In this document: positions 1 to 64,000 of the stretch, in pieces
Layout of the letters: each line of letters starts with the position of its first letter
Position numbering within the stretch: the first letter of the stretch is position 1
From: Candidatus Brocadia pituitae
Lineage (GTDB): Bacteria > Planctomycetota > Brocadiia > Brocadiales > Brocadiaceae
NCBI GenBank assembly: GCA_017347445.1
Contig: AP021856.1
Coordinates: forward strand, 2,922,613-2,986,612
Reading direction: 5' to 3'
DNA length: 64,000 nucleotides
Notes under the pieces: generated by a model
What the model was told of the DNA's origin: nothing
Seen by the model: the letters and a program-made list of their open reading frames with translations, nothing else
Databases searched by the model: none
Program-made: the position numbers and the translations under genes

Positions 1-1
1 G

Positions 2-352
2 GCACCGGTAGGTGGCCCGCCGCAGCCGGTGTTTTTAAATGCCGCCTTCGGTATAACAACCACCCTATCTCCCCGTCAATTGCTTGAACGATTGCAATAT
101 ATAGAAACCCTTATGGGCAGGATCCGTACGGTGAAATGGGGACCCAGGATTATTGATATTGATATTCTGCTCTATGGTGATGAAATCGTTGATGCTGATC
201 GGCTGACAATACCGCATCCCCTGATGCACACGCGGTTATTTGTTTTAGAGCCATTGGTTGAGATTGCGCCCGATGTAGTTCATCCTGGATCACAAAAAAC
301 TATTTTTCAATTATATAAAGAACTCCAAACTTCATTATCGGTTACCGCATAA
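2..352 (+). CDS. folK: HPPK (FolK), C-terminal part, cut by window edge
   Basis: 2-amino-4-hydroxy-6-hydroxymethyldihydropteridine diphosphokinase transfers pyrophosphate from ATP to the pterin in folate synthesis in the cytoplasm. The frame is open from base 2, so the true start lies left of the window. The visible part begins with the family motif PVGGPPQ followed by FLNA, then RTVKWGPRIIDIDILLY, the HPPK signature with the metal-binding DID aspartates, and ends in the usual IPHP segment and LEPLVEIAP. The GTG at 29 is internal to this motif and is not the start. The LptF/G-type permease gene starts 4 bases after the stop, so they may be cotranscribed. folC, acting later in the same pathway, is about 22 kb away on the other strand. 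Confidence 0.93.
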   Translation, partial: APVGGPPQPVFLNAAFGITTTLSPRQLLERLQYIETLMGRIRTVKWGPRIIDIDILLYGDEIVDADRLTIPHPLMHTRLFVLEPLVEIAPDVVHPGSQKTIFQLYKELQTSLSVTA

Positions 353-356
353 AGAT

Positions 357-1430
357 ATGTTTTCCCGGCTCGACAACTATATCATAAAGGCTTTTATTCC
401 AACGTTTTTCATGTGCCTTCTGATTATTTCCGGCATTTATATCATTGCCGACCTCCTTCAAAAACTGGGTGAATTTGTGGATATGGGCGGTGATGCCTTT
501 GGTACGGGGATGCGTTACTATTTGTACCTTTTCCCTGTTATCGTCTTCCAGTTTTTTCCGGCAATCACGCTGATTGCCGTTGGTATTGTCCTGGTAAGAT
601 TATCCCGGAATCGCGAAATCCTGGCCATGCAGGTTGCCGGGATCTCCTTATACCGGATTTTATCCCCGGTCTTTATTATTACGGTCTTCATGTCCTTTGC
701 CTCATTTGCGGATCAGGAATGGATTATCCCACGATTTGCGGAAAGGTTAGAAACCTTACAGGAAACGTCATTTCAAGATAATATTTATCGGAATCTCCTG
801 TTAGAGGACAAGGAAAACGGCACATTCGTTCGCATCTGGAGATACCATAAGAAAACGCAAACCATGGAATCGGTATTTATTCTCGGAAGATATGAAAACA
901 AAAGAAAGAAATTCACCATCAGCGCCGATGAGGGCAGGTGGACAGGTAATAACACGTGGTTGCTCAGCAAGGTAATAAAGCACGTTTATAACGAACAGGG
1001 GAAATGGGTTGCACCTTTAGAACAAATCGACAGTCTGGAGATTACGTCCACCATAACACCGGCTGTGCTGGGAGAAAAAAAACTTGACCCCAGTTTGCTG
1101 AGTTTTGAACAACTGAAGGAACTGTGCAAAAGCGACTCAAACAATCCAAGGAACCGTGTGTTGTTTCATTCCAGGATTGCTTACACCCTGACACACTTTG
1201 TGTTACTCCTGCTCGGCATACCTCTTGTTGTCGGATTTGAACGACTCAGCAGGAATCTATTTCTCCGTGTGGGGCTGTGTGTTTTCATTTGCGGCATTTT
1301 TTATGCCTTATCATTCGTATGCGCAAGCCTTGGGAATCTAGGGACAATTCATCCCATACTGGCAGCATGGTTACCCCACGTTATATTCGGATCGGTGGGA
1401 TTGCTATTTTTTGATATGATGAGCATGTAG
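357..1430 (+). CDS. LptF/LptG-family permease (YjgP/YjgQ)
   Basis: Inner-membrane permease subunit of the lipopolysaccharide exporter LptBFG, which extracts LPS from the inner membrane and feeds it to the periplasmic bridge. The 357-residue length fits the family. Three hydrophobic segments lie in about the first 120 residues and three more after about residue 275. Between them is a hydrophilic periplasmic region with the beta-rich sequence expected of the jellyroll (ISADEGRWTGNNTWLL). The family segment SRNREILAMQVAGIS follows the second membrane span. F versus G cannot be decided from one gene, and no partner permease is visible. It supports a cell with an LPS-type outer membrane. It follows folK by 4 bases. 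Confidence 0.88.
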   Translation: MFSRLDNYIIKAFIPTFFMCLLIISGIYIIADLLQKLGEFVDMGGDAFGTGMRYYLYLFPVIVFQFFPAITLIAVGIVLVRLSRNREILAMQVAGISLYRILSPVFIITVFMSFASFADQEWIIPRFAERLETLQETSFQDNIYRNLLLEDKENGTFVRIWRYHKKTQTMESVFILGRYENKRKKFTISADEGRWTGNNTWLLSKVIKHVYNEQGKWVAPLEQIDSLEITSTITPAVLGEKKLDPSLLSFEQLKELCKSDSNNPRNRVLFHSRIAYTLTHFVLLLLGIPLVVGFERLSRNLFLRVGLCVFICGIFYALSFVCASLGNLGTIHPILAAWLPHVIFGSVGLLFFDMMSM

Positions 1431-1494
1431 CATATGAACAACAGAAACGCAGTATTTTGCCATTCCTGAATCGTTATTTTGCGGGGGCTATCCT

Positions 1495-2238
1495 ATGGCT
1501 ATCCATGGGTACTTTCACGCCTTTTTAGATCTCTTCTATTCCCGGTCTTGTCTCCATTGCAACCGTAATTTAAACAGTTCATACGCACTCTATCTCTGCG
1601 AGGATTGCATAAAAGGAATTTCCTACGTGAGCACTGACCACTGTATTCGGTGCGGCGCTGCTCTGGGGCCTCACAGTATTTCGACGGTGAAAGAAGGATG
1701 TATAAAATGCAAAGGAAGACGTCTCTCTTTCACCACAACAACATCCGTTACCTATTATGAAGGCGCCATGAAAACCTTGATCCATAAGTTTAAGTATTCG
1801 AGACAAAAATTCTTATTTCATACACTGAATGAGATACTGTTGGCACGGGACAAGGTGCAAGCGATTGTTCCAAACATCGATGTCGTGGTGCCCGTACCGC
1901 TGCATTGGACAAAAAAAATGCGCCGGGGTTTCAATCAGTCGGAACTTCTGGCATGGGGTATGCAACATAATTTTTCAAAACCAGTATCGACAAACAATCT
2001 CTGCCGTATTAAAAATACGACATCACAGACCCAATTGTCAAAAAAGCAACGACAAGCAAACATCAGGGATGCATTTCGTGTAAATGATCCAAAATCCTTT
2101 CAGGAAAAGAGAATATTACTGGTAGATGATGTATTAACTACCGGCGTAACTGCAGCGGAGTGTGCGAAAAAATTAAAACAATCCGGCGCACAGTCTGTCC
2201 ATTTGCTTATCTTGGCGACTGCAAAAGATCCTGGCTAA
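1495..2238 (+). CDS. comF: ComF-family phosphoribosyltransferase-like protein
   Basis: Double zinc-finger and phosphoribosyltransferase protein. The ComF/GntX family is linked to DNA uptake in competent bacteria, but the biochemical role is not settled. Cysteine pairs at residues 19/22, 35/38, 50/53 and about 69/72 form the N-terminal zinc-binding part. The PRPP-binding loop LLVDDVLTTGVT lies near residue 206, and PVPLHWTKKMRRGFNQSELL in the middle is a strong family motif. Its 247 residues are the usual length. The stop codon is inside a long hairpin (2233-2285). No other competence gene is nearby, so a role in transformation is only inferred. Confidence 0.9.
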   Translation: MAIHGYFHAFLDLFYSRSCLHCNRNLNSSYALYLCEDCIKGISYVSTDHCIRCGAALGPHSISTVKEGCIKCKGRRLSFTTTTSVTYYEGAMKTLIHKFKYSRQKFLFHTLNEILLARDKVQAIVPNIDVVVPVPLHWTKKMRRGFNQSELLAWGMQHNFSKPVSTNNLCRIKNTTSQTQLSKKQRQANIRDAFRVNDPKSFQEKRILLVDDVLTTGVTAAECAKKLKQSGAQSVHLLILATAKDPG

Positions 2239-2285
2239 CCAAAGTGTACCCCATTGTCTAGATAATGGGATACGCTTTGGTTGGC
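2233..2285. terminator. Long imperfect hairpin overlapping the comF stop
   Basis: Arms of about 23 bases (GCTAACCAAAGTGTACCCCA against its complement ending GGTTGGC) surround a short TCTA loop. There is no T-tract after it on the plus strand, so it is either a Rho-independent-like barrier, an RNA-stability stem, or the remnant of a palindromic repeat. It is the only structured element directly downstream of comF. Confidence 0.4.
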
Positions 2286-2745
2286 ACGAATAACACGCCA
2301 TACTCACATACCCCGAAAGGTCGTTTGTATCTCGTAACTCCGCTCCTTCGGCTGCCCTCAGGACAAGCTCCTTGCCTCACGGTGGATAAGCTATCTTTCT
2401 CCGCATATGGATTGCTCCATTACATACGCATAGGTACAAACTTCTCTGCGCGGATTTAGCCTCGCAGAGGTGGTATTTTCAACCACTCAGACACCTTACT
2501 TTAGGCCTCATCGCGAACATTTTTCTCTAAATTTTATCCACTCGTTTCCACGCTAACTCAATAGTTTTAATATCACGGTACAAGGTATTTTCCCATTGCT
2601 TTTGCTACTATCTTCTATTATCCTGAATTTCCTTTGGCATTGCTGTATGGTCTGAATAATCCTCGCCCTTCAGGGAAATGCTGTGGGAAGGAGACCTGAT
2701 GCTTCTTTGAGAAAATGAAATTGTTACGATAAAACAAACGTATCT
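2286..2745. other. Intergenic stretch without a supported gene
   Basis: About 460 bases between comF and the PDZ-repeat gene. A 64-codon ORF on the plus strand (2265-2459) has no recognisable family and unconvincing composition. No tRNA, terminator with T-run or repeat shared with the rest of the window was found. A weak Shine-Dalgarno-like GGGAAGGAG lies at about 2685, too far upstream of the next start (2746) to serve it. Confidence 0.5.
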
Positions 2746-5394
2746 ATGCTCAATAATATCTCATATTTTATATTTTTATATTGTTCTGTTTTCGGAATAG
2801 CCACGGTCAATTTAGCTGCTTTGGCAGATGAAGGCACCCAGGTTTCCGTCAAAGGGCAGGGTTTTGATACCAAAAACTTTTTTCATCTTGAAGATGTGGG
2901 ATTTAAGAAAGATAGGGTTGATTTCAATAAAGGGTGGCTCGGTATCTTTATGGAGAATGCAGAAGGGAAGGGTGTGCTTGTAAAGGAGATTACCCAGGGA
3001 TCGCCCGCTGCTGAGGCCGGTTTAAAGGCAGGAGACATTATTACAAAGATTAATGATGAATCTACCCTGGGCACGGACGACCTCAATCTCATCCAGTTCA
3101 AGAAGACCATAGAGGTCATTGGCGCCGGAGGTATACCTGCGCTTACGATTTTCCGTGATAATACCGAATCAGTATTTCATCCAAGGCTTTTTGGGAAACT
3201 GCTCAAAAATGTGACGGAACCCGATCCTTCTTTTATTTCAAAGACAGGTCACAAGCTTACAAAAAAGGATGAAAACACCCTTCCCTTATCCCTCCCTTCA
3301 CAAGGGGGGAAGGGGCAGGTGGGATATTCGGCTTCGAAGAAAGAAACGAATATGTATTCTGTCCCAGAAAATACAGGGCCAAGTTTTATCAAATTTGCAA
3401 TCAAAAACGAAAAATACAAGGATATGCTTGATGCAACAGTGCAGCGCATTGGTGAAGAGAGCTATGTACGGGAAGGGTTTCAATCCAATGCAGATACTAA
3501 TCCGTTTCGTTTGTCTTTAATAAATTATCTCTTTTTGCATGCCTTCGACACCCCAAAGATCGGCGAGGGTATCATTGATACGTTTTGCAAGAAAGACCTT
3601 CGGTCTCAAATTGACTATGCAGCAGCATTGCTGGATGTAAAAGATGAGCAAGATAAAGGTGTGGTCAATAAGGCCTCCGGGGTTTCCCCTGATGCTGAGC
3701 CATTAAAAGAAATGGAGAAGACTGATTCCTTGCAGAAACAACTCCAGATGGTCATCGATAGTTTACCTTCCGTTGTTTCACTGGTGAAAGAGGCATTCAG
3801 GGACTTATCAAAGGAAGAATTTGATTTCTTGTATCAAAACACCCACAAAGTTTGGATACCTAACGAGAGGATTGAGTCGCACGATCTCGCCAGGGTACTG
3901 GCACTTTCTCAAAAGGTTGACTTGGCAAAGTTGTTCAAGGCGACATTATTGCTGCTGAGTAAACTTTCCCTTGCCACGGATGAACAGGGCATAGCCGAGA
4001 GGAAGAAGACATACCTAGGATCAATACAGACGAACCTATCGCCATTTTGTCTGCCGGCATCCCTGCTAGGTGCACGTCAACCGGCAATTTCGGATGAAGC
4101 GTGCATGCCTAATTACCATGCAGAAAATATGACAGGGGCAAGGAGAGGGGATGTATCAACAGATAGAATCTCATCTTCTGGTTTGCAGGGAAAAGGAGGA
4201 TGGGGTACTGAACTGTTACAGGATTTTACCGGCGACATTTTGATTGTGCAGGATACACGTATCGGAAAAATCGTTGTGGGTGGTAGAGGTACGTCCTATT
4301 ATTATGCCGATGCAGCAATAATCATCGACCTTGGAGGGAACGATTATTACTTTAATAATGCAGGTGCTTCCAGTAAAGATGTTCCCGTGTCTCTTTGCAT
4401 CGATTTTTCTGGTGACGATACGTACCAGACGGATGCCCCATTCACCCAGGGCACTGGAAGATTTGGAATTGGACTCCTGATCGATTATCAGGGAAACGAT
4501 CAGTATTCAAGCAAAGATTTTTCTCAGGGGGCGTGTCTCTTTGGAGTCGGGTTGTTACTGGATATAGACGGCAAAGATTATTATAACGGCCATGTTATAA
4601 ATCAGGGAGTGGGTTGCTTTGGTGCAGGACTGTTGAGCGACACTAAGGGCAACGATGTCTATTTTAGCCGGCAATTTGCCCAGGGTGTAGGGTTCACAAA
4701 GGGATTCGGTGCGTTGATAGATGCAGACGGAGACGATTATTACTTTGCCGGTGGAGTATATCCGGATTTTCGGGACCCCGGGAGATCCTATCAATCCATG
4801 TCTCAGGGCATAGGGATGGGGATCAGGCCAGAAGAGACCATTGTTGGGGCATCCGGTGGGGTCGGCATGCTTGTCGATCAAAAAGGGACTGATACGTATC
4901 ATGGAGACTATTTCTCTCAGGGCAGTGGCTATTATTTTTCGCTTGGATTATTGTATGACCGCAACGGCAACGATCGGTATTATGCGGGTCGCTACGCCCA
5001 GGGTACCGGCATTCATTCGGCTATCGGGTTTTTGAAGGATACGTCGGGCGATGATGCCTACGAGTGCACCTTTGGTGTTTCGCAGGGTTGTGGACACGAT
5101 ACCGGCATTGGGTTTCTGGTGGATGATTACGGAAATGACACGTATCGGAGCAAAACCACTTCGCAAGGCGTCGGCTTGGAAAAAGGAATCGGTATCCTGG
5201 CAGATTTTTTTGGAAATGATATGTATGATGCAAACGATCATAGTCAGGGTGTTTCATTACTATCGAAGACAGAAGATATTCTTGGTATTGGAATATTAAT
5301 TGATAACCAGGGCAACCATGATGTCTTTCACGACACCATTGCGGAAAATCTGTTGCTCTATCGGCCCAATGGAGGGCTGGTGTTAAATAAGTGA
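2746..5394 (+). CDS. Exported PDZ protein with 12 G-N/D-D-x-Y repeats
   Basis: Not recognised as a named family. The first 27 residues form a signal peptide ending ALA before DE, so the protein is probably exported. A PDZ domain covers about residues 60-140 (GWLGIFMENAEGKGVLVKEI, SPAAEAGLKAGDIITKIND). A helical middle region of about 300 residues follows. From about residue 520 to the end there are 12 repeats of roughly 32 residues with the pattern hydrophobic-D-x-x-G-N/D-D-x-Y, then QG-x-G. The aspartates and glycines recall calcium-binding RTX or beta-helical surface proteins, but the pattern is not the canonical RTX nonapeptide. PDZ plus repeats suggests a periplasmic or surface scaffold. 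There is no protease triad. It stands alone, with about 500 bases upstream. Confidence 0.85.
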   Translation: MLNNISYFIFLYCSVFGIATVNLAALADEGTQVSVKGQGFDTKNFFHLEDVGFKKDRVDFNKGWLGIFMENAEGKGVLVKEITQGSPAAEAGLKAGDIITKINDESTLGTDDLNLIQFKKTIEVIGAGGIPALTIFRDNTESVFHPRLFGKLLKNVTEPDPSFISKTGHKLTKKDENTLPLSLPSQGGKGQVGYSASKKETNMYSVPENTGPSFIKFAIKNEKYKDMLDATVQRIGEESYVREGFQSNADTNPFRLSLINYLFLHAFDTPKIGEGIIDTFCKKDLRSQIDYAAALLDVKDEQDKGVVNKASGVSPDAEPLKEMEKTDSLQKQLQMVIDSLPSVVSLVKEAFRDLSKEEFDFLYQNTHKVWIPNERIESHDLARVLALSQKVDLAKLFKATLLLLSKLSLATDEQGIAERKKTYLGSIQTNLSPFCLPASLLGARQPAISDEACMPNYHAENMTGARRGDVSTDRISSSGLQGKGGWGTELLQDFTGDILIVQDTRIGKIVVGGRGTSYYYADAAIIIDLGGNDYYFNNAGASSKDVPVSLCIDFSGDDTYQTDAPFTQGTGRFGIGLLIDYQGNDQYSSKDFSQGACLFGVGLLLDIDGKDYYNGHVINQGVGCFGAGLLSDTKGNDVYFSRQFAQGVGFTKGFGALIDADGDDYYFAGGVYPDFRDPGRSYQSMSQGIGMGIRPEETIVGASGGVGMLVDQKGTDTYHGDYFSQGSGYYFSLGLLYDRNGNDRYYAGRYAQGTGIHSAIGFLKDTSGDDAYECTFGVSQGCGHDTGIGFLVDDYGNDTYRSKTTSQGVGLEKGIGILADFFGNDMYDANDHSQGVSLLSKTEDILGIGILIDNQGNHDVFHDTIAENLLLYRPNGGLVLNK

Positions 5395-5429
5395 GGCAAT
5401 AGGCGTTTTGGCTTGAGTTAATAAAGGAA

Positions 5430-5543
5430 ATGAAAATTATAGATAATACCTTACTCAATTCTTTCAAGCAGGAGAATGATGAAATAATAGTCATCATCGT
5501 TTCATCCATTAAAACTGCCAGAAACAATAAAAGACGAATTTAA
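5430..5543 (+). pseudogene. Possible tail of a four-helix-bundle (S23-type) protein
   Basis: A 37-codon frame after AAAGGAA. Its second half (DEIIVIIVSSIKTARNNK) resembles the C-terminal helix of the small four-helix-bundle proteins often found as 23S rRNA intervening-sequence or stand-alone ORFs. The N-terminal three helices are absent, so this looks like a remnant rather than a gene. It is a weak call made by motif memory alone. Confidence 0.3.
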
Positions 5544-5560
5544 AATCTAAAATCAATGTA

Positions 5561-6508
5561 ATGCACATCAATTTTATCGAACGTAAAGGCCGTGTCCTTA
5601 CCCGATCCACCTTGAAATGCCTCAGTCAGGTAGCATCGATAAATCCAACCCTGGGATGTGTTCATCAGTGCGCCTATTGCTATGCGCGGGGTTATTCGTT
5701 CTATCCGGGTGACGGCACGGTGCTTGTATATGGAAACATGCCTGAAAAACTCAAGAAAGAATTATCTACCTGCCGCAAATTGCCTGCCTATGTATTTTTT
5801 AGCACCACCTGTGATGTCCTACAGCCTATTCCACAAGTACTCAAGGTAACCTATGAGTTGATAGAAGTGTTGTTTGAATACGGTGTCGGTGTAAACCTGC
5901 TTACCAAAGGCCGAATTCCCGCAAAATTTCTCCAGTTGTTCAGTCAATATAAAAAATTGGTGCACGTTCAGGTTGGCATTACCACGTTAGAACGGGATAT
6001 TCAGAAAAAGATAGAACCGTATGCGGCAACGCCACAGGAAAGATTGCTCAATATCAAACGACTCTGTGAAACCGGTATTGTGCCGGAGGTAAAATTGGAC
6101 CCGTTGATCCCTGGAGTAACTGATACAGAATCGAATTTAACGGCCTTGTTCAAGGAGATTCAGGGATTTGGTGTTCATTCCGCCTGCATGAATTATCTGT
6201 TCCTGAGGCCACAGATAAAGAAGAACCTGTGTAAGACATTGGGTAATACACCTTTCTTGTCAAAGATCCTGATGCATTACCAAAACGGCAAGTCCATGAA
6301 TTTACTGGCAGAAAAGTCACACGTGGTCGCACTTGATGTACATTATAGAAAACAGGCATACGAACAGATTTCACAATGGGCAAAGGATTTTAGGATAGAT
6401 GCCTATGTGTGCGGCTGCAAGAATCCTGACATTACCGAAGAACCGCTGTGTGGTATGAATTGGGGTAAACATTTCGAAGGCTCATCAAGTCAGAAGAGGC
6501 TCTTTTAA
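5561..6508 (+). CDS. Radical SAM protein of the SplB-like family
   Basis: Radical S-adenosylmethionine protein related to the spore photoproduct lyase/Rv2578c group. The 4Fe-4S motif CVHQCAYCYARGY (CxxxCxxC) lies at about residues 34-46, preceded by NPTLGC, which is typical of this subfamily. The core continues with FSTTCDVLQPIP, LLTKGR, a QVGITTLERD segment and KLDPLIPG. The C-terminal third has extra cysteines (YVCGCKNPD) that might hold a second cluster or zinc. The organism shows no sign of sporulation, so a photoproduct-lyase role is unlikely and the substrate is unknown. At 315 residues it has a normal length for the group. The start ATG has only a weak Shine-Dalgarno. It is monocistronic by spacing. 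Confidence 0.82.
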   Translation: MHINFIERKGRVLTRSTLKCLSQVASINPTLGCVHQCAYCYARGYSFYPGDGTVLVYGNMPEKLKKELSTCRKLPAYVFFSTTCDVLQPIPQVLKVTYELIEVLFEYGVGVNLLTKGRIPAKFLQLFSQYKKLVHVQVGITTLERDIQKKIEPYAATPQERLLNIKRLCETGIVPEVKLDPLIPGVTDTESNLTALFKEIQGFGVHSACMNYLFLRPQIKKNLCKTLGNTPFLSKILMHYQNGKSMNLLAEKSHVVALDVHYRKQAYEQISQWAKDFRIDAYVCGCKNPDITEEPLCGMNWGKHFEGSSSQKRLF

Positions 6509-6580
6509 CAGTAAGAAATTTTGGCCTTTTGTAATTTCCCACGTATCGGCAGGACAAGCGTCCGCGTTGGTCATTTTGAT

Positions 6581-6730
6581 GTCAACCGAGGACGGTTGAC
6601 CTACCTTTGGGATTGAGAAGTAGGTAAATCGGTTACAACACTCCCAACATGGTAGAGCGACCAGACTGGTCGCCCTACCATGTTGGGAGCTTACAGCCGC
6701 CACTAGATGCCTCACTCAAGGGTAAAATGA
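6581..6730. repeat. 150-bp dispersed repeat, copy A, with palindrome 6641-6689
   Basis: The segment matches the reverse complement of 50960-51112 over nearly its whole length, with shared blocks GGTTGACCTACCTTTGGGA, AAATCGGTT and TCAAGGG. Inside is a near-perfect 49-base hairpin with arms CTCCCAACATGGTAGAGCGA. The GTAGAGCGACCAG...CTGGTCG core of the hairpin also occurs at 24316, 38644, 41427, 49182 and 51011. No ORF. The rest of the 6509-6978 gap shows no gene. Confidence 0.8.
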
Positions 6731-6978
6731 AAATCGGATTTTGTTGATTTTCGGGTTATTCTTGTTTGGGTGCATTCCCAAATTTTTGTAATTTATTTAA
6801 CAATACAAAGATTATGGTTAAATATTTTGTTTTTAATTCTTTCTTGGCCATCTCTTTGTATTTATTTATAATTTTATCGTAGGTGCTGTTATCTTTGGCG
6901 CATCTGATCTTGAGTATATTATTAGCGTATTTGATATACCACCAAACTCCTGATCGTTTAAGCCTTGTATGGCTAATA

Positions 6979-9900
6979 TCAAAGGCTTTTTACAAAAAAC
7001 GGGGAATGCCCCCCAATCTGTTCCAAGAGAGCCACAGGAAAATTGGCAAATATTTCTGACAGATACAAGATAACCGCATCCTTGTAACTTACGGTCGAAA
7101 CAACTTCTCCGGTAAAAATATTCCGGTATTTTTCCCCTGTTTCCGCACCGGGTATTATAATGCATGAGTCTTTCCATACGTCTTTGCCTAAAGGCAGGCT
7201 TTCAGGTTGCTGTATAAGTCTTGTAGAAAATCTGGGAACAGCAACCAGCAGCATGGAATTTCCCAATTTCCTCATAAACGAGCAAACATTATGAGACTTT
7301 TCTCCCATTGCATTAAGGGGAGCATATTCCCCGCGCTCGAACATCTCTCTCTGTGTTTTCCGGTAATTGAGGGCTTTATACATCAGGTAGAGCTTTATCT
7401 TCCCATCATCTTTGTTGATGGCCAATTCTCTGGCAAGTTCTGACAACGGCATTTCTAACTCTTTCATTTTCAATTCCTCCAGCATCTTGATCCTCACGTT
7501 GTAATCAACAAGTCGGCGATTATCGGGGTCAACGAGACTGAAATTCCATATCTCTGTGCCCTGATAAAAATCAGGAATGCCTGGGGAGGTTATCTTAAGC
7601 AATGTTTGTGAAAGAGAGTTGTACATACCGTAATGTGATATCTTCTTTTGAAATGTCTGAAAATCTTTAAAAAATTTATTTCTCCGTGTAGTATTCAGGA
7701 TGGCCTCGATAAAGCTTTTCAGGATATTCTCGTAATTCGTATTGGGATTTATCCAGCTTGTATTGACCTTTGCCTCCCTCAATGCCTTTACCAGGTAATC
7801 TTTAATCCGTTTCTGAAACACATCGTATTCAGGTACGGTCATTGGCTCAATGGGCCATACGCCGATAATCGTTTGGTAAAGAAGGTATTCTTCATTTGGG
7901 TCTGGCACTGTCTGCCCTTCAACAACTTCAATATGCTTCTTATTTAACCTTCTCCATCGTGTTAAATGTTCTCTCCATTCATCAGGAATTTCCGAAAGCA
8001 CATTAATTCTTGCCCTCACATCTTCACTGCGTTTTGAGTCGTGGGTAGAGGTAGCACTAAGGGTGTGAGGCCAGAACTTGCTTCTTTCTATATTCTGCCC
8101 GTGAAAGGTTTCCATGGGTGTACCAAATCTTTCCGGGCTTCCTCCCACTTCATTGAGGGAAATGAGACGGTTGTAAATATAAAAGGTCGTATCCTCAATC
8201 CCTTTTGCCGTAATGGGTCCGGTAACCTGCTGAAATTTCATAACAAAATCAAGCCATTCCCTTTGATCGGTATCTTTAAAATTTTCAGGATACTTGAGTA
8301 CAAGGACGTCTTTGAGAAAGTCAAAGACAGATTCGCTCATGGCAGGGTTTTTTCTCTTTGCCTTTGATACCGCAATCTCAATATACTTTCTATCCCTTTC
8401 CGTTACCTCGTATGGCTTCATATAGCTTCTATACACCGGGAAAAAGGCAATGACTTCCTTTATAGCATTTGTAAGGCTGTTCAGAGTGAAATCTCTTGTA
8501 TGCCGGTTTTTTTCCGATAGCTGGTTCAGGTAGTGTCCCAGGGTATTGACTTCGCCGGACATAATTACTTCCATAATTAATTTTTTCTTTTCATACACAA
8601 CGTTTTGGAAATTGAGCTTTGACTTGATGAATCTGTAGTATATATCATCAAATATTTTTGCATGCGCCGTTTCAACAAAGATGCCGTTCAGTGAGTTCAG
8701 GAATACATATCCTGTCGTGCCGAAGATGGGCCAGTCTTCTGGCATCTTTTCTCCTTTGATAAAGATTTTTTCGCCGATAATGTAAAAGGCCTTCATTTGA
8801 GGATTAGTCGACAGGAGCTCATTGTATTGTTTCAATATTTCGGCTTCTTTATCGGAACCTTCCGTTGCATAACCTGGAAGATCAAGTCTTTGATAAAGAA
8901 AACAGTTCCTCTGCAATCTCTGGAAGTATTCCGAAGGATTATAGAGACCATCGGGATGATCAACCCTCAACCCAGTAACCTTGCCTTCTCTGATAAGTTT
9001 AAAAATCAATTTGTGAGTTTCCTTGAAGACAAACGGGTTTTCCATACGGATTGCTGCAAGATCGTTAATATCAAAGAATCTCCGGTAGTTTATCTCCTCG
9101 GTAGCCACACTCCATTGTGAGAGCCTGTAGATCTGTTGATTTAAAAGATTATCAAGCAGATTAAAGCTTTCATGTGTACCTTTTATTCCGTTAAATATCG
9201 TTACATTTTCATTAATGAAATCCTCAATTCCAGGATTCTCATGGCAAAGACTCCGGAGTCTTTTCTTGACAATTTCTTTCTCGCGGTATCGTTCTGTAAT
9301 CTTTCCCGGGTTCTTTTCTGTAGGTGAGGGTAAATGGTTTAATGCCGTTATAATACTTAAAAGTTCATTTAAATGTGGATCTTCAGGAGGAAGACGACTT
9401 TTTAACTCATATCCACGATGCTGTAATATATCGATATATGTCTTTGGTCTGATAGGAAATTTATGCTGATAATAAGAAAGAAAAAAATCGCCATTTTCAA
9501 AAACAAGCTTCAACTCCTGTCTTTCCAGAACATTTCCATACTGATCGCCTAAAACAGGGATAAGCACTTTGTTCTTCAACTCTATTTTTACCGGTTCCCA
9601 GTTTATGTCAAAGTAGTCTGCATAGACAGAACTTGGCCCATTCTCAAGGACATCCATCCACCAGACATTTTCTTTGCTGGCAATGCACATGTGGTTTGGA
9701 ACGATGTCAAGAATTTGCCCCATCCCATATTTCCCAAGTTCACGGATCAGTTCTTCATATTCTTCGTCCGTGCCAATTTCACGATTTATCGCATCATGGG
9801 CGACAATATCGTAACCATGGAGGCTACCTTCTTTTGCTTTAAAATAAGGGGAAGCATAAATATCCGAGATCCCGAGTTGATTAAGATAGGGAATAACTCC

Positions 9901-9990
9901 ACGTGCATCAGTAAATTTAAAACGTCTGTTGAATTGGAGTCTGTAGGTGGATATGGGTATCCGTGGCCTGCAAGATGCTTCCAAAGTCAT
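6979..9990 (-). CDS. treY: Malto-oligosyltrehalose synthase (TreY)
   Basis: Converts the reducing-end alpha-1,4 bond of maltodextrins to an alpha-1,1 bond, giving maltooligosyltrehalose in the cytoplasm. This is a GH13 family enzyme. It opens with PISTYRLQFNRRF, followed by YASPYFKAKEGSLHGYD and the catalytic-barrel motifs ILDIVPNHM (near residue 95) and GLRVDHPDGL. Family segments STHDSKRSEDVRARI and SPGIPDFYQGTE are near the C-terminus. At 1003 residues it is long for TreY but within the range seen in planctomycetes and archaea. The start ATG follows GGAGGATTAAGA. It lies 74 bases downstream of treZ, so the two form an operon. A GGGG-CATT-CCCC stem followed by TTTTTT overlaps its stop codon. 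Confidence 0.96.
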   Translation of the reverse strand: MTLEASCRPRIPISTYRLQFNRRFKFTDARGVIPYLNQLGISDIYASPYFKAKEGSLHGYDIVAHDAINREIGTDEEYEELIRELGKYGMGQILDIVPNHMCIASKENVWWMDVLENGPSSVYADYFDINWEPVKIELKNKVLIPVLGDQYGNVLERQELKLVFENGDFFLSYYQHKFPIRPKTYIDILQHRGYELKSRLPPEDPHLNELLSIITALNHLPSPTEKNPGKITERYREKEIVKKRLRSLCHENPGIEDFINENVTIFNGIKGTHESFNLLDNLLNQQIYRLSQWSVATEEINYRRFFDINDLAAIRMENPFVFKETHKLIFKLIREGKVTGLRVDHPDGLYNPSEYFQRLQRNCFLYQRLDLPGYATEGSDKEAEILKQYNELLSTNPQMKAFYIIGEKIFIKGEKMPEDWPIFGTTGYVFLNSLNGIFVETAHAKIFDDIYYRFIKSKLNFQNVVYEKKKLIMEVIMSGEVNTLGHYLNQLSEKNRHTRDFTLNSLTNAIKEVIAFFPVYRSYMKPYEVTERDRKYIEIAVSKAKRKNPAMSESVFDFLKDVLVLKYPENFKDTDQREWLDFVMKFQQVTGPITAKGIEDTTFYIYNRLISLNEVGGSPERFGTPMETFHGQNIERSKFWPHTLSATSTHDSKRSEDVRARINVLSEIPDEWREHLTRWRRLNKKHIEVVEGQTVPDPNEEYLLYQTIIGVWPIEPMTVPEYDVFQKRIKDYLVKALREAKVNTSWINPNTNYENILKSFIEAILNTTRRNKFFKDFQTFQKKISHYGMYNSLSQTLLKITSPGIPDFYQGTEIWNFSLVDPDNRRLVDYNVRIKMLEELKMKELEMPLSELARELAINKDDGKIKLYLMYKALNYRKTQREMFERGEYAPLNAMGEKSHNVCSFMRKLGNSMLLVAVPRFSTRLIQQPESLPLGKDVWKDSCIIIPGAETGEKYRNIFTGEVVSTVSYKDAVILYLSEIFANFPVALLEQIGGHSPFFVKSL
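6996..7020 (-). terminator. Possible terminator inside the treY 3' end
   Basis: Reading the minus strand, GGGG CATT CCCC G is followed at once by six T residues, just before the treY stop. The stem is short (4-5 bp) but GC-only, so termination at or shortly after this point is possible. Confidence 0.35.
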
Positions 9991-10064
9991 TCTTAATCCT
10001 CCGGATTATTTTCTGTGCAATGAAATTGACTTCATTTTTAGCATAACATGAACACAAATACCAA

Positions 10065-11912
10065 CTAACTTTTTAAAATACTTACCTGAGATTTTCTGAT
10101 ATAGAGGGCAATGCTCCTGCCCCTCATAGTTATTTCACTCCCGGAAACAAGCTCAGAGGCAAGTACAGAACCAGGGCCAGACCATATTTGCTCTGAAGAG
10201 TCAATTGCCTTATTCCATACCCCCTCGGACAGAGGAGGCATACAGGCAACATCAAAGTAATTGAAATTTAAGGCCATCATTATCTGACTCGCATCCTTCC
10301 GGCGTATGATAAACAGAATTCTCTGTCTTTCGATAGTCTCTGCAAAAAGATTCCTCTTGTCAAGATTTGAAAGCGCCGGAAGAGTTTTTCTTAGCCTCAT
10401 CAGGTGTTTGTAAAAATCCAGCAAAATCTTGTAATTCCCCTGTTTTCTTTTTTCCCAGTCTATTTTTGATTTCAAATATGTCTCTGTACTTTGCGGGTCT
10501 GGCGGCTCGCCCTGCCATTTAAACTCACCAAACTCTTTCTTCCTTCCCTGACGTACAGCCTCGATAAGGTTAGGATCAGAATGGTTTGTAAAATAAAGAA
10601 ATGGGGCATCTTCCCCATACTCTTCTCCCATGAAGAGCAGGGGTATGTACGGGGAGAGAAGGACGGTCCCTGCCGCAAGTTTCAGCGCTTCAAACGATAC
10701 AAGTGCGCTGAGCCTTTCGCCCAGCATCCTGTTCCCGATCTGATCATGGTTTTGTGAAAAGACTACCATTTGTTTTGCAGTGATATCCTTTGAAGAATTG
10801 CCGTGGTTTTTCTTTCTAAAATGCGAATACTCTCCTGAGTAAACAAAGCCCTCTTTTAACGACTTCGCCAGATGCCCAATCTTTCCGAAATCAAGATAAT
10901 ATCCACGATTTTCACCAGTAAGAAGGGTATGAAGCGAGTGATGAAAATCATCACACCATACTGCGTCAATACCATACCCGCCGGATTCCCGTGATATGAC
11001 AACACGGGAATCATTTAAATCACTTTCAGCAATGAGGTAGTATTTCCTACCCGTTTTTTGAGAAAATGCTTCAACCCGTTCTGAAAGCTCAGCGAGAAAG
11101 TGTTTGTCTCCCTTATCGAATATGGCATGAACGGCGTCAATGCGAAGGGCATCCACATGATAATGACGAAACCAATAAATGGCATTATCTATAAAAAAAT
11201 TCCTCACCTCTCTGCTATATGCGGAGTCAAAATTTATTGCATCACCCCATGGCGTTTTATATTTATCCGTAAAGTAAGGCCCGAAGTCCCTCAAATAATT
11301 CCCTTCTGGCCCAAGATGGTTATATACGACGTCAAGAATGACAGCTATTCCTCTCCTGTGGCACTCGTTTACCAGATATTTAAGTTCCTCCGGTCCTCCA
11401 TAGGAATTTTGAACTGCATACGGATAGACACCATCATAGCCCCAGTTCCTTTCGCCGGGAAATTGAGAAACCGGCATGAATTCCAGGGTATTTATCCCGA
11501 TATCCCGTAATTCGTCAAGTCTGGGAATTATGGCAGCAAACGTTCCATCAGGCGTAAATGTGCCAACATGAAGTTCGTACATGATCATCTCGCTTAATGG
11601 AATACCCTGCCAGTTTCCCTCTGACCAGGCAAATGCGCCATGGTCAACGACTTGTGATGCTCCATGCACCCCTTGTGGTTGGTACTGTGATGCAGGGTCA
11701 GGTCTATCCTTTTCATCATTGAGACAATAAAAATATTTTGTAGCGGGGGTTACAACATCAATGGTTGTTCTCCAAAATCCTTCCTTATCCTTTTCCATGA
11801 GGATAATTTTTTCTTCGGGCGAAATTATCTTCAGCGCTACTTTACGAGGAAAAGGAGCCCAGAGATTAAACTCGTATTTTCCATTTTCTAAATAATTTAT
11901 CCCATGCTTCAT
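10065..11912 (-). CDS. treZ: Malto-oligosyltrehalose trehalohydrolase (TreZ)
   Basis: Releases trehalose from the product of TreY. The N-terminal 85 or so residues are the E-set/CBM48-like domain (YEFNLWAPFPRKVALKI). The GH13 barrel carries ELHVGTFTPDGTF, GVYPYAVQNSYGGPEELKYL, ILDVVYNHLGPEGNYL, the nucleophile motif LRIDAVHAI, the acid/base segment LIAESDLND, and SQNHDQIGNRMLGER. The 615-residue length is normal. A TTG one codon upstream is possible, but ATG at 11912 is preferred, preceded by AAAGGAA. Its promoter region contains an attC-like site (11991-12048) 79 bases upstream, which suggests that a gene cassette has been inserted between this operon and the ABC-transporter genes. Confidence 0.95.
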   Translation of the reverse strand: MKHGINYLENGKYEFNLWAPFPRKVALKIISPEEKIILMEKDKEGFWRTTIDVVTPATKYFYCLNDEKDRPDPASQYQPQGVHGASQVVDHGAFAWSEGNWQGIPLSEMIMYELHVGTFTPDGTFAAIIPRLDELRDIGINTLEFMPVSQFPGERNWGYDGVYPYAVQNSYGGPEELKYLVNECHRRGIAVILDVVYNHLGPEGNYLRDFGPYFTDKYKTPWGDAINFDSAYSREVRNFFIDNAIYWFRHYHVDALRIDAVHAIFDKGDKHFLAELSERVEAFSQKTGRKYYLIAESDLNDSRVVISRESGGYGIDAVWCDDFHHSLHTLLTGENRGYYLDFGKIGHLAKSLKEGFVYSGEYSHFRKKNHGNSSKDITAKQMVVFSQNHDQIGNRMLGERLSALVSFEALKLAAGTVLLSPYIPLLFMGEEYGEDAPFLYFTNHSDPNLIEAVRQGRKKEFGEFKWQGEPPDPQSTETYLKSKIDWEKRKQGNYKILLDFYKHLMRLRKTLPALSNLDKRNLFAETIERQRILFIIRRKDASQIMMALNFNYFDVACMPPLSEGVWNKAIDSSEQIWSGPGSVLASELVSGSEITMRGRSIALYIRKSQVSILKS

Positions 11913-11990
11913 CAAAAAAATTCCTTTGGAAATTGTATTATTATGAAGATACTATGTGAGAAGTGGAGTACGATATACAAGCTGAATTGC

Positions 11991-12048
11991 CGCGAACAAT
12001 CAAACTCAGTGGCGGGCAATTGCCGTCCGCTTGAGTGTTTTGTTAGGC
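11991..12048 (-). other. attC-like recombination site (site D), 58 bp
   Basis: Read on the minus strand it starts with a GCCTAAC core and ends with a GTTCGCG core. The two arms (AACAATCAAACTCAGTGGCG and, from the other side, AACAAAACACTCAAGCGGAC) pair almost completely, with a GGCAATTGCC centre. Length and architecture match classical integron attC (59-base) elements. It lies downstream of the HicBA pair, in cassette order. The outer core on the treZ side is degenerate. Confidence 0.7.
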
Positions 12049-12183
12049 ACTGTGTTGTTTTTGTCAAGTCAGTACCACCAGCATAGCTGGGGGTTTAGCT
12101 TCGTAGATATTGCTAACGTTTCTGCCACAAAAGAAGGGCAAGCCTTTGGATGATCAATCTATTGTTGCGGATTATCTTAGCCA

Positions 12184-12423
12184 TCAGGTCTTTTCATAAG
12201 CATTAAGGAAATCATTCCTTGAAATTCCCGATTGTGTGCAAATTGTACGAAGAGTCGAAGCTTTTATTTTCGGATGATTTGGTATGGTTAGAGGAGTTTT
12301 AGTTCCATCTGTGTTTATCCGTTCCATAGAAATATGCTCTCTTTCACGAATCATTTTGAATCCTAAAATCTCCAGTGATTTAACTACCTTCTGTTTTGAC
12401 GCATCAACCGGGAATTTAGGCAT
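12184..12423 (-). CDS. hicA: HicA-family toxin
   Basis: Small mRNA interferase toxin of a HicBA pair. The 79 residues show the double-stranded-RNA-binding-like fold of the family: LEILGFKMIREREHISM with the catalytic-position histidine, then LTIPNHPKIKASTLRTI and SGISRNDFL. The conserved GSHH is here REREHIS, so the glycine-serine is lost but the histidine is kept. Its start is 5 bases after the hicB stop; antitoxin-first order is the less common arrangement for Hic systems but is known. An attC-like site follows 136 bases downstream. Toxin-antitoxin cassettes are common in chromosomal integrons and help keep arrays stable. Confidence 0.85.
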   Translation of the reverse strand: MPKFPVDASKQKVVKSLEILGFKMIREREHISMERINTDGTKTPLTIPNHPKIKASTLRTICTQSGISRNDFLNAYEKT

Positions 12424-12428
12424 CCCGC

Positions 12429-12647
12429 TTACACTCCTGCCTCTGCAACAAAAGCTTCAAGAATTGGTGGATCGCTTTCAAAAACATCTTCTCCAAAAGA
12501 TTCAATATGAAAACGGATTGCAGATTTCACATCAGAAAGGGCTTCTTCATAGGTGTCACCTTGACCAACTACAACACCCTTTAAACCTAAAGGATAAGCA
12601 ACATAACCATCCGAATGTTTCTCAACAATAATTTTGTATTGTCTCAT
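12429..12647 (-). CDS. hicB: HicB-family antitoxin, short form
   Basis: Antitoxin partner of HicA. The 72 residues have the partial RNase H fold seen in short HicB proteins: YKIIVEKHSDGYVAYPLGLKG followed by GVVVGQGDTYEEALSDVKSAIRFHIESFGED. There is no C-terminal DNA-binding domain of the long HicB type, so autoregulation through this protein is uncertain. The start ATG is preceded by GAGGACG. It forms an operon with hicA and lies about 210 bases downstream of the sugar permease gene. Confidence 0.87.
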   Translation of the reverse strand: MRQYKIIVEKHSDGYVAYPLGLKGVVVGQGDTYEEALSDVKSAIRFHIESFGEDVFESDPPILEAFVAEAGV

Positions 12648-12858
12648 ATAATCGTCCTCATTTCCCTAAGAACATCATATTCCGCATTGACGGCGGCTTT
12701 CATGTTGTTTCCTTGTTTTATGACTAAATTGCTATGAATCTTATTTTGTTTATTTGCAAAATTATACCACTAATTGTCAAACAGCAATAGAGAAAATTGA
12801 GTTGAAATATGGAATATATTTATAGGGATAATAATCGAAACGATCCTGATGAGTGTAA

Positions 12859-13737
12859 TTAATTAACAGAACCATACATTGACTTGCAAGACGTTCTTGT
12901 GTAAAAGTAGCCAAATCCGGCTACCAGGAGTAAGATGATTACCGATATGGCAGCGCCCTGTCCAAAGTCGCCTTTGTAAAAAAAGAGTTTGTACGCATAC
13001 ACGGATATCGTTTCCGTTGAGCCGCCCGGTCCTCCGCCGGTGAGGACATACACGAGGTCAAATATCCTCATGGCATCAATCGCCCTGAAGAGAATGGCGA
13101 CACCCAATACCGGCAACAGCAATGGCAGGAAGATGAAACGAAGCCGTTGCCAGCTGCTTGCTCCATCAATAACAGACGCCTTGTACATTTCCTGAGGAAT
13201 GGCAGAGAGGCCTGCTAAGACAATAATGGCTACAAACGGAGTCGTCTTCCACACATCCACAACGACAATTGAAAAAAAGGCCAACCATGGCTTCCCAAGC
13301 CAGTTTATCTGATCTATTCCTATGCCTTGTAGGAGATAGTTTACGATACCCAGGTTATAGTCAAAGATCCACTGCCACATCCTGGCGGTGACCACCGTTG
13401 GAATTGTCCATGGAACAAGGATAAGGATTCTCAAAAGGTTACTAACGGGTGATGGCCGGTTCATCATGAGTCCCAGACACAACCCAAGAATCGTTTCCAG
13501 GGATATCGAAACAAAGGTAAATGAAAGGGTAAAAAAAAGCGCGTACCAAAAACGGGAGTGCGTCAGAATTGCCTGATAATTATAAAGTCCTGCAAAATTT
13601 TTCTCCGGCAGAATGAGTTTCGCATTCTTGAACGATAAGATGAGGGTCTCAATAAATGGGATAAAATTAAATGCCAGTACCAGCATTATGCCGGGTAGTA
13701 AAAACAGATAGGGCAGTTTAGTTTTTTGTAAAATCAC
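12859..13737 (-). CDS. Sugar ABC transporter permease, MalF/UgpA type
   Basis: Inner-membrane permease of a carbohydrate ABC importer. It has six predicted hydrophobic segments in 292 residues, and the EAA cytoplasmic loop (EMYKASVIDGASSWQRLRFI, residues about 190-210) that docks on the ATPase. A GTG start at 13737 overlaps the end of the binding-protein gene by 20 bases, showing translational coupling. The MalG-type permease and MalK-type ATPase of the same system are 8-10 kb away on the same strand, with cassette-like genes in between. TreZ/TreY next door suggest maltodextrin or trehalose as the substrate; this is inference. Confidence 0.92.
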   Translation of the reverse strand: MILQKTKLPYLFLLPGIMLVLAFNFIPFIETLILSFKNAKLILPEKNFAGLYNYQAILTHSRFWYALFFTLSFTFVSISLETILGLCLGLMMNRPSPVSNLLRILILVPWTIPTVVTARMWQWIFDYNLGIVNYLLQGIGIDQINWLGKPWLAFFSIVVVDVWKTTPFVAIIVLAGLSAIPQEMYKASVIDGASSWQRLRFIFLPLLLPVLGVAILFRAIDAMRIFDLVYVLTGGGPGGSTETISVYAYKLFFYKGDFGQGAAISVIILLLVAGFGYFYTRTSCKSMYGSVN

Positions 13738-14998
13738 GTTTTATCCCTTCGAGTTTTACTTTCATGGTCATTAATGCCTCTTCGCTACTTGTTTGATTTG
13801 ACAGTACCTTGTTAACGTGTTTCTGCAAAATATCGCTTATCCACTGGTAATAGGGAACGTTCGGTCGTATTTGGACATCGTGTAACGCCGATTCAACGAC
13901 GGGCAGGAAAGGCAATTTATCAACCAGTTCCTGGTCTTTATACAATGCTGTTCTGGATGGCATCCATGACGCATGCATGGCCAATTCCTTTTGTGCTTCA
14001 TGTGAAGTTAAAAAATGAATCAACTGCCATGCCTGTTCCTTTTTCCCAGAATACGCATTGATAGCGAGATGCCAGCCACCATACACCGATGCCGGTTTTC
14101 CATCAGAAAACCGGGGGAGCCGGGATACGCCTACCTTGCCCCTCATTGAGGGATCTTCCTGGCATAATCCCCACACATATGTCCAGTTTCTTAAAAACAG
14201 GGCTTTTCCCTGTTGAAAGAGATGCCGGGACGACTCTTCCTCAAGTTCACTGTAAGTGTTTTGCGGAGATACACGGCATTTCCATATCAAATCACGCATC
14301 AGATCAAGCGCCATGGTGTTGCGCTCGGAATCGATGATGATATTTCCAGGACTGTCGATGATTCCACCATTTATGCTGCCAATGAATTCAATAAAGTTGC
14401 AGATCAATCCTTCATATTGTTTTCCCTGCCAGAGATACCCGTACACTGATTCAGACGCTGAGATTTGTGTGCAGAGCTCAATAAGGTCATTCCACGTGTC
14501 GGGCGGATGCATATGATACTTTTCCAACAGGTCTTTTCTGTAGTATAAAAGGCCGACATTGGCATTCCAGGGTATGGCATATAAGGCGCCCTGAAAGACG
14601 TTTGTTTCTTCCATCACCGGAAGAAAGGACGTCCGGTCTTCTTTGTCCATACGATTTTCAAGAGATTCCAGCCATCCGGCAGATGCAAATTCAGCTATCC
14701 AGATAGTATCAATTCTCATGATATCAAAACTTTTGTTTTTCGCTCCCAGGGCGGTAAGGTAATAATGATGCTGCTGATCTGTGGGAGCGGGAAGTGCATT
14801 TATGGTGACTTTTATGGTGGGATTTTTTGCTTCAAATTGTTCTATAAGGGTTTTTATAGCCCTGATTTCTTCTGTACCGGCTCCGATAGTGAAAACCAAC
14901 TCGTCCATTTTTTCCGTCCGTAAGAATGCATAGGCAATCCACACCCCAACCAGGACATAAACAAACACGATAATTGTTCTTTTTGGATTAAATTCCAC
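13718..14998 (-). CDS. Sugar ABC transporter substrate-binding protein, membrane-anchored
   Basis: Extracytoplasmic sugar-binding protein of the MalE/LpqY type. The N-terminus has an uncleaved-looking membrane anchor (IIVFVYVLVGVWIAYAFL, residues about 9-26) without a lipobox cysteine. The mature part shows the cluster-1 binding-protein features: LIEQFEAKNPTIKV, DIMRIDTIWIAEFASAGWLESL and YAIPWNANVGLLYYRKDLL. The start is GTG at 14998, preceded by GGAAG; its promoter and first 44 codons are duplicated at 19688-19895. It is coupled to the MalF-type permease. An attC-like end abuts its upstream region at 15068. Confidence 0.92.
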   Translation of the reverse strand: MEFNPKRTIIVFVYVLVGVWIAYAFLRTEKMDELVFTIGAGTEEIRAIKTLIEQFEAKNPTIKVTINALPAPTDQQHHYYLTALGAKNKSFDIMRIDTIWIAEFASAGWLESLENRMDKEDRTSFLPVMEETNVFQGALYAIPWNANVGLLYYRKDLLEKYHMHPPDTWNDLIELCTQISASESVYGYLWQGKQYEGLICNFIEFIGSINGGIIDSPGNIIIDSERNTMALDLMRDLIWKCRVSPQNTYSELEEESSRHLFQQGKALFLRNWTYVWGLCQEDPSMRGKVGVSRLPRFSDGKPASVYGGWHLAINAYSGKKEQAWQLIHFLTSHEAQKELAMHASWMPSRTALYKDQELVDKLPFLPVVESALHDVQIRPNVPYYQWISDILQKHVNKVLSNQTSSEEALMTMKVKLEGIKRDFTKN

Positions 14999-15075
14999 GG
15001 TGGACTTCCATAGGAAACCTTAATTGTAAAAGGCGGGGGGCGTAGTAAGTGTTTTATTTAAGTATTTCCCCAACG
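14871..15075. repeat. Direct repeat L: binding-protein promoter and 5' end
   Basis: About 205 bases that match 19696-19895 at roughly 85 percent by eye. They comprise the first 42 codons of the sugar-binding-protein gene and about 75 bases upstream. Shared stretches include CCAACCAGGACATAAACAAA and TAAATTCCACGGTGGACTTC. Both copies end at an attC-like core (CCCCAAC here, CCCCTAAC in the other), so the duplication boundary coincides with a presumed cassette boundary. Confidence 0.9.
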
Positions 15076-15196
15076 ACCACATCATGGATGCACACCATGA
15101 AGTACGTCAAAAGGCAATAAAACCGATTTAGTTACCACAAAACAATCCATGCCAAAAAGGTCTTTTCTGGTGTGCATTCCAATGCATGTGATTATT
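15068..15196 (-). other. attC-like site (site F), long-loop type
   Basis: Arms AACGACCACATCATGGATGC and, from the far side, AATAATCACATGCATTGGAA pair imperfectly, continuing through GCACACC on both sides of a loop of about 60 bases. The total length of about 129 bp is within the range of long attC sites such as the Vibrio repeats. The minus-strand end core is GTTGGGG; the other core is degenerate. It lies directly after the DUF3786 gene and before the binding-protein promoter. Confidence 0.45.
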
Positions 15197-15205
15197 ATCA
15201 AACCA

Positions 15206-15787
15206 TCAGCCATAGATCTCATCGGCATTCATATAAGATACGGCCCGCGCAACAACTTCCGCCAATACTACTATGTCCTCAACACAGAATATCTTCGTTA
15301 TGGTTTTGTCAAAAAGGATATTTGCCTCAGGGCCAAACTCTTCATCCGCTTCCCAGAGTTCAATTAGTATTGGGACACCTTCAAATGCTTCAATTACAAT
15401 TGCTGCGTCTGCGCGGTTTGCCTTTTTAGCAGGTAAATTATGCAACACTGAAAATATATTGAATATATTATCCCCATACCTTTTCAGTATCACATCAGTA
15501 GATCGCTTCTTAAACACATCGGCAAATCTGTTTATAGAGGAGAGGCCATTAAAACTGAGATATTCTCCACTTACTACCGGTAAACCAGTTATTTTTTGCG
15601 ATAAATAATGAAGGATTAGGACCGTTCTGTGATCCTCTACTGGTGTATTATTGGGCAACGATAATACTTGGCGGAGCTTACAATTAACCATGTACTCATC
15701 ACCAAGAAATTTGACCTTGTTATTATCTGATATACTCGAACCTGAGAGGTTATCCCAAGATCTTTTTATTGCTGACTCAAATTTCAT
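15206..15787 (-). CDS. DUF3786-family protein
   Basis: Cytoplasmic protein of unknown function. Recognisable DUF3786 features in 193 residues are VKFLGDEYMVNCK, a central ILHYLSQKITGLPVVSGEYLSF, and the acidic block PILIELWEADEEFGPEANILFD near residue 155, followed by a conserved EDIVVLAE. The family is found mainly in strict anaerobes, sometimes near corrinoid or acetyl-CoA pathway genes; neither is present here. It lies between two attC-like sites (15068-15196 and 15812-15884) on the same strand, so it looks like a gene cassette. The ATG at 15787 has no clear Shine-Dalgarno. Confidence 0.78.
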   Translation of the reverse strand: MKFESAIKRSWDNLSGSSISDNNKVKFLGDEYMVNCKLRQVLSLPNNTPVEDHRTVLILHYLSQKITGLPVVSGEYLSFNGLSSINRFADVFKKRSTDVILKRYGDNIFNIFSVLHNLPAKKANRADAAIVIEAFEGVPILIELWEADEEFGPEANILFDKTITKIFCVEDIVVLAEVVARAVSYMNADEIYG

Positions 15788-15811
15788 GTCGAAGATTGTG
15801 CCATTTCTGTT

Positions 15812-15884
15812 TGATAACGCTTGAACTCAGATGCCAACAGCCCGCGTAGCGGGATGGCAGTCAGCTGCAACGATTTGTTAGAGC
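15812..15884 (-). other. attC-like recombination site (site B), 73 bp
   Basis: On the minus strand it reads CTCTAACAAATCGTTGCAGC, then inner arms TGCCATCCCGC and GCGGGCTGTTGGCA, then GAGTTCAAGCGTTATC. Outer and inner arms pair with a few unpaired bases, as expected of attC. It begins 27 bases after the RidA stop codon. The second core is GTTATCA rather than the consensus GTTRRRY. Confidence 0.65.
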
Positions 15885-15910
15885 ATATAAGGCTTTAGCC
15901 TCTCTAAGTC

Positions 15911-16333
15911 TCAAGTATTATTTTCAATAATTGCAGTAACACGTATTTCTACACGCATCTTTGGATCACCCAACGAAGGAACTCCAATACATGTCCAAAT
16001 AGGTGCCCGACTACCCATATGTTTCCTGAATTGATCCGTCATTGTAGAAAGATGGTCATCTCCAATGAAATCGGGTGCGGTAGGTACATGATAGGAGTTT
16101 ACATGAACAACATCTTTCCATGATGCTCCTGCCATGGCAAGTGTGCGTTCCACATTTTCAAATGCCTGAGTTATTTCTTCTTCAATAGACTCAGGAAACT
16201 CCCAATCGTTATTCCAGCCACCTTGCCCGGAAGTTTCAACCCGGTTTCCGTCTCTGAAGGCCTGGGAATAATGAAATTTCTCCAAGTTTCTGTCGCCGTA
16301 ACCAGGGGTAACAAAAAATTCAACCTTACTCAT
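15911..16333 (-). CDS. RidA/YjgF-family protein
   Basis: Member of the Rid family, which in its RidA branch hydrolyses reactive enamine/imine intermediates. The 140 residues match the fold: HYSQAFRDGNRVETSGQGGW at the start, ITQAFENVERTLAMAGASWKDVVHVNSYHV, and at the end APIWTCIGVPSLGDPKMRVEIRVTAI. The usual catalytic arginine segment is present as KMRVEI, in place of the more typical R-V-E-I-E context. AAGGAG precedes the ATG. The gene is enclosed by attC-like sites at 16366-16446 and 15812-15884 and is on the same strand as its neighbours, which fits a mobile cassette. Confidence 0.88.
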   Translation of the reverse strand: MSKVEFFVTPGYGDRNLEKFHYSQAFRDGNRVETSGQGGWNNDWEFPESIEEEITQAFENVERTLAMAGASWKDVVHVNSYHVPTAPDFIGDDHLSTMTDQFRKHMGSRAPIWTCIGVPSLGDPKMRVEIRVTAIIENNT

Positions 16334-16365
16334 ATCAATTTCTCCTTAGAAATAACTGGCGCCAG

Positions 16366-16446
16366 CTCTAACGTTCGCCATAACCGGCGTGCAAAAGCAG
16401 AGCGAATCGGCGCTTTTGCGCGTCCGCGTTGATGGCGTTGTTAGGC
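16366..16446 (-). other. attC-like recombination site (site A), 81 bp
   Basis: Minus strand: GCCTAACAACGCCATCAACG opens the site and CCGGTTATGGCGAACGTTAG closes it, with a central stem GCGCAAAAGCGCC...GCTTTTGCACGC. The first core GCCTAAC contains the TAA stop codon of the YrbG-type gene, a hallmark of cassette ORFs running into their attC. This is the most canonical of the sites seen in the window. Confidence 0.78.
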
Positions 16447-17370
16447 TGCTTGCCTTTGAATGATAGTGACGAGATAAACAGCATATAACACCAGCAACAG
16501 AATACCCCGCCTGCGTTCAATGAAACCGGCGCGCGCGGGATAAGTGAATGCCAAAGCGACCAAACCAAATACTAATGCAATGGCAACCTCACGCCATGCA
16601 ACGGTAATAGGATGAATAGTAGCCGCAACCGCGACAATAAAAATGCCGTTAAAAATATTACTGCCAAGAATGGTTCCCAAGCCCATTTCGTCGTGCCCCC
16701 GAAGCTTGGCTATAACAGTTGTTGCGAGTTCGGGTACGGACGTGCCAACAGCCACAATGGTTGCCCCAATAATGAATTCATCTATTCCGAAGGCTATGGC
16801 AATGCCTCTTGCACCCGCCACAATGAAATTTCCGGCGGTGACCAGAAAGGCAAGGCCGACAACACAGGAAAGAACAACCAACCATCCGCGATGTTCCCCA
16901 AGCACCTCTTCTGCGGCACTGCGTTGTTTTCGTGCCTCAATAACCGCTGCCACAAGCCATGCGACAAACATGCTTAACATCAGCAGGCCGTCGATTCTAG
17001 ATAGCTCACCATCCAGAAACAGAACACCCGTGACAATAGGAACTAAAAGTGCAACAGGAAAATCACGCTTCACGCTCTCACGGGGGCACTGAATTCCAGA
17101 AATTACCAACGCAAGCGCGAGGATCAGGGCCACATTTACAACATTACTGCCGAGGGCGTCGCCGAGCGCGATTTGAGGTTTTCCGGCAAGAGCAGCATTT
17201 ATTGAGACTGATAGTTCCGGGCTTGATGTGGCGAATGCGGCCACGGTTGCCCCGATGATGCCCGGAGAAATACGCGCCCAATGCGCAAGTCCAACCGCAC
17301 CGCGAACAAAAAGCTCGCCGCCGATACCGGCGCACACAACACCAAAAATTAGAGCCATGTAATCGTTCAT
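16441..17370 (-). CDS. CaCA-family cation exchanger, YrbG type
   Basis: Inner-membrane calcium/sodium:cation exchanger. There are two homologous halves with the alpha-repeat motifs AFATSSPELSVSINAALAG...GDALGSNVVN and AVGTSVPELATTVIAKLRG...GTILGSNIFN, and about ten hydrophobic segments in 309 residues. I place the start at ATG 17370; an upstream TTG at 17400 would begin within the recombination core. The stop codon lies inside an attC core. It is the first gene after the broken integrase, so it would be the first cassette of the array. Its sequence is richer in GC than the flanking operon, by eye. Confidence 0.9.
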   Translation of the reverse strand: MNDYMALIFGVVCAGIGGELFVRGAVGLAHWARISPGIIGATVAAFATSSPELSVSINAALAGKPQIALGDALGSNVVNVALILALALVISGIQCPRESVKRDFPVALLVPIVTGVLFLDGELSRIDGLLMLSMFVAWLVAAVIEARKQRSAAEEVLGEHRGWLVVLSCVVGLAFLVTAGNFIVAGARGIAIAFGIDEFIIGATIVAVGTSVPELATTVIAKLRGHDEMGLGTILGSNIFNGIFIVAVAATIHPITVAWREVAIALVFGLVALAFTYPARAGFIERRRGILLLVLYAVYLVTIIQRQAA

Positions 17371-17391
17371 TGCGACTCGGATTGTTAAGCA

Positions 17392-17452
17392 GCCTAACAA
17401 TTATTAGACTGGTCATTATAACCACCCCCGGCATGCGGGGCTGTCAGTCTAT
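17392..17452 (-). other. attI- or attC-like site beside the integrase gene (site C)
   Basis: On the minus strand a stem with arms AGACTG and CAGTCT and inner GCCCCGCATGCCGGGG is followed by ATTGTTAGGC, a GTTRRRY core. No clear opposite core is seen, so this is either the primary attI site or a decayed attC. It lies 98 bases downstream of the integrase pseudogene stop and directly upstream of the YrbG-type gene. Confidence 0.5.
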
Positions 17453-17523
17453 TACGCCGGTATTTTGGATATAAAAATCTCATTATCTCATTTACCCCCA
17501 TTATGTTGCGCAGAATTGTTATG

Positions 17524-17565
17524 AAAAGCGGTGTCTTAGGCTGATCAGCCTAAGACACCGCTTTT
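17524..17565. terminator. Perfect 42-bp palindrome, terminator of the integrase gene
   Basis: A perfect inverted repeat centred on TGA|TCA, with arms AAAAGCGGTGTCTTAGGC and its complement. On both strands it ends in TTTT, so it can act as a bidirectional Rho-independent terminator. It covers the integrase stop codon (TAG at 17550-17552) and separates integrase transcription from the cassettes. Confidence 0.75.
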
Positions 17566-18244
17566 GATTCATCAATTGGACTTCGCACTCCTTTTGGACC
17601 GTAATTCAGCACATGCGTGTAAATCATAGTAGTTTTAACATCCTTGTGTCCCAGCAATTCTGGGAGCATCGTTATCCGGTCTTTCGCTCCTTTGCCGTCG
17701 CGGACAAGGATTTCATTGCAGGCAAAGTCAATTTCCTGAACGCGCAACTTAAGACACTCCATCAAACGTAACCCCGCGCCATACATAAGCGAGGCCATGA
17801 GCCACTTGTCGCCCTTCAAGTTCGCAAGGACAGCTTTCACTTCATCGCGGGTCAGAACCACTGGCAGGCGTGTTGGCTTGTGGGCACGTATGACCTTGCC
17901 GGGATCGCCGACTTCACGGCCGATCACGTGGCGATAGAGGAACAGCAAGGCTGAAAGCGCCTGGTTCTGCGTTGAGGCGCTTACCTTTTCTTTTACAGCG
18001 AGATGGGTGAGGAAGGTGTTGATTTCCGGCTCAGCCATTTCCGCGGGATATCGAACCTTATGGAAGAAGATAAACCGCCTGACCCAATAACAATAGGTCT
18101 GCTCCGTGCGGCGGCTGTAATGACGAGAGCAAAGGCTTCACGAAGACGGTACATGAGTTTCGGCTTGAGATCCGTTTCTGGCGTGTCTAAAGGACGTTTG
18201 ATGGTCACGTTCGAACTTGTTTTTACGGAACGAGCTTCCTGCAT
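17550..18244 (-). pseudogene. Integron-type tyrosine recombinase (intI-like), broken
   Basis: Remnant of a site-specific tyrosine recombinase. The integrase N-terminal core-binding segment is found as RHYSRRTEQTY, WVRRFIFFH and PAEM in one frame (about 18040-18130). The bases before it (18130-18244, REAF preceded by KLMYRL) are in another frame, so a frameshift lies near 18125. The second part contains ASTQNQALSALLFLYRHV, HKPTRLPVVLTRDEVKAVL and the first catalytic arginine in GAGLRLMECLKLRV. Near 17660 the frame jumps from RITMLPE straight to LLGHKDVKTTMIYTHV, which removes the region that holds the integron-specific patch and the catalytic HxxR. The catalytic tyrosine (TMIYTHV) remains. The enzyme is therefore inactive. 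It points the same way as the cassettes that follow it. Confidence 0.82.
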
Positions 18245-18604
18245 GGTCTTCCTCTCTCGGCGAAGACAGCTTGTGCTTAATTGCAATAATACGCAATATA
18301 TCTTCTTGCCTTGAATGTCAGTAGAATACAAGGATTTCAGGTGAAAAATACTATCAATAATTTATGCAATTAAGCACTAGATATAGTCATTTACCGTTTT
18401 GCAATGTCAAGCTTCCTTTACATGGAAAAATCAATGATAATACAAAAATGAAGAAGAATGCAAGCTTTTTTTCTTGGGAAAGAACGAGGCCGAATCGTTT
18501 CAGGTTATCCGTTATAGCAATGGAGAAAGCGCACAAAGGCTTCTCTCTGATAGGAGCGCAGTTCATAGTGCGGGTTTAGATGTTAAGCGATGCTATCGCT
18601 CTGC

Positions 18605-18790
18605 GGTAAAAAAGCCCGAAGGGCTGAAATGATTATAGAACCATGGATAGACAAAATACACAACCCTGAAGGGGTTAAATAACATCACCATGACATCGAC
18701 ATAAAAAACCAATATCACCCCTACGGGGTTAACAGAAGAAAATGCATCAATTGGCTATAATCATGACATCCTTTCAGGATTTGAAAATTG
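18605..18790. repeat. Cluster of four GAAGGG-type short palindromic units
   Basis: Units with a small stem such as AGCCCGAAGGGCT, ACCCTGAAGGGGTTAAAT, CACCCCTACGGGGTTAA and CATCCTTTCAGGATTTG occur at about 45-60 base spacing. The first two are in one orientation and the last two in the other. Shared flanks include TGATTATAGAAC and TATAATCATGAC. Spacing and sequence vary, so it is not a CRISPR. The rest of 18245-19057 shows no gene. Confidence 0.6.
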
Positions 18791-18868
18791 TAAAGATATC
18801 TTTTGAATCTGCCTCTCCCTGTATATTTGCTCTGATACAGACAGCACGACACGGCTTTCTATTGAAAT

Positions 18869-18891
18869 TTTTCAAAATACTAAATTGTTAC
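18869..18891. repeat. Solo terminal repeat of the TTGTAACAATTTAG element
   Basis: TTTTCAAAATACTAAATTGT followed by TAC matches the right terminal repeat of the small element at 24701-24837. No partner end is found within several hundred bases. It is either a solo relic or coincidence in AT-rich DNA. Confidence 0.4.
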
Positions 18892-18940
18892 TAAATTCTA
18901 TTATTTATTCATGGATATAATCTCTAGTTTCACCAGAGAT

Positions 18941-19055
18941 AATTTTACTATTCGTTATTGAAACGAGTTCGTAATTATTGATAAAATCTTCCGCTCGCTC
19001 GGGTTTGAATGTAATGTCTCACTTTATTTTAGTCAATACAAAAAGGGTAGCAGTT
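18941..19055. repeat. 115-bp direct repeat, copy 1 (other copy 20588-20708)
   Basis: Shared blocks with 20588-20708 include TTCGTTATTGAAA, AGTTCGTAATTATTGATAA and CACTTTATTTTAGTCAATAC. Copy 2 encodes, on the minus strand, a short open segment ending DQNAEKA stop; copy 1 has a stop near its start, so both look like decayed gene ends. Each copy is joined to a different palindromic element: the REP-transposase element here, the CTCTGCGG element in the other. Confidence 0.8.
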
Positions 19056-19057
19056 AT

Positions 19058-19691
19058 GTAGGTTGGGTTGAGCAAAGCGAAACCCAACAATTGACATTAT
19101 TCATGTCCCACATTTTCATCAAATTTTATTTCAGTACTTGCCCCCCCCAATCACTATCATAAGTACCTTGCTTTACATGGCGATGAAAGCTGGAATATGG
19201 CCAATCAATAGGTGATTTTACCAATCGGTGCTTAACTGGATTGAAATGAATATATTCAACATGCTTTGTAAAATCAATTTCATTCCTAATCTGATGTTCC
19301 CAGAAACGTCTTTGCCAAATTCCTTGTTCTCCTTTGCTTTGCCTTGAAGCTGATTGAAATATTTTGCGCTCAATCTTGCATCGTCTGCTGAAATAACTCT
19401 TGATCAATCGCCATCGCATTGAGAAAGCATTGTCGTTTTCTGGTAATGTCCAAATACAATGGATGTGATCAGGAAGTAAGACAAAAGCCCGAATTCTAAA
19501 GTGGTGTTGCTTGATAACATATTGGAAAGCCTCTTTTATCAACTCCACACTTGCCTCGTGATATAATATTCTCTTTCTATTGTATGTTATTACGGTGAAA
19601 AAGAACGTTGCACCTTGCGCTTGTGATCTGCGATATTGCATTTTTTCTCGCCTTATTAAATCGTTGGGTTTCGTTCCTCAACCCAACCTAC
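19058..19691 (-). mobile_element. REP-associated transposase element with flanking REP-like ends
   Basis: The left end GTAGGTTGGGTTGAGCAAAG (19058) and the right end CCTCAACCCAACCTAC (19676-19691) are inverted copies. Each is part of a foldback (GGTTGGGTTGAGC...CGAAACCCAAC), the arrangement typical of RAYT genes. The transposase gene fills the interior. The right end directly truncates the duplicated binding-protein fragment, so insertion or rearrangement occurred after that duplication. Confidence 0.8.
19126..19641 (-). CDS. REP-associated tyrosine transposase (RAYT, Y1/HUH type)
   Basis: Single-stranded-DNA transposase-like HUH enzyme of the TnpA_REP family, thought to mobilise or spread REP palindromes. 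It starts YRRSQAQGATFFFTVITYNR, has the HUH-type motif LPDHIHCIWTLPENDNAF (about residue 58; HIH), a basic stretch, the segment IWQRRFWEHQIRNEIDFTKH, and YIHFNPVKHRLV with the expected C-terminal WPYSSFHR. The 171 residues and both key motifs suggest an intact protein. It sits between inverted GTAGGTTGGGTTGAG repeats inside the integron region. Confidence 0.92.
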   Translation of the reverse strand: MQYRRSQAQGATFFFTVITYNRKRILYHEASVELIKEAFQYVIKQHHFRIRAFVLLPDHIHCIWTLPENDNAFSMRWRLIKSYFSRRCKIERKIFQSASRQSKGEQGIWQRRFWEHQIRNEIDFTKHVEYIHFNPVKHRLVKSPIDWPYSSFHRHVKQGTYDSDWGGQVLK

Positions 19692-19822
19692 ATTACTGTG
19701 CCGGCTCCGATGCTGAAAACCAGCTCGTCCGTTTTATTTGTCCATAAGAAAGTATAGGCAATCCATATCCCAACCAGGACATAAACAAACACGATAATTG
19801 TTTTTTTTGAATTAAATTCCAC
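19688..19822 (-). pseudogene. Truncated duplicate of the sugar-binding-protein 5' end
   Basis: Begins with GTG at 19822 and codes 44 residues parallel to the N-terminus of the gene at 14998 (anchor KKTIIVFVYVLVGIWIAY, then TDELVF). It then stops at a TAG contributed by the REP-like end of the transposase element. The reading frame is preserved with mainly conservative changes. It is not a functional binding protein. Confidence 0.88.
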
Positions 19823-19895
19823 GGTGGACTTCTATAGGAAACCATAATTGTAAAAGGGGGGCGTAGAAAGTGCTTTGTTAAGTATCCCCCTAACG
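19696..19895. repeat. Direct repeat R: partner of 14871-15075
   Basis: Second copy of the binding-protein promoter and 5' end. Together with the left copy it brackets about 4.6 kb that hold the transposase, the broken integrase and three cassette-like genes. Its upstream end lies exactly at the core GTTAGGG of the attC-like site 19888-19947. Confidence 0.9.
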
Positions 19896-19947
19896 TTTCC
19901 GATCAGCCTCGCCGCATTGCGGCATCGGCTGCATCGGATGGTTGCAT
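19888..19947 (-). other. attC-like recombination site (site E), 60 bp
   Basis: The arms AACGTTTCCGATCAGCCTCG and, from the other side, AACCATCCGATGCAGCCGAT pair around a GCCGCATTGCGGC centre, leaving one or two unpaired bases as in true attC sites. The minus-strand end core is GTTAGGG and the opposite core is ATGCAAC. It begins 4 bases after the stop of the 160-aa gene, in cassette order. Confidence 0.72.
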
Positions 19948-19950
19948 TTC

Positions 19951-20433
19951 TTATTCCTTGTCATCATCTGGCAATTCGTCTCGCAAGCAATCCTTCAACT
20001 CTTTTAGGGCCTCACTCAATCCGGTTGCGGACGCCAAGCTTCCCAAGAAATTATTGATAATGTCTACCCATTTCTTAAACGGTTTTTTCCAGAGCGCGCG
20101 TACCCCACCTACTAACCGCTCGCGTAACGTAGCGTTGGCTTTTGATACCTGACGTTCTTTGATATTTAGTTGGGCGCCATAAAATCCGGCATGCTGAAAG
20201 TTCTGTCGTGGCGTTTGGAAAATCAATGTCTCCGGATGTTTCTCACCGGATGCAACTGTATTCCGTAGGAAGTCATTGAGGTATTCATTGATTGCTGCTC
20301 GCACTTGCGATGATCTATCCCCATAAATGATATCTGCGTTTTTTTCAATCATCTCGAATGTCTTAATCGTATCCATGAACATCTCCAGCACACGCCTTTG
20401 GACATCCCTAAGATCGTTGTCTGATAGCGGCAT
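19951..20433 (-). CDS. Hypothetical protein, 160 aa, cassette-like
   Basis: Not recognised. A mostly helical, charged soluble protein with no signal peptide or membrane segment. Its N-terminal half (VQRRVLEMFMDTIKTFEMI) looks like long amphipathic helices, and the C-terminus is acidic (DELPDDDKE). A TCTAC-free leader and AAGGAG before the ATG support the start. Directly after the stop comes a well-formed attC-like site, so it looks like an integron cassette. Such orphan cassette genes usually have no assigned function. Confidence 0.7.
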   Translation of the reverse strand: MPLSDNDLRDVQRRVLEMFMDTIKTFEMIEKNADIIYGDRSSQVRAAINEYLNDFLRNTVASGEKHPETLIFQTPRQNFQHAGFYGAQLNIKERQVSKANATLRERLVGGVRALWKKPFKKWVDIINNFLGSLASATGLSEALKELKDCLRDELPDDDKE

Positions 20434-20587
20434 CTCTTTTCTCCTTTAAGAAATACAACGATAATTATACAGTCTGTATAAAACGGCAAGCACAGACTGT
20501 TTCGATAGGTATAAGAAGTTGCCGTGCCTTCTTGTCACGTATTGTAACTACTTTCGCATCAGGCTTTTTCTGCATTTTGATCGGAAA

Positions 20588-20708
20588 TAATTTTACCATT
20601 CGTTATTGAAATGATAAAGAACAGTTCGTAATTATTGATAATGTCTTCTGCCTGTTCGGGTTTGAGTATAATGCCCCACTTTATTTTAGTCAATACAAAA
20701 AGGGTAGT
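20588..20708. repeat. 115-bp direct repeat, copy 2
   Basis: Partner of 18941-19055, with a 6-12 base insertion (ATGATAAAGAACAG in place of ACGAG). On the minus strand it could encode a tail of about 45 residues ending DQNAEKA. No complete gene is seen in 20434-20842. Confidence 0.75.
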
Positions 20709-20710
20709 AG

Positions 20711-20824
20711 TTCACCGCGGAGGACGCAGAGAAGGCGGAGAAATAAATGGAATTATGGAATCTGGTACATTTTTTGTTTGTTCTCTATCTTACTCTCTGC
20801 GGCCTCAGCGTTCTCTGCGGTGAA
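20711..20824. repeat. MITE-like palindromic element with CTCTGCGG ends
   Basis: Imperfect terminal inverted repeats TTCACCGCGGAGGACGCAGA and TCTCTGCGGTGAA surround about 60 AT-rich bases. The CTCTGCGGCCTCAGCGTTCTCTGCGGTGAA type of sequence is known to me as a widespread dispersed repeat in environmental bacteria. It separates the cassette gene from the ABC ATPase gene. Confidence 0.6.
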
Positions 20825-20842
20825 CTGAACTGTTACATCGTA

Positions 20843-21901
20843 TCAAAATTCTATCCTTACACCGGTTACAGGGTCAAACCAATGGGTATCTTCGGGGGAA
20901 AACTGCAAGCCAGCCATATCCCCTGTTTTCGTCCCTTCCGCCGCATTCCTGTTCACATACCACAGGATGTTTTTCGTAATTTCAACATGGCTTATTGACT
21001 CGCTTCCAAGGTATTCTCTATGCACGATTTTCCCAGTAATTGCATGAGGAGAATGCGGGGGTACGATGGTGAGTTTTTCAGGCCGTATGCCGAGAATGAC
21101 GTCTCTTGTGCTGGGTAAAAGAGCAGGAAATTCAACCACAACTCCACCAATACTGAATGAGCGTGAATTACTAATGCTTATTCGTGCCATGTTCATCGGA
21201 GGCATCCCAATAAAACCGGCAACAAACATGTTCCGAGGCTTCTGATATACCTCATGGGGTGTGCCTACCTGTTGTAATCTGCCTTTATCCATAATGGCAA
21301 TGCGATCTCCCAGGGTGAGCGCCTCAGTCTGATCATGGGTCACATAGATGGTTGTTATGTTACGTTTTCTTTGCAGTTTTTTTAATTCACCGCGCGCTGA
21401 AATTCGGAGGCGCGCATCGAGATTGCTCAGCGGTTCATCCATGAGAAATACCTGCGGATTTCTGACGAGCGCCCTTGCCAGCGCTACACGCTGTCTCTCT
21501 CCGCCGGAGAGTTCTTTGGGATACTTTTGCAATAAGGCATCTATTCCCAGCATTTCTGCCGTTTTGGTGACCTTCTGGTGACTATCTCCTGCTTTTCGTA
21601 TTTTCAGAGGAAAGGCAATATTGTCATAGACCCTCATGTGAGGATATAAGGCATAGTTCTGGAATACCAATGCAACGTCTCTCTTCCCGGGTGGTACGTG
21701 ATTGACCATATGTTCATGAAAGAAGAGGTATCCGGAAGTGGGTGCTTCCAGACCTGCAAGGATATTTAACGTAGTGGACTTCCCACTCCCGCTGGACCCC
21801 AGAATCACAAGGAATTCTCCGTCATGTATGTCCAGATTCAGAGGATGGAGCGCGGTGGTATTTCCGTATTGCTTTGTCAGGTCCTGGAATCGTATCTTCA
21901 T
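20843..21901 (-). CDS. Sugar ABC transporter ATPase, MalK/UgpC type
   Basis: Nucleotide-binding subunit of a carbohydrate importer. The Walker A GSSGSGKST is near residue 37. The signature LSGGERQRVALARAL and Walker B VFLMDEPLSNLDARL lie near 133-163, with the switch histidine in YVTHDQTEAL. A C-terminal TOBE domain of about 110 residues (VILGIRPEKLTI) is typical of MalK-type subunits that energise several permeases. The ATG overlaps the end of the MalG-type gene by 4 bases. The matching binding protein and MalF-type permease are 6-8 kb downstream on the same strand. Confidence 0.93.
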   Translation of the reverse strand: MKIRFQDLTKQYGNTTALHPLNLDIHDGEFLVILGSSGSGKSTTLNILAGLEAPTSGYLFFHEHMVNHVPPGKRDVALVFQNYALYPHMRVYDNIAFPLKIRKAGDSHQKVTKTAEMLGIDALLQKYPKELSGGERQRVALARALVRNPQVFLMDEPLSNLDARLRISARGELKKLQRKRNITTIYVTHDQTEALTLGDRIAIMDKGRLQQVGTPHEVYQKPRNMFVAGFIGMPPMNMARISISNSRSFSIGGVVVEFPALLPSTRDVILGIRPEKLTIVPPHSPHAITGKIVHREYLGSESISHVEITKNILWYVNRNAAEGTKTGDMAGLQFSPEDTHWFDPVTGVRIEF

Positions 21902-22713
21902 TCTTTCACCGCTCCTGATGTTAATCCTTGTACAATATATTTCTGGAAAAACAGTAAAAAAATAAGGAGGGGAACCGTTACCACGACAGAGGCGGCGGCA
22001 ATATCGCCCCAGGGAATCTCATAGGTACCCTGAAACAGGGCAATCCCCACAGACGCCATCCTTGTTGATTCATCAGGAGCAAAGGTAAGGGCAAAAAGAA
22101 ATTCATTCCAGCAAAAGATAAAGACGAGAATTGCAGCAGAGATGATACCGGGGGCAGCTAACGGGGTGATAATATACCAAAAGATTTGAAAATGGGTACA
22201 TCCGTCCAGGATGGCGGCATAGTCCATTTCGATTGGGATTTTGTCAATATATTTTATCAGGAGGAAAAATGTCAGGGGAAAATTGAGGGCGCTATAGGTA
22301 CAGATAAGTGAGGCGGGCATATTAATCCAGCCCAGGGCATAAAAAAGTTTGTACAGGGCTGCGACCAGGCTTATCGAAGGAAGGGCAAACAGGATGATTA
22401 TCATAAACAAAACAAAGGTCTTTCCCCGGAAAGAGAAGCGCGAGATACCATAGGCAGCAAAAAGCGATAAGGGTATCGTAAGCAATACGGTCGATAATGA
22501 AATCATAAAACTGTTAAGGAGATATTTTGGAAAAGGGCTTTCCAAAAGGACGTTTTTGTAAGAAATCACACTATAAATTTTAGGAAATACAGGTGGCAAT
22601 TGCATAATCTGGGCAGGCGGCTTGACTGAGGTCAATAAAATCCACAGAAAAGGACTTATGCTCCAAAATATTATAAAGATTAAAAATAGATACAAGCTAG
22701 ATTTCTTAATCAT
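21898..22713 (-). CDS. Sugar ABC transporter permease, MalG type
   Basis: Second inner-membrane permease of the carbohydrate importer. The 271 residues contain six hydrophobic segments, and the EAA loop EMDYAAILDGCTHFQIFWYI lies at about residues 170-190. It is translationally coupled to the MalK-type ATPase gene (ATGA overlap). In most bacteria MalF and MalG genes are adjacent. Here the order on the minus strand is malG-malK-[cassettes]-binding protein-malF, which suggests that insertion or a permuting rearrangement has split the locus. Confidence 0.92.
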   Translation of the reverse strand: MIKKSSLYLFLIFIIFWSISPFLWILLTSVKPPAQIMQLPPVFPKIYSVISYKNVLLESPFPKYLLNSFMISLSTVLLTIPLSLFAAYGISRFSFRGKTFVLFMIIILFALPSISLVAALYKLFYALGWINMPASLICTYSALNFPLTFFLLIKYIDKIPIEMDYAAILDGCTHFQIFWYIITPLAAPGIISAAILVFIFCWNEFLFALTFAPDESTRMASVGIALFQGTYEIPWGDIAAASVVVTVPLLIFLLFFQKYIVQGLTSGAVKE

Positions 22714-22755
22714 TTCTTACTATTATTTGCTATTCAATTACCCTAAATAATCCAA

Positions 22756-22876
22756 CATGAAATATCCGTGAGTCGCTGGCTCACAAGAGATAATAAAAAT
22801 AACACCCTGAGCAGAAGGCAAATGGCCTCATTAAGACCAGATTCTTCACTTCGCTCAGAATGACAAAAGTGAAGGA
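22756..22876. repeat. GTCATTCTGAGCG-type dispersed repeat, copy 1
   Basis: Matches the reverse complement of 60598-60742: shared CTGGCTCACAAGAGATAATA, ACACCCTGAGC and GATTCTTC...GCTCAGAATGACAAA. About 120 bases, no ORF. It fills most of the malG-folC gap. Confidence 0.8.
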
Positions 22877-22931
22877 TTCAGGCAATCCATTTGACTCGCG
22901 CCCAAATTTCTGTTTGTGCGTGTATTATTTT

Positions 22932-24299
22932 TCATGAGATCCTAAGCGCTTCCCGTGCCTCTCCAGCCACGTAGGCGGATCCGGTAATGCAGATCAGATC
23001 ATCTTCGGACGCCATGTGCTTCGCAGCAACTACGGCCTCCCGGACATTAGTAACTATCACCGGTTGTTTGCCGCAAAGGCGCTCTATTCTCTGATATAAA
23101 TCCTCGGGGGTGGCAGCACGGGGATTTTTACTCCTTGTTACCATAATAGCATCCGCTTCCATGACGATTTCCTTCAGTATATTGTCTAAATCCTTGTCCT
23201 GCGAGAAACCCAGCACCAGGATTAACTTCCGGTAGATAAAATTTTCTACCAATGTTTTTTTCAAAAACCGGGTTGAATCTGCCGTATGCGCAAAATCCAG
23301 GATAATAACGGGTTTTTCTGCGACAACTTCGATCCTCGCCGGACAATGAAGCGCTGCAAGGGCTTTCCGGATGATGTCGTCAGATATGACCATGTCAGAT
23401 CGTTCTCTCAGAATTTCTAAGGCACCTAAGACCAAAGCACAGTTCTTTGCCTGATGGATGCCGGCAAGAGGCAGATACAGGTTATCGTAGGTACATCGCC
23501 AGGTCTTTATCCTGCAGAGCATGCCCCTGATGCCGTCTTTCTCGCAAGGTTTCACCTCCTCAACCCACATATCCCTGCCGAGCAGGCACAAGGGGGCGTT
23601 TTTCTCCCCACAGATTTTTTCCACGATGGGGAGGGCCTCTGCCCCTTCTATTCCGGATACAACGGGGATACCGTGTTTGATGATACCGGCCTTTTCATAC
23701 GTGATGCTTGAAAGGGTATTGCCCAGAATGGCGGTATGGTCGAATCCGATGTTGGTAATTATTGATACCTGCGGTATGACGACATTGGTGGAATCAAGGC
23801 GCCCGCCGAGACCTACCTCCAGGACGGCCATCTCTGTATGCTTCCTTTTAAAGTACACCATACCTATCACCGTAAGGATTTCAAAAAAGGTGGGAGATGC
23901 AGGCAGCGCCGTTTCCTGTAAATGACGGATGTACGGTTGCAGTTCATACATGATACAGGCAAACTCGGACTCAGGTATCTTCTGGTGATTTATCTGAATA
24001 CGCTCTCTGAGATCAACGAGGTGGGGCGAGGTAAAAAGGCCGGTAACAAGACCTGCGTATTCCATAACGGTGGCAATCATAATAGCCGTTGAGCCCTTTC
24101 CCTTGGTACCGGCAATATGAATGCAGGGGAGTCCTTTGTGAGGATTCCCTATAAATGCAAGCAGTTTTTCCATCCTGTCCAAACTGAACGTGGATGCATT
24201 ATATTGATAGCTAATCAGTTTTTCATAATCGATTGCTTTATAAAGAAATGCCAACGCTTCCTGATAAGAGAAGGCAGTTTTGTCTTGTTGATTATTCAT
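22932..24299 (-). CDS. folC: Folylpolyglutamate synthase / dihydrofolate synthase (FolC)
   Basis: Adds glutamate to dihydropteroate and extends the polyglutamate tail of folates, using ATP. The Mur-ligase-type P-loop HIAGTKGKGSTAIM is near residue 62. TSPHLVDLRERIQIN, FFEILTVIGMVYF, the EVGLGGRLDSTNVV motif, and NIGFDHTAILG with the metal-binding histidine follow in family order. The C-terminal Rossmann domain has VLGFSQDKDLD. The length (455) is normal. It is likely monocistronic, with a repeat element downstream. Confidence 0.95.
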   Translation of the reverse strand: MNNQQDKTAFSYQEALAFLYKAIDYEKLISYQYNASTFSLDRMEKLLAFIGNPHKGLPCIHIAGTKGKGSTAIMIATVMEYAGLVTGLFTSPHLVDLRERIQINHQKIPESEFACIMYELQPYIRHLQETALPASPTFFEILTVIGMVYFKRKHTEMAVLEVGLGGRLDSTNVVIPQVSIITNIGFDHTAILGNTLSSITYEKAGIIKHGIPVVSGIEGAEALPIVEKICGEKNAPLCLLGRDMWVEEVKPCEKDGIRGMLCRIKTWRCTYDNLYLPLAGIHQAKNCALVLGALEILRERSDMVISDDIIRKALAALHCPARIEVVAEKPVIILDFAHTADSTRFLKKTLVENFIYRKLILVLGFSQDKDLDNILKEIVMEADAIMVTRSKNPRAATPEDLYQRIERLCGKQPVIVTNVREAVVAAKHMASEDDLICITGSAYVAGEAREALRIS

Positions 24300-24315
24300 T
24301 GCATTTTCAGCTCAT

Positions 24316-24344
24316 TGTAAAGCGATCAGGCTGGTCACTCTACA
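24316..24344. repeat. GTAGAGCGACCAGG-type palindrome, degenerate copy
   Basis: TGTAAAGCGATCAGGCTGGT followed by CACTCTACA forms the same hairpin as 49182-49210 and 51011-51039, with two arm mismatches. A trace of the flank seen elsewhere (TTGAAATTCCT) follows. Confidence 0.65.
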
Positions 24345-24700
24345 TGCGTCAAAAAGATTGAAATTCCTGTACAGGTACATCGAACTACGGGTGTATAACC
24401 ATGCAACGGTTATGAGTAAGGTTGTGCAAGAGAGAGAATGGCGGGCAAATAAGAAATTACTTCAATTTGAATGCAACTAAATACCGAATTATTAAACTTT
24501 TTCCCCCTCGAAATTCAATATTCCAGATCGGTATTCGATATTTTGATCTACAATGTTATGGTTCTTTCTTACGTTAACGCACATGAGACTACAGGGATTG
24601 CCTGGTGCTGCGTTATAAACTTTGAAATTCCTGAACAGCAGGTCCAGGAAGAGAGGCTTCCTTCTTTGCAGCCCTTTAGGTGGCAATGCACAAAAACACG

Positions 24701-24837
24701 TTGTAACAATTTAGTTTTTTGAAAATATTTTGCATGAATGGTATTATTTATTGTAGGGGCAGGTTTCAAACCTGCCCCTACGCGGCATGTAAAACGTTGT
24801 TATTTTGTAAACTTTTCAAAAAGCTAAATTGTTACAA
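24701..24837. mobile_element. MITE-like element with TTGTAACAATTTAG ends
   Basis: A 137-bp non-coding element. The left end TTGTAACAATTTAGTTTTTT and the right end AAAAGCTAAATTGTTACAA are terminal inverted repeats. The centre is a perfect foldback GTAGGGGCAGGTTTC/GAAACCTGCCCCTAC. CACG occurs immediately outside both ends (24697-24700 and 24838-24841), a possible target duplication. Related copies lie at 39891-40038 and 63233-63364. It sits next to the tRNA gene. The rest of 24345-24700 shows no gene. Confidence 0.75.
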
Positions 24838-24857
24838 CACGTTTACTTTTCATAAAA

Positions 24858-24944
24858 TGCCAGAGAAGGGAGTCGAACCCTTACCCCCTGTGACGGGGAC
24901 CAGATTTTGAGTCTGGCGTGTCTGCCAATTCCACCACTCTGGCA
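24858..24944 (-). tRNA. tRNA-Leu (CAA)
   Basis: An 87-nt cloverleaf. The acceptor TGCCAGA pairs with TCTGGCA. The anticodon stem CCAGA/TCTGG encloses the loop CTCAAAA, giving anticodon CAA (UUG codons). The long variable arm (CCCCGTCACAGGGG) is typical of class II leucine tRNAs. The T arm is GGGTTCGACTCCC. CCA is not encoded. Confidence 0.95.
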
Positions 24945-24988
24945 TAATAATCAGTATAATATCTTCTGTACAAGAATCAAAGGAATTT

Positions 24989-26026
24989 TCATGGTTTTGT
25001 TGCGGGTGGTGGGATACCAAGTTTTGAAACCGACGATGCACGCATCTCGGTGTCAGCCTGGATATTCTTTAGATGATAGTAGTCCATCACCCCCAGATTC
25101 CCCTCGCGAAACGCCTGGGCAATAGCCTTTGGCACTTCAGCCTCGGCAGCAAGAATTTTCGCAATATTTTCTTCGGTAAGCACCTTCATCTCCTGCTCAC
25201 GCGCAAGGGCCATGCCGCGTCGTTTCACGGCATCGGCCTGTGCTATACGTTTATCTGCTTCTGCCTGGCCGGTCTGCAGATTTGCGTCAATATTCTCACC
25301 TATGGTAATGTCTACAATATTGACCGAAAGAATTTGAAAGGCAGTGTCGCTATCATAGTTTTTTTCCATAACAAGTCTGGATAACAGATCGGGATTTTCA
25401 AACGCTTTTTTATAGGTTTCAAACGTGCTGATAGTTGCAAGAATACCTTCACTAACGCGGGCAATAATAGTTTCTTCCGTAGCGCCGCCCACAATTCTTT
25501 CAATATTTGTGCGAAGGGTGATACGCACCTTCAGTTTTATCTGAATACCATCCTTGGTGACCGCATCCAGAGTGGCGCAACCTTTCGAGGGGTCGGGACA
25601 TTCTACAACCTTCGGATTAATACCGGTTTTAACGGCATCAAAGACATCCCTCCCCGCAAGATCGATGGCGCAGGCATGATCAAAACTTAACTGAATATTT
25701 GCCTTTCGTGCGGCAATAAGGGCGTGAATGACATTGTTTACCCTTCCACCCGCCAGATGGTGAGCCTCAAGGAATGATGCTGCAATATCAATCCCTGCCT
25801 TCTTCGCCATAATACGATGGTCCACGACAGACCGTACATCAATATTCCGGAACGTCATGCTGATCATTTGCGCAAGAGAAACACGGGCATCTGATGTAGT
25901 GGCCTTAATATAAAGCCCACCGTATTTATAAAAAATACCTACACAGACAGAAACGAAAAAAAAGAGCAAAAGATACAAAAATATGGACATACTTATGCAC
26001 AGCGTAAGAAGCGGCATATATTGCAT
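24989..26026 (-). CDS. floA: Flotillin-like protein FloA (UPF0365)
   Basis: Membrane-microdomain scaffold of the SPFH class. A hydrophobic N-terminal segment (residues about 8-32) anchors it in the inner membrane. The SPFH/band-7-like domain follows (ARVSLAQMISMTFRNIDVRSVVD, VVECPDPSKGCATLDAVTKDGIQIKLKVRITLRTNIERIVGGA). A charged helical C-terminal part (QAEADKRIAQADAVKRRGMALAREQEMK) then leads to a short proline-rich tail. The 345 residues fit the family. The start is 23 bases after the stop of the HtrA-type protease gene, and GAGAGGAAAG precedes it, so the two are probably cotranscribed as an envelope-quality pair. Confidence 0.92.
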   Translation of the reverse strand: MQYMPLLTLCISMSIFLYLLLFFFVSVCVGIFYKYGGLYIKATTSDARVSLAQMISMTFRNIDVRSVVDHRIMAKKAGIDIAASFLEAHHLAGGRVNNVIHALIAARKANIQLSFDHACAIDLAGRDVFDAVKTGINPKVVECPDPSKGCATLDAVTKDGIQIKLKVRITLRTNIERIVGGATEETIIARVSEGILATISTFETYKKAFENPDLLSRLVMEKNYDSDTAFQILSVNIVDITIGENIDANLQTGQAEADKRIAQADAVKRRGMALAREQEMKVLTEENIAKILAAEAEVPKAIAQAFREGNLGVMDYYHLKNIQADTEMRASSVSKLGIPPPATKP

Positions 26027-26049
26027 ATTCTTTCCTCTCCTGAGATGAG

Positions 26050-27438
26050 CTATCTGATTTTTATTCTGGCATAGCCCTGGTGCTCACCAAGCTTATCAGA
26101 CCAGACGATACCAATTTCCCAGACGTCACTCTTTTGCATAATTTTCAACAATGCGCCCAGTTCCTCAACATCGTTAATCCGATACTGGCCAACGTACACC
26201 AGTACGTGTCCCTCTTTCAGCCCGACTTCGGCAGCGGGGCTACTTCTTTGCACCCCGGAAATTAACACCCCTCCCTTTACCCACCACAGGTTCAATTGTT
26301 TTGCAAGTTGCGGGGTCAAATCCTGCACATACAAACCGAGCTTCTCCAGTGCGAGTTTCTCAATGGAAGGAAGCGGCGCCTTTTCCAATTTAACGCCTAC
26401 CTTGAATTCACGCCCATCACGATTGATATGAATAAACAGCTTATCACCGGCATTCTTCTTGAGTATCGACTTTTCAAAGTCAAGAACATCCAGAATCTCT
26501 TTCGAGTCTATTTTCGTAATATAATCTCCAACTTTGATTTGTGCCTTGCCAGCAGGACTTCCCGGCTCAATCGATGATACCTTAATGCCCCTTGAACTAT
26601 CATCCTCCTCGACCTGCGCACCAAACCATATCTTATTGAGTTCTCTGAAATTGAAGAGTTTGACAAGGGTTTGCCTTACCTTGTCAACGGGGATGGCAAA
26701 TCCTATCCCTTGCGCCTGGTTCACAATGGCAGCATTTATGCCGATAAGGTCTCCGTCAATATTAATAAGGGGACCTCCGCTGTTTCCCGGATTTATCAAC
26801 GCATCAGTTTGAATAAGGCCTTCATACTTAATGTCTCCGTACTGGCTGTTGAATGTCAGGGTGCGATTTGTTGCGCTCAACACACCTGTGGTAATGGAGT
26901 TTTCCAGGCCAAAGGGGTTACCTAACGCTATGACCGGCTCACCAATCATGAGGTCCTTTGAGGTCCCCATCTTAATAAAGGGAAGCGGTGTGGGTGAATT
27001 TATTTTTAACACGGCAAGATCACTGATCGGGTCAGAGCTGATCATGGTGGCTTCAAAGTCTTTGCCATCGGACAACCGCACCTTGATCTTTGATGCGCGG
27101 CTTACAACATGTTCATTGGTAACAATGTAACCATCCTGATCAATGATAACACCAGAGCCTAACGGCGTTTCGACGGTCTGCTTCTGGCTCTGGCCAAAAA
27201 AATCATTGAAAAACTGGTCAAAGAGTTCACTTCTCGACCCAAAGAATGGATCGGAATGCCGTGCCGTGATCAGCCGCTCGGTGCTGATATTGGCCACAGC
27301 AGGTCCCACCTTCTCCACTGCAATAACAACGGGGGTCCTGCGATTGGATGTGGTTTCACGCGCAAATACCTTGTGAAACAGAAGAGAAACGCAAACGAGC
27401 GTTAAAAATATTGAGCAAAAGACTGGGATTTTTTTCAA
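26050..27438 (-). CDS. Periplasmic serine protease of the HtrA/DegP family
   Basis: Envelope protease/chaperone. A signal peptide lies at residues 1-26 (ending VFARE). The trypsin-like domain holds the catalytic triad: His in VTNEHVV (about 112), Asp in SDLAVLKI (about 142), Ser in GNSGGPL (about 219). Two PDZ domains follow, at about 250-350 (SSIEPGSPAGKAQIKVGDYITKI) and 365-460 (GVQRSSPAAEVGLKEGHVLVYV). At 462 residues it is a usual DegP-type length. It lies upstream of floA in the same orientation. The DegP/Q/S subtype cannot be named from sequence reading alone. Confidence 0.94.
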   Translation of the reverse strand: MKKIPVFCSIFLTLVCVSLLFHKVFARETTSNRRTPVVIAVEKVGPAVANISTERLITARHSDPFFGSRSELFDQFFNDFFGQSQKQTVETPLGSGVIIDQDGYIVTNEHVVSRASKIKVRLSDGKDFEATMISSDPISDLAVLKINSPTPLPFIKMGTSKDLMIGEPVIALGNPFGLENSITTGVLSATNRTLTFNSQYGDIKYEGLIQTDALINPGNSGGPLINIDGDLIGINAAIVNQAQGIGFAIPVDKVRQTLVKLFNFRELNKIWFGAQVEEDDSSRGIKVSSIEPGSPAGKAQIKVGDYITKIDSKEILDVLDFEKSILKKNAGDKLFIHINRDGREFKVGVKLEKAPLPSIEKLALEKLGLYVQDLTPQLAKQLNLWWVKGGVLISGVQRSSPAAEVGLKEGHVLVYVGQYRINDVEELGALLKIMQKSDVWEIGIVWSDKLGEHQGYARIKIR

Positions 27439-27763
27439 GCCGATTTACCCGAAAATTGTATTGTGCTAATTATAAAAATGTTATTATAACCGTTTTATCC
27501 TCTTCACTGACAGAAAATTTTTATTCCTCTCTTACGGTAACATGTTTTTACATTTTTTTTAACACAACCTGAATTATCCCCTGCTACCGATCAGCCATCC
27601 CTGCTGACATGGTAATGACAAACGGTGACGCTTGTCCTTGCGATAAAGGATTAGTCAGACCTTCGGCGACTCCCCCCCCTGTTTCCCACCCGTAAACGGA
27701 GGGATTATGGAGGGTAGTTGAAATTCTTATACATTTAATTGCGACTTTGCTGCGCTCTGTACC
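27439..27763. other. Intergenic region upstream of the HtrA-type gene
   Basis: No gene seen. It contains T-rich stretches near 27545-27560 and a run of eight C (27671-27678), and would hold the promoter of the minus-strand protease gene. No convincing -35/-10 pair or operator could be picked. Confidence 0.4.
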
Positions 27764-30220
27764 TTAGTGAAATCCACCATGTGGCGAACTCTTGGGTGGT
27801 TTCCCGTGCGGGGCATGTGGAATACTACCTGCCGGCATTTCACCCGGGACTGCCTTTGCTCCGTCTCCAGACGTTTGAGGTGCCGTTTCATGAAGAGGTG
27901 TTGTAAAATCCTCTTCCTTTTTTATCAGGTTCGCAATTGATTCTTTACCGACAACATAGATATAATCAGAATCTTTATTTTTTACGTAATAGCTGTCGGT
28001 ATCTTTCTTCTTTCCAACATAAAGTACGGCCACCCTATCTTCCAATCCAATGGTAATCACTGCCTGAGGTTTGTCGAGCTGGAATTGTGTCAGATTGGTA
28101 GCTTTATATTGCTCGATGTAATTCGCTTTTAATTCGTTCAGGGAACGGATAAAGTAATCTACCTCACGGCCATAGACCTCTTTCTGTTCATTATTTTTTA
28201 ATTTCCAGACGTTATTGGTTTTTTGTAATGAGATAGTTCTTTCGTTATAGTTCAGCGTCAGCGCTTTTACGTCGACTCTTTCAAAATTCAGGATCCTGGT
28301 TGGCGCCAATTCCGCATCCAGGTTTTTAATCTTTGGCCAGGAAAGTTCAAACACAAGATCACTGTCGGCAAACATGCCATACGAGCTTACCTTATCGCCC
28401 TCCTTAACCTTCTTTCCAATAAGCAGCGTCCTCGTTTCGACTCTTTTTTCCAAAGGTTCTTTTTGCTTCCCTGCCGTTCCCGTCTGCCCCTCTTGTATTT
28501 TTTTACCTTGTTCCTGAGGAGTCTCCTCTGAAGCCTTCTCATAGGTTACGGAAACCTTGATTTTCGGATCTTGCAATCCAAAGGGCTTAAGATCTGCCGG
28601 GGCTTTGACCACATAGCTGTCTACCTTGAGAAAGGACAAGTCCCAAATAATTTGATTTATCGCATGTGTGTCAGCAATCGTTTGAACAGGCTTTGAGAGT
28701 TCCCACTGGAATTGCCCTTCTTCATCTCTTCTGTTGGTTATATCGCATACATAGGTGCGATCTGGTTTTTCGACAACCAGCTTTCTTACCAAATCCTTGT
28801 TAAAATCACATACCAGCCTGTCACGGAAGCTCAGGAGAGGCGTCTCAATCTTATCATAGAATTCAGCGGTAGGAACGGTGTATACCGGATCTTCTCCAAC
28901 GCGTTTCACGTAACATTTAGAGCCGTCAGGTAATTTCTTACCCACGTAAAACTTAGCCAATTCCTTGTCTTCTTCTTTGGTAACCGAGATCTCGAAGACG
29001 GGGTCTTTTAAACCATAGTCAGACAAATCCGCTGGCTTATCCGAAATAAAATCCTCTATTTCAAGGGTCTTCACCTTTTCGATGAAGTTCTTAACCGTAT
29101 CCTGGTCTGCATAAATTTTAACGGGTTTTGTAAGCACCCAATCAAGGTCCAAAGACTTTTCAATCGCAATGAGATCTCCTGGCGTTTTGATTTCCAACTT
29201 GTTTATGCCATAGGTTCCTATCGAATCAAACCTCACGACCTTCCTGTCTCGCAGGTCATTTGGCTTTTTGCTCAGGTCTATAAGCACAGTATCTTTCAGA
29301 AAAAAGACGGTCGGTTCATCCGTGCGTTTCGCATAAACCTTGTTGTCTAACGAATGTCCAAAAAGGACTGATTGTGCTACCCCTTTTTCATAAAGTGTCA
29401 CCGTAAAGCGGGGTTTATCAAGCCCAAATGTCACCAAATCAGTTGATTCCTCGGTAATAAAATCGTTACGGTCAATTTGCAGATTCTTAAACTTACCAAG
29501 GAGGTCTCTGACTTTTTCCAAATCTGCCAAATCATTCACCGGCTCTGAAAGACGCCAAAAACTGCCCTTCCGGTCACAGACGATATGATATTCCGCCGTT
29601 TTCACCTCGACTTTATCTACCGCCTCCTTGTCAAAGGCAAACACCCATTTGCTTCGCAAATCAAGAACATTTTTCGTAACCTTGCCCAGAAGCGTCCCCG
29701 GCACAACCATAACCTCGTCGCTCGCATCGAGTTTTATATATACATTATCACCTGCTGCAAGCTTTTGGCCAACAAATACCGTATATTTATCTTTCGGGCC
29801 CATCACCTGTATTTTGCCGGGTTTTGATGGAATATCCGTATACATGGTAATGGAAATCTTTGGATTATCCAGACCATAATCCTTGAGATCAAACGGCTTC
29901 TCCCCTTCCTGACGGAAAGATCCCACCTTATTCATGAATTCAAATTCAGAGAGAATGCTATTGACCTCAGAGTTATCTGAACGGAGCTTGAGGGGTTCGG
30001 TGATATGCCAGTAATTATCATCTGCCTTTTCCAGGACGACCTTGCCACTCTCATTGCTTAATTCAATCTTTTTGATCATCGAAGCCTTAAAGTCTGGCAA
30101 TACTTTTTTTTGCAGCCGTTCCCACTCTTCATGCGGCATTTGCTTTCTTTCGTAAAGGAAGACGTACGAAAGGCCGATGGCAGCAACAATCAAAAGGATA
30201 ATGGTCGTTTTCAGTTTCAT
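27764..30220 (-). CDS. DUF4340-domain protein of a Gld-type ABC operon
   Basis: Exported or membrane-anchored protein of 818 residues whose N-terminus has a single hydrophobic anchor (TTIILLIVAAIGLSYVFLYE). It is built of about five repeats of the DUF4340 type: an anti-parallel pattern with VEKVEVKT / W-x-L-x-x-P / D-F-x-x-x-x-L / GLD-x-P-x-x-x-x-V / F-x-G-K. Visible copies include DYGLDNPKISITMY, TFGLDKPRFTVTLY, DYGLKDPVFEISVT and PFGLQDPKIKVSVT. The C-terminal tail is rich in proline, glycine and histidine. It is the last gene of a four-gene operon after GldA-, GldF- and GldG-like genes. In many bacteria this set is annotated only as an ABC transporter with an auxiliary protein; its substrate is unknown. 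Confidence 0.85.
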   Translation of the reverse strand: MKLKTTIILLIVAAIGLSYVFLYERKQMPHEEWERLQKKVLPDFKASMIKKIELSNESGKVVLEKADDNYWHITEPLKLRSDNSEVNSILSEFEFMNKVGSFRQEGEKPFDLKDYGLDNPKISITMYTDIPSKPGKIQVMGPKDKYTVFVGQKLAAGDNVYIKLDASDEVMVVPGTLLGKVTKNVLDLRSKWVFAFDKEAVDKVEVKTAEYHIVCDRKGSFWRLSEPVNDLADLEKVRDLLGKFKNLQIDRNDFITEESTDLVTFGLDKPRFTVTLYEKGVAQSVLFGHSLDNKVYAKRTDEPTVFFLKDTVLIDLSKKPNDLRDRKVVRFDSIGTYGINKLEIKTPGDLIAIEKSLDLDWVLTKPVKIYADQDTVKNFIEKVKTLEIEDFISDKPADLSDYGLKDPVFEISVTKEEDKELAKFYVGKKLPDGSKCYVKRVGEDPVYTVPTAEFYDKIETPLLSFRDRLVCDFNKDLVRKLVVEKPDRTYVCDITNRRDEEGQFQWELSKPVQTIADTHAINQIIWDLSFLKVDSYVVKAPADLKPFGLQDPKIKVSVTYEKASEETPQEQGKKIQEGQTGTAGKQKEPLEKRVETRTLLIGKKVKEGDKVSSYGMFADSDLVFELSWPKIKNLDAELAPTRILNFERVDVKALTLNYNERTISLQKTNNVWKLKNNEQKEVYGREVDYFIRSLNELKANYIEQYKATNLTQFQLDKPQAVITIGLEDRVAVLYVGKKKDTDSYYVKNKDSDYIYVVGKESIANLIKKEEDFTTPLHETAPQTSGDGAKAVPGEMPAGSIPHAPHGKPPKSSPHGGFH

Positions 30221-30297
30221 AGCTTAACTCTTTCCTCCAGAATGGAATATCATAAAATTGGAACCAGGGTACCGCTTCGTTGCGTAACGCTGCTGAA

Positions 30298-32007
30298 TTA
30301 ACGGCGTCTTTTCCACCAAACGATGCTGCCAATAATAATGGGTATTACCGGAATACCTGCAATCGATATCCAGAAGATCACCTTCATCTGAACCGGGCTG
30401 ATGGTCGCCTTGCGGAAATCAGGCGGCTTTGCGGAAATCCCAAGCTGCGTTTCCTTTTTCGCTAACCAATTAATGGAATTGCGAAATAAATCGGTATTTC
30501 CCGGATTTTCTATATATTCGTTTGTGGCAAAATTTACGTCTCCAAAGACAACCAGCTGCGCACCCTGCGGTTTCGCCGTTGGGTCATTCGCCATTGCAGG
30601 ATGCGACTGGGTAACGGCCTTTGGCAGTTCCTTTACCCGGGAAGCCACCGCCAGAGATACGGGTCCCTGCACGTCAGTGTCGATGTTATACTCAGGTTTT
30701 TTCTGCCGTATATTTTCAACATCAACCTCCCCCCATGATCCTTCGGGCGCACGCATCAGCACGGTTGCCTGATAAGGCATCTGGTCATTCGGCGGTGTAG
30801 CATCAACGGGACATGCGCCAAAGATAATTGTATTATACGTCTTCAGGTCATTGGTAATCGGATGGTCTTCAGCATATTCATCCTTGCCTACATAGATTTC
30901 AGCAACGGTCTGTATACCAAAAAGAGGCATATTCACTTTGTTGTAGACGACGACGTCATCACGGACTGCAATGCCATATTCCGGTAAAAGCGTCTTAAAT
31001 CCTGTGGGGGCATTTGGACTGAGCGCCGGTTCCAGCATAAGCAATAGCTTTCCCCGGTTTTCAAGATAATTACGGATGATATTCAACTCTTCCGTCAGAT
31101 ATGCCTTCGTCGGCCCTGCAATCACGAGCACCTCACAATCATCAGGAATTTTCTTTGAGGTCAGAATATCAAGGGGAGCCACACGGCAATTATCTCTTTT
31201 GAGGGCACTGGCAATTCCGGAAATCCCCGCGCGGTCAAAATCCTCAAAACTCCGCTCTCCGTGTCCGGTAACAAAGTAAATGGCCGTTTGTTTCTCCTGT
31301 GTAACATTGAGAATTGCCTCTGTGAACGCCTCTTCTCCCTTAAACTTAAACGGGTACTGCTTTTCGATCACTTCATTTTGCTGGACATGTTTGCTGTACT
31401 CACCACATTCAAAAACTACGGTGTTGAGCTGAAGATCACTGATATTGAGGCGTTTCGCCAGCTCTTCAACCTTGGTACGATTCCGTAGCGGATCAATACT
31501 TTCCACTTTAATCTTGTCCGTGTGGTAGGCATATTCTTTCAGAATATCCATAATCTGTTCATAAAACATCTCGCCCGGATTAAAGAGGGTGGTAACAACA
31601 ATAGGTTTGTCGAGATTTTTGAGGATATTTTTGGTTTTGGATGAAAGAGAATATTTCCCGGTAACGGTAAGATCGAAACGTTCATAATGGCGGTTATTGA
31701 GAAATCCAACTACCGCAAAAATACACGCTGCAAAGATGGACATAACGGCAACGTTGGTTCCCACCAGTGCCTTTCTCTTGGATGCCTCGGTCGAAAACCA
31801 TTTTTTCCGTATAGCTGCAACAGAGCTAAAGCCAATGATAACGGCCCCGCCAACACCCATAGGAATAAGAGATGAAATTCCCCATGAATCAAAGATTCGT
31901 GATATGCCAAAGCCTGCCACCACCGCAATAATGCCGGACAGGATAATATATCCGCTCGCCTGATCAAACCAATCATTCTTTTTTTTATTCACCATGCTCA
32001 TCTCCAT
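30298..32007 (-). CDS. GldG-like ABC-associated protein (DUF7088/ABC_transp_aux)
   Basis: Auxiliary membrane protein of a Gld-type ABC system. Three N-terminal hydrophobic segments lie within the first 120 residues. The family entry RFDLTVTGKYSLSSKTKNILKNL and the extracytoplasmic body with YFVTGHGERSFEDFD follow, then LVIAGPTKAYLTEELNIIRNYLENRGKLLLML. One C-terminal membrane span (VIFWISIAGIPVIPIIIGSI) is next to a basic tail WWKRRR. It overlaps the permease gene by 10 bases; an internal ATG at residue 5 is an equally likely start. GldG is known from Flavobacterium gliding, but the family is widespread in non-gliding bacteria. Confidence 0.87.
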   Translation of the reverse strand: MEMSMVNKKKNDWFDQASGYIILSGIIAVVAGFGISRIFDSWGISSLIPMGVGGAVIIGFSSVAAIRKKWFSTEASKRKALVGTNVAVMSIFAACIFAVVGFLNNRHYERFDLTVTGKYSLSSKTKNILKNLDKPIVVTTLFNPGEMFYEQIMDILKEYAYHTDKIKVESIDPLRNRTKVEELAKRLNISDLQLNTVVFECGEYSKHVQQNEVIEKQYPFKFKGEEAFTEAILNVTQEKQTAIYFVTGHGERSFEDFDRAGISGIASALKRDNCRVAPLDILTSKKIPDDCEVLVIAGPTKAYLTEELNIIRNYLENRGKLLLMLEPALSPNAPTGFKTLLPEYGIAVRDDVVVYNKVNMPLFGIQTVAEIYVGKDEYAEDHPITNDLKTYNTIIFGACPVDATPPNDQMPYQATVLMRAPEGSWGEVDVENIRQKKPEYNIDTDVQGPVSLAVASRVKELPKAVTQSHPAMANDPTAKPQGAQLVVFGDVNFATNEYIENPGNTDLFRNSINWLAKKETQLGISAKPPDFRKATISPVQMKVIFWISIAGIPVIPIIIGSIVWWKRRR

Positions 32008-32708
32008 CTCCTGCTCTCGACAATGCGTACAACAATAAATATGAGTAATGCAGTAAAGCTGACGTAGTAAATCACATCCCTGGTATCGATAATCCCTTTA
32101 GTAAAGGTATCCCAATGATCATACGTACCAATATATCTGAGTGCGTTGTAAAACCATCCATCATGTTCTGCGCTCGCCAAACCAATCACCAGCAGGATGA
32201 GCAGGGCAACAATTCCTATCACAGCCGCAATAATCTGATTTTTCGTGACGGCAGACACCAGCAATCCAATGGAAATAAAAAGCCCCCCCATCAAGACCAG
32301 TCCGATGTAACTGGCAATAATCGCTCCGTAATCAGGGCTTCCAACCCATGCCAAAAATATGATATAAAAAGCGGTTGGTGCAATCATAACATTGTACAAA
32401 GCCCAGGCTGCTAAAAATTTCCCAAATACCACCTCAAAATCTGTTACGGGCGCTGTCATCAGGGGTTCAATCGTCCCCGTCTTGTTTTCTTCCGCCATCA
32501 ACCTCATGGTAATAACTGGCGTCAGGATGGACAAAATAAACTGCGTATAGGCAAGGCTGTAGCGCAACGTGGATTCCTGGGTTATCCCCAGCATGATAGA
32601 AAAGAAATAACCGGAAAACACCGTAAATACTGCAATAACAACATATGCAATCGGTGACAGAAAATATGCGTTCACTTCTCTCTGAAAAATGGTGCCAACA
32701 CTCGTCAT
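31998..32708 (-). CDS. ABC-2 type permease, GldF-like
   Basis: Membrane subunit with six hydrophobic segments in 236 residues. Family features are IFQREVNAYFLSPIAYVVIAVF at the N-terminus and RLMAEENKTGTIEPLMTAPVTDFEVVFGKFLAAW. The ATG directly follows the TAA of the ATPase gene. It works with the ATPase upstream and the GldG- and DUF4340-like proteins downstream. The direction of transport (export of a lipid or polymer) is inferred from the ABC-2 fold. Confidence 0.9.
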   Translation of the reverse strand: MTSVGTIFQREVNAYFLSPIAYVVIAVFTVFSGYFFSIMLGITQESTLRYSLAYTQFILSILTPVITMRLMAEENKTGTIEPLMTAPVTDFEVVFGKFLAAWALYNVMIAPTAFYIIFLAWVGSPDYGAIIASYIGLVLMGGLFISIGLLVSAVTKNQIIAAVIGIVALLILLVIGLASAEHDGWFYNALRYIGTYDHWDTFTKGIIDTRDVIYYVSFTALLIFIVVRIVESRRWR

Positions 32709-33662
32709 TTATGCCCTTACCTCCTGTTCCTGATGTTCCTGCGTAGTAATCTGATGGAATATTTCTTCCAAGGTAATAGAGGCCTGTTTCATCTCCCGGA
32801 TAACGCCATTATTTTTTACAATGGTCGCAAAAACATCCTCACGAATGTCCATGCCCCTTTCTGCCTCTACGTTAAAATTACTCAATACGCCCTTTTCCTG
32901 CCATACAACCTTTTTTACGCCTTTGATACCAGACAGGGCATTCTTGATTTTTTCGCCATCGCCGCGTATCTCCAGGGTAATGTTATTTCCGCTTCTCAAC
33001 TGGTCAGCCAGATTGGATGGCGTGTCCATGGCAACGATTTTACCTTTGTTAATAATAATGACGCGGCCACAGATCATTTCAACCTCAGGAAGGATATGCG
33101 TTGACAGCAAAATGGTGTGCCGTTCGCCCAATTCCTTGATGAGCTGCCTTACCTGCCGGATCTGATTGGGGTCAAGCCCGATCGTAGGCTCGTCAAGAAT
33201 GAGAATTTTTGGGTCATGGACCAGGGTGTCCGCCAATCCCACCCTCTGACGATAACCTTTGGATAGCGTGCCGATGATTTGATTCTGGACATCAACAATC
33301 CTGCATTTTTCTATACATTCGTCAATCTTCGCTTTGCGTTCACGATAGGGCAGCTTCTTCAGTTTTGCACGAAACGAAAGGTACTCTTTCACCCGCATTT
33401 CAGGATACAAGGGTACGTTTTCAGGCAAATATCCGATATTCTTTCGCACATTGATCGAATCGCGGAAGACGTCGTATCCAGACACCGTGGCTGTCCCTGA
33501 AGTTGCCGGCATGTAACAGGTCAGGATGCGCATGGTCGTTGTCTTGCCCGCACCGTTTGGTCCCAGAAGCCCTAAAATTTCACCCTCTTCAACTTGAAAT
33601 GAGATGTGATCAACTGCATACACGTCCGCATAACGTTTTGCCAAATGGTCAACTTTAATCAT
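32709..33662 (-). CDS. ABC transporter ATPase, GldA-like
   Basis: Cytoplasmic ATPase of the four-gene operon. The Walker A LGPNGAGKTT is near residue 35. The signature LSKGYRQRVGLADTL and Walker B ILILDEPTIGLDPNQ lie around 133-165, and the switch histidine is in LSTHILPEVEMIC. The C-terminal 90 residues form the additional domain usual for this subgroup (ITLEIRGDGEKI, ASITLEEIFHQIT). It is the first gene of the operon; the upstream 33663-34025 carries no gene and should hold the promoter. Confidence 0.92.
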   Translation of the reverse strand: MIKVDHLAKRYADVYAVDHISFQVEEGEILGLLGPNGAGKTTTMRILTCYMPATSGTATVSGYDVFRDSINVRKNIGYLPENVPLYPEMRVKEYLSFRAKLKKLPYRERKAKIDECIEKCRIVDVQNQIIGTLSKGYRQRVGLADTLVHDPKILILDEPTIGLDPNQIRQVRQLIKELGERHTILLSTHILPEVEMICGRVIIINKGKIVAMDTPSNLADQLRSGNNITLEIRGDGEKIKNALSGIKGVKKVVWQEKGVLSNFNVEAERGMDIREDVFATIVKNNGVIREMKQASITLEEIFHQITTQEHQEQEVRA

Positions 33663-34025
33663 ATCTATAAAACTCCCCCTTTAGAATAATGCCTAAATTT
33701 TACCTTTTTTACCCTAATGAGTCTTTATCCATGATCCATGGTTCATACAATAAATTACGTTTTCCGGCGGAGGATTGACGGTAAATATCACCCCCCGCGT
33801 TTCATCCCTTACCACCCTTATCATTCATACAACCGTTTGATCTTACAGAATTTATGAACCAAGGAATGAAGGTTTGCAACTTGATGAGATATTCATAGGC
33901 AGGCAGTTGAGAATGTAGTCCGGCAAACAAAGATTTCTTTAACTACAATACCTTAATCCGATAAAATATACCCCCCGTATCCATAACAAAGACCATGTGA
34001 ATCGTCCTCTCCATCTGCTGATGAT
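33663..34025. other. Intergenic, promoter region of the Gld-type ABC operon
   Basis: No gene, repeat or RNA recognised in these 363 bases. Two runs of C or G (33790-33797, 33970-33977) are the only compositional features. Confidence 0.4.
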
Positions 34026-34274
34026 CTATGCCTTCTCAGCGTTTTCTATCTTTTTCGATTCTAAAACTTTCAGCCCCGGCCTTCCGTCTTCATTTAATTT
34101 AATCTTCGATTGCATTAATTCCGAAAATGCGATTCTCACAGGATCGTCGGTGTCAGCCAGAATAAGCACAGGCGCCTTTTTTATGATTTGCCTCGCCCTG
34201 CTGATAATCAGCGAGGTAAGACGCAATGAACCACCAACCTGTTTTGCAAGTTCATCAATATTTTTATAGATCAT
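34026..34274 (-). CDS. rpoZ: RNA polymerase omega subunit-like protein (RpoZ)
   Basis: The 82 residues resemble omega, which helps fold and assemble the beta' subunit of RNA polymerase. ELAKQVGGSLRLTSLIISRA matches the conserved core in which a tyrosine/leucine-rich helix is followed by the RARQI motif; ARQIIKKAP is the segment after it. DPVRIAFSELMQSKI corresponds to the conserved helix before the variable tail. AGGTG precedes the ATG. It lacks the usual gmk neighbour, so I keep some doubt. It could also be another small Rpb6-fold protein. Confidence 0.68.
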   Translation of the reverse strand: MIYKNIDELAKQVGGSLRLTSLIISRARQIIKKAPVLILADTDDPVRIAFSELMQSKIKLNEDGRPGLKVLESKKIENAEKA

Positions 34275-34472
34275 GGTAACACCTGTAATAAGAATTATGT
34301 TCCAAAAAACAGACTACAATATAAAAAATTGTATCGTTAACGTGTCCTGACTATAAGAAAGCGCTTAATTCAAAAGTGTTCATGGAAAACCTATAGACGA
34401 GAGAAATCAAAACTACATATCCTATAGATTTATTTTTTTTTGTCAAGGGAAATTGGACATTACAGAAATTTC

Positions 34473-34502
34473 TTGAGAAATAACTTCTTACTATGATAGT
34501 AT
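34473..34502 (+). promoter_or_regulatory. Possible sigma-70 promoter of cysK
   Basis: TTGAGA (34473-34478) and TAGTAT (34497-34502) with an 18-base spacer, 65 bases before the chosen ATG. No cysteine riboswitch or T-box was recognised in the leader. Confidence 0.35.
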
Positions 34503-34566
34503 ATGAGCTTTGAATCTTTATCTCAGGAAGATGTGCTTTCAATCAGAATTAGATGAAGGGGAAATT

Positions 34567-35496
34567 ATGGCAAGAATATATGAAGATATCACAAAAACGA
34601 TTGGTGACACTCCCTTGGTAAAATTAAATAAGGTTACGAAGGGATTAGGTGCTACCATCGTAGCCAAGATGGAATCTTTTAATCCCTTGGGCTGTGTAAA
34701 AGACCGCATCGGTATCGCAATGATTGAAGCCGCAGAAAAGGAAGGATTGATCAGTAAAAATACCGTCATCATAGAACCTACTTCAGGCAACACAGGCATT
34801 GCATTGGCCTTTGTGGCTGCTGCAAGGGGTTACAAACTGATTCTGACGATGCCGGACACCATGAGTGTTGAACGGAGGGACCTGCTGAAGGCATTTGGCG
34901 CAGAGATTGTGCTAACACCCGGTGCTGAAGGAATGAAGGGCGCTATTCTGAAGGCAGAAGAATTGCAAAAGAATACCCCGAATTCGTTTATGCCGCAGCA
35001 ATTCAAAAATCCTGCGAACCCGGAGATACACCGCAAAACAACGGCTGAAGAGATATGGAATGATACGGACGGCAAGATTGATATCTTTGTGGGAGGAGTC
35101 GGAACGGGCGGAACAATTACGGGTGTCGGCGAGGTTATTAAAAAACGAAGACCATCGCTGAAGGTTATTGCCGTAGAGCCTGCCGATTCACCCGTGCTTG
35201 CCGGCGGGAAACCAGGCCCCCATAAAATTCAGGGGCTCGGCGCAGGATTTGTCCCCGACATTCTCAACACGAAGGTCATCGATGAAATTATTCCCGTAAA
35301 GAATGAGGAGGCGTTTGCCGCATCCAGACAACTGGCCCGGCAAGAAGGGATTCTGTCGGGCATTTCCTCAGGGGCTGCAACTCACGCCGCACTCCTGGTA
35401 GCAGCAAGGCCTGAGAACAAAGGAAAGCTCATCGTGGTTGTGCTTCCCGATACGGGAGAACGATATCTGTCCACCGTCTTATTTAAGGAATTTTAA
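34567..35496 (+). CDS. cysK: Cysteine synthase A (O-acetylserine sulfhydrylase)
   Basis: PLP enzyme making cysteine from O-acetylserine and sulfide. The 309 residues start [20 protein letters not shown]. The PLP lysine is K45 in [11 protein letters not shown]. The substrate loop is [14 protein letters not shown] and the phosphate-binding loop is [13 protein letters not shown], with [13 protein letters not shown] before the end. The frame is open upstream to 34510, but ATG 34567 has GAAGGGGAAATT before it and matches the family N-terminus, so I take it as the start. It overlaps the cysE start by one base, making a cysteine-synthase operon. Confidence 0.95.
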
Positions 35497-36233
35497 TGTT
35501 TGAACGCATGCGTGAGGATATAGATGTTGCTTTTCAAAATGACCCTGCTGCACGGAGCAAATTTGAGGTACTCTTATGTTATCCTGGCATTCACGCTTTA
35601 TGGCTGCATCGGATATCCCATTCCCTCTGGAAAAGAGGATGGATTACCTTATCACGTTTCATTTCCCATATAAACCGGTTTCTGACAGGGGTAGAAATAC
35701 ATCCTGCCGCTCAGATAGGACGGGGGGTATTTATCGACCACGGTATGGGTGTCGTGATCGGTGAAACGGCGATAATCGGTGATGGATGTCTCATTTACAA
35801 AGGGGTCGTCCTCGGCGGCACAACTATTGAAAAGGTAAAAAGGCATCCCAATCTGGGCCAAAAGGTCGTCGTTGGCTCAAACGCCTGCATTCTGGGAAAC
35901 ATTACCATAGGAGATTACGCACGGATTGGTTCCGGCTCTGTTGTAACCAAAGACGTGCCGCCCCATGCAACCGTCGTTGGTGTGCCGGGACGGATTATTA
36001 AACAACGGAAAAAAGATGAACAGGAAGCCATGCTGGATCACGGACAACTGCCTGATCCTGTCGCCGAGGCTATCATGGTGGTACTAAAAGAAAATTGCAA
36101 ACTCAAACAGCGGATAATAAAGCTCGAGAATACGTTGAATCTTTCAAGCGAAGAACCCTGTAATGTTACTGAAACAGAATCAGAAGTACTGACCATGTTC
36201 ATGAAAAATTATAAAGACGGGGACGGTATCTGA
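35496..36233 (+). CDS. cysE: Serine O-acetyltransferase (CysE/EpsC type)
   Basis: Acetylates serine for the CysK reaction. The N-terminal helical part ([23 protein letters not shown]) and [10 protein letters not shown] precede a left-handed beta-helix of hexapeptide repeats: [44 protein letters not shown] and [17 protein letters not shown]. The active-site histidines are in IDHGMGV and KRHP. The C-terminus is longer than in E. coli CysE and lacks a clear terminal isoleucine (it ends DGDGI, so an Ile is in fact present), which in CysE docks into CysK. The gene overlaps cysK by one base. Confidence 0.94.
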
Positions 36234-36255
36234 GATGTATTTATAACGTCCTTTT

Positions 36256-36311
36256 GCCCCTTTGGGGTTTGTTGTTTTTGTTATTCAAGAGCAGGGGGCT
36301 TCACCCCCTGC
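36256..36311 (+). terminator. Candidate terminators after cysE
   Basis: GCCCC-TTT-GGGGT is followed by TTGTTGTTTTTG (36256-36280). A second, stronger stem GCAGGGGGC-TTCA-CCCCCTGC (36291-36311) lacks a T-run. One of them probably ends the cysK-cysE transcript. Confidence 0.45.
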
Positions 36312-36439
36312 TATGTCCTGACGGCCTTTCCGGTCTGGATTTCTGTGTCTTTTGCCCGATTTTGTTTGCTTATGGACGAAAGTGTTTGAAAATACGCAGA
36401 ATGCTTACATTTTTTATTTGATAAAGGAGGAATATAACC

Positions 36440-37237
36440 GTGGATTGGGGAATAAAAAATCGTTTGTCTCAACTTATTAAGCCAAACGGCCGGTGCATGT
36501 ATATGCCGATAGATCATGGGTATTTCCAGGGACCTACGTCAAAACTGGAACGTCCGGCCGAAACTATTAAACCGATTATTGACTATGCCGACGCACTTTT
36601 CTGCACCCGTGGCGTATTGCGTTCCTGCATAGATCCGGGGAACAGCAAGCCCATCATCCTCAGGGTATCGGGTGGCACCAGCATGGTGGGTAAAGATCTT
36701 GCCAATGAAGGGCTCACCACTTCTATGGAAGAGGTGATTCGCCTGAATGCCTCCGGGGTTGGTATCTCTGTCTTTATTGGAAGCGACTACGAAAAGGAAA
36801 CCCTGCTCAATCTGTCAAAACTGGTAGATGAGGCGGAACGATACGGCATTCCCGTTATGGCCGTTACGGCAGTGGGGAGGGAAATGGAAAAACGGGACGC
36901 CCGCTACCTCGCCCTCTGTTGCCGCATTGCGGCAGAATTAGGTGCCCGTGTGGTGAAAACGTACTGGTGTGAAAATTTTGAAAAGGTCACCCAAGGTTGC
37001 CCCGTACCAGTGGTCATGGCCGGTGGTCCAAAGACCAATTCAGATCTTGAGGTGTTTGAGTTTGTTCACGATGGCATGAAAAAAGGCGCTATTGGGGTAA
37101 ATCTGGGCAGAAATATCTGGCAAAACGAACACCCGGTAGCCATGATCAGGGCATTGCGTGCCATCATCCATGAAAATGCAACCGTGAAACAGGCCGACGA
37201 CCTGTTTAATACCGTAAAGAACGAAAAGAAGAATTAG
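36440..37237 (+). CDS. DhnA/LsrF-type class I aldolase
   Basis: Schiff-base TIM-barrel aldolase of the FbaB/DhnA/LsrF family. It has MYMPIDHGYFQGPTSKLERP at the N-terminus, the catalytic-lysine strand GARVVKTYWCENFEKV (about residue 175) and PVVMAGGPKTNSDLEVFEFVHD. The C-terminal phosphate site is GAIGVNLGRNIWQNEHPVAMIRAL. The GTG start (36440) follows AAGGAGG by 9 bases, so it is confident. The closest described enzymes cleave autoinducer-2-derived or archaeal aromatic-precursor substrates; the real substrate is not evident. A zinc alcohol dehydrogenase gene starts 55 bases later and may act on its product. Confidence 0.88.
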   Translation: MDWGIKNRLSQLIKPNGRCMYMPIDHGYFQGPTSKLERPAETIKPIIDYADALFCTRGVLRSCIDPGNSKPIILRVSGGTSMVGKDLANEGLTTSMEEVIRLNASGVGISVFIGSDYEKETLLNLSKLVDEAERYGIPVMAVTAVGREMEKRDARYLALCCRIAAELGARVVKTYWCENFEKVTQGCPVPVVMAGGPKTNSDLEVFEFVHDGMKKGAIGVNLGRNIWQNEHPVAMIRALRAIIHENATVKQADDLFNTVKNEKKN

Positions 37238-37292
37238 TTTCACCTGTCTTTGGCAAGTATCTTATCAAAGTGCATTCAACGGGAAAAACACT

Positions 37293-38318
37293 ATGCGCGT
37301 AGCAAGGTATTATAACAACAGGGATGTCCGGATCGAAGAGATGCAAACCCCGGACATCGGTTCAGGTGAATTGCTGGTGAAGGTGCAGGCAAGCGGTATC
37401 TGCGGAAGCGATGTCATGGAATGGTATCGCATAAAAAAGGCACCCCTCGTTTTAGGACACGAAATTGCCGGAGAAATCGTTGCTATCGGCGAGGGAGTAA
37501 GACGTTTCAAGGTGGGCGACCGGGTAACGGTTGCCCATCACGTACCCTGCAATACCTGCCACTATTGCCTGAACGGACAGTACTCAGTGTGCGATACCTT
37601 ACGGACAACGAATTTTTATCCGGGTGGCTTTTCTGAATACCTTCGCGTCCCCCAGATCAATGTTGACCGGGGAACCTTTATCCTGCCTGATGGGGTCTCT
37701 TTTGAAGAGGGTACCTTTGCGGAGCCGCTGGCCTGCACCCTCCTCGCACAAAAGAAGGCACATTTCCGACCGGGACAGAGTGTCCTCGTTATCGGCAGCG
37801 GCATCTCCGGACTCCTCCATATTCAACTGGCACGGGCATTAGGGGCAGGCCGTATCTATGCAGTAGATATTACCGAATACCGCTTAAAAATGGCGAAACA
37901 ATGCGGGGCGGATACGACAATGAACGCCAAAGAAGATGTCCCTGCCTGCATACGGGCATCCAGCAACGGAAGGCTGGCAGACCTTGTTATCGTCTGCACA
38001 GGAGCCGCCCCGGCCATTCAGCAGGCGTTTCAGTCTGTGGACCGTGGCGGAACAATTTTGTTTTTTGCCCCAACAGAGCCTCATGCAATAACGCCAATGA
38101 ACCTGTGGAACCTCTGGCGCAATTGTAATTCTCTTATCATGTCCTATGCCGGTCCGCCGGATGATACGGCAACGTCCATCGAATTGATCCGTGCGGACAG
38201 GGTAAGAGTACGCGAATTGATCACCCATCGGTTACCCCTTGCAGAAACAGCACTAGGCTTCAAACTGGTTGCCGATGCCGGGGAGTCCATCAAGGTAATC
38301 ATCGAACCCCAGAAATAA
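37293..38318 (+). CDS. Zinc-dependent alcohol/polyol dehydrogenase (MDR family)
   Basis: Cytoplasmic NAD(P)-dependent dehydrogenase. Catalytic zinc ligands are C37 (SGICGSD) and H56/E57 (GHE). The structural zinc site is C86, C89, C92 and C100 (VPCNTCHYCLNGQYSVC). The Rossmann motif VLVIGSGISGLLHIQLARALGA is near residue 168. The 341 residues are typical of the sorbitol/threonine dehydrogenase group. It lies in operon-like spacing after the DhnA-type aldolase. Substrate specificity cannot be read from the sequence. Confidence 0.9.
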   Translation: MRVARYYNNRDVRIEEMQTPDIGSGELLVKVQASGICGSDVMEWYRIKKAPLVLGHEIAGEIVAIGEGVRRFKVGDRVTVAHHVPCNTCHYCLNGQYSVCDTLRTTNFYPGGFSEYLRVPQINVDRGTFILPDGVSFEEGTFAEPLACTLLAQKKAHFRPGQSVLVIGSGISGLLHIQLARALGAGRIYAVDITEYRLKMAKQCGADTTMNAKEDVPACIRASSNGRLADLVIVCTGAAPAIQQAFQSVDRGGTILFFAPTEPHAITPMNLWNLWRNCNSLIMSYAGPPDDTATSIELIRADRVRVRELITHRLPLAETALGFKLVADAGESIKVIIEPQK

Positions 38319-38394
38319 TCTATAGCTACCTCGTATCTTACCCCTGTGCAATATCTGAATTGAGCTGCCTGTGGTAGCGGCTTTGCATTACTTT

Positions 38395-38465
38395 GTCATT
38401 CCCGTGTAAACGGGAATCCAGGTTCTTCAAAAAGGTGCATGGATTCCCATTTTCGTGGGAATGAC
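38395..38465. repeat. GTCATTCCCG-type palindromic repeat
   Basis: GTCATTCCCGTGTAAACGGG begins the element and TTTTCGTGGGAATGAC ends it, with GAATCCAGG/GGATTCCC inside. It is a foldback of 71 bases of a type common in bacterial intergenic DNA. Only one copy is seen in this window. Confidence 0.6.
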
Positions 38466-38501
38466 ATACTAAAAACCATCTATTTTGAAATTCCTTAGCA
38501 T

Positions 38502-38672
38502 GAATTAGGCCTTAGACGCTTTATTTAAAGAGAACATCGAACCACAGAACAAGGAATTTTGCAGGGACACGGTACTCCGTGCCCCTGCTTTATCATTCAA
38601 CATTCCTTGCTCGATATTCGATATTTGGCGTACTGCCTTTCCATGTAGAGCGACGAGGCTCGTCGCTCTACA
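38502..38672. repeat. 170-bp dispersed repeat, inverted partner of 41426-41592
   Basis: Shared blocks with the reverse complement of 41426-41592 are TTTAAAGAGAACATCGAACC, CAGAACAAGGAATTT, GGGACACGG...CCGTG and TATTCG...GGCGTACTG. It ends in the hairpin TGTAGAGCGACGAGGCTCGT. The two copies flank the sulfur/redox gene block in opposite orientation. Confidence 0.85.
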
Positions 38673-38744
38673 ACCGTAACTTTGAAATTCCTATACTTCA
38701 AGGTATCAAAATCAAACCCGGATTATTTCATAAAGGAAGCCACC

Positions 38745-39827
38745 ATGATCTTCAAACAATTAAATAAGACCTCATGCAAAACCTACCTCATCGGCTCTGA
38801 AAGTTCAAAAGAAGTAATTATCGTGGATCCGTTGCTGGTGCAGGTAAATGAATATGTTTCTCTCCTGAAAAGCGAAGGGCTAAAACTGACCCATGTGCTG
38901 GATACCCACACCCACGCAGACCACATCTCCGGCGCCGGAGCGCTTGTTGATCTCACGAGCGCCGTTTACGTCATGCATCAGAATTCCCCCGTCCGTTGTG
39001 TGTCCTTCCGTGTGCCTGACGGGTTTGAGTGCCATCTGAGTGACATCCCCGTCAAGGTCATGCACACGCCGGGGCATACGAAGGATAGCATGTGCCTGGT
39101 CTTCCCGGACCGTATTTTAACCGGCGATACGTTATTTCTAGACGATGGCGGGGCAGGCCGTACCGATTTGCCAGGAGGTAATCCGGGCGAACATTGGGAA
39201 TCCCTGCAAAAGATTATAAAATTACCGGATCATCTTATGGTATATCCCGCCCATGAATACCGCGGTAGCGATCCATCCATTTTAAGTGGACAAAAAAGGC
39301 GCAATCCCAACCTACAGCCCCGTTCGAAAGAGGAGTATATCAAATGGCTGACCGACATGAAGCTCGGTCCAGCCGATTGGATGAACGATGTCTTAAAGGC
39401 CAATTATACCTGCACCCGTGATCCCGGGGCGGCGCATATCCCTGCAGACACCCCCTCATGTGAGATGAAGGGCACCATGGCGCCGGGAATTGCTGAACAG
39501 CAGGTACCCACCATTAGCGTCGCCGAGGTCAGGCGCCGCCTGGAAACGAAACAACTCGATGATACGGTTATCCTGGACGTCCGGGAACCGGCAGAACTTA
39601 AAGGTGAGCTGGGAGTCATTTCGGGCGCATTGAACATCCCGGTAGGAAAGGTAGCACAAAGGCTGAAAGAACTGGAAAAGTTTAAAGAAAAGGAGATTAT
39701 CGCCCTCTGCCGGAGCGGGGCGCGGGCGCACGTCGCTGCCGCCACTTTACTGAAAGCCGGGTTCAGGAAGGTATTCAATATGAGCGGTGGTATGACTGCC
39801 TTTCGCCAGGCAGAGAAAAAACCGTAA
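38745..39827 (+). CDS. Persulfide dioxygenase-like (MBL fold) fused to rhodanese
   Basis: Two-domain sulfur enzyme. Residues 1-240 are an ETHE1/PDO-type metallo-beta-lactamase fold with THTHADHISGAG (H55, H57, D59, H60), a second-shell HTPGHTKDS, TGDTLFLDDGGAGRTDLPGG and PAHEYRG. Residues about 265-360 are a rhodanese domain with active-site Cys in IIALCRSGARAH. PDO oxidises glutathione persulfide to sulfite, and the rhodanese can make thiosulfate or persulfide. The oxygen requirement is odd in an anaerobe and may mean detoxification or another oxidant. ATG 38745 follows AAGGAAG; the open frame upstream to 38682 lies inside the repeat. It is near cysK/cysE, which use sulfide. Confidence 0.9.
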   Translation: MIFKQLNKTSCKTYLIGSESSKEVIIVDPLLVQVNEYVSLLKSEGLKLTHVLDTHTHADHISGAGALVDLTSAVYVMHQNSPVRCVSFRVPDGFECHLSDIPVKVMHTPGHTKDSMCLVFPDRILTGDTLFLDDGGAGRTDLPGGNPGEHWESLQKIIKLPDHLMVYPAHEYRGSDPSILSGQKRRNPNLQPRSKEEYIKWLTDMKLGPADWMNDVLKANYTCTRDPGAAHIPADTPSCEMKGTMAPGIAEQQVPTISVAEVRRRLETKQLDDTVILDVREPAELKGELGVISGALNIPVGKVAQRLKELEKFKEKEIIALCRSGARAHVAAATLLKAGFRKVFNMSGGMTAFRQAEKKP

Positions 39828-39890
39828 TGATGGGAGCATTCCCATAGCCATTTCGTATATTAGGTGGTGAATGAAAAGCTATTTTTTCCC

Positions 39891-40038
39891 GTAACAATTT
39901 AGTTTTTTGAAAAAGTAGGGGCGAAGCATTTGCCAGTTTGGGTATGAATACATATATGCCAATTATAGCAAATGCTTCGCCCCTACACTGCGCGTCAAAC
40001 ATCACCATTATTGGATTTTTTCAAAAACTAAACGGTAC
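39891..40038. mobile_element. MITE-like element with GTAACAATTTAG ends, copy 2
   Basis: The left end GTAACAATTTAGTTTTTTG and the right end CAAAAACTAAACGGTAC are terminal repeats. The interior has the foldback GTAGGGGCGAAGCATTTGCC/GCAAATGCTTCGCCCCTAC. The centre differs from the copy at 24701 but is shared with 63119-63232. No ORF. Confidence 0.78.
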
Positions 40039-40073
40039 AGGCCATCTCCGGGCAGAAGCCTAATCCTGGGGTA

Positions 40074-40334
40074 TTAACATGAAGGCGCTGTACATCGTTC
40101 AAGGAATTCCAGATACGCAAGCGCTTCTTCGGAGGTTCGCCCGCACATCTCTTCCATTGGCCGAAGGCTCAGACACACTGACGGCCTTTCCGGCTTGCCA
40201 AAGATGAGGCAACGATTATCCGGGCTGAGTTGCAGGCACCGGATACCGGCAGGTTTACCATCCGGCATGCCGGGAATGGGCGATGAAATCGACAATGCAA
40301 TACAACATGCCCCGCAACCAGTCCTGCATTTCAT
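40074..40334 (-). CDS. YkgJ-family cysteine-cluster protein
   Basis: Small protein with the CxxxCxxCC-type metal-binding cluster MKCRTGCGACCIALS at its N-terminus, followed by CLQLSPDNRCLIFGKPERPSVC, which supplies further cysteines. The family probably binds iron-sulfur or zinc; its role is not established. AGAGGTGAT lies just before ATG 40334, so I choose this start and not the upstream ATG at 40475, which would overlap the neighbouring gene by 13 bases. The product has 86 residues. It is downstream of the flavin-fold gene, with a gap of 128 bases. Confidence 0.82.
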   Translation of the reverse strand: MKCRTGCGACCIALSISSPIPGMPDGKPAGIRCLQLSPDNRCLIFGKPERPSVCLSLRPMEEMCGRTSEEALAYLEFLERCTAPSC

Positions 40335-40462
40335 GTAATCACCTCTTAACCCGAACAAGTCGGAAAAGACAAAAGAAGACGCACGAATTCGCGAGTTTAC
40401 CCTGTCAGGGTTCATGATATTCATATTTTTGCTAAACATGTCAAGATTATCTTTGGAAGACC

Positions 40463-40948
40463 CTATCTTCCCCACTTGCCCTGCATGTCCGTAACGTCCA
40501 ATCTCAGAATCTCCAGGTTCCGGTAAACCACGTCATTCGTCAGAGATTCCTGCCGTATTTTATCAGGGTTGTCCTCCAGGTGCTTTAAGAGGATATCCAT
40601 TCCCTGTTTCTTTTCCTCTAACGTTTCCACGAAATAGATGTCCCCCCGGACGATAACCGACCGGAATTCATGTGCGCATTCATTCATGATATACCCTTTG
40701 TCTTCGATGATAGTGGCGCATACGCTTGGATTCTCTTGCATAAATTCAGACTTCAACCCTCTCCGTCTGCTATGGAAATAGAAGGCATTTTTTCTTTCAT
40801 CGTAACCATAGCTGAGCGTCACAATATAGGGTTCATTGTTTCTGCACAACGCAATGGTCAGGTATTTTCCCTTTTTTATTATTCTCAGCAGCTCATTCCG
40901 GTCCTGTATTTCTCTCTCTTTTTTCTGCAGATGATATCGTGGCATCAT
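40463..40948 (-). CDS. Pyridoxamine 5'-phosphate oxidase-fold protein
   Basis: FMN-binding split-barrel protein of 161 residues. The N-terminal DRNELLRIIKKGKYLTIAL, the strand pair NEPYIVTLSYGYDERKNAFYFHS and VCATIIEDKGYIMNECAHEFRSVIVRG are typical of the nitroimidazole-reductase/HugZ-like pyridoxamine oxidase-like proteins. It is likely a flavin- or heme-binding oxidoreductase; the substrate is unknown. ATG is at 40948. It lies on the same strand as the YkgJ-family gene. Confidence 0.85.
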   Translation of the reverse strand: MMPRYHLQKKEREIQDRNELLRIIKKGKYLTIALCRNNEPYIVTLSYGYDERKNAFYFHSRRRGLKSEFMQENPSVCATIIEDKGYIMNECAHEFRSVIVRGDIYFVETLEEKKQGMDILLKHLEDNPDKIRQESLTNDVVYRNLEILRLDVTDMQGKWGR

Positions 40949-41023
40949 GTTTCAAGCCTTTGAATTCCTTAGCATTCCCTTAGGTAGCCACAGGCTTTCT
41001 GCCTGCGTGAAACAATCAACAAA

Positions 41024-41400
41024 CTAGTGATTCCTGGAGTAAGACTTTTTGTACCAATGCAATACCATGTCAGCGTCTTCCTCCTTGTCCGCTATATCAA
41101 TTAATACGTCATATGCAGGGAAACTTTTGGAATACCTGTCTTTTCCTTTTGGTGGATTCTTTAGTTCTCCTTTGGCATGAGCATTTCCCGTTTCCAAAAA
41201 TTTTAAAGCCCAGTGCCATATACGGTGGCGAGAATCCCCTTCGGTGCAATTCTCAGGTTTGTAACCCGGCCGCGCCTGAAATAATCTTCTCCCCTTTTTA
41301 AAATCCGGCTACCAACCCAATTCATCAAATCATTCCAGGTTAATTCTCTAAAATCCTCTTCCAGGTTTTTCAATGACAATCTTCCTCCTTCATGGTGCAT
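41024..41400 (-). pseudogene. SWIM zinc-finger protein remnant
   Basis: The N-terminal part (residues 1-64 from ATG 41400) has LTWNDLMNWVGSRILKRGEDYFRRGRVTNLRI and then IAPKGILATVYGT, as in the start of SWIM-domain proteins. It reaches a stop at 41203. In the next frame another segment begins (ALKFLETGNAHAKGEL) and runs to a stop at 41024, with DRYSKSFPAYDVLIDIADKE, resembling a C-terminal end. The central region including the CxCxnCxH zinc motif is absent, so this is an internally deleted, frameshifted remnant. AGGAAG precedes the ATG. Confidence 0.65.
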
Positions 41401-41425
41401 GAATCTTCATTTTATTTATGTGATT

Positions 41426-41592
41426 AGTAGAGCGAAGAGGCTCTTCGCTCTCCATGGAAAACCAGTACGCCGAATATCGAACAAGGCATGTTGAATGATG
41501 AAGTAGGGACACGGAGCACCGTGTCCCTACTAAATTCCTTGTTCTGTGGTTCGATCTTCTCTTTAAATAAGCCGCCAAAGGCATAATTTAAC
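41426..41592. repeat. 170-bp dispersed repeat, inverted partner of 38502-38672
   Basis: Begins with the hairpin AGTAGAGCGAAGAGGCTCTTCG and contains the perfect palindrome GTAGGGACACGGAGC/ACCGTGTCCCTAC. The flanking blocks match the other copy in reverse complement. Confidence 0.85.
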
Positions 41593-41615
41593 GTTTAGGG
41601 ATTTCAAACCGACCA

Positions 41616-41645
41616 TGTAGTGGCAATTAATGAATTGCCACTACA
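41616..41645. repeat. TGTAGTGGCAATT palindrome
   Basis: TGTAGTGGCAATTAATGAATTGCCACTACA, split as arms of 13 bases around AATG, is a perfect hairpin of 30 bases. It does not have a T-run and resembles the stem-swapped palindromes seen elsewhere in the window. Confidence 0.6.
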
Positions 41646-41700
41646 GCGCTACAGGTCGCCGAATGCCTAATTCAACAATAAACCTCACAATTCTCATATA

Positions 41701-42450
41701 CTATCGAATTATTTTAATCTCTGCAACGATTTTAGGTAGGACCGTTCCTGCCTTTTCCATCATGAAATAATTGGCATCGGGGAAGGCCTTCTCAATGTTG
41801 ATTTCAATTATCTGAGCCCCGTTTTGTTTTGCCATAAAAGGCAAAGATGCCGCAGGCTGGACAACGGCAGATGTACCAACAAGGAGCATTGCCTTGCACC
41901 TTGCAGATACCTCTTGCGCCTTCATAAGCGCTTTCATTGGCAACTGCTCTCCATATAAAACAGTATTTGGTTTTAGAACGCCTCCACACGAACAACAAGG
42001 AGGTGTACCGTAGGGAACGTGCGGCGCTCTATACTCCTTGCCGCAGGCCAGACAGTAGATTTCCCTGAGACTTCCGTGAATCTCAACGACATCTTTACTG
42101 CCGACCTTTTTGTGCAGACCGTCGATATTTTGGGTAATCACGCACTGCACAATCCCCATCTGCTCAAGCTCTGCCAGGGCAAGATGCGCCGTGTTTGGCT
42201 GGTAGTGATCATAGTTCCTGATAAAATCCCCCCGCAATATCCAATATTTTGAGGGGTCTTTCCGAAAGACTTCAATGGATGCATACACTGCCGGATCGTA
42301 TTTTTCCCAGAGCCCGCCCTGTGACCTGAAGGTGGGTATACCACTTTCTGCCGATATGCCAGCGCCAGTTAAGACAACGCATTGCTTGAGGTCAACCAGT
42401 AATTTAGCGACTTTTTTATATACTGCTTCAAAATTAATAATTTCTTTCAT
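41701..42450 (-). CDS. Sir2-family NAD-dependent protein deacylase (CobB type)
   Basis: Sirtuin: removes acyl groups from lysines with NAD+. VVLTGAGISAESGIPTFRSQGGLW (residues 25-48) is the NAD site, TQNIDGLH the catalytic loop, and EIHGSL holds the catalytic His (about 124). Two cysteine pairs (YCLACGK, PPCCSCGG) bind zinc. GTSAVVQPAASLPF and EINIEKAFPDANYF complete the Rossmann fold. The 249 residues are normal. It starts 43 bases after the helicase gene stop on the same strand, so it may be read with the ATPase-helicase module; a housekeeping deacylase is equally likely. It lacks the extra domains of known defence sirtuins. Confidence 0.92.
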   Translation of the reverse strand: MKEIINFEAVYKKVAKLLVDLKQCVVLTGAGISAESGIPTFRSQGGLWEKYDPAVYASIEVFRKDPSKYWILRGDFIRNYDHYQPNTAHLALAELEQMGIVQCVITQNIDGLHKKVGSKDVVEIHGSLREIYCLACGKEYRAPHVPYGTPPCCSCGGVLKPNTVLYGEQLPMKALMKAQEVSARCKAMLLVGTSAVVQPAASLPFMAKQNGAQIIEINIEKAFPDANYFMMEKAGTVLPKIVAEIKIIR

Positions 42451-42493
42451 TCAAAAAACATAACTTTGGTTTTAAAGAATTCTTTGCTTTTAT

Positions 42494-44080
42494 CTAGCAT
42501 TCGTGCCTTTCATGCTTCAATTGTGGCGGCAAAAGATAGTGGAAAGCGCCTACATTTCTTTGCCTTTTAAAAATGGCTGAGTTTGCCTCTCCTTTGAAAC
42601 GTCGTACATTTATAATGTTTCCCACTACTGAAACAACTTTCCAAGTTCTTCGTGCAAGCATAAATGTTTCGTCAAATAAACCTGCAATAGTTCCGATTTC
42701 ACTACCTGAATCAGTATCAATTACTTTATAAGTTTTAGAATCAGGAATATTAGAATGAATACGGCCTTTTTCACCCATATCCATTAGCCTTGTGGATGCA
42801 CACCAGTAGCCCATGCGATATTCGATCCAACTTTTATCGCGTAAGTGTCCCAAAATGAGCTTTACTTCATTTGGCGAACACAAAGGCAAGAGTAGTTCAA
42901 TAAGTTCTGTTTCTCGTATTCCATTTCTATATTGATAAAGAAGGGAAAAGATTTGTTGGACAGCAACGGATAAATCAGGTTCGTATAATTCAGGTGGAAG
43001 CGCGCTAGTTTTGGCTGTATTGAACATAGTTTCCATAAGGGATTTTTCTTCATCACATGAAACAATCCCAACTGCCTGAATGATTTCTGCTCGACGATTA
43101 CCACGCCCAATACGCTGAAGTAGTGCAGAAATACTCCACGGTGGTTCTGCAAGCACAACAAGGTCAATATCGCCTATATCTATACCAATTTCAAGTGTAG
43201 ATGTCGCAACACATACAGCAACATCCGTTTCTTTCATTATCTTTTCTGCTTCTTCACGTACTTGACGATTAAGGCTTCCATGATGAGCTACGACAGGATA
43301 AGGATGCCACAATTTAGCTAGTTCGGCAGCAATAGTTTCAACAGATTCGCGCTTGTTACAAAAATATAACAGTTTTTTCCATTTTTGTGCCCGTACTAAA
43401 TGAAATACGTCTTTGTGAGATTCAAGCAGACAGCAATTAATCTCTCTTTGTCCTTTAACATTAATCAATTCATAATTTTCAGAATATCTTTGGGCAACTT
43501 GATAGGGTTCCGATAACGTAGCCGACAATAAATGGACTGAGAATGACGCATCGGCCACAACTTTTTTTAGCCGATGCAACAACAGCCTCAATTGATCGCC
43601 ACGGTAAGTGTTGTCCAACAAATGAATCTCATCCAGGATTACAGCATGGAGTGTGGCAAATATCTTTGGGCGACGGCAAATGAGGGAGTCTAAGGATTCC
43701 GGGGTTGTAATGAGGCAGTTAGGTAAATTACCTGATAAATATGGTTTATCTCCATGTTTAAGAACGGTTGTGATGCCCATATCTCGTAAAGGCCCCTCAA
43801 TGCGCGCGAGTGTATCATTTGCAAGTGCACGAGTTGGAACAACATATAAAACCGCAAGACCACTCCATCTTTCTGAGACAAATCTCTCAGCAATAGGAGC
43901 AACCACTGCTTCAGTTTTACCTGATGCGGTTTGCGATGCAACAATAACATTAACTCCGCCAAGAATTTTTGGAATGGTTTCTACTTGAACCGGTGTTAAT
44001 TTACCAAATCTTGAAAAGAACGGTATCCATGCATACTTCAAACGTTGGCGGATTTTTATAATGTGATCGACATTAGACAT
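42494..44080 (-). CDS. DEAD/DEAH helicase, Lhr/BrxHI-like
   Basis: Superfamily 2 helicase of 528 residues. Motif I ASQTASGKTEA (49-56), Ia VPTRALANDTL, TPESLDSL, motif II DEIH (150-153), motif III SAT (186-188) and motif VI QRIGRGNR (about 325) are all present. YFCNKRESVETIAAELA and THVHHG-like AHHGSLNRQVREEAE define the second RecA domain. The C-terminal 180 residues contain a winged-helix-like and Lhr-type beta domain (RTWKVVSVVGNIINVRRFKGE). This is shorter than full Lhr and matches the size of the BrxHI-type helicases of BREX type 2. It is the fourth gene of a tight operon (8-base gap after the second ATPase). Its role in defence is inferred from its neighbours. Confidence 0.88.
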   Translation of the reverse strand: MSNVDHIIKIRQRLKYAWIPFFSRFGKLTPVQVETIPKILGGVNVIVASQTASGKTEAVVAPIAERFVSERWSGLAVLYVVPTRALANDTLARIEGPLRDMGITTVLKHGDKPYLSGNLPNCLITTPESLDSLICRRPKIFATLHAVILDEIHLLDNTYRGDQLRLLLHRLKKVVADASFSVHLLSATLSEPYQVAQRYSENYELINVKGQREINCCLLESHKDVFHLVRAQKWKKLLYFCNKRESVETIAAELAKLWHPYPVVAHHGSLNRQVREEAEKIMKETDVAVCVATSTLEIGIDIGDIDLVVLAEPPWSISALLQRIGRGNRRAEIIQAVGIVSCDEEKSLMETMFNTAKTSALPPELYEPDLSVAVQQIFSLLYQYRNGIRETELIELLLPLCSPNEVKLILGHLRDKSWIEYRMGYWCASTRLMDMGEKGRIHSNIPDSKTYKVIDTDSGSEIGTIAGLFDETFMLARRTWKVVSVVGNIINVRRFKGEANSAIFKRQRNVGAFHYLLPPQLKHERHEC

Positions 44081-44088
44081 GCTATGCC

Positions 44089-45390
44089 TTATCCATCCCT
44101 CTGATTCAGGCGAATTAAATCTAATACTTCAACAGCACTCTTAACAAAAGACCGCGTATATTTACTGTGTTTCATTACATCTTGAAAATGTTTTTCAATT
44201 GTTAAAATACCTTTTAGATTCCCATAGGCATTCTCATAAAGTAGACAGATATTCTCAAACGCTTTTCTGAAAGCAGTATCATTCAGAGATTCCAAATAAA
44301 TCCTTCGATTGGAACGCAATTCGTCAATTTGATCAAGAGTATTTATTGGTGTAAAGGCACAAAGAAGTTTTAGTCCACTTGGGTATTTATAAATAAATGG
44401 TATTTTACTACCTTCACCACGAAGGCAACAGTCTATACCTCTTTGACAATATACTATACGTGAGTTATCAAAAAGTATTTCGTCATTTTGTGTTGTAAGA
44501 ATCAATGCTTTTAGAAAATTGCGAGCGCGCGCTGATTGAGGAGACGAAAAAAGTATATCTATAGTTTCTGCTTCATCAAATATCAACAGAAGCCCTTTAA
44601 GTCCTAGGACTTCCTTTGCTGCCCATCCCAAAGCGCTAATTAAATAACAATAAATATTTACGGTATTTGAATAGTCGTATAGACCTGGTAAATTGATGTA
44701 GTCGAGGTTATTAAGGGTATAAGGTCGTATAATTGATTCTAACGCCTCAATCCAATTCCATAAGGTTTCATCGGTATCTTTGTCAATAAGATATTTGAAA
44801 TACAGGTGATCCTTAAAAAATCCTCTTATGAATACTTCTTTAAGAAAGGCACGAAATTCTTTGTTTTGCTTGCTTTCATTTGAATAATAACGAAATGTTT
44901 GAATAAGATGGCTGTAGACCCGCTTTGGTTTGTGAAATGGTACTTCATTTGGATCCATCGAGACGTTGGCAACAGCAAATCTTTCTTGTAAGGCACGCCA
45001 GTAGATATGGTGCTGAAGGTGCGTTTTACCAGTTCCGTATTCACCAATAAGAAGTAATACATTTTCTTCACTATTGAGCCAGTCCATTAATTCTTTTGTT
45101 TCATCTTGCCGTCCAAAGGTAAAATCCTCAACACAATCATAGGGAACTATTCCAAGTCGAAATGCCTCAATCATACGCCTTGACTTAAAAGCTTCACTAA
45201 TGGGTGGTGTTGGTAAAGAGGTAGCTAAAGAAGCAATTTGAGGTTTCGGTGAAGTTTGCTCTAGTTCATCGAACCGTATCCATCGTGTTAGACCATCCTG
45301 GAACTGCACAAGCAGTTCAAAATCCTTATAACGCGATTGTTTTACCACGCCATGTCCATACTTGAAGTGGTTGACAATCCTTTCAGACAT
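44089..45390 (-). CDS. BrxD/DUF2791-like ATPase 2 with N-terminal Tudor-like domain
   Basis: AAA-type P-loop ATPase of 433 residues. Walker A is GEYGTGKTH (116-123) and Walker B is LLLIFDEAETI. The text after the P-loop (FAVANVSMDPNEVPFHKPKRVY) and the C-terminal FEN-ICLLYENAYG region fit the DUF2791/BrxD family found in BREX and Pgl-like loci. Residues 1-45 add an SH3/Tudor-like segment (FKYGHGVVKQSRY, LVQFQDGLTRWIRFDEL) like those at the end of UvrD-type or CarD proteins. This may bind RNA polymerase, nucleic acid or a partner. It lies 5 bases from the other ATPase gene. No methylase or PglZ gene is near. Confidence 0.82.
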   Translation of the reverse strand: MSERIVNHFKYGHGVVKQSRYKDFELLVQFQDGLTRWIRFDELEQTSPKPQIASLATSLPTPPISEAFKSRRMIEAFRLGIVPYDCVEDFTFGRQDETKELMDWLNSEENVLLLIGEYGTGKTHLQHHIYWRALQERFAVANVSMDPNEVPFHKPKRVYSHLIQTFRYYSNESKQNKEFRAFLKEVFIRGFFKDHLYFKYLIDKDTDETLWNWIEALESIIRPYTLNNLDYINLPGLYDYSNTVNIYCYLISALGWAAKEVLGLKGLLLIFDEAETIDILFSSPQSARARNFLKALILTTQNDEILFDNSRIVYCQRGIDCCLRGEGSKIPFIYKYPSGLKLLCAFTPINTLDQIDELRSNRRIYLESLNDTAFRKAFENICLLYENAYGNLKGILTIEKHFQDVMKHSKYTRSFVKSAVEVLDLIRLNQRDG

Positions 45391-45395
45391 GGGAA

Positions 45396-46622
45396 TTACC
45401 TCAAATCATTATCCGTTGGAGGGGTATCTTTCTGGCGTAGAAAATGGAATCCACGAATAAGTGTTTGTACAAAGAGACGCTTATACCCAATGTCACTAAA
45501 TCGTTGGTTGTGTGAGGACTCGGCAACTGTCTTAATTGTTTGTTTAACAGCCGATTCTTTGAATTTGTGGTTATATGCAATTTCATAAACTTTTGCTAGT
45601 TTATTACCAATCTCGCACAAAAACGGAATAGGATCCGAAACAACTTTCTCAAGTTCAATTTTTACCCCTGTAGGGTTTAGGCCTTCAAATGTTGTAGTAA
45701 CACGTTGCTTGAGTGCCTCATAAATTTGTGCCCGTCCTTCTAAAAAATTCTCGTTCGGAACGGCATAAAAGATCATAACTCCTTTAAAGGTTGTATGTCC
45801 ACATTCATCAATAATCTCACGTAAATTGTTCAGATGTTGTTCACGATTCTTAGTGGTTAAACTCGGTACTTTCTCTGCTTCATCAAGGAGAACAACTAAG
45901 CCTGAGTAACCAATTTGTCTAATCCATTGACTCAGAGAGCGTATCATCGTAAAGGCGGTTGTTTTATCAATACGTTGAAGGATACCATAACTTGCGTGAA
46001 TACGTCTATCGTAGTTTTCACCATTCAACCATTGGCAGATATTGTCAAAATCCTCATCCCTTTTATTGATTAGGGCACGAAATGCGGCCTTGACTGCTTT
46101 TGCAAAGCTAATACTTTCGATTCCGTCAACATGCTCAACAATATTCAATAATTCTTCACGTAAGGATTCTCCGGATAGCCCTTTATTTTGAATCTCTTGA
46201 TAGCTTTGGCTATACCAACGTCTTAAAAAACTAACAATACCTCGCTCATATCCAGAAAGAAGTTCTTCTGGTAATAGAGGAGGAACAATGCTTTGTACAA
46301 TTGCTCTATATACCAATTCCAACTTATGAAATGGGCTTTCGCCTGGACTCAAGCTAACGTATGACACTACAAAGTTAGATTTCCAGGCAAGATCACGTAC
46401 ACAGTAAAGAAAATGAGTCTTACCACCACCATATGTTCCTACAATCATCTTGAAGGTAGAACCACCCTGCTTAATGAAAGAAGATAGATACTCATCTTTA
46501 ATAATGGACAAGTAAGGATCCAAACCTGCTGTAAAGAATTGAAAACCATACTCTGGCGGTATGCCATTAGATCCAATCCTATCAATAATATTACGAGCAA
46601 TATTTGGACTGAGTTCATTCAT
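45396..46622 (-). CDS. BrxD/DUF2791-like ATPase 1
   Basis: P-loop ATPase of 408 residues. IIDRIGSNGIPPEYGFQFFTAG at the N-terminus, Walker A GTYGGGKTHF (62-70), FVVSYVSLSPGESPFHKLELVYRAIV after it, and Walker B SGLVVLLDEAEKV (about 243) are the hallmarks of the DUF2791/BrxC-D group. A segment similar to the paralogue follows (FYAVPNENFLEGRAQIYEALKQRV). The two ATPases are paralogues and could form a hetero-oligomeric ring. The ATG overlaps the stop of the 276-aa gene by 4 bases, giving tight coupling. Confidence 0.85.
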   Translation of the reverse strand: MNELSPNIARNIIDRIGSNGIPPEYGFQFFTAGLDPYLSIIKDEYLSSFIKQGGSTFKMIVGTYGGGKTHFLYCVRDLAWKSNFVVSYVSLSPGESPFHKLELVYRAIVQSIVPPLLPEELLSGYERGIVSFLRRWYSQSYQEIQNKGLSGESLREELLNIVEHVDGIESISFAKAVKAAFRALINKRDEDFDNICQWLNGENYDRRIHASYGILQRIDKTTAFTMIRSLSQWIRQIGYSGLVVLLDEAEKVPSLTTKNREQHLNNLREIIDECGHTTFKGVMIFYAVPNENFLEGRAQIYEALKQRVTTTFEGLNPTGVKIELEKVVSDPIPFLCEIGNKLAKVYEIAYNHKFKESAVKQTIKTVAESSHNQRFSDIGYKRLFVQTLIRGFHFLRQKDTPPTDNDLR

Positions 46623-47449
46623 GTTGAGTTCTCCTTGAATTGCAAATGAGAATATGCTGTACCTTTTCCACTTTCGTCATCGGGAATCCAGAGAAAATCC
46701 TGTCTTCGTCTTGTATTAGCGCGTGTTGCAACAGTGAGGTGAAGATTTTTGTTTAGTGACTGACGAGCTAGAAAAAGATCGTAACTGAAATCAGCACGAC
46801 TGTAACCTTTATAATTATCTTGTCTTGGGTCACTCCAAAATTGTTGGCTTTGAAGCAAAAAGGCAACTTCGGCTAATACATCAGTGATAGGTAATGGTTC
46901 GCCGTGTTTGGTATCATCTGCGCGAAAATAAGCATCTCGTAATTTTTTTAGAAATGCCTCATTGTCTAAATGCGACCCTACTTGCTGTCTGAACTTTTCT
47001 ACGTTGCTTGCTATTTCATGGGATAAGAGGCGACATTGAGCCAGTCGTTCCTGTTTTGGACCATACCACAATGTTACCAGTCCTTTGTCAAAGAAAAGTT
47101 CAATTGTAAATAGACCTGCCTTTAGTTCAGGATATTGTCCTGCAACTAAAAGTCCTATTTTTTTAAATTCCTGCTCAAGTTCTATTCCAAAACGATTTTT
47201 GATCTGTTCTTCTGAATTCGTTAATTCTTGTTTGTATGAATTAATCCAACTAAGAACGCCTTCATTTAAATTTTTGTATTGGTAAAACTGCTTTATAGCC
47301 TCATCGAGTTTAATCAATCTTTTTTTTAGCTTTGGTAAATTCTGTTCCCGCTGTTGATCTAATCGAGATATCTCTGTTAACAATTTTAAAGTTAAGGCAT
47401 CTTTCTTTTTATATAGCTTGCATTCTTCGAGTAAATGAGTTAAGTCCAT
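46619..47449 (-). CDS. Unrecognised 276-aa protein, first gene of the ATPase-helicase operon
   Basis: No family recognised. Residues about 1-95 are strongly charged and heptad-like (LLTEISRLDQQREQNLPKLKKRLIKLDEAIKQFY), suggesting a coiled coil. Residues 100-276 look globular, with IGLLVAGQYPELKAGLFTIEL, TLWYGPKQERLA, and near the end GYSRADFSYDLFLARQSLNK followed by VATRANTRRRQDFLWIPDD. No nuclease, methylase or membrane motif is seen. Its start ATG at 47449 is preceded by ACGAGGTG. Translational coupling to the first ATPase suggests it is an adaptor or sensor subunit. The Ter/BREX-associated TerB-type proteins are a possible distant relation; I cannot confirm it. Confidence 0.8.
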   Translation of the reverse strand: MDLTHLLEECKLYKKKDALTLKLLTEISRLDQQREQNLPKLKKRLIKLDEAIKQFYQYKNLNEGVLSWINSYKQELTNSEEQIKNRFGIELEQEFKKIGLLVAGQYPELKAGLFTIELFFDKGLVTLWYGPKQERLAQCRLLSHEIASNVEKFRQQVGSHLDNEAFLKKLRDAYFRADDTKHGEPLPITDVLAEVAFLLQSQQFWSDPRQDNYKGYSRADFSYDLFLARQSLNKNLHLTVATRANTRRRQDFLWIPDDESGKGTAYSHLQFKENST

Positions 47450-47632
47450 GCTTACACCTCGTTAAATTTCTAGTATATCTGTTTAGGGTAAGAGTCAAAT
47501 TTTTTTGCCAGGTTTATAGTCTTTAAATCCATCTTTTTTTGCATTATTACTCATTTCCTTTATCACAGAAATTTTCATAGTTGCTTTTAATAAGCCTGTT
47601 TAAGAAACAACCCTGGGGCATTTCTATCTTTT
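47450..47632. other. Promoter region of the ATPase-helicase operon
   Basis: No gene seen. AT-rich, with no convincing -35/-10 for the minus-strand operon and no inverted repeat that would suggest a defined operator. Confidence 0.35.
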
Positions 47633-47785
47633 TTACAAGAATTCTATCTTATTTTTCACTTCCTCTGATGATAAAATTTCGGTATAAAGGGACAACCTTT
47701 TGATACATTCACCAACGCCAACATTTTCATCAGTGTATATTTCTAGTTTTACAATTGCTTTGCTTTTACAGAAATAAAAATTAAT
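47633..47785 (-). pseudogene. Remnant resembling DUF5615 PIN-like protein start
   Basis: The short frame contains LEIYTDENV followed by GVGECIKRLSLYTE, then a stop. LEIYTDENV is characteristic of the first strand of DUF5615/Mut7-C-type PIN-like toxins. It shares an identical 27-base run (CAACATTTTCATCAGTGTAT onward, 47719-47745) with 48906-48932. Confidence 0.4.
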
Positions 47786-47920
47786 TCGTCTCAATTCCCT
47801 TTTATCTTATCTCATATATGAGCGGTATCCATGTGTCTTTTTCATAAGACTCCGAAGAAATCGGCATGCCAGGTAACGTTTTATCATGGAATTTATATCT
47901 GAAACCGTATTTTAAATATT

Positions 47921-48433
47921 TCATTCTGTTCTTTTAACTTCAAATCTTTCATTAACAAGTTCAAGCGCTTTCGTTATCCAGTGTATATCAAATCTCAACC
48001 CTGATTCGATTAACAACTTAATGAGAGGACTTGCTTCTGCAATCAGCCTATTCTTTTTAGCAAATAGAATAATTCCCACAGTTCTCATCACTGATACATT
48101 AAAAGTATGTGCGCATTTCCTTGCCTGTAAATCGTCCAAAATAACTTCACAACCAGAATGCTCTATAGCAAAGGTAATAACCTCTGATTCTCCTTTTCCT
48201 AAATCCCATCCTGCAACACCCGAAGGTATCTGAAGTGAGTCTTTTAAGGTTATAACATTTTTAGAGGAAAGAAAAAGGTCCCACCTTAATTGTTCTTCTT
48301 TATAAAAAAACAATTCATCTATTACACCCTTTGGTATTACAAGTTCCGAACATAAACCTGTAAGAATATTCAGGTATCCGATCTTACTCAATAAGATTAA
48401 TGGTGATGTATTAGCAACCCATCGTCTATGCAC
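47921..48433 (-). CDS. PIN-like DUF3368 protein, toxin of a UPF0175 pair
   Basis: PIN-fold putative RNase toxin of 170 residues. VANTSPLILLSKIGYLNIL gives the first acidic-site strand (the usual D is N here). VIPKGVIDELF supplies a conserved acidic residue, GKGESEVITFAIEHS the central motif, and CEVILDDLQARKCAHTFNVSVMRTVGIIL the second acidic DD pair and the family C-terminal helix. The first aspartate replacement by asparagine might lower activity. It overlaps the antitoxin gene by 8 bases, in antitoxin-toxin order. It is next to the ATPase-helicase operon, as expected in a defence-rich area. Confidence 0.85.
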   Translation of the reverse strand: MHRRWVANTSPLILLSKIGYLNILTGLCSELVIPKGVIDELFFYKEEQLRWDLFLSSKNVITLKDSLQIPSGVAGWDLGKGESEVITFAIEHSGCEVILDDLQARKCAHTFNVSVMRTVGIILFAKKNRLIAEASPLIKLLIESGLRFDIHWITKALELVNERFEVKRTE

Positions 48434-48680
48434 GGGATATTTCTTCTTTCATTTCTTCAACGGTGTACTGAAACGGCGAAACACCAAATTTACCCAGTGA
48501 AAATATAAATTCAGCCCGTGTGAGCCCTGCTATTTCCGCCGCCTTTTCCTGGGATATTATTCCCATTTCATACCATTTAACTGCTGCTGCGAGTCTTAAT
48601 TCCTTAGCAAATTCAGAAGGCTCCTTTCGGAGCGCTGAAAATGCCCCTTCTGGTATATCAAGTTTTAACACTATTGACAT
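48426..48680 (-). CDS. UPF0175-family antitoxin
   Basis: The 84-residue antitoxin candidate has the usual UPF0175 layout: an N-terminal strand (LKLDIPEGAFSALRKEP), a helical EFAKELRLAAAVKWYEMGIISQEKAAEIAGLTRAEFI segment that resembles a helix-turn-helix, and a short acidic C-terminus (VEEMKEEISRA). GGAGGTAAATAA precedes the ATG. It is translationally coupled to the DUF3368 gene and probably represses the pair. Confidence 0.87.
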   Translation of the reverse strand: MSIVLKLDIPEGAFSALRKEPSEFAKELRLAAAVKWYEMGIISQEKAAEIAGLTRAEFIFSLGKFGVSPFQYTVEEMKEEISRA

Positions 48681-48875
48681 TTATTTACCTCCCTCATTCC
48701 CTCACTGTCATAAAAACTAAAATATCTATTGTAACCTTTTTAAAACTCTATGACCATATTTGTAATCTTATAAAAGTTCTTCCCTTAATTGACAACAAGT
48801 TCCTTTATTTCCATATATGCAGTTGGTTTTTCAACTATGTCAATTAACATATTATAAGAATTCAATCGAATTTTC

Positions 48876-48953
48876 ATCTCTTTAATCCTTCAGCAATGCG
48901 AAGGTCAACATTTTCATCAGTGTATATTTCTAATCTTGCCGACTTTTTTCTCA
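48876..48953 (-). pseudogene. Second DUF5615-like remnant
   Basis: The frame from GTG (48953) reads about 25 residues (RLEIYTDENVDLRIAEGLKR) and stops. LEIYTDENVDLRIAEGL is a near-canonical start of DUF5615 proteins. The rest of the protein is missing. The 48681-49368 gap holds this relic, a hairpin element and another palindrome, but no full gene. Confidence 0.5.
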
Positions 48954-49181
48954 CGAAGAGAAGAATGCATTTTCTTCATACCTTCTCTGTTTCGATTTAA
49001 AAGTGTGTTTATATCTGCAAAATTTTCTTGTATAGATATCCTCTATTTCTTAAAGCCTTTTTACAAGCAAATTTTTCCGTGTTTTTTTATAAAAACCTGT
49101 TTTTTCTTGATCTGTTGTATTGTCATCTCACTCCATTCTGCAAAATTAGACATTTGGCAGTGACTCTAAGCTCCTTATTAT

Positions 49182-49210
49182 TGTAGAGCGACCAGGCTGG
49201 TCGCTCTACA
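49182..49210. repeat. GTAGAGCGACCAGG palindrome
   Basis: TGTAGAGCGACCAGGCTGGT followed by CGCTCTACA is a perfect 29-base hairpin. The flanks (CAGTGACTCTAAGCTC before) match those of the copy at 51011, so this is a partial copy of the 150-bp repeat. Confidence 0.75.
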
Positions 49211-49280
49211 TGGACCAGGGTGTATCCCCTCATTTTAGAGGAAAATTACAAAAGGTGAAATTCCTTAGCATCAACGATAA

Positions 49281-49306
49281 CACGGACAAACGGAGTTTGT
49301 CCGTGC
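49281..49306. repeat. CACGGACAAACGG palindrome
   Basis: CACGGACAAACGG then AGTTTGTCCGTG form a near-perfect hairpin. Its sequence is unrelated to the other stems, but the flank GAAATTCCTTAGCATC recurs at about 38490 (AAATTCCTTAGCATGAA). Confidence 0.55.
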
Positions 49307-49368
49307 CACCCAATTTTTCAAGTACCATGTATTTTTACTTATCCCCCATTGCAAAACCATTTCGCATC

Positions 49369-50886
49369 TCAAAAAAAGCCCATGGGGTTCTTGTCGTATG
49401 ATACGAGCAGGTTCTTCGTGCGGCGGTAATGTTCCAGCATCATCTTGTGTGTCTCACGGCCAATGCCCGACTGTTTATACCCTCCAAATGCCGCATGCGC
49501 CGGATACAGATGATAACAGTTTACCCAGACCCTGCCAGCCTCAATCTGACGCGCCACCTGATAAGCCTGGTGCATGTCACGCGTCCACAAACCCGCGCCC
49601 AGACCATAAAGCACATCGTTTGCCAGCTCCACCGCCTCCCTTTCATCCTTAAATTTTGTAACGGAAACGACCGGTCCAAAAATCTCCTCCTGAAACACCC
49701 GCATCTTATTATTTCCCTCGAAGATGGTTGGCTCAATATAGTAACCGCCGGGATATTCCTTGCTGAGATACGGTTTACCTCCGGTAAGACATCTGGCACC
49801 CTCCTGTTTGCCGATATCAAGGTAATGGTTGATCTTATCGAACTGGTCCCTCGACGCCTGTGCCCCCATCATGATTTCCGTATCCAGGGGATTGCCTGCC
49901 TTTATCCTGCTGACGCGCCGTAATGCCTCATGCAGAAATTCATCGTAAATCGATTCCTGGATCAGCGCACGGGAGGGACACGTACATACCTCTCCCTGGT
50001 TCAACGCAAACATGGCGAAACCTTCCAGGCACTTTTCAGCAAAGGCATCCTTCTCCTTAAAAATGTTTTCCATAAAGATATTCGGTGATTTTCCTCCCAG
50101 TTCGAGGGTAACGGGGATAATATTTTCTGAGGCATACTGCATGATGAGCCGCCCGGTGGTCGTTTCACCCGTAAATGCCACCTTTCCCACCCGGGGAGAC
50201 GATGCCAACGGCTTGCCCGCTTCTATGCCAAAGCCGTTGATAATATTGATCACTCCGGGAGGCAGAAGCTCTCCAACAAGTTCGAGAAGCAGCAAGATGG
50301 TTACCGGGGTCTGCTCCGCGGGCTTGAGTACCACGCAATTACCGGCTGCCAGGGCAGGCGCTAACTTCCATGCCGCCATGAGCAGCGGGAAGTTCCAGGG
50401 GATAATCTGTCCCACTATGCCAATGGGTTCTTTGAGATGGTACGAAACGGTCTGTGCGTTAAGCTCGGACATACCGCTTTCCTCTGCCCTTATCACACCG
50501 GCAAAATAACGGAAGTGATCGATTGCTAGGAGCAGATCGGCCGCCAGGGTCTCACGCACCGGCTTGCCATTCTCCCAGGTCTCCGCTACTGCAAGCCGTT
50601 CCAAGTTTGCCTCCATCCGGTCTGCGATTTTTAGAAGGATATTGCTCCGCTCAGCGGCGGATGTGTGCCCCCATTGCTTCTTTGCCTCGTGCGCCTTATC
50701 CAGGGCAAGTTCAATATCCTCCTTCTTCGACCGTGCGACCTTTGTAAAGGGTTTTCCGTTCACAGGCGAACTATCTTCAAAATACTCTCCATCCCGGGGA
50801 GCGACCCATTTCCCGCCGATATAGTTATCATATGATGACTTGAACGTAACGAGGCTTCCTTGTGTATTCGGTTCCTTGTAGATCAT
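49369..50886 (-). CDS. NAD-dependent aldehyde dehydrogenase
   Basis: Oxidises an aldehyde to a carboxylate in the cytoplasm. [17 protein letters not shown] is the N-terminal family segment. [25 protein letters not shown] is the cofactor site. The general base Glu is in [13 protein letters not shown] and the nucleophile Cys in [14 protein letters not shown] (about residue 303). [23 protein letters not shown] is the C-terminal family signature seen in ExaC/AldB-type enzymes. The 505 residues are normal. A TCTACA-palindrome repeat and relics lie downstream. Probably monocistronic; the substrate is unknown. Confidence 0.94.
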
Positions 50887-50959
50887 AGGTACTCCTCTCT
50901 AAAAAGTTTCACTGAAAAATAAAAACAAGAATAACCAGAAAATCCACAAAATTCAATTT

Positions 50960-51112
50960 ACATTTTGCCCTTGAGTTAGACATCCAGCGGCAACTTTAAG
51001 CTCTCATCATTGTAAAGCGACCAGGCTAGCCGCTCTACATGAGAAGCGTTGCAACCGATTTACATACTTCTAAATCCCAAAGGTAGGTCAACCGTCTTCG
51101 GTTGACCCGACC
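50960..51112. repeat. 150-bp dispersed repeat, copy B, with palindrome 51011-51039
   Basis: Inverted partner of 6581-6730: TTGCCCTTGAGTTAGACATC, TCCCAAAGGTAGGTCAACCG and TCTTCGGTTGACC are the shared blocks. The inner hairpin TGTAAAGCGACCAGGCTAGC has one mismatch compared with copy A. Confidence 0.8.
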
Positions 51113-51320
51113 TTCACAATTCGAAGGATAGGCAAGCCGCTAAGCCGGTAAATTCAAGGGATCATGCAAAAAAACCAGCATTACAAACCCTTTTAAAAAT
51201 TTACCACTTAAAAATCAACGCCCCTACGACGAAACCTGTCCAAAAATAACCGTTTTTGAGCGCGAATTGTGAAGATCGGGTGAAGATCTGGTGAAGACCC
51301 ATTTGGGCGGGGGTACAGTT

Positions 51321-51671
51321 ATGAGTAACAAACGTCCTGCCATGAGCAATATTGGCATAGAGATTGGTTTTACCGTTGTTGCTTTGTGGGCGAAGATGCA
51401 ACCCTTTAGTTTTGAATTGGTGCATGAAAATGCAATTGATTATCTGAAGAGAAATTGTCTTACCGGCAAAGAGATGGTGTATTGCGGACACGAGACAGGG
51501 AAAAAGGGGGAGGAGATCGCAGATTTTCGGCTTTATCTTGTTGACGGCAAGAATATTGTTCATGTCATGAGCTGACACCAGGTCTGCGAAGTTCACAAAT
51601 TGTCTAAGGACCTGGAGAAGATCAAAGAAGCGGGGCTTATTCCCAAAGATAAGATAGCCTGGGAATTATAG
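51321..51671 (+). other. ORF of 117 codons with one in-frame TGA
   Basis: From ATG 51321 (GGGGGTACAGTT before it) the frame codes 84 residues, with IGIEIGFTVVALWAKMQPFSFELVHENAI and MVYCGHETGKKGEEIADFRLYLVDGKNIVHVMS, to a TGA at 51573-51575. It then continues for 32 more residues (HQVCEVHKLSKDLEKIKEAG) to a TAG at 51669. Both halves have a protein-like composition. No family recognised. It may be a pseudogene with a point stop. A selenocysteine reading is conceivable, but I see no clear SECIS hairpin after the TGA. Confidence 0.4.
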
Positions 51672-51766
51672 GAAATGGCGTACAATAGATTTGGAACCGG
51701 CGTAAAGAGATATTCCCATCGGCAAAAGGAGATACCCGGCTATTACCGTTGTATGGCTGCGGTTAA

Positions 51767-53236
51767 TTATGACCCCTCTCTTTTAAGACGCGCCAGCATC
51801 TGTTGAAAAGCTGAAAAATCAGCCGTATTTGCCAGTACCAGCAAAACATCACCACTATCTATAACCATATCTCCTGATGGTATAACAAATTTACCTTTCC
51901 GGCAAATAAGCATAATAAGACATTTTTCAGGGATATTTAAATCGCCGATCCGCTTGCCCACCACTTCTGAATCAAACGGAACAATAACATCTATCATCTC
52001 GGCATCGAAAGACGCTGTCTTTTCGAATTCAATGGGATAATTTGTCTTGTTGGCCAGAGGAACATCCAGCTTCAATATTTTGGAAAGGATCGGAATAGAA
52101 GTTCCCTGGATAAAAACTGACGCAATAACGACAAAAAATACAATATTAAAGATAGTATCTGCCTGCTGGATGCCTGCCATAAAAGGAAATGTCGCCAGGA
52201 TAATCGGGACTGATCCACGAAGACCAACCCAGGCAATCATAACTTTCTTTCGCATATTCATGTTAAACGGCACGAGACATAAGAACACGCTAACAGGACG
52301 GGCAACCATCATAAGAAGAAGCGTAAGTAAAAATCCTGTTCCTATGAGTGGAACAATGTGCGAAGGAAAAACAAGCAAGCCCAAGGTTACAAACATTACA
52401 ATTTGCGCAAGCCAGGCCAAACCTTCGTGAAATCTCATGATCATCTTTTTATTCGGGAACTCTGCCTTCCCCAGCATCAAACCGGCAAAATAGACCGCAA
52501 GGATTCCGTTCCCTTTCAGAAAAACTGCGATTACGTACGTCAGCATTACAAACGAAATCATTATTACCGGATAGAGTCCTTCGTATCCCAGCTTCAAACG
52601 GTTAATGAAGATCACAATAAATCTCGCCATGAGATAACCTATGACCGCTCCCACACTCATATCCAGCATAAATCTGGGAATCAAGGCGGCAATACCCATA
52701 TCTTTCACCGTCAGGATGCTGATAAATCCGACAGTCAAAAAGATGGCCATCGGGTCGTTACTGCCAGACTCAAACTCAAGCAGCGGCTTCAACGGTTGCT
52801 TCAGACTTATTCGCTTAGACCTTAAAATGCTGAACACGGCGGGGGCATCAGTAGAAGAAACGATGGAACCAAGCAGCAGTCCTTCCAAGACAGAAAATTT
52901 CAGGATATAGACGGCAAAGAACCCTGTTATGACTGCGGTCATTAAAACTCCTGCCGTCGAAAGGATAGCTCCCGGCAAAATAACTGATTGAGCGTCTTTC
53001 CAGTTCGTGTCAAACCCTCCAGAAAAAATAATAAAGATGAGGGCCACAACCCCAATGGACTTGGATAACTTCGCATCATCAAAATAGATGCCGCCGATTC
53101 CTTCGGAACCGGCAAGTACCCCTATGGTCAAAAACAGCAACAGAATAGGTATCCCAAACTTATCGGAAAGCTTGCTTGAAACTACGCTCACGAATATCAA
53201 TATTGCAACCCATAATAAAATATGTTCGATCTGCAT
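51767..53236 (-). CDS. CPA1-type cation/proton antiporter with TrkA_C domain
   Basis: Inner-membrane antiporter of 489 residues; twelve or so hydrophobic segments occupy about the first 390. Conserved parts are FSGGFDTNWKDAQ, GSIVSSTDAPAVFSIL (the ion-translocating acidic site), LKPLLEFESGSNDPMAIFLTVG and AWVGLRGSVPIILATFP. The C-terminal TrkA_C/RCK-C-like domain (residues about 400-480: VGKRIGDLNIPEKCLIMLI, MVIDSGDVLLVLA) suggests regulation by a nucleotide or K+, as in K+/H+ antiporters of the CvrA/NhaP2 type. Single gene. Confidence 0.92.
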   Translation of the reverse strand: MQIEHILLWVAILIFVSVVSSKLSDKFGIPILLLFLTIGVLAGSEGIGGIYFDDAKLSKSIGVVALIFIIFSGGFDTNWKDAQSVILPGAILSTAGVLMTAVITGFFAVYILKFSVLEGLLLGSIVSSTDAPAVFSILRSKRISLKQPLKPLLEFESGSNDPMAIFLTVGFISILTVKDMGIAALIPRFMLDMSVGAVIGYLMARFIVIFINRLKLGYEGLYPVIMISFVMLTYVIAVFLKGNGILAVYFAGLMLGKAEFPNKKMIMRFHEGLAWLAQIVMFVTLGLLVFPSHIVPLIGTGFLLTLLLMMVARPVSVFLCLVPFNMNMRKKVMIAWVGLRGSVPIILATFPFMAGIQQADTIFNIVFFVVIASVFIQGTSIPILSKILKLDVPLANKTNYPIEFEKTASFDAEMIDVIVPFDSEVVGKRIGDLNIPEKCLIMLICRKGKFVIPSGDMVIDSGDVLLVLANTADFSAFQQMLARLKREGS

Positions 53237-53742
53237 ACGAAATTATCTTTTCTTTCTGTTATGCTTAATTCCTGAGTTAGACTACCCACGAGGCGGGTAA
53301 GAATAGCAAAAGCTATGCTATTGTATTTGCAAAAGGAATCTCCTCCTCTACTCTGAAATGCAAATGTGAATGCTTGAAATTTGCACAATGACAGATGGAG
53401 AGGAAGACGAAAAAGAGTTTATCACATGCCCTATGAGAGTGCAAGTATCATGTAGCATGGGTACCTAAAAAACGGGAAGAAAGGGTCACCGTTAGAGAAT
53501 ATAAAACCCGATCGTTCTCTTTCTTAACTACTCAGCAGATCTTCAGACAATACCGTCTATAGCAGAAAAAATAAGACAACATACCCGGAAATTAACACTC
53601 CTCTCCTGAGGTTATACAGCCTGAAAAACTTTTGTTTGCAATGCCTCCAGCCCCCGTCACCGCTGTTCCGGGGAGGGGGCTGGCCTTTTATCTTACATCA
53701 CTACAAGGTCTGAGCTTTTGTAATTTATTCTGAGTCGGCTAT
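53237..53742. other. Intergenic region with a hairpin at 53643-53683
   Basis: No gene seen. CCAGCCCCC, a loop, GGGGGCTGG and then CCTTTTAT (plus strand) form a terminator-like stem at about 53647-53683. No plus-strand gene ends nearby, so on the minus strand it may end the Kelch-protein transcript, though no T-run follows in that direction. Confidence 0.45.
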
Positions 53743-56700
53743 CTACGGAGAATAGAGTGCACCGGTATTCAATTCATATCCACTATAAACGGTAGCACCT
53801 CCACCCCAAACAATCATCTGCGTGCCCGTCCACACCGCCGTGTGATAGAGTCGAGCACTTGGTGCGCCTGCCAGAGCTGTGGTCGTCCATGTGTTTGTCG
53901 CCGGGCTGTAGCGTCCACCATCACCATAAAATTCCCCCCATGCAATTTCATCGTAATAAATTCCTCCACCCCAAACAATCATCTGCATTCCCGTCCACAC
54001 CGCCGTGTGTTCAAATCTGGCACTGGGTGCACCTGTCTCGGTTGTGGGCATCCACATATTCGTTGCCGGGTTGTAACGCGCTCCATTATTCAAATAAAAT
54101 GAGTAATCTTCATAACGACCAAGACTAAGACTATAAATATCGGTTTGGATGCCGCCCCAGATAATCATCTGTGTACCCGTCCACACCACCGTGTGTCTGT
54201 CTCGAGCGTAAGTGTCGTCTATCGTGGCTGCCGTGGACATCCATGTATTAGTCGCCGGGCTGTAACGTCCACCGGTGTTAAGAGAATAAGCTCTGAATTC
54301 GTAAACATCATACTCCTCATAATAATTAGTATACTCATATACCCCCCCCCAGACAATCATCTCCGTACCCGTCCACACCGCCGTGTGATAGTATCGAGCG
54401 CTGGGTGCGCCTGTCGTGGCTGTGGCCGTCCATGTATTTGTCGCCGGATTGTAACGTCCACCCGTGTTGAGAACCACACTATAATCTTCGTACCCCCCCC
54501 ACACGATCATCTCCGTGCCCGTCCATACCGCTGTGTGCTTGGTTCTAGCGCTGGGTGCGTCTGCCAGGGTTGTGGACATCCATGTGTTTGTCGCCGGGTT
54601 GTAGCGTCCACCCGTGTTATATCCACCTCCCCAGACAATTATCTGCGTGCCCGTCCACACCGCCGTGTGTTCAAATCTGGCGCTAGGTGCACTTATCGTA
54701 GTTGTGGGTATCCATGAGTTTGTCACCGGGTTGTAACGTCCACCAGTGTTGAGAACCACACTATAACTTTCGTACCCCCCCCAGACAATCATCTGCGTGC
54801 CCGTCCATACCGCCGTGTGCTTAGTTCTAGCGCTGGGTGCGCCTGCCAGGGCTGTGGACGTCCATGAGTTTGTCGCCGGGTTGTAGCGTCCACCCGTGTT
54901 GAAATGACTCGTACTCGTATTATTCGTTCCACCCCAGACAATCATCTGTGTGCCCGTCCATACCGCCGTGTGAGTGTTTCTAGCACTGGGTGCGCCTGTC
55001 GTGGCTGTGGCCATCCACGTATTTGTCGCCGGGTTGTAACGTCCGCCCGTGTTATATCCACCTCCCCAGACAATCAACTGCGTGCCCGTCCACACCGCCG
55101 TGTGATTGGTTCTAGCGCTGGGTGCGCCTGCCAGAGCTGTGGTCGTCCATGTGTTTGTCGATGGGTTGTAACGTCCACCGGTATTGACAGAACCAGTAGT
55201 AATACTATTGTATCCACCCCAGACAATCACCTGCGTACCCGTCCATACCATCGTATGAAGGTATCGGGCAGTGGGTGCACCTGTCGTGGCTGTGGATGTC
55301 CATGTGTTTGTCGCCGGGTTATAACGTCCTCCCGTGTTGAGGAAACCATTCTTATCGTGTCCCCCCCAGACAATCATCTCCATGCACGTCCATACCGCCG
55401 TGTGGTATGCACGGGCGCCAGGTGCGCCTGTCGTGGCTGTGGCCGTCCATGAGTTTGTCGCCGGGTTGTAACGTCCACCGGTGTTGAGGTACAAACTAGT
55501 ACCGTACCCCCCCCAGACAATCATCTGCGTGCCCGTCCATACTGCTGCGTGCAGGTGTCTGGCATTGGGGGTATCTGTCGTGGCGGTGGGTGTCCATGTA
55601 TTTGTTGTCGGGTTGTAACGCCCACCCGTGTTGAAATAACTTATACCATTCGATCCCCCCCACACGATCATCTCCGTACCCGTCCATACCGTCGTGTGGT
55701 ATGCACGGGCGCTAGGTGCACCTGTTGTGGCGGTGAGCCTCCATGTGTTTGTTGCGGGGTTGTAACGTCCACCGGTATTGACATAACCACTAACACTAAT
55801 CCCTCCCCAGACAATCATCTCTGTGCCCGTCCATGCTGCCGTGTGATGGTATCGGACAGTAGGGGCATAATTAACAGCCGTCGGTGACCAGGTATTGGGT
55901 GCATATGACAGGGGAAGCAAGGAGGATCCCGCTGCAATTTCAGGTAAATTGTAGGTATATACCCCGGCTTCCACCTCAGGGGCAAACCGCTCACCCACCC
56001 GTGACCACCACGCATCAAACCCGACCTTCCTCCATTCCACCACGGCCACCTTCAACCGATCCTTCCCCTTCCTCAATACCTCCATGACATAAAACCGTTC
56101 CTCATCTTCTTGCAACTCACTTACACGCCTGAGAGGTATCTTCTCTTTCTCTACTCCAAATGCCTTTGCCAACCTTCCTATCGCATCCTGCCACTCATCC
56201 TCAGAGAGTTTCAGGACGTCTCCACTTCTGTTTTCCCTTCCGTCATCTTCTGAATTTTTTCCCGCATCTCCGGATGAGGGGTCCCCGCCCTTACCACTCC
56301 CTTTCCTCCATTCCACCTCACGGTACTCACCACCTATCCCCTTCATGTCCTCTGTTCTGCCCTGTTGTCCCACCTTCCTCATTATACGCTTCTTCAGTCT
56401 CCCGTGAAACCGTTCATCAAAGGCATACCAGTCGTGTACAAGCCGTTCCACGAGCGTCTGTCTGGCCAGGACCTCCGCTACCAACTGCGGGTCATTCCCC
56501 AGTGCAGACCAGAGTTCCCGCAACATCTCGGGATTCCGGGTGGTCTCTGCCATCCGCTCCATCTCCGCCTGGAGCTGATACCCCTTAACCGGCTGCCGCC
56601 AGATAACCTCCAGCGCCTTTGACATCCTCAGCGTCTCCCCAACCTTCTTTCTCACTTCCTCTTCAGACATTACCTCGTTCAACGGTGGCTTTGGAGATGT

Positions 56701-56892
56701 ATTCGCCTCCGGCCACAGGGTATGTTTCCAGTACACCTCCTCTATGGCCCGCTGGCATGCCACCCGCGACTCAATGCCCATGTCTGCGTTTGCCCGTCCT
56801 GTCTGCCCTATCAGGACACAAACAGAGAAAACCACCGACAGGCCGATCATCCACCAACGGCATCCAACAACTTCCCTTACTGTTCGACGCAT
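53743..56892 (-). CDS. Exported Kelch-type beta-propeller protein, 14 repeats
   Basis: A signal peptide (residues about 12-37 from ATG 56892, IGLSVVFSVCVLIG...ANA) marks export. Residues about 40-330 are helical and unrelated to the repeats. From about 340 to the end come about 14 tandem repeats of roughly 50 residues, each with HTAVWTGTEMIVWGG, a variable loop, NTGGRYNPATNTW and TATTGAPSAR. The pattern (GG, then Y and W) is Kelch-like and predicts two beta-propellers on the cell surface. The repeats are very similar at the DNA level, so the gene is prone to slippage or homogenisation. I chose ATG 56892 (GAGAGGAG before it) over TTG 56916. The function is probably binding or adhesion. Confidence 0.88.
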   Translation of the reverse strand: MRRTVREVVGCRWWMIGLSVVFSVCVLIGQTGRANADMGIESRVACQRAIEEVYWKHTLWPEANTSPKPPLNEVMSEEEVRKKVGETLRMSKALEVIWRQPVKGYQLQAEMERMAETTRNPEMLRELWSALGNDPQLVAEVLARQTLVERLVHDWYAFDERFHGRLKKRIMRKVGQQGRTEDMKGIGGEYREVEWRKGSGKGGDPSSGDAGKNSEDDGRENRSGDVLKLSEDEWQDAIGRLAKAFGVEKEKIPLRRVSELQEDEERFYVMEVLRKGKDRLKVAVVEWRKVGFDAWWSRVGERFAPEVEAGVYTYNLPEIAAGSSLLPLSYAPNTWSPTAVNYAPTVRYHHTAAWTGTEMIVWGGISVSGYVNTGGRYNPATNTWRLTATTGAPSARAYHTTVWTGTEMIVWGGSNGISYFNTGGRYNPTTNTWTPTATTDTPNARHLHAAVWTGTQMIVWGGYGTSLYLNTGGRYNPATNSWTATATTGAPGARAYHTAVWTCMEMIVWGGHDKNGFLNTGGRYNPATNTWTSTATTGAPTARYLHTMVWTGTQVIVWGGYNSITTGSVNTGGRYNPSTNTWTTTALAGAPSARTNHTAVWTGTQLIVWGGGYNTGGRYNPATNTWMATATTGAPSARNTHTAVWTGTQMIVWGGTNNTSTSHFNTGGRYNPATNSWTSTALAGAPSARTKHTAVWTGTQMIVWGGYESYSVVLNTGGRYNPVTNSWIPTTTISAPSARFEHTAVWTGTQIIVWGGGYNTGGRYNPATNTWMSTTLADAPSARTKHTAVWTGTEMIVWGGYEDYSVVLNTGGRYNPATNTWTATATTGAPSARYYHTAVWTGTEMIVWGGVYEYTNYYEEYDVYEFRAYSLNTGGRYSPATNTWMSTAATIDDTYARDRHTVVWTGTQMIIWGGIQTDIYSLSLGRYEDYSFYLNNGARYNPATNMWMPTTETGAPSARFEHTAVWTGMQMIVWGGGIYYDEIAWGEFYGDGGRYSPATNTWTTTALAGAPSARLYHTAVWTGTQMIVWGGGATVYSGYELNTGALYSP

Positions 56893-57259
56893 CTTGCTCC
56901 TCTCTCCCTGGTACAAAACAAGTCCGTTACATCGTGAAAAACGCTCCCCACGACTTTCTCACCTTAATTCCTGGCCGTATCCGTACAAGCGCGGTTACAA
57001 AACAAAAAAACCTTACAGCACAATATATCTTTCAACAACATCTCTGACAGTAGGGCTATCTTTTTATAAGCCGTTCTAACGGTTTAAGCGGTTTAAACTG
57101 TTTAATCGGCTCACAAGACCCTTTTCCTTTACGTCACCTGATCACTCAGGTTTTGCCCTTCTCATGACGTGTCTTTTTTACTCAACATACATAATTTGAA
57201 ATTTAATATCAACGGTATTTTAAAAAGTTTCATAATACTTTAGCTTTTTGAGAAACACC

Positions 57260-57340
57260 TTTCTCTGATAGGGGTAGGGAAGGCTTTCACCTCCCCTCCC
57301 TCCGAACCGTACAGGCGGGTCTCCCGCATACGGTTCCCCA
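57260..57340 (-). ncRNA. Group II intron 3' end remnant (domain V-like)
   Basis: The minus strand carries a 33-base hairpin GAACCGTATGCGGGAGACCC...GCCTGTACGGTTC, the shape of bacterial group II intron domain V. It is preceded by GGGG, then followed by GGAGGGAGGGGAGGTG and a polypyrimidine end ACCCCTATCAG that resembles the class C 3' end. No complete reverse transcriptase is found upstream, so only the 3' end survives. It is a relic rather than a functional intron. Confidence 0.6.
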
Positions 57341-57888
57341 GTCAGTGGTTACCCCTTCGGGATTGACCGATTAAGTCCGGGTTGTGGTATACGTGAACAA
57401 CCCAATCTGCTATGATGACAGCAATCTTGTAACTATTCAGTGAAAATATTTTAGAATCTAGTTGACACTTAAAATAAGTAAACAAAGGGCATGGTTGGTG
57501 ATATATAGTGCGGTAAAACTGTCACCGTAGTCCACCGGAAAACCTTTGTAAGGAGAGGTGTGGGGGGGGTGTTTAGCCAGAGAATTCCATGCATTTGTAA
57601 ATGCGGTATAGAGCGAAAGAAATGGATGAAAAGCCTGTGGTATAATAGCCGCAGGAGATGAATTCAGACTATTATTATAGGTGTTATCCATTGACGATAG
57701 AGCATAGAGATAGAGATGCAACGCTCTAAAGGGTAGAGAAGCTGCTTTCGGAGGAGAAAGGGCTGTCACCGGCGATGAGGTCAATGGTAGAGTTATTGGT
57801 GTTAGTGATAACGTTGCTGGAGGACTTCTGAACCGGAACAGTCGCAACAGCAGTAGCCTCCCTTAAGCGATCCAATTGAAGAGAATAC
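57341..57888. other. Intergenic stretch without a supported gene
   Basis: A 129-codon minus-strand ORF (57458-57847) has poor protein-like composition and no family; I do not call it. The rest of 56893-57260 also lacks a gene. No RT fragment of the group II intron is recognisable. Confidence 0.45.
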
Positions 57889-58746
57889 CTACATAAATTC
57901 ACTCAAGACACTCGTTATATCAATATTTTCTATTTGCTCCTCAACTAAAGGTATTCTTTGGCTGAGACCTCTTTTTTCCTCATAGGTTTCCTTTTCAGCC
58001 TTGTAAATTATCCCGATAGGAATTCTGTCCCCCCATTCATGCGCCTTTTCATATGCAGCCATCTTATCTTCAGGGTTATACGAGCTATCATCGTTAAGTT
58101 TATAGACCCTCTTTGAGTACCATTCGAACGTATTCTTTTTATTAAAAGAAACGCACGGCTGTAACACGTCGATTAAGGAAAAACCTTTGTGTCGTATCCC
58201 TTCCTCCATCAACCAGGAAAGATGTTCGATGTCTAGTGAATATCCCCTGGCTACAAATCCTGCACCCAAAGCAACTGCCATCTCCAGCGGATGCAGGGGT
58301 TCGAGGACGACTCCTTCTTCTTGTATCTTGGTTACATATTCCGGATCGGTTGTAGGCGATGCTTGCCCTTTTGTGAGGCCATAGATCTGATTATCATGCA
58401 CGATGACGGTGATATCGATATTTCTTCGTATGTTGTGAATCAGGTGGTTGCCGCCTTCTCCGTAACAGTCTCCGTCTCCCGTGGTAACCAATACCGTCAG
58501 ATTACGGTTGGCAATTTTTGCTGCGGCGGCAACGGGAAGCGCCCTTCCGTGAAGGCCGTTAAAACAATTGCACTTTACGTAGTGGGGGAGTTTAGCTGCC
58601 TGACCAATGCCCGAAACAAGCAAGATATCCTTTGGAGGTTTATTCAGTTTCGCCAGCATTTTTTTAACGGCATTTAAAATGCCAAAGTTGCCACACCCCG
58701 GGCACCATGCTATCTCATCATTGCTTTTGAAATCTTTTATATCCAT
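57889..58746 (-). CDS. korB: 2-oxoacid:ferredoxin oxidoreductase, beta subunit (KorB type)
   Basis: TPP-binding subunit of an enzyme converting a 2-oxoacid and CoA to acyl-CoA with ferredoxin as electron carrier (or in reverse for CO2 fixation). WCPGCGNFGILNAVKKML opens the protein. GDGDCYGEGGNHLIHNIRRN, IDITVIVHDNQIYGLTKGQASPTT and HKGFSLIDVLQPCVSFN are the TPP/Mg and substrate motifs. At 285 residues it has no ferredoxin domain. It is next to korA with a 4-base gap. 2-oxoglutarate or a 2-oxoisovalerate-type substrate is likely; the specificity is uncertain. Confidence 0.93.
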   Translation of the reverse strand: MDIKDFKSNDEIAWCPGCGNFGILNAVKKMLAKLNKPPKDILLVSGIGQAAKLPHYVKCNCFNGLHGRALPVAAAAKIANRNLTVLVTTGDGDCYGEGGNHLIHNIRRNIDITVIVHDNQIYGLTKGQASPTTDPEYVTKIQEEGVVLEPLHPLEMAVALGAGFVARGYSLDIEHLSWLMEEGIRHKGFSLIDVLQPCVSFNKKNTFEWYSKRVYKLNDDSSYNPEDKMAAYEKAHEWGDRIPIGIIYKAEKETYEEKRGLSQRIPLVEEQIENIDITSVLSEFM

Positions 58747-58750
58747 GAGG

Positions 58751-60469
58751 TTATCCTTCCTTTTTGATGCGATTCAGAATATCATCTAAATCAAAAGGCC
58801 TGCCGTCATATTTTAATAAGGATCCACTCACCTGGAATCCCGTCTCTCTTCTTAGTAAACGGGCGAGTTGCCCTCCCGCATTATTTTCTACCGTGAAAAC
58901 CCTTGCGGCATCTTTTAACAATGCAACCATCTCTGATGATGGAAATGGCCAGACCTGGGACAGGTGAACAAAACCTATGTTTTTATCAGTTGCCGTATCA
59001 CTAACCTCCTTCATTACCCCATAGGTTGAACCGAAACCGAGCAAAACAATATCGGCTCCTTCCAGTTTATACGCAGTTGGTCTTTCTATCTCCTGCGAAA
59101 GGCCGGAAAATTTCTTATACAATCTCTTTTCAACCATCTTTCGGCCTATATCAGCATCCTCAGTAATATGACCTTCCTCTGTATGTTCGTCGCTATCAGC
59201 GTAAATAACATCCTCTATCCACGAAGGCACGGCTCGGGGCGATACTCCCGATTCGGTAAATTGATACCGCTTATAATGTTTTATCTTTTTGGAATCTTCC
59301 TTCGATATGATGTGTCTTTGAACTTTTTCTTTATTCAAATCGAACGTTTCGACATCTCTGTAAGAATCTGCAAGGTGCTGATCTGTCATAACAAAAACAG
59401 GGATCTGGTATTTTTCTGCAATATTGAATGCCTTTATCGTTAGAGAAAATGCCTCATCTGTAGTTCCTGGCGCATAGATAACCCTAGCAAATTCCCCATG
59501 TCCGGCATGAAGCACAAGCTCAAGGTCTGCTTGTGCAGTCCGCGTGGGAAAACCGGTTGCAGGTGCAGGTCTCTGGACAATAACGACTACGATCGGCGTC
59601 TCGGTCATTGCCGCCAGACTGAGACCTTCCGTCATGAGGGCAAAGCCGCCGCCGGAGGTAGCGGTCATAGAACGAACTCCTGCAAACGAGGCGCCAATGA
59701 TCATATTAACAGCACCGATCTCATCCTCTGCCTGCTCTACAACGATATGAAAATTCTTTGCATACCGGGCTATCACTTCCATAATACCCGTAGAAGGGCT
59801 CATAGGGTAGGCCGAGTAAAATTTACAACCAGCCCGTATTGCCCCCAGGGCAACTGCATCGTTTCCATTCATGATGAGGGTTCTGGTATCTTTGATTGCG
59901 CCAGTTGTTACCCTGAACGTATCTCGCTTAAAATTATTTCTGACAAAATCATACCCTGAACGTGCTGCATCCTTATTCTTTCGGAGAATCTCGTCACTCT
60001 TACCTGCAAAAGTAACCCCCATGGCCTGATCAACATAGCGGAATTCTATCCCTGTAATCCCTGCAATAGCACCGCATGAGACGGAATTGATAAAAATCTT
60101 GCTACCACCTGTACTCGTAGCTATATCATAGAAAGGAATATCAAAAAAGACGGCGTCTTCTTCCGTAATATTGAATTGTTTCCTGTCCAAAATCAAAATA
60201 CCACCATCGGCTATATTTAGCCTATGAAGAGCAACACTTGCTTTATCCAAGGCTATGATAATATCCGATTTTTGTCGAAGAGTAAAAAGGGGGTTATCTG
60301 AAATCCTGAGTTGAAAGAAATTATTACCACCACGTATCCTTGACATAAAATCCTGGTTAGCAAAGATATGGCATCCTACGTTTTTGAACATCTGACACAA
60401 GGCTGCCCCGATGGTCTGCATTCCCTGACCAGCCTCACCCGTAATTTCCATGGTAATCTCGTTTGCCAT
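58751..60469 (-). CDS. korA: 2-oxoacid:ferredoxin oxidoreductase, fused gamma-alpha subunit (KorA type)
   Basis: Partner of the beta subunit. Residues about 1-180 are the gamma domain (MEITGEAGQGMQTIGAALCQMF, FMSRIRGGNNFFQLRI). The rest is the alpha subunit, with GNDAVALGAIRAGCKFYSAYPMSPSTGIMEV, QAEDEIGAVNMIIGASFAG, MTATSGGGFALMTEGLSLAAMTETPIV and PTRTAQADLELVLHAGHG. The C-terminal part has LGFGSTYGVMKEV. An upstream frame extends to 60562, but ATG 60469 with AAGGAGGTAG is clearly the start (572 residues). It is the first gene of the korAB operon. Confidence 0.93.
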   Translation of the reverse strand: MANEITMEITGEAGQGMQTIGAALCQMFKNVGCHIFANQDFMSRIRGGNNFFQLRISDNPLFTLRQKSDIIIALDKASVALHRLNIADGGILILDRKQFNITEEDAVFFDIPFYDIATSTGGSKIFINSVSCGAIAGITGIEFRYVDQAMGVTFAGKSDEILRKNKDAARSGYDFVRNNFKRDTFRVTTGAIKDTRTLIMNGNDAVALGAIRAGCKFYSAYPMSPSTGIMEVIARYAKNFHIVVEQAEDEIGAVNMIIGASFAGVRSMTATSGGGFALMTEGLSLAAMTETPIVVVIVQRPAPATGFPTRTAQADLELVLHAGHGEFARVIYAPGTTDEAFSLTIKAFNIAEKYQIPVFVMTDQHLADSYRDVETFDLNKEKVQRHIISKEDSKKIKHYKRYQFTESGVSPRAVPSWIEDVIYADSDEHTEEGHITEDADIGRKMVEKRLYKKFSGLSQEIERPTAYKLEGADIVLLGFGSTYGVMKEVSDTATDKNIGFVHLSQVWPFPSSEMVALLKDAARVFTVENNAGGQLARLLRRETGFQVSGSLLKYDGRPFDLDDILNRIKKEG

Positions 60470-60597
60470 GTTGTATCTACCTCCTTCACCAACTATACCT
60501 GCATTCACATCCGTTATCCAATAAATTTTAACTGACGACATCAAATAAAAGACTGGCTCCACATGAAAATATCAACCCCCCCGGGTTATTCTGAACC

Positions 60598-60742
60598 CTT
60601 CGTTTGTCATTCTGAGCAAAGCGAAGAATCTCTTTTACCGCTCAGGGTAAACTCCGCGAAGGGTCTTAGCAAGACCCTTCACCTTCGGCTCAGGGTGACA
60701 TTTTTATTATCTCTTGTGAGCCAGAGGTTCATGGATGTTTCA
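60598..60742. repeat. GTCATTCTGAGCG-type dispersed repeat, copy 2
   Basis: TTTGTCATTCTGAGCAAAGC begins it; CTCAGGGTGACATTTTTATT and CTCTTGTGAGCCAGAGG are shared in reverse complement with 22756-22876. Here a central extra palindrome GAAGGGTCTTAGCAAGACCC is present. No ORF. Confidence 0.8.
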
Positions 60743-60922
60743 TTTAAAAAGCCCTTTGAAATATTCATACACCAAGCGAATTCCTTATCCTATCCTTGCT
60801 GTTCATGCGGAATTTTTCTGCCGTTTGCATTTTTTACTGAAATAAGAGATAATAAAAAAGTGTATTGAATTGCAAACAAGTTTTAAGTTCACCTGTCCTT
60901 GAGTTAAAACAAAGCTATAAAA

Positions 60923-61114
60923 ATGACTTGGGCTTGCCCTCACCAGAGAAACCATGAATGTACCAGGCTTAAAAAAGCATGCCAGCCTTTACAAAAGGGC
61001 TGCATAATGGATGGAAAAGCTACCTTTATCGATAGTCCTTTGGATAGGGTAAAAAAGAACGGAACACAAAAGGAGGATAAACAGGCGAGGAAGATGCCTC
61101 CTCATGAGACGTGA
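60923..61114 (+). CDS. Small cysteine-rich protein, unknown
   Basis: The 63-residue frame begins MTWACPHQRNHECTRLKKAC, followed by QPLQKGC, and continues with FIDSPLDRVKKN. Cysteines in CPHQ, EC, AC and KGC could bind a metal. The codon pattern of the first 45 residues looks coding; the tail is lysine-rich and probably disordered. The start has no strong Shine-Dalgarno. It stands between the korAB and histidine-kinase genes, facing the kinase gene's 3' end. Not recognised as a family. Confidence 0.5.
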   Translation: MTWACPHQRNHECTRLKKACQPLQKGCIMDGKATFIDSPLDRVKKNGTQKEDKQARKMPPHET

Positions 61115-61159
61115 GATGATGAAAATCCTTTTGGTTGCCTTCGGGGATGCCGAAGAGGG

Positions 61160-63019
61160 TTAATTTACAGGCAATTCAATTACAAATGTTGCCCCTAAAC
61201 CTAATTCACTTTCCGCATAAATCCGGCCATTATGCTGGTGGATAATACTATGGGCAATGGATAAACCTAATCCGGTTCCCTTGCTGTGCTTGATATTTTT
61301 TGCAGTAAAAAATGGTTCAAATATCCTCGTAAGATATTCTTTTGGTATGCCAGGGCCGGTATCTGATATGACAATTCTTACTTTGTCTCTCTGCTCCTCT
61401 GTCCGAATGGTCAAACACTTTTCAGTTTTTACTTCTCCCATAGAGGCGCAGGCATTTTCCAGAAGGTCCGTGAAAACCCGCCGGATTTGATTCTTATCCA
61501 CAAAAACTGCCGGTAATTTTTCATCCAGAAATTTGAAGATTGTAATGTTTGCATATTCAAACTGATTTGCCTTTTGTTCGATAATTTCCTCAAGAATATC
61601 GTTCGGATTAATCGGTCCTTTTGAAAGGGTGTAATTTCCGGTAAGGGTCAAAAGGCTCTTTATGACACTCTGTATTTGATCCGTCTCCTTTTGTATCCTG
61701 TTTAAATACTTTTTTGCTTTTTCACTAACGGAAGGTTCGTTGAACACAAGATCGGCGCAAAGCTGAATCCCTGCCAAGGGGTTATTTAATTCATGCGCTG
61801 CCCCTGCTATTAAATTACTTACGGCAAAAAGTCTTTCGGTCTTTACCACCTGGTGTTGTAGCTGATATTCGCGCGTTACCTCCCTGAGCACAATAATGAC
61901 TTCGGCTTTTTCTCCAGCAACGCCAGGTACCGGTGAGGCAACAACAACGAAATATTTTTCTTCATTTTCTTTCGTGCGTATTTCACACGAAAGGTAACGT
62001 TGTTTTTTAGCAAATAGCTCGTTACAGATTTCTTTGAACTCAATATTATTGAAACCCACGACAGAACCGTCATTATCCTTCCTGACATCCAAATATCCGA
62101 GCATCTCCTTGCCTGCCCTGTTGATGAATGCTATTTTCCCCTGGGTATCCATTACGACAACACCGTCAACCATCCCCTCTATGAGGGCAGGCGCTTGTAA
62201 TGCTGCTTCGTTCAAATATTTTTCAAGGCAATTCATATGATACTTTTTTGCCGCATTTTTACAAATATCGGAGGCCGTTATTTCGTCAAACGGCTTCACG
62301 ATATAGTCATCCGCACCCATCTTCATCACATGAATCACCATCGCTTCCGAACCACGGTCAGCTATGACAACAACCACGGCATCAGGCAGCGTATTCTTTA
62401 TCTGTTTTAGCATCTCCGATTCGTTTGATGTCGCCATATCAAAGGACAAAAACACAAGCTGCGGTCTTTCCTCCCCCAGGATATGCACAACCTCTTTTCT
62501 CTCATGTATCGCTAAAATGTCATACCCTTCCGCACTCACAACATTTCCCAATATCCTCACGGCATCGGCATCATTTGCAGCAACCAGTGCCTTTGCCGGA
62601 TATTGGAAGGTACTGGTCTTGACAGCAATGGGCTTTTCTGGATAAATTTTATGGTAAATCAGATGGAGTAAATCTTCCTTTGCAACCGGCGCATGAAGGA
62701 TACCATAAGCGCCTGCCGACCTCGCCAATTGAGACGCAAAACAGTTTTGATGCGTTTCCGACAGCAGAACGACAGGAACGTTGTTGCCATTCCTGCATGC
62801 AGCAGACTTCATGATTCTGCATAGCTGAAATCCATCCAACACCGGCAGATCTACATCCAGGATAGCAAAGTCCGGTGTGGAATCATGAAGATGTTTTAAG
62901 ACTTCATCTCCGTTGGTTGCAATCACTATATCGGTAAATCCATGTTGTCTCAAATAACCGGCAATGTCTCCATACGTTTCTCTGCCATCCGTTGCAAATA
63001 ATATTTTCGTATGTATCAT
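61160..63019 (-). CDS. Hybrid sensor histidine kinase: REC-REC-PAS-HisKA-HATPase
   Basis: Signal-transduction kinase of 619 residues with no membrane segment. REC1 (about 3-125) keeps the phospho-acceptor aspartate in FAILDVDLPVLDGF. REC2 (about 140-262) has VFLSFDMATSNES at the acceptor site, where the usual LD is LS, so it is probably not phosphorylated there. PAS (about 285-395: VVVMDTQGKIAFINRAGKEMLGYL) follows. HisKA carries AGAAHELNNPLAGIQL with the phospho-His (about 405). HATPase_c has DLLENACASMG, VISDTGPGIPKEYLTRIFEPFFT and GTGLGLSIAHSII. No response regulator with an output domain is adjacent. It may use the N-terminal receivers as inputs. Confidence 0.93.
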   Translation of the reverse strand: MIHTKILFATDGRETYGDIAGYLRQHGFTDIVIATNGDEVLKHLHDSTPDFAILDVDLPVLDGFQLCRIMKSAACRNGNNVPVVLLSETHQNCFASQLARSAGAYGILHAPVAKEDLLHLIYHKIYPEKPIAVKTSTFQYPAKALVAANDADAVRILGNVVSAEGYDILAIHERKEVVHILGEERPQLVFLSFDMATSNESEMLKQIKNTLPDAVVVVIADRGSEAMVIHVMKMGADDYIVKPFDEITASDICKNAAKKYHMNCLEKYLNEAALQAPALIEGMVDGVVVMDTQGKIAFINRAGKEMLGYLDVRKDNDGSVVGFNNIEFKEICNELFAKKQRYLSCEIRTKENEEKYFVVVASPVPGVAGEKAEVIIVLREVTREYQLQHQVVKTERLFAVSNLIAGAAHELNNPLAGIQLCADLVFNEPSVSEKAKKYLNRIQKETDQIQSVIKSLLTLTGNYTLSKGPINPNDILEEIIEQKANQFEYANITIFKFLDEKLPAVFVDKNQIRRVFTDLLENACASMGEVKTEKCLTIRTEEQRDKVRIVISDTGPGIPKEYLTRIFEPFFTAKNIKHSKGTGLGLSIAHSIIHQHNGRIYAESELGLGATFVIELPVN

Positions 63020-63118
63020 CGTTCCTATTTATACCCAATCTGATTCACTATGTTTCCAGGCGCAGTACAACCGCATCCCCACGGCAAAGAGGGAACAAGG
63101 CATTAGTTAAAACCATGC

Positions 63119-63232
63119 AAAAAAGTAGAGGCGAAGCATTTGCCAGTTTTGGTATGAATGCATGTATGCCCATTATAGCAAATGCTTCGCCCCTACACTG
63201 CGCGGCAAACATCAGCCATTCTTGGAATTTTC
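63119..63232. repeat. Foldback repeat related to 39891-40038
   Basis: AAAGTAGAGGCGAAGCATTT starts it, GCAAATGCTTCGCCCCTACA closes the foldback, and CTGCGCGGCAAACATCAGCC follows, as in the copy at 39891-40038. It is joined end to end with the next element. Confidence 0.78.
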
Positions 63233-63364
63233 GTAACAGTTTTGCTTTTTGAAAAGTTTCCAAAATAACAACGTTTTATGTGCCGTGTAGGGGCAGGTTT
63301 CAAACCTGCCCCTACAATAAATAATATCATTCATGCAAAATGTTTTCAAAAAACTACCCTGTTA
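63233..63364. mobile_element. MITE-like element with GTAACAGTTT ends, copy 3
   Basis: The left end GTAACAGTTTTGCTTTTTG and the right end TTTTCAAAAAACTACCCTG are degenerate terminal repeats. The centre (GTAGGGGCAGGTTTC foldback, TAATATCATTCATGCAAAAT) is the reverse complement of the copy at 24701-24837. The 63020-63405 gap has no other feature. Confidence 0.78.
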
Positions 63365-63405
63365 AGCAAAAAGGAGGTTTTTCCCAGGATAATGCTATAA
63401 CGCCG

Positions 63406-64000
63406 CTAATATTTTCTCTCCTGCGGTTCAAATGGTCCGATAGTAACAGGTTTATAATCCAGTCTCACGCCCTCAGGGGTAAAATATGCCAGCGTGTGTT
63501 TCAGCCAAACCCTGTCGTCTCGTTTCGGAAAATCAGTCCGGAAATGAGACCCCCTGCTCTCCTCACGCGCCAATGCTCCTGCAACAACGGCTGCAGCAAC
63601 ATCAAGACTTCCCTTCAGTTCTAATGCCCATGCAAGGCTGAGGTTGGCCCGTTTACCGGTATAATGCAACTTAATGTGCTTATACCGATCCTGCAAGATT
63701 TTGATGTCGTTCACAGCTTCTTTCAAGTAAGAGGCTTCACGGAAGATACCCGCCTTATTATCCAGCACTTTGTTGAGGGCAACCTTGATATCAACAGGAA
63801 TTTCATTCCCCCCTGATTTACCTAATGCATCAATCCTTTCCTCTGCGCGCTTTAAGGCGCCGGTGAGGGCATTTTCACCCTTTTTCCCGCCTAATCCCTG
63901 CACATACTTTGCAACATTGCCGCCCACAATCGCACCGAAGACAATTGTATCCAATAATGAATTTCCCCCCAACCGGTTGGCCCCATGCACACTCACACAC
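63406..64000 (-). CDS. Succinate dehydrogenase/fumarate reductase flavoprotein subunit, C-terminal part
   Basis: FAD-binding subunit of complex II type enzyme, cut by the right window edge; its start lies outside. CVSVHGANRLGGNSLLDTIVFG at the edge is the conserved FAD-domain end. The C-terminal helical part shows LKEAVNDIKILQDRYKHIKL, a LELKGSLDVAAAVVAGALAREESRGSHFRTDFPKRDD segment and WLKHTLAYFTPEGVRLDYKPV. RGSHFRTDFP holds the arginine/histidine residues of the family. SDH versus FRD and neighbouring subunits cannot be judged from this part. Confidence 0.93.
   Translation of the reverse strand, partial: CVSVHGANRLGGNSLLDTIVFGAIVGGNVAKYVQGLGGKKGENALTGALKRAEERIDALGKSGGNEIPVDIKVALNKVLDNKAGIFREASYLKEAVNDIKILQDRYKHIKLHYTGKRANLSLAWALELKGSLDVAAAVVAGALAREESRGSHFRTDFPKRDDRVWLKHTLAYFTPEGVRLDYKPVTIGPFEPQERKY

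What the first reader, a model, noticed from the sequence alone, without database searches (positions are those of the whole stretch)
53743..56892. Homogenised 14-repeat Kelch-like surface protein
Repeats of about 50 residues are so similar in DNA that slippage or gene conversion is probable. Repeat-number variation could change adhesion or self-recognition.
Basis: partly seen in the sequence, partly recalled or inferred. Interest (0 to 1): 0.5.

Follow-up and report, generated by a model that had tools for sequence, protein, structure and literature searches.

The report
Kelch propeller gene behind c-di-GMP riboswitch
A probable anammox bacterium carries a gene for an apparently exported protein of fourteen similar Kelch repeats, likely two seven-bladed propellers, and in relatives this gene sits behind an RNA switch for a biofilm signal, one of dozens of such switches in these genomes.

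Summary
The array is real: ATG at 56892, stop at 53743, 1049 codons, 14 Kelch repeats 44-64 residues apart. A seven-repeat stretch models confidently as one complete propeller, so 14 probably means two. Repeats are moderately alike in DNA (core 67-89%, mean 78%; longest exact match 40 bp; mean synonymous difference 44%), not near-identical. The window's repeats group together in a tree, and five related genes have 13, 14, 9, 3 and 14 repeats, so the array turns over between species. Strain-level change could not be tested.

The more informative feature lies outside the given interval. A c-di-GMP-I riboswitch (57043-57167, minus strand) precedes the gene, as in six of eight other Brocadiaceae loci scanned; the two without are gene fragments. 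In those six the aptamer shares a strand with a strong terminator, which predicts an ON switch. The window's copy looks eroded: ligand-pairing C is U, terminator -5.4 against -21 to -29 kcal/mol in relatives. The genome holds 44 such riboswitches over Rfam's cut-off; 11 genomes of its genus have 18-55, some ahead of surface or matrix genes.

Verdict: the kelch protein is a new member of a known kind. The riboswitch expansion is the interesting part; nine text searches showed no report of it.

The parts
53743..56892 (-). Coding sequence of the 14-repeat Kelch protein, 1049 aa, ATG to TAG
56785..56892 (-). Signal-peptide-like N-terminus (residues 1-36; cleavage after ANA is my guess)
   Evidence: sequence; home-made hydrophobicity test flags it, no dedicated predictor was available
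55897..56784 (-). N-terminal domain of about 300 aa, conserved in relatives, no family match
   Evidence: alignment of 7; no significant match
54871..55893 (-). Repeats 1-7 with closing strand; modelled as one complete propeller
53746..54870 (-). Repeats 8-14; second propeller by inference, not modelled on its own
   Evidence: inference
57043..57167 (-). c-di-GMP-I riboswitch aptamer (RF01051), 37.3 bits against a gathering score of 35; 150 bases before the ATG
57047..57047 (-). U in place of the ligand-pairing C found at the other readable sites
   Evidence: that this column is the ligand-pairing C rests on recalled numbering and on PMC9262584 passages
57004..57055 (-). Remnant of the shared-strand terminator: weak hairpin (57011-57055) and seven T (57004-57010)
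   Evidence: the pattern scan finds no terminator here
57184..57212 (-). Promoter-like TTGATA-17-TATGTT just before the aptamer
   Evidence: 2 such sites in the region against 0.8 in shuffles, so weak

Best explanation
The gene encodes a probably exported protein: signal-peptide-like start, an uncharacterised domain of about 300 residues, and 14 Kelch repeats that most likely fold as two seven-bladed propellers. The scaffold is constant; variation sits in the loop after WGG and in the two residues of ARxxH, which suggests a frame presenting variable loops that bind partners or matrix (inferred). In Brocadiaceae relatives the gene belongs to a large c-di-GMP regulon run by RNA. Without ligand the aptamer's 3' P3 strand (GCCUUACUGCC) pairs with downstream GCAGUAAGGC or close variants to form a terminator; with c-di-GMP the aptamer holds that strand and transcription goes on. 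High c-di-GMP thus turns on the kelch gene with other surface and matrix genes. Shown by computation: array, one-propeller model, riboswitches, shared-strand terminators and their recurrence. Inferred: second propeller, ligand, ON logic, export, binding function. In the window's own genome the switch looks degraded, so the gene is probably expressed without this control. Repeat number changes between species by slow duplication and loss.
For: Kelch families and PDB kelch chains. Propeller model pLDDT 92.7, pTM 0.90, overlaid on galactose oxidase over model residues 1-341 (318 aligned, rmsd 2.5, Z 32.1). Riboswitch ahead of the window gene and in six of eight other Brocadiaceae loci (51.8-65.5 bits). 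Terminators sharing the aptamer strand at -21.3 to -29.3 kcal/mol in those six. In this genome 31 of 46 sites have a terminator of -14.3 or lower, 30 with the 5' arm starting inside the aptamer match; 0 of 460 random 140-mers from the window reach -14. PMC9262584 (passages) describes the pilM riboswitch as an ON switch whose terminator sequesters the C that pairs with its ligand. Variable sites: for ARxxH, for the loop. N-terminal parts of window and AMX1 genes differ at 0.15 of non-synonymous against 0.51 of synonymous sites, which fits a protein kept by selection.
Against: The full-length model failed (pLDDT 39.9); two propellers are inferred from one. The seven-repeat alignment mixes overlapping stretches of the same genes, not all in register. 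Counts of 13, 9 and 3 repeats do not fit multiples of seven. No cell-wall anchor was identified, the N-terminal domain is unknown, and my signal-peptide test is crude (23 of 46 riboswitch genes against 12 of 41 other window genes). The window's riboswitch scores only 37.3 bits and two of its pairs are non-standard. 15 of 46 sites in this genome, the kelch site among them, lack a strong terminator; four of these show one beyond a long insert, so weak terminators are not unique to the kelch gene. No riboswitch was found in L026 and L027 (fragments) or in the Acidobacteriota locus L031. No binding or expression data.
Confidence: 0.6

Rival explanations
1. A phase-variable or strain-variable adhesin: the repeats recombine often, and repeat number tunes adhesion or self-recognition.
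For: Repeat number differs between species, 3 to 14; the window's repeats group together; exact repeats up to 40 bp here and up to 63 and 62 bp in AMX1 and G009 could serve recombination.
Against: Mean synonymous difference 0.44, lowest 0.24, among the window's repeats, nearly that of a species split (0.51); 14 repeats recur in three of six countable genes. No strain data.
Confidence: 0.15
2. A secreted enzyme: a galactose-oxidase-like or mutarotase-like propeller acting on matrix sugars, with an isomerase-like N-terminal part.
For: Best structural neighbours of the propeller in the second look are galactose oxidases; weak NCBIfam matches to YjhT mutarotase and N-acetylneuraminate epimerase (45 and 40 bits against cut-offs of 256 and 416); one of seven N-terminal members gives a PPIC rotamase hit at E=0.11.
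Against: All these family matches are below cut-off; a shared fold shows no activity; repeat number from 3 to 14 is unusual for an enzyme; the kelch part holds a single cysteine, residue 503. The copper site was not tested.
Confidence: 0.13
3. The window's riboswitch is not decayed but re-tuned: U in place of the ligand-pairing C could favour another cyclic dinucleotide, or the switch could act on translation.
For: Helix P2 keeps its pairing by a two-sided change (ACCUGA/UCAGGU against CCCUGA/UCAGGG in several relatives) and keeps its GUGA loop; the gene stays open. Natural variants of this class that sense c-AMP-GMP through a pocket change exist (PMC9481103, passage).
Against: The terminator is weak (-5.4), two aptamer pairs are non-standard and the score is near the cut-off. 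The known c-AMP-GMP change is, as I recall, at the other ligand position, which is G here.
Confidence: 0.12

Closest known systems
Kelch beta-propeller proteins (Pfam PF24681, PF01344, PF13415; galactose oxidase propeller; KLHL, Keap1 and LZTR1 kelch domains)
   Same: Kelch motif over gathering score, PDB kelch chains by sequence and by fold.
   Different: 14 highly regular repeats, probably two propellers, an unknown N-terminal domain, and repeat number that varies between relatives.
c-di-GMP-I (GEMM-I) riboswitches, RF01051 and RF03167
   Same: Over gathering score in the window and at 44 sites of its genome; GNRA-type loop at 45 of 46 sites, one not matched by my pattern.
   Different: 18-55 per genome in 11 genomes of the genus, against 17 GEMM-I riboswitches reported for Geobacter sulfurreducens (PMC8835794, passage). 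The window's kelch copy alone has U at the ligand-pairing position among the readable sites.
pilM riboswitch of Geobacter metallireducens (PMC9262584, passages)
   Same: Described as a transcriptional ON switch whose terminator takes up the C that pairs with the ligand; the relatives' kelch leaders have the same layout.
   Different: pilM senses c-GAMP; here 43 of 46 sites have G and 3 have A at the first ligand position (one misreading corrected by eye; position recalled).
c-di-GMP riboswitches ahead of surface genes elsewhere
   Same: Class II riboswitch doublets and triplets mostly ahead of a putative surface anchor protein in Paraclostridium (PMC9481103, passage); riboswitch-regulated type IV pili in Clostridium difficile (reference title seen).
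   Different: Class II in the first; other gene types; no kelch protein in the passages I saw.

Membership tests
Kelch beta-propeller | Kelch motif repeats recognised by curated models | tested here: met
   Pfam kelch models over cut-off, e.g. PF01344 91.3 bits against 20.1
Kelch beta-propeller | Repeats close into a propeller | tested here: met
   Repeats 1-7: pLDDT 92.7, pTM 0.90; Z 32.1 to galactose oxidase over residues 1-341. Only this half was modelled well; predicted, not solved
Two seven-bladed propellers | Both halves fold as separate seven-bladed domains | tested here: inconclusive
   Full-length model failed; second half not modelled alone
Galactose oxidase (AA5) | Copper site with Cys-Tyr cofactor | not tested
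   Fold similarity only; one cysteine in the kelch part
c-di-GMP-I riboswitch | Covariance model over gathering score | tested here: met
   37.3 against 35 bits in the window; 51.8-65.5 in six relatives
c-di-GMP-I riboswitch | Ligand-pairing C at the 3' side of P3 | tested here: not met
   Window has U (position 57047); C in the six relatives and at the other readable sites; the role of this column is recalled
c-di-GMP-I riboswitch | Binds c-di-GMP | not testable with these tools
   Needs binding assay
Transcriptional ON switch | Strong terminator that excludes the aptamer | tested here: not met
   Window -5.4 kcal/mol; six relatives -21.3 to -29.3, which do meet it
Variable-number repeat adhesin | Repeat number differs among strains of one species | not testable with these tools
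Exported or surface protein | Signal peptide and surface location | tested here: inconclusive
   Home-made signal test positive; location not testable

The most novel reading that the evidence does not exclude
Anammox bacteria of the genus Brocadia run much of their surface and matrix programme through RNA: 18-55 c-di-GMP-I riboswitches per genome, most in the window's genome with the same ON-switch platform and with only 4 PilZ matches beside them, and the kelch propeller protein is one output. In the window's species this one switch has drifted out of the regulon, by decay or by changed ligand preference, leaving its target uncoupled from c-di-GMP.
Probability: 0.5. Interest if true: 0.65.

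Novelty: new member of a known kind. Interest (0 to 1): 0.42.

Why it matters
Anammox granulation matters for wastewater treatment, and a review says that higher c-di-GMP goes with more matrix in aerobic and anammox granular sludge (PMC11224092, passages). A sequence-defined list of switches with a common expression platform would give testable targets for that link in organisms which, the same review says, have no pure culture. The kelch gene itself is of ordinary interest: a regular repeat protein whose repeat number changes between species. The eroded switch in this genome beside six intact-looking ones in relatives is a natural comparison for what the switch does.

Tried and rejected
Full-length AlphaFold2 from four sequences failed (pLDDT 39.9) and I drew nothing from it. 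The N-terminal domain matched no solved structure up to E=1, no Pfam family significantly (best 0.048) and no NCBIfam family up to E=1; my memory of SurA-like proteins stayed a lead. A recent seven-repeat duplication was rejected: in the window matrix no repeats i and i+7 are each other's best match (repeat 3 is closest to 10, but 10 is closest to 6). Synteny: none of six neighbouring window proteins matched loci L021-L032 at E 1e-10; the neighbourhood is not shared in those stretches. A link between the riboswitch and the group II intron domain V upstream (57268-57338) was dropped: no such match in the six relatives' loci scanned, and 140 bases there are 91% identical to another place in the genome, so it looks like an intron remnant. 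Plasmid search gave 6 records, all under 60% identity.

Literature: nine searches of open-licence PMC text; I saw listings and opened passages of six papers (PMC11224092, PMC9262584, PMC9481103, PMC8835794, PMC7266159, PMC12530212). The last has c-di-GMP riboswitches in a denitrifying bacterium and anammox only in a reference title. By their listings the others did not look like reports of riboswitches or kelch proteins in anammox bacteria; I did not open them all.

Scripts: the first terminator script was misled by T-runs in loops and replaced. One search missed terminators beyond long P3 inserts (L048, L050, L057, L087, seen) and probably that of L082, whose arms read by eye carry a matching two-sided change, so 31 of 46 is a floor. 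The pattern misread L070 (G, not T) and left ten ligand-pairing positions blank: four I read by eye as C (L052, L060, L082, L086), five as C beyond long inserts (L048, L050, L057, L079, L087); L051 shares the 3' part of L050. One search had a wrong offset and was replaced. The phylum-wide count scored at most 14 candidates per genome, so it is a floor for Brocadia; one search scored at most 61.

A second half-model of the protein, the Acidobacteriota spread and strain variation were not reached.

Full report
What is there. On the minus strand, 53743-56892, lies one open frame of 1049 codons, with ATG at 56892 after GGGAGAGAGGAGCAAG. It begins with a signal-peptide-like stretch (home-made test), continues with about 300 residues that match no family significantly, and ends in 14 Kelch repeats.

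How alike the repeats are. On a 41-codon core of 13 complete repeats (repeat 14 is cut short and left out) DNA identity is 67-89%, mean 77.6%, and synonymous difference per site averages 0.44, lowest 0.24; with codons redrawn from the gene's usage it would be 0.77. The longest exact direct repeats are two of 40 bp, and 13 pairs reach 25 bp. Between the N-terminal parts of this gene and its relative in Brocadia sp. AMX1 the synonymous difference is 0.51. The repeats share descent and turn over, but slowly.

Relatives. A protein search of 59 genomes, the window's own among them, matched 8 at E<=0.001, 5 of them in the 11 genomes of its genus; two of the eight (G012, G025) match at only 29-30%. 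Repeat counts are 14 (window), 13 (AMX1), 14 (G009), 9 (G026, N-terminal part in another frame), 3 (carolinensis) and 14 (an Acidobacteriota MAG, L031, 51% identity). G004 is split over contig ends, with two and three repeats on either side, and cannot be counted. Partial copies lie at two further places in G004 and one in G009. Repeats from 8 gene pieces (65 rows) group by gene: 13 label changes against 41.7 shuffled. The window's, G009's and the Acidobacteriota repeats group well (2, 1 and 1 changes); AMX1's do not (8 against 11.3) and G026's only partly (4 against 7.7). The tree rests on 123 columns and 2 of 62 inner branches are firm.

Fold. Full length failed. Repeats 1-7, with 22 seven-repeat stretches from the window gene and two relatives, gave pLDDT 92.7 and pTM 0.90; the stretches overlap and are not all in register. 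Foldseek's best rows are kelch domains. In the second look the model overlays galactose oxidase over model residues 1-341 (318 aligned, rmsd 2.5, Z 32.1). Galactose oxidase has seven blades (recalled), so seven repeats make one complete propeller and 14 most simply make two (inferred). In the core alignment the two residues in ARxxH vary most (2.8 bits each in the window gene), while R, H, both W of the first part, GG and Y do not vary there; the loop after WGG varies in length and sequence. That these lie on one face, as in Keap1, is recalled and not measured.

The switch upstream. Rfam finds a c-di-GMP-I riboswitch at 57043-57167 (37.3 bits, cut-off 35), 150 bases before the ATG. Of nine loci scanned, six of the eight Brocadiaceae loci have one before the kelch copy (L021, L022, L023, L024, L025, L028; 51.8-65.5 bits); L026 and L027, which hold fragments, have none, and neither has the Acidobacteriota L031. 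L025 precedes a broken copy. L029, the other end of the split G004 gene, was not scanned. The riboswitch thus looks like an old part of this gene's leader in Brocadiaceae.

How it would work. In the six relatives GCCUUACUGCC (a variant in none of its bases), the 3' strand of aptamer helix P3 plus the ligand-pairing C, can also pair with GCAGUAAGGC or close variants before a T-run, at -21.3 to -29.3 kcal/mol. Aptamer and terminator exclude one another, so ligand should turn the gene on. The pilM riboswitch is described in the same terms (PMC9262584, passages). In the window this has eroded: CUGCC became CUGUC, the terminator pairs poorly (-5.4), and two aptamer pairs are non-standard. Helix P2 keeps pairing by a two-sided change. 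The gene itself stays open, with fewer non-synonymous than synonymous differences from AMX1 in its N-terminal part (0.15 against 0.51), so the protein seems kept while this control weakens.

The regulon. The window's genome has 50 riboswitch matches at E<=1, 44 over the cut-off; at E<=1 four of 14 control genomes also ring, none over the cut-off. Eleven genomes of the genus have 18-55 at E<=1e-4, 22 others of the family 1-25, 26 others of the order 0-10, and the 14 controls none. Among 294 genomes of the phylum those outside the family had at most 5. I fetched 46 sites: the 44 over the cut-off and the next two; four weaker ones were left out. 31 of 46 have a terminator of -14.3 or lower, 30 with the 5' arm starting inside the aptamer match, against 0 of 460 random 140-mers from the window. 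Of the other 15, four show the same hairpin beyond a long insert, the kelch site is one, and several (L061, L069-L071) have another 3' end without it. 43 of 46 have G at the first ligand position and three have A (L045, L077, L087) (L070 corrected by eye; position recalled). At the ligand-pairing C the kelch leader alone has U: 36 sites read by script, nine more by eye.

What the switches precede. The first downstream frame was chosen by script. Of 43 proteins scanned (L051 and L069 repeat a neighbour's gene, and the kelch gene was scanned), 13 carry surface, envelope or polysaccharide families: PKD and Ig-like domains, laminin-G, autotransporter, pseudopilin, glycosyltransferases, a polysaccharide synthesis protein, amidase, trypsin-like, caspase with PEGA. 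Two are sigma-54 activators, two transposases, and 14 have no match at E<=0.001. The signal test gave 23 of 46 against 12 of 41 other window genes, which is weak. The genome has 16 GGDEF, 6 EAL and 4 PilZ matches, so it can make the signal, and RNA receptors outnumber PilZ ones; other protein receptors were not searched.

What is known. Kelch propellers and c-di-GMP-I riboswitches are well known. Nine searches of open PMC text showed no report of these riboswitches, or of kelch proteins, in anammox bacteria (listings, with passages of six papers). G. sulfurreducens is reported to have 17 GEMM-I riboswitches (PMC8835794, passage), so Brocadia's numbers are high, but I cannot say they are a record.

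Verdict. The best-supported mechanism is an exported two-propeller binding protein that in relatives is switched on by c-di-GMP through RNA, with that control decayed in this genome.

Noticed in passing
window 57268-57338 (minus strand): Group II intron domain V (RF00029, 51.2 bits) about 100 bases upstream of the riboswitch, with no intron protein evident beside it; 140 bases here are 91% identical to G000:C1:2396759-2396899, and the genome has 7 such domains over the cut-off. Probably an intron remnant.
   Followed up: partly
G000:C1 around 2195100-2195293 (L069, L070): Two c-di-GMP-I riboswitches in tandem, without the shared terminator, ahead of a very large laminin-G-domain protein; a close relative with a single riboswitch lies at 2295159 (L071).
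   Followed up: no
L048, L050, L051, L057, L087 (G000:C1): Riboswitches whose P3 loop holds long inserts; L048, L051 and L087 share a dispersed sequence (ACGCTAAGGTC.CAAAGA...) inside it, and L050 and L051 seem to be two 5' halves before one 3' half.
   Followed up: partly
L045, L077, L087 (G000:C1): Three riboswitches have A instead of G at the first ligand position, the kind of change linked to c-AMP-GMP sensing (position recalled).
   Followed up: no
G004:C2 end and G004:C3 start (L024, L029): An assembly of a related genome breaks inside the kelch repeats, so repeat counts from such assemblies need care.
   Followed up: no
L031 (JAUQQC010000001.1, Acidobacteriota MAG): A 14-repeat relative at 51% identity with the same N-terminal domain and no riboswitch found in the locus: transfer between phyla or a misbinned contig.
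   Followed up: no
window 57233-57272 (minus strand): About 40 bases just after the intron remnant recur at several places in the genome at 88-97% identity, a small dispersed repeat.
   Followed up: no
L046 and L056 (G000:C1:328048 and 1057106): Transposase genes are the first sizeable frame after two riboswitches, so insertions may have disrupted these outputs.
   Followed up: no
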